This document shows, in pieces, positions 1-6,839 of a DNA stretch of 6,839 bases. Numbering within the stretch: the stretch's first letter is position 1; every line of letters begins with the position of its first letter. Below the pieces are notes generated by a model. That model was given only the letters and a program-made list of their open reading frames with translations, did not search any database and had not been told where the DNA came from. The position numbers and the translations under genes were made by a program. The stretch is from Candidatus Omnitrophota bacterium (GTDB lineage: Bacteria; Omnitrophota; Koll11; Gygaellales; JAHJCI01): assembly GCA_030622705.1 (NCBI GenBank), contig JAUXFU010000046.1:1-6839 (forward strand), given 5' to 3'.

Positions 1-173
1 ATAAATCCAGTCCTCCCCAGAATACGCTGAATCGGCACACCTCGAAACCGCCTCTGCAAGGCATCCGCCACAAAAGGGGATTCCTTTTGTGTAAGAATAC
101 GCCCCTTATTTAGATATAACTGATGCAGGGGGCAATTTAACAATTCAGTAAATAACAATTCGCCTTCAGTCAT
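1..173 (-). CDS. prmC: Peptide chain release factor N5-glutamine methyltransferase PrmC (HemK), N-terminal 57 codons, cut by the window edge
   Basis: The visible residues contain the patterns ELLFTELLNCPLHQLYLN and GVPIQRILGRTGF. These match the helical N-terminal substrate-binding domain of PrmC; the usual family form of the second is GEPxQYIxGxxEF. The methyltransferase domain with its NPPY motif lies off the left edge. In the family, PrmC uses S-adenosylmethionine to methylate the Gln of the GGQ motif of RF1/RF2 in the cytoplasm. Its position directly downstream of prfA fits this, since prfA encodes its substrate. The ATG at 171-173 is chosen because an in-frame stop lies seven codons upstream (six sense codons between) and no other ATG is available. 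No Shine-Dalgarno is visible before it. The N-terminus looks about 20 residues shorter than E. coli PrmC. The 174-208 spacer holds nothing I can name. Confidence 0.85.
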   Translation of the reverse strand, partial: MTEGELLFTELLNCPLHQLYLNKGRILTQKESPFVADALQRRFRGVPIQRILGRTGF

Positions 174-208
174 GTTTAGGTAATTTAGAAACTATACTCT
201 TTTATCTT

Positions 209-372
209 AACCACAAGACTACACGAGATTTTAAAAAGCATTAAACCACAGAGGACACTGAGGCTAAAGAGAGAATACAGAGATTTTTAAAGGTTTAAAA
301 AATACTCTGTGTCCTCTCATCTATCTCTGTGACTCTGTGGTTAAGAATTTCTTTGAAATAAATCTTGTGGTT
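209..372. repeat. Palindromic intergenic element, family 1, copy A
   Basis: A 164-bp element bounded by AACCACAAGA (209-218) and its complement TCTTGTGGTT (363-372). It contains a nested imperfect palindrome of about 99 bp (244-342) with ends AACCACAGAG and CTCTGTGGTT, converging on a TTTAAA-rich centre. It is nearly identical to the reverse complement of 1423-1584; the differences I see in the core are a few substitutions and one 1-base indel, with a larger difference at the ends. The end of prfA reads into it, so it encodes the last 16 RF1 residues and the stop. It encodes no protein of its own and no clear target-site duplication is seen. It looks like a MITE- or REP-type element, but the mobility mechanism is inferred. 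Confidence 0.85.
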
Positions 373-1415
373 TCATTTTCTCTCTTAATCAAAGCGGCGG
401 AAATCTCATCCAGGTTCCCTTCCAGGATTGACTCTAATTTATGCAAAGTCAAATTAATTCTATGATCGGTAACCCGGTGATCAGGAAAATTATAAGTCCG
501 GACCTTCTCGCTTCGCTCACCCGTACCAACCTGAGATTTACGGTCCTGTGAAATCTTTTTTTCCTCCTGTTGCCTCAACCCATCCATAAGCCTGGCCCCC
601 AGAACCCTTAATGCCTTGATTTTATTCTTAAGCTGTGACCGCTCATCCTGGCAGGTAACCACTATTCCTGTAGGTAAATGCGTAATTCTTACTGCCGAAT
701 CGGTAGTATTAACGCTTTGGCCGCCATGACCAGAGGAACGGAATACGTCAGTCTTTAAATCCTTTGAATTTATCTGAAATTCCGTATTTTTCGGCTCAAC
801 CAGTACCGCTACGGTAGCAGCTGAGGTATGAATCCGCCCTTGCGTCTCGGTCGCAGGAATACGCTGTACACGATGGACGCCACTTTCCCATCTAAGATAC
901 TGATATGCCTGCTTTCCGCGAATGCTAAAAATAACCTCTTTAAATCCTCCTAATTCTGTCGAATGCAAAGAAAGCATTTCGCTTGTCCAACCTCGTTTTT
1001 GCGCATATTTAGTGTACATCCTGTATAGATTTGCGACAAATAAACTTGCTTCCTGACCGCCAGTTCCGGCACGAATCTCAACAATGATATTCTTATCCTT
1101 TTCCTCTGTGCCCTTATTAATCTTCTGATCAATCTTGTTTATTATTCCCTCATTCCTTGTCTTTAAATCTTTAATCTCGCTTTCCACAAGCATTAGGAAT
1201 TCATTATCATGTTTTTCCTTTAAGGTTACCTCTAACTTAACAATCTCGGATTTAGATTGTTTAAACTGGCGATACAAAAATACTATCTCGGAAATCCCGG
1301 ATATCTCCTTAACATACTGGTTATACTGAATTTTATGAGAAATTATTTCGGGGAGAACCAGCAAACTCTCTAACTCCTCATATCGCTTTTCTATTTTCTC
1401 TAATTCCTCGAACAT
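321..1415 (-). CDS. prfA: Peptide chain release factor 1 (RF1)
   Basis: RF1 recognises UAA and UAG in the ribosomal A site and triggers peptidyl-tRNA hydrolysis. The 364-residue protein has the expected length. It has an N-terminal coiled-coil domain (about 1-110), the codon-recognition motif PAT at 187-189 inside RIPATETQGRIHTSAATVAV, and the catalytic GGQ at 231-233 within SSGHGGQSVNTTDSAVR. A PAT rather than SPF tripeptide makes it RF1, not RF2. Gln233 is the expected target of PrmC, encoded next. The start at 1413-1415 gives the canonical MFEELEKIEKRYEELE. No Shine-Dalgarno precedes it: a family 1 repeat ends about 7 bases upstream, leaving only an A-run. The last 16 residues (TTRFISKKFLTTESQR) and the UAG stop are encoded by another copy of the same repeat. 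UAG is a stop read only by RF1 itself. Confidence 0.97.
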   Translation of the reverse strand: MFEELEKIEKRYEELESLLVLPEIISHKIQYNQYVKEISGISEIVFLYRQFKQSKSEIVKLEVTLKEKHDNEFLMLVESEIKDLKTRNEGIINKIDQKINKGTEEKDKNIIVEIRAGTGGQEASLFVANLYRMYTKYAQKRGWTSEMLSLHSTELGGFKEVIFSIRGKQAYQYLRWESGVHRVQRIPATETQGRIHTSAATVAVLVEPKNTEFQINSKDLKTDVFRSSGHGGQSVNTTDSAVRITHLPTGIVVTCQDERSQLKNKIKALRVLGARLMDGLRQQEEKKISQDRKSQVGTGERSEKVRTYNFPDHRVTDHRINLTLHKLESILEGNLDEISAALIKRENETTRFISKKFLTTESQR

Positions 1416-1422
1416 TTTTTTA

Positions 1423-1584
1423 AACCACGAGATTACACAAGATTTATTTTAAAGAAATTCTTAACCACAGAGTCACAAAGATAGATGAGAGGTCACAGAG
1501 TATTTTTTAAACCTTTAAAAATCTCTGTGTTCTCTTTGAGTCTCAGTGTTCTCTGTGGTTTATGCTTTTTAAAATCTTATGGTT
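1423..1584. repeat. Palindromic intergenic element, family 1, copy B (inverted relative to copy A)
   Basis: A 162-bp element filling almost the entire gap between rpmE and prfA. It begins with AACCACGAGA (1423-1432), ends with TCTTATGGTT (1575-1584), and has an inner imperfect palindrome at 1463-1560. Its reverse complement aligns along most of its length with 209-372. The right end abuts the rpmE UGA stop (1585-1587). The left end stops about 7 bases before the prfA start codon and leaves no room for a standard ribosome binding site. Compared with copy A, one end carries an extra short unit (AACCACGAGATTACACAAG against AACCACAAG), so end units vary between copies. Confidence 0.85.
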
Positions 1585-1797
1585 TCATTTTTTAACATTT
1601 GATTTGCCGTATTTCTTCATAAATTTCTCTACCCTGCCTGCAGAATCAACAAATTTCTGCTTACCGGTAAAGAAAGGATGGCAATTAGAACAAATCTCCA
1701 CGCGAATACTTGGTTTTGTTGAACGCGTATGAATCGTATTCCCGCAAGCACAAACAATTGCGCAACTTTGATATTTAGGGTGAATTTTGTCTTTCAT
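1585..1797 (-). CDS. rpmE: 50S ribosomal protein L31, zinc-binding (C+) type
   Basis: A 70-residue protein with the L31 signature: [10 protein letters not shown] at the start, [12 protein letters not shown] in the middle, and [20 protein letters not shown] near the end. Four cysteines (C16, C18, C36, C39) occupy the zinc-ligand positions, so this is the C+ form rather than the zinc-independent paralog type. L31 is a large-subunit protein at the subunit interface. The ATG at 1795-1797 is chosen over longer in-frame TTG options because GGAGG sits seven bases upstream and the family begins with MKxxIHPxY. The gene lies between rho and prfA, a frequent bacterial neighbourhood. Its UGA stop directly touches repeat copy B. 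Cys12 is an additional cysteine not assigned to the zinc site. Confidence 0.97.
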
Positions 1798-1803
1798 AGA
1801 TTT

Positions 1804-1809
1804 ACCTCC
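1804..1809 (-). promoter_or_regulatory. Shine-Dalgarno of rpmE
   Basis: The sense strand reads GGAGGT, with seven bases between GGAGG and the ATG at 1797. This decides the rpmE start against upstream in-frame codons. The site lies at the edge of repeat copy C, and the motif GTGGAGG is shared with copy D in front of rho. Confidence 0.85.
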
Positions 1810-1920
1810 ACTTGCAACCGCGGAATCACGGAATTGCAATCACGGAAACACGGAAAATTATTATCCGCGCCTCCGTGAAACTTACGGCTTTAATTCTCTG
1901 TTCCGTGTCTCCGTAGTTAC
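1805..1920 (-). repeat. Palindromic intergenic element, family 2, copy C (rho to rpmE gap)
   Basis: A 116-bp unit that aligns without gaps to 3180-3295 at a constant offset of 1375, with 16 mismatches by hand count (about 86% identity). On the sense strand it begins with GTAAC, whose TAA is the rho stop codon, and ends in the rpmE Shine-Dalgarno, so it spans the whole intercistronic gap. The ends are mutually complementary (GTAACTACGGAGACACGGAA with GCAACCGCGGAATCACGGAA, 15 of 20 identical) and enclose an inner hairpin at 1841-1877. It is rich in CACGGA/TCCGTG units and encodes no protein. Confidence 0.85.
1841..1877 (-). other. RNA hairpin inside family 2 copy C
   Basis: The sense-strand arms CACGGAGGCGCGGA and TCCGTGTTTCCGTG form 14 pairs around a 9-base loop (TAATAATTT). 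Three of the pairs are G-U, so the stem is complete only in RNA of the minus (coding) strand. No U-tract follows, so this is not a standard intrinsic terminator. A role in mRNA processing or stability is inference. Confidence 0.65.
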
Positions 1921-3173
1921 TGGTTCATACTATTTAGAAAATCATCATTATTCTTAGTTTGAGATAACTTATCAATCAATAATTCCATTGCCTCAACATT
2001 ATTTAATTCATTAAGCACCTTCCTTAATATCCAGATCTTCTGTAAGTTGTCTGGCGGAACCAATAATTCTTCGTGACGGGTGTTAGATCTTTTGATATCG
2101 ATTGCCGGATAAATCCTCCTTTGAAATAAATTTCTATCCAACTGCAGCTCCATATTACCGGTGCCTTTGAATTCTTCAAAAATGACATCATCCATACGGC
2201 TACCCGTATCAACAAGCGCAGTAGCAATAATAGTTAAACTCCCTCCTTCTTCGATAGCGCGTGCCGCACCAAAAAATCTTTTTGGCTTCTGAAGGGCATT
2301 CGAATCCACCCCTCCGGAAAGCACCTTACCACTATGAGGAATAACAGCGTTGTAAGCACGGGCAAGACGAGTAATACTATCTAATAATATCACCACATCC
2401 CTTTTATGTTCTACTAATCTTCTTGCCTTCTCCAAAACAATCTCAGCCACTTGAATATGCCTCTCGGGAGGCTCATCGAAAGTCGAAGAAATAACCTCCC
2501 CTTTAACATTACGCTGCATATCAGTAACCTCTTCCGGCCTCTCATCAATAAGCAGCACGATAAGAAAAACATCAGGCTGATTATGGACTATGGCGTTACC
2601 TATCTTCTGAAGCAAAACCGTCTTCCCGCTATAGGGCGGAGCAACGATTAAACTACGCTGCCCGCAACCAATAGGCGTAAGCAAATCCATAATCCGGCAG
2701 GATACATCCTTAGACTTTGCTTCCAGCAGAAAACGCTTACGCGGATATACCGGCGTAAGATTATCAAACAAAATCTTTTCTTTAGATTCATCAGGATGCG
2801 CAAAATTGACTGCCTCTATCTTAAGCAGCGCAAAATATTTCTCACCCTCCTTAGGCGGCCTGATTTGTCCACTGACCGTATCGCCTGTTTTTAAATCAAA
2901 TTTTCTTATCTGAGAAGGAGAAATATAGACATCGTCGGGACAAGGTAAATAATTATAATTCGTAGATCTGAGGAATCCAAATCCCTCCGACAGAACCTCT
3001 AATATCCCCTCGCCAAACATCAAACCCTCCTTCTCTGCCTGGGCCTGAAGAATCTTAAACATAAGATCCTGTTTCCTTAGTCCGCTTACACCATTAATCC
3101 CTAATTGCCTGGCTAACTTACCAAGCTGGTCAATCTTCATCTGTTTTAAATTTCCGATATCTAATTTTTCCAT
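1917..3173 (-). CDS. rho: Transcription termination factor Rho
   Basis: Rho is a hexameric RNA-dependent ATPase that terminates transcription. The 418-residue protein is almost the length of E. coli Rho (419) and aligns with the same numbering. It has an N-terminal helical domain (1-50), an OB-fold RNA-binding domain (about 52-125, with GFGFLRS and [16 protein letters not shown]) and a RecA-like motor domain. Motor features are the P-loop APPYSGKT at 178-185 with K184, [14 protein letters not shown] at 208-221, Walker [17 protein letters not shown] around 260-275, and the Q/R-loop region [21 protein letters not shown]. Residues D210, R212, S266 and G337, which contact bicyclomycin in E. coli, are present. 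Unusual points are Tyr at 181 where E. coli has Lys, and CGQR instead of RGQR just before. The ATG at 3171-3173 follows GGAGG with a 6-base spacer. The UAA stop lies inside repeat copy C, and direct repeats C and D bracket the gene. Confidence 0.98.
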
Positions 3174-3179
3174 CTTCTC

Positions 3180-3184
3180 CCTCC
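3180..3184 (-). promoter_or_regulatory. Shine-Dalgarno of rho
   Basis: GGAGG on the sense strand, six bases before the rho ATG. It lies at the downstream edge of repeat copy D. The GTGGAGG context is identical to the one in front of rpmE, which suggests the ribosome binding site was copied together with the element. Confidence 0.8.
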
Positions 3185-3215
3185 ACCTGTAACGACGGAA
3201 TCACGGAATTGCAAC

Positions 3216-3252
3216 CACGGAAACACGGAAGATTATTATCCGTGTTTCCGTG
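3216..3252 (-). other. Perfect 14-bp hairpin inside family 2 copy D
   Basis: The + strand arms CACGGAAACACGGA (3216-3229) and TCCGTGTTTCCGTG (3239-3252) are exact inverted repeats around a 9-base loop. The coaE UAA stop (3236-3238) is in the loop. No T-tract follows on the sense strand, so I do not call a Rho-independent terminator. Confidence 0.8.
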
Positions 3253-3922
3253 AAACTTGTTGCTTTAATTTCCTGTTCCGTGCCTCCGTGGTTACAATCT
3301 TGCTCCAGATACTCTTCACCTGTTTCTGAGTTTGACTTTTTCTACCACTATTATCAATTACAAAATCGGCAAGTTTAATTTTATCATTTTGCGATAACTG
3401 AACGTTTAGCCTCCTATTTACTTCATCATTTGTTAAACCACTTTTCTTTAATCTTCGTATTTGGATTTTGGGTTCACATTTAACTACTATTAATTTATCA
3501 ATCCAGGATAACATTCCCCCGCGCCAATTGGGATTTAAACCCCGCTGTTTCAATAATTGGCATGAGGATAAACTCAACTCAATCAATAAAGCAGCATCTA
3601 TAATCAGAACTCGATTGCCGGATACCTCTGTTATTATGCCTCTTATTATTTTCAAAATGTAAGGATGCATAATTTTATTAAGTCTTTTTAATTTGAGTTT
3701 ATCAAAAAACACCTCCCGGGCTAAACTCTTGCGGCTTATATAAGAACCCCGAAGAATCCCTTTACCAAAAGCAATTATGATTTGCTTATAAACAACGCTG
3801 CCCGGATGAATAATCCTATGGCCAATCTCATCCGCATCGATTATCCGCGCTCCTAACCTGTGAAACATTTTACTAACAGTAGTTTTACCGACGCCAAGAT
3901 TGCCTGTTACTCCGATAACCAT
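3236..3922 (-). CDS. coaE: Dephospho-CoA kinase, with internal insertion and repeat-derived C-terminus
   Basis: CoaE phosphorylates the 3'-hydroxyl of dephospho-CoA with ATP, the last step of CoA synthesis. Supporting motifs are the P-loop GNLGVGKT at 7-14 (Thr instead of the usual Ser), IIDADEIGH at 27-35, the MHP motif at 85-87, DAALLIE at 109-115 (usual form DxPLLFE), and ADFVIDNSG at 185-193. The start at 3920-3922 gives MVIGVTGNLG, the family beginning; an upstream in-frame TTG is not preferred. No clear Shine-Dalgarno is seen. About 20 extra residues (near 118-138, containing RGLNPNWRGGML) separate DAALLIEL from WIDKLIVV, where the family normally has only a few. Residues 210-228 (VTTEARNRKLKQQVSRKHG) are encoded by repeat copy D. 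The domain assignment is firm; whether the variant is fully active is open. Confidence 0.93.
   Translation of the reverse strand: MVIGVTGNLGVGKTTVSKMFHRLGARIIDADEIGHRIIHPGSVVYKQIIIAFGKGILRGSYISRKSLAREVFFDKLKLKRLNKIMHPYILKIIRGIITEVSGNRVLIIDAALLIELSLSSCQLLKQRGLNPNWRGGMLSWIDKLIVVKCEPKIQIRRLKKSGLTNDEVNRRLNVQLSQNDKIKLADFVIDNSGRKSQTQKQVKSIWSKIVTTEARNRKLKQQVSRKHG
3523..3561 (-). repeat. Inverted repeat inside the coaE insertion
   Basis: GCCAATT (3523-3529) and AATTGGC (3555-3561) are perfect 7-bp arms. They enclose a near-palindromic GGGATTTAAACCCC. The segment is locally more GC-rich than its surroundings and coincides with the extra residues in CoaE. A small palindromic insertion that stayed in frame would explain it; this is inference. 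Confidence 0.5.
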
Positions 3923-4023
3923 CTGTAGAACTAATGTGTTAACCAATCAAATAGTGACCGTGTTAGCTGTACTATTATATTCTCAAAAGCATAACGCGCT
4001 AACCCGCCAACACGATAACTAAT
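3923..4023. repeat. glgA-coaE gap with degenerate inverted repeat, possible third element family
   Basis: The 101-bp gap contains several variants of a GTGTTAGC-like word: CTAATGTGTTAACC at 3931-3944, CGTGTTAGC near 3959-3967, CGCGCTAACC near 3995-4004 and CCAACACG near 4007-4014. The last two are in opposite orientation to the first two, so the segment is a loose palindrome. The style resembles the other intergenic elements, but the word differs and there is no second copy in the window. No promoter or terminator is clear. Confidence 0.35.
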
Positions 4024-5412
4024 TTAGTTTTTTATTAGCTTTTTATAAAGCTGAATGTATTTCTTTGCTGACTCCTGCCAGAAGAAATTAGCCTTCATTC
4101 CTTTTTTAATCTTTTCCTGCCATCTCTTTTTATCCCGATAACACAATAACGCTTTCTTTATCGCATCAACCAAAGCAAAACAGGTATACCCATCAATGAT
4201 AAATCCGTTCTTGTGGTTTATTGTATCAGCCAGACCGCCGGTTTTATACACTAAGGGTATAGTCCCATATTTTAAACTGATCATCTGACCCAACCCACAG
4301 GGCTCAAACTTCGAAGGCATAAGAAAAATATCCGAACCGGCGTATATCTTATGAGCTAACTGATTATCAAATTTAAGATAGAGGCAAAATACATTAGGAT
4401 ATTTTTTGCTTTTCTGCTTTAATAGTTTATGGTATTTCTCGTCGCCGGTTCCTAAAATTACCAATTGCAGATTTAATTTACAAATTTCATCAATGGCTTC
4501 GGCAAGAATATCCAATCCTTTCTGCTCGGCCAGTCGAGAAACCATACCAAATACAGGTATTTTGCGCTCTATGTTTAATCCGCAGATCTTCTGCAAGTCC
4601 TGTTTATTTTTGTATTTGTCTTTTAGATTCTTAATGTTATACTTGGCGGCAATAAACTTATCGATCGAAGGATCCCAAACAGAATAATCTAATCCGTTTA
4701 ATATCCCGGATAAACAATCCCGCCGCTTAAATAATACCCCCTCTAATCCACACCCAAAATCGGATGTCTGAATCTGTGCTGCGTAGGTAGGACTAACCGT
4801 GTTTACGCAATCGGAAAAAACAATCCCGCCCTTTAAAGTATTAACCTTACCGTAAAACTCCAGCTCTTCCATATTAAAAATTGACCAATCCAATTTCAAC
4901 TTAGGAAATTCTTCGTATGCAAATATACCTTGATACGCCAGATTATGTATGGTAAGCAAAGTTCTGCAATTCTTATAGAACGGATCCGAGTGAAACTTTT
5001 TCTTAAGATAAACAGGGATATAAGATGCCTGCCAGTCATGAATGTGAATTATGTCAGGCTTGAAATTAATTCGCTTAAGTAATTCCAGGCACTGCCGGCA
5101 AAAGAAAGAGAATCTTTCTATATTATCGGGATAATCCCCTTTACGGTCGCTATAAAGACCGGCGCGATTAAAGTATTTATCATTCTGAATAAAATAAACT
5201 TTAATTTTTCCCTCAAGTTTTGTTGATAGAACTCCGGGGAACAACCTCTTATTCTTTATTTTGGATAATGCGGCCTTCTTATAAAATGGCATCAAAACAA
5301 TAACCTCGTGTTTAAGCTTTTCTAAGGCTAAAGGTAAAGCTCCTGCCACATCTGCCAAGCCTCCGGTTTTAGCGAAAGGCACAACCTCTGAAGCACATAT
5401 TACTATCTTCAT
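4024..5412 (-). CDS. glgA: Glycogen synthase (ADP-glucose type, GT5)
   Basis: GlgA transfers glucose from ADP-glucose to the non-reducing end of an alpha-1,4-glucan. The 462-residue protein has both Rossmann halves of the GT5 family. N-terminal features are KTGGLADV (K15, nucleotide-sugar binding), HDW at 125-127 and HNLAYQG at 156-162. NGLD is at 239-242. C-terminal features are VSRLAEQKGLD at 291-301 (R293, K298), PSKFEPCGLGQ at 366-376 (E370, C372) and a second KTGGL at 390-394. All catalytic positions I can check are present. The ATG at 5410-5412 is chosen because MKIVICASEVVPFAKTGG is the family start and AAGGAAGG lies six bases before it; an ATG six codons upstream has no good binding site. 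The start overlaps the stop of the tiny ORF at 5409-5477. The neighbours are replication, CoA and gene-expression genes, not glycogen genes. Confidence 0.96.
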   Translation of the reverse strand: MKIVICASEVVPFAKTGGLADVAGALPLALEKLKHEVIVLMPFYKKAALSKIKNKRLFPGVLSTKLEGKIKVYFIQNDKYFNRAGLYSDRKGDYPDNIERFSFFCRQCLELLKRINFKPDIIHIHDWQASYIPVYLKKKFHSDPFYKNCRTLLTIHNLAYQGIFAYEEFPKLKLDWSIFNMEELEFYGKVNTLKGGIVFSDCVNTVSPTYAAQIQTSDFGCGLEGVLFKRRDCLSGILNGLDYSVWDPSIDKFIAAKYNIKNLKDKYKNKQDLQKICGLNIERKIPVFGMVSRLAEQKGLDILAEAIDEICKLNLQLVILGTGDEKYHKLLKQKSKKYPNVFCLYLKFDNQLAHKIYAGSDIFLMPSKFEPCGLGQMISLKYGTIPLVYKTGGLADTINHKNGFIIDGYTCFALVDAIKKALLCYRDKKRWQEKIKKGMKANFFWQESAKKYIQLYKKLIKN

Positions 5413-5477
5413 CCCGCACCTTCCTTCCATTTAACCCGCATCTTTCTTATCTTCATTAATATAACTGCGGGATTCAT
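5409..5477 (-). CDS. Candidate 22-residue ORF between polA and glgA
   Basis: The ATG at 5475-5477 overlaps the polA stop as ATGA, and is preceded by AGGAGGTTAA, the strongest Shine-Dalgarno-like sequence in the window. The 22 codons start MNPAVILMKIRK, are rich in Lys/Arg in the middle, and end in a TGA that overlaps the glgA start codon as ATGA. The ORF therefore exactly bridges the two genes with a 4-base overlap at each end. I recognise no family. It could be a leader peptide that couples glgA translation to polA, a small basic protein, or a chance ORF using the end of polA as its binding site. Confidence 0.4.
   Translation of the reverse strand: MNPAVILMKIRKMRVKWKEGAG
5411..5473 (-). promoter_or_regulatory. 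Mutually exclusive pairings around the glgA start
   Basis: On the sense strand ATCCCGCA (5473-5466, just inside the tiny ORF) is complementary to TGCGGGAT (5418-5411), which includes the AT of the glgA start codon. The same CCCGCA can instead pair with TGCGGG at 5440-5435. The two pairings exclude each other. This could hide or expose the glgA start depending on ribosome passage over the tiny ORF. The complementarity is visible; the regulatory role is inferred. Confidence 0.35.
5419..5426 (-). promoter_or_regulatory. Shine-Dalgarno of glgA
   Basis: AAGGAAGG on the sense strand, with six bases to the ATG at 5412. It supports that start over the in-frame ATG at 5430. Confidence 0.6.
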
Positions 5478-6839
5478 TTAACCTCCTGCATCTCTAACCA
5501 GTTCTTCCCTTTTTTAATCACTACCTTTATCGGAACGCTAAAAACGAAACATTCTTCCATCCTCTGACGGACTAATCTGATAAGCAGGCCTAACTCCGTT
5601 TCAGGTACTTCAAAAACAAGCTCATCATGAATCTGCAAAATGAGCTTTGATTTCAGATTCTGTCTTCGTATCTGGCAATGAATCTCAACCATTGCTTTTT
5701 TTATAAGGTCGGCGGCTGAACCTTGTATCGGCGTATTTACTGCCTGCCTTTCGGCAAATTGCCGCATTCCCTGATTTCTGCTGTTAATCTCCGGGATATA
5801 CCTTCTTCGTCCCAAAATTGTCGTAACATACCCGTCATTCCTTGCCCTGTCAATTTGATTCTGGATATAATCTTTAACCTCAGGATACCTCTGGAAATAT
5901 GCTTCGATAAAGTTATCTGCTTCTTCATGAGAAACCCCTAAATCCCGGCTCAAACCAAAACTGCTCAGACCATAAATAATCCCGAAATTAATTCTCTTGG
6001 CCACCTCGCGCATTTCTTCGCTGATATCTTTTTGGTCTAATCCATAAATTAAACAGGCAGTAGCAATATGGATATCCTGATTATTCTTAAAAGCCTCGAT
6101 AAGCCGAGAATCACAAGACAAATGCGCCAAAATCCTTAACTCTATCTGCGAATAATCAAAAGACACAAGAAAATAATCACCCCCAGAAAGAACTATCGCC
6201 TTCCTAATCTGCCGGCCAATCTCTCCTCTTATGGGAAGATTCTGCAAGTTAGGATTCGAAGAACTCAGTCTTCCGGTTTGCGTACCCGTCTGATTAAACG
6301 AGGCGTGGATTCTGCCGGATTTTGAATCAACCAATAAAGGCAGAGTATCAATATATGTAGATTTTATCTTCATGAGTTTTCGATATTCAAGTAATATTAC
6401 AGGAAGACGATGCTGCTGGGCAAGCCTGTTGAGCACCTCTTCGTCTGTTGAGGGTCCGCTTTTGGTTTTCTTTACAACAGGCAACTTTAATTCTTCAAAT
6501 AAAATACTTCTTAATTGCTTAGGCGAATTAATATTAAACTCCCTGCCGGAAAAACGATAAATTGATTCTACCAGTTTAGTTAACTGTTGTTGAACCTGTA
6601 AAGATAATGATTTAAGGAAATCTAAATTCAGCGCCACGCCGGTTAGCTCCATATTAGCAAGCACCTCTATTAGAGGCATCTCAAGGTCAAAGAAAAGCTC
6701 ATCCAACCCATTCTGATGCATCTCTTTTTCCAAAACACTCTTCAATCTGAATATTAACTGGCACGCCATATCCTGTTGCAAACCCTGTTCATTGAATACC
6801 TCTTTAAAATAATCCCAGGCTAAGTCAGTCAACTTATAA
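5474..6839 (-). CDS. polA: DNA polymerase I, C-terminal part with complete polymerase domain; 5' end beyond the window
   Basis: The frame is open to the right edge, so the gene start and the 5'-nuclease and exonuclease-like regions are missing. The visible ~455 residues cover the end of the 3'-5' exonuclease-like domain (before LEMPLIEVL) and the whole family A polymerase. Residue numbers count from codon 6830-6832. Template/primer contacts include TQTGRLSSSNPNLQNLPIR. Motif A is DYSQIELRILAHLS with catalytic D226. Motif B is R275-K279-F283-Y287-G288 in the RxxxKxxxFGxxYG pattern. Motif C is QIHDELVFEVPE with H402, D403 and E404. All are intact. The C-terminus, KKGKNWLEMQEVK, follows the family. 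The enzyme fills gaps in repair and replaces Okazaki primers. The exonuclease III motif (YxxxD) is not recognisable near residue 20, which hints that proofreading is lost. The UGA stop overlaps the next tiny ORF. Confidence 0.97.
   Translation of the reverse strand, partial: YKLTDLAWDYFKEVFNEQGLQQDMACQLIFRLKSVLEKEMHQNGLDELFFDLEMPLIEVLANMELTGVALNLDFLKSLSLQVQQQLTKLVESIYRFSGREFNINSPKQLRSILFEELKLPVVKKTKSGPSTDEEVLNRLAQQHRLPVILLEYRKLMKIKSTYIDTLPLLVDSKSGRIHASFNQTGTQTGRLSSSNPNLQNLPIRGEIGRQIRKAIVLSGGDYFLVSFDYSQIELRILAHLSCDSRLIEAFKNNQDIHIATACLIYGLDQKDISEEMREVAKRINFGIIYGLSSFGLSRDLGVSHEEADNFIEAYFQRYPEVKDYIQNQIDRARNDGYVTTILGRRRYIPEINSRNQGMRQFAERQAVNTPIQGSAADLIKKAMVEIHCQIRRQNLKSKLILQIHDELVFEVPETELGLLIRLVRQRMEECFVFSVPIKVVIKKGKNWLEMQEVK

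Follow-up and report, generated by a model that had tools for sequence, protein, structure and literature searches.

The closest described systems are the ERIC (IRU/RU-1) and YPAL (RU-2) elements, which are hairpin-forming, about 100-200 bp long, multicopy, and chiefly intergenic (PMC2229807). YPAL has both filled and empty sites, and it might affect the stability of the upstream transcript (PMC2229807). When an RU-1 element lies at the 3′ end of a gene, the normal stop codon has apparently been removed, and a C-terminal tail is coded by the repeat (PMC2759123). Here we analyze palindromic repeats in a stretch of 6,839 nucleotides from an Omnitrophota bacterium (the window). The window repeats resemble ERIC and YPAL in size, hairpin, and intergenic location, and in occurring as more than one copy, and they share with RU-1 the repeat-coded tail; they differ in having arms made of octamer words, and in their Omnitrophota host. 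A distant-BLAST search of one of the two window families (the 116-bp unit) against 20,395 E. coli records, at an E-value of 1e-5 and with no direct alignment to ERIC, gave no match.

REP sequences (GTAG and CGTC families, with their RAYT transposases) are also palindromes found near gene ends, and they are high-copy. REPs are 20-40 bp long and carry a GTAG or CGTC tag, whereas the window repeats are 116-170 bp long and, by reading, have no such tag conserved between copies. In the GTAG families the RAYT gene is flanked by the repeat, whereas here no Y1 gene was found beside copies in the tested genomes.

Short words in intergenic repeats have been described before. Arrays of the TAACTGA heptamer in Beggiatoaceae, Cyanobacteria, and Bacteroidetes are intergenic, patchy, and cross-phylum (PMC4679880); these are direct repeats, which in the Beggiatoaceae genome usually lie immediately upstream of starts, whereas here the words form both arms of a hairpin. 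Geobacter bemidjiensis has palindromic families and direct repeats of 6-42 nt in its intergenic regions, most of them missing from two relatives (PMC2996986), and G. metallireducens has a repeat family with four heptanucleotide repeats (PMC2700814). By description, these multicopy intergenic sequences resemble the repeats analyzed here. What is less ordinary in comparison with ERIC and REP is that the arms consist of tandem 7-8-bp words, sometimes arranged in nested shells. Six 15-nt strings of tandem words did not occur in the main texts searched, the matches listed for 9-nt words look unrelated by title, and nothing relevant by title appeared among the matches listed for repeats in Omnitrophota.

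Palindromic repeats in the operon

The window carries an Omnitrophota operon on the minus strand, in the order polA-glgA-coaE-rho-rpmE-prfA. The genes that matter here are coaE (3236-3919, with PF01121 homologues), rho (1917-3173, 85% identity to Omnitrophota), rpmE (1585-1797), and prfA (321-1415, by homologue comparison). An earlier note had described palindromic elements in its gaps. The repeats are real, and the description is corrected as follows: they occupy four consecutive intergenic gaps, and belong to two families with two copies each within about 3.1 kb.

The rho/rpmE gap (repeat at about 1804-1920, minus strand) and the coaE/rho gap (repeat at about 3180-3298, minus strand) hold one and the same 116-bp unit, just as the note had said, with 86% identity and in equal orientation. 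Its arms consist of short repeated words of the ACCACGGA type, with a word period of 8 in both copies (z 4.1 for rho/rpmE and 3.3 for coaE/rho) and hairpin z-scores of -4.7 and -8.0, respectively. The first copy extends to the ribosome-binding site of rpmE and the second to that of rho. Both include GTGGAGG within the match, possibly a ribosome-binding site carried by the repeat; it could instead reflect convergence of two genes that need such a site.

The second family is about 170 bp long. Copy B (about 1420-1589, minus strand; hairpin z -5.6) fills the rpmE/prfA gap, with ACCACRAGA arms outside and ACCACAGAG arms inside. Copy A (about 205-374, minus strand; hairpin z -6.9) lies in the gap after prfA and is inverted relative to copy B, the two being 94% alike over 144 nt. 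Neither copy has a significant word period, and there is no cross-match between the 116-bp and the ~170-bp families. The word style that the note saw as common to these different families is real, but loose. The glgA/coaE gap contains a weak palindrome of a third family (3952-4021, minus strand), with octamer words CGNGTTAN, 16-nt arms (81%), a period of 8 (z 3.5), and a hairpin z of only -0.9; it is probably decayed.

All four main repeats fold far better than their shuffles (0 of 200 shuffles equaled each repeat), and the predicted stems, of -44 to -59 kcal/mol, stand at or around four stop codons. No Rfam family matches the window at the gathering threshold. Inside the four repeats the coding strand has no terminator-like site (one lies on the opposite strand, at 1873-1887), and the whole window has 4 against 6.0 in shuffles. 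Without a coding-strand hairpin followed by a T run, the repeats are rejected as intrinsic terminators, and read-through transcription is plausible.

Could such hairpins be kept as elements of the message, which would slow terminating ribosomes, uncouple translation, or shield the upstream mRNA from 3′ exonucleases, as REP is described to do? The stable stems at the stops and the plausible read-through both favor it, as does a published statement, resting on an earlier study, that REPs lying no more than 15 nt from a stop codon reportedly stall ribosomes (PMC12306157). Against it, the ~170-bp family occurs in both orientations, and the same gaps in relatives are empty or have an unrelated filling. 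All things considered, including the orientations given below, we regard an mRNA role as rather unlikely to explain the repeats.

Stop codons and repeat-coded tails

The earlier note held that the repeats begin within a few bases of four gene ends. This is so for two. The 116-bp unit opens with the TAA of rho (1917-1919, minus strand), and the TGA of rpmE (1585-1587, minus strand) is at the edge of copy B, which does touch that stop as described. The other two stops lie inside: the TAA of coaE (3236-3238, minus strand) about 57 bp within its 116-bp repeat, so that this unit starts at the upstream stop for rho and not for coaE, and the TAG of prfA (321-323, minus strand) about 51 bp within copy A. 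The C-terminal 17 residues of PrfA (ETTRFISKKFLTTESQR) and the C-terminal 19 residues of CoaE (VTTEARNRKLKQQVSRKHG) are accordingly coded by repeat.

A repeat-coded tail was found in none of the 41 closest PrfA relatives among the matches listed (P0122-P0162), in a comparison limited to the 8000 candidates with the most words in common. Among the 30 closest CoaE relatives, two (P0001 and P0002) have repeat-coded tails and 28 do not. In the window and in both of these proteins the repeat enters at the same residue. A tree of CoaE with the tails trimmed requires two changes: P0002 falls together with P0006 (99/99), a protein that has retained the ordinary overlapping tail; the tail of P0002 could alternatively stem from a single ancient insertion, precisely lost in P0006.

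Entry at the same residue is what one might expect if insertion were targeted to stop-codon sequences (TGA|AACCAC, TAACCAC), as the note had proposed. Yet the repeat at coaE takes the place of the gene's usual tail, and does not follow its stop, and the TAA word also occurs in repeat ends away from genes.

The same junctions in relatives

In related genomes these junctions are often very short. Of 34 parsed loci, 16 have coaE running 13 nt into rho; among 43 parsed relatives, 35 show an overlap of glgA with coaE; and in 29 of 43 parsed loci the rpmE/prfA gap does not exceed 28 nt. Some values are to be set aside: the rpmE/prfA gaps of L115, L142, and L147 (212, 196, and 385 nt) take in the rpmE gene, those for rho/rpmE in L122 and L117 run from false starts, L130 is without rho, and the glgA/coaE figures of roughly 1,370-1,400 nt come from faulty parsing. 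Other junctions are filled by unrelated palindromes. The L153 junction is 92 nt long with a word palindrome of another family, against 9 nt in L143, for rho DNA that is 91.5% identical; the L125 junction is 191 nt long and that of L119 20 nt, at 85.1% rho DNA identity. Empty sites, for which the note had suggested checking related genomes, were thus found together with filled ones, the comparison being between relatives above the strain level. Because relatives show filled and empty junctions, and because repeat-coded CoaE tails occur in 2 of 30 with a tree of two changes, the comparison of sequences supports reading the window repeats as inserted elements.

Placement of analogous families

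We used two families of relatives G110 and G114 as models of placement; their sequences are unrelated to the window families. From G110, the best 40 of 138 first-look candidates were scored and 30 mapped (at least 5 further copies exist); from G114, 27 were mapped after 1 of 28 loci was removed as a duplicate. Gene calls relied on ORF length (plus a GC3 score for the Acidobacteria-relative set described below), and starts are rough. None of the 57 mapped copies is inside a gene; the G110 sample has a coding share of about 90%. As called, 48 of the 57 lie in codirectional gaps: G110 has 26 tandem, 3 convergent, and 1 divergent, and G114 has 22, 4, and 1. Correcting a misread rpmE (L174 and L190 in G110, L210 in G114) gives 28, 2, and 0 of 30, and 23, 3, and 1 of 27.

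The significance of the divergent-gap shortage depends on the background. Using gap-class frequencies from G110 for both genomes, the counts as called have P 0.010 (G110) and 0.018 (G114) against the 20% of intergenic bases that are divergent, and P 0.22 and 0.27 when the reference is gap counts (9.4%). The corrected 0 of 30 in G110 (L174 being a miscalled rpmE) has P 0.0012 by bases and 0.053 by gap counts. The evidence that gene 3′ ends are preferred to divergent gaps is of weak to moderate strength, and promoter avoidance would give the same shortage.

Within the gaps, the position is uniform in G110 (0.47, P 0.30) and stop-proximal in G114, where 16 of 18 codirectional copies are at most 12 nt from the stop (P < 1e-4 against uniform) and the leftover gap has a median of 17 nt, about a ribosome-binding site and spacer. 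The stop proximity in G114 and the almost unused divergent gaps of both genomes speak for targeting; the uniform placement in G110 speaks against it, and so does the use of convergent gaps in both, and of convergent and divergent gaps in other hosts. With the replaced CoaE tail, this makes a stop-codon target unnecessary, and we consider targeted insertion very improbable. The argument that random insertion could not produce stop adjacency is not supported either: because the ancestral gaps are so short, a tolerated insertion is necessarily near a stop. The in-gap placement in both genomes fits short gaps and protection of the next ribosome-binding site.

Orientation is strongly biased in G110 (23:2, P 2e-5) and not so in G114 (11:7). 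The G110 bias is not predicted by simple selection, and it is the observation that keeps alive the note's idea of intercistronic mRNA cassettes, against which stand the more even G114 ratio and the two orientations of the ~170-bp family in the window. Mean folding energies of the forward strand do not settle in favor of a message: they are not better in G110 (-34.0 vs. -35.8), though better in G114 (-33.0 vs. -26.0), and with this inconsistent sign mRNA-strand stability is rejected as the cause of the bias. Stops in all three frames at repeat ends are also rejected as a general rule. Within about 25 nt, G110 ends close 1.73 (left) and 1.37 (right) frames of 3, and G114 ends 0.89 and 0.67, for 0.95 in random 28-mers.

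Word architecture and other hosts

Words of the ACCACRGAG type also turn up in Acidobacteria, Nitrospirae, Myxococcota, and viral contigs, and ACCACRGAG ends are patchily distributed over genomes of at least four phyla. Reversed-pattern controls were positive in 1 of 384 genomes (G171, 4 matches), 0 of 50, and 4 of 60 (G482, G487, G498, and G501), these 60 including 17 carriers of the repeat; in our view, long arrays probably include the reversed pattern. One ACCACRGAG scan used 50 of 72 non-Omnitrophota loci. The bases preceding CCACRGAG vary between hosts with no fixed dinucleotide, in sets partly fetched with patterns that fix the preceding A. By rough gene calls, copies are internal to ORFs in 6 of 42 cases from viral contigs, 6 of the 27 mapped (from 30 loci) across four genomes of other phyla, and 2 of 20 among relatives of an Acidobacteria genome. 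For the viral set, 80 of 120 stretches were scanned and the 42 copies mapped, with 1 match at an edge and 53 motif matches without a partner arm within 280 nt, matches less than 60 nt from a counted one being skipped. The relatives of the Acidobacteria genome give no sign of divergent-gap avoidance (4 divergent of 17 classified and 20 examined, as raw counts). We found no match to plasmids (one copy of each window family) or to phages (~170-bp family only).

Arms of unrelated families have a period of 7 or 8 bp (z 3.3-7.0): of 13 sequences chosen by eye for their word-like look, 11 show it, and the two that do not are the ~170-bp copies of the window. In 49 of 57 ACCACRGAG copies the R/Y letters of both arms agree, against 29 in shuffles, while the N between words agrees in 29 against 23.7 (P 0.085). 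Genome G493 has nested shells with different words per shell. Other word families were found in G388 and G423 (few copies) and in G071 (mostly partial matches).

The arm period, the arm agreement, and the nested shells would fit palindromes that arose in situ, template switching and slippage copying words into both arms, with spread by recombination or gene conversion and no transposase. Local clustering in G110 (6 copies in 24 kb vs. 0.6 expected, ~0.003 after correction, for the best 40 copies) points the same way. On the other side, there are full-length families with defined ends at unlinked sites (in G110, 39 of 40 scored copies share 81-89% identity with the query, itself the 40th), the ACCACRGAG ends are spread over those phyla, and the arm matching may reflect two subfamilies only. 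On balance, we find an origin in situ quite unlikely.

If a transposase is involved, is it of the Y1 type? No convincing copy was found near 28 Y1 loci of 8 motif-bearing genomes (searched out to about 1.5 kb, or to the contig end where nearer). One 3-mismatch match lies near locus L446, for a control rate of 1 in 62.6 kb, and no family copies adjoin the Y1 loci L259, L261, and L274, which come from G110 and G114. Y1 genes gave no hit in 2 of 10 motif-bearing genomes searched, and are present in 17 of 18 order-level genomes, many not picked for palindromes. Since Y1 is widespread irrespective of palindromes, and no copies adjoin the tested loci, a RAYT/REP origin is not supported by the genomes searched.

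A broader reading is that word palindromes form a distinct and widespread class of prokaryotic repeat, with arms of tandem 7-8-bp words made or homogenized by a hairpin-copying process and not an ordinary transposase, and recurring in the same gaps of operons across different lineages; this we hold as a doubtful possibility. Equally tentative is its other part, that the word changes blockwise between families (CACAGAG, CACGGAG, CACGAAG; GCGTATA; AAATYCA; TGTCAAAG), sometimes in nested shells.

Discussion

The probable explanation is that the repeats are MITE-like, non-autonomous palindromes, of which two families have multiplied in the genome and been placed by purifying selection. Insertions would land widely, and selection would retain those that fall between the last needed codon and the next ribosome-binding site; the retained insertions would thereby end up at stop codons. 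If an insertion separated a gene from its native end, a short tail and a stop would come from the repeat. The repeat structure, the repeat-coded stops, the filled and empty junctions, and the absence of multicopy families from genes in G110 and G114 are observed directly; that copying was by transposition, and that placement reflects selection and not targeting, we infer. Copies inside ORFs in other hosts, the G110 orientation bias, and the local clustering in G110 count against this reading. In favor of a MITE-like nature, the repeats are short (116-170 bp) and non-coding, with ends complementary in the folds, and relatives have empty sites (the short or overlapping junctions, the CoaE tails, and the L153/L143 pair). 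The window has 2 copies per family in 6.8 kb, and the analogous G110 and G114 families are dispersed. Among candidate parent transposases the analysis covered Y1, with none linked.

Stop-codon adjacency is poor proof of targeting, for in compact operons selection alone can push mobile hairpins to stops. Once there, hairpins rewrite the C-termini of proteins. Naming the enzyme that mobilizes the ACCACRGAG repeats, patchy as they are across at least four phyla, is a concrete problem, and a period-7/8 word architecture in several unrelated families would inform how such palindromes form.

Palindromes of the operon and the ends of its genes

The Rho of the window is 85% identical to that of Omnitrophota genomes, and its source is an uncultured Omnitrophota. 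The genes lie on the minus strand in the order polA-glgA-coaE-rho-rpmE-prfA, followed by the start of a gene that we take to be prmC, judging by its sequence and by how these genes are usually ordered. The earlier note had described the coaE/rho and rho/rpmE gaps as one 116-bp unit, and so they are: the palindromes at 3180-3295 (coaE/rho) and 1805-1920 (rho/rpmE) are 86% identical and share their orientation. A ~170-bp palindrome has one copy in the rpmE/prfA gap and one in the gap after prfA, mutually inverted and 94% alike over 144 nt. Hairpin z-scores are -8.0 for coaE/rho, -4.7 for rho/rpmE, -5.6 for rpmE/prfA and -6.9 after prfA. There is also a weak palindrome of CGNGTTAN octamer words in a fifth gap, glgA/coaE (3952-4021). 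It does not form a stable hairpin (z -0.9) and is probably a third family, decayed; glgA overlaps coaE in 35 of 43 parsed relatives.

The repeats were also said to start at the stop codon. That holds for rho, whose TAA is the first codon of the rho/rpmE repeat, and for rpmE, whose TGA lies on the edge of its repeat, but not for the other two genes. The CoaE and PrfA frames enter their repeats and stop about 57 bp and about 51 bp inside, with 19 and 17 repeat-coded residues, respectively.

Among the 30 closest CoaE proteins, 28 lack the repeat-coded end, and two, P0001 (91% identical) and P0002 (63%), have it at the same position. Many tail-less proteins end in GG.KW.., which we read as overlap with rho. 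In a tree computed with the tails left out, P0002 groups with the tail-less P0006 (99/99), separate from the window and P0001, which requires at least two changes: either the repeat was inserted twice at one spot of coaE, or it departed precisely from P0006. That spot, after the last conserved residues and before the rho ribosome-binding site, offers room for somewhere between a few nucleotides and several codons. The PrfA tail of the window was found in none of 41 PrfA relatives.

The same gaps in relatives

We compared the operon at 8 Omnitrophota loci and in 40 genomes of one order, with rho missing from one of these 48 loci. Of 34 parsed loci, 16 have a 13-nt overlap of coaE with the start of rho. 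The rpmE/prfA gap does not exceed 28 nt in 29 of 43, and the rho/rpmE gap was called shorter than 40 nt in 19 of 41, one of them (L122) a miscall. In several relatives these gaps contain palindromes that differ greatly from those of the window, built of GCGTATA words at L001, TGTCAAAG words at L118, AAATYCA-type words in two gaps of L125 (with related words at L132 and L147), and AGCGTATA and AGCTTATA words at L153. One gap appears in two states, 92 nt with a palindrome (L153) versus 9 nt without (L143), in loci whose rho is 91.5% identical. Empty sites, a check that the earlier note had suggested, are present in relatives, as short or overlapping junctions and as the L153/L143 pair, the L153 palindrome being of another family. 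Judged by sequence comparison, these junctions show what looks like insertion, and the protein tails of CoaE and PrfA agree with this for the window's own family.

The 72-nt polA/glgA gap of L153 is filled by a near-perfect hairpin (z -8.4) with GTAGAC/GTCTAC words. Another recurrent Omnitrophota palindrome, roughly AATTCGC...ACTTACG...CGTAAGT...GCTCATT, occupies the same operon gaps at L001, L005, L116, L137, L140, L145 and L149, preceded in several cases by a CCCGCC/GGCGGG hairpin.

Genome-wide placement

The earlier note's main check, genome-wide placement, was run on relatives, G110 and G114, two genomes of one Omnitrophota order whose palindrome families are unrelated in sequence to those of the window. 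The G110 family is a 130-bp palindrome (AATGACAAATGACAAAATTC...TTTGACATT; L125/G110, loci L174-L203), with 40 copies scored and 30 mapped; 27 were mapped in G114. The best 40 G110 copies are clustered, and one G110 operon (L156, 9.1-15.2 kb) carries five in nearly consecutive gaps, like the window.

No mapped copy lies inside a gene (0/30 and 0/27). Tandem, convergent and divergent gaps, as called, hold 26/3/1 copies in G110 and 22/4/1 in G114; correcting three calls that misread rpmE gives 28/2/0 and 23/3/1. In the G110 sample, divergent gaps account for 20% of the intergenic bases and, by number, for 9.4% of the gaps. Their avoidance, as called, has P values of 0.010 (G110) and 0.018 (G114) by bases and 0.22 and 0.27 by gap counts; for the corrected 0/30 of G110, 0.0012 and 0.053. 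Within codirectional gaps, G110 copies are evenly spread (mean relative position 0.47, P 0.30), and 16 of 18 G114 copies lie at most 12 nt from the stop, the leftover gap (median 17 nt) being about a ribosome-binding site plus spacer. In codirectional gaps, the orientation of the copies follows that of the genes in 23 of 25 cases in G110 (P 2e-5) and in 11 of 18 in G114.

Distribution and word architecture

Allowing one mismatch, AACCACRGAGNCACRGAG matches in 12 of 384 Omnitrophota genomes (a single match in 9), versus 1 of 384 for the backwards control; reading 13 of these sites showed clear palindromes at five (L083, L084, L088, L090, L092) and what resembles ordinary sequence at some others. 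Beyond the Omnitrophota, 4 of 50 genomes from other phyla have an exact match (control 0): Acidobacteria (L018), Nitrospirae (L041, L049) and Myxococcota (L043). The motif is also in at least 120 viral-contig stretches (IMG/VR loci L276-L395), some of them parts of one contig, which may be true viruses, proviruses or host contamination. Among 60 relatives of the Acidobacteria genome, 17 contain the triple word (control 4), and 20 copies from this group fall in tandem (8), convergent (5) and divergent (4) gaps, inside genes (2) or unclearly (1). Rough calls place some copies within ORFs, 6 of the 42 on viral contigs and 6 of the 27 from the four genomes of other phyla, which speaks against exclusion from genes. 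Plasmid, phage and E. coli collections, searched with some of the possible pairings of family and collection, gave no match.

The arms have a period of 7 or 8 in 11 of 13 word-like sequences, both 116-bp copies included (z 3.3-7.0), the word-like relatives having been chosen by eye ahead of the test. This period is absent from the window's two ~170-bp copies, and in nine other hairpins from the same gaps the best lag was never 7 or 8 (lags of 4 or 11 gave z >3 in two). Of 57 copies in the family with ACCACRGAG end words, 49 have outer R letters in one arm that match the Y letters of the opposite arm, versus 29 when shuffled; this may reflect two subfamilies. In some copies from the relatives of the Acidobacteria genome, CACGAAG words enclose CACAGAG words as nested shells (L484, L486, L490). 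In genome G493 (L484-L500), such shells lead from outer CACGAAG through inner CACAGAG words to GC-rich hairpins, with the mirror image of this order on the opposite side. At L092 (genome G057), a tandem array of GAAAACA-type heptamers adjoins a ACCACAGAG palindrome.

Discussion

In the simplest account, the elements are MITE-like mobile hairpins whose placement reflects purifying selection. Insertions within genes would be lost, and a tight operon would tolerate them only in codons that a gene can spare at its end or in the short stretch ahead of the next ribosome-binding site. If only such sites are tolerated, an insertion necessarily falls close to a stop codon and would often bring its own. 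Targeting of stop codons by the insertion itself, which the earlier note had offered, is not needed, since gap shortness and selection can account for the proximity. No Y1 transposase, the family of RAYT/REP systems, was found beside copies in the genomes tested, and 2 of 10 gave no Y1 match. The palindromes may also have a stabilising or ribosome-stalling role, by analogy with REPs at most 15 nt from stops, which are reported to stall ribosomes (PMC12306157).

A repeat that provides a stop or a tail is already on record: RU-1/ERIC is described as replacing a stop and adding a tail (PMC2759123), and GTAG REPs as supplying TAG stops (PMC3733652). Sequence-word searches of main texts did not find the present families in print. 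The palindromes are real and illustrate a known phenomenon neatly, with a wide, patchy distribution and an odd, word-built architecture.
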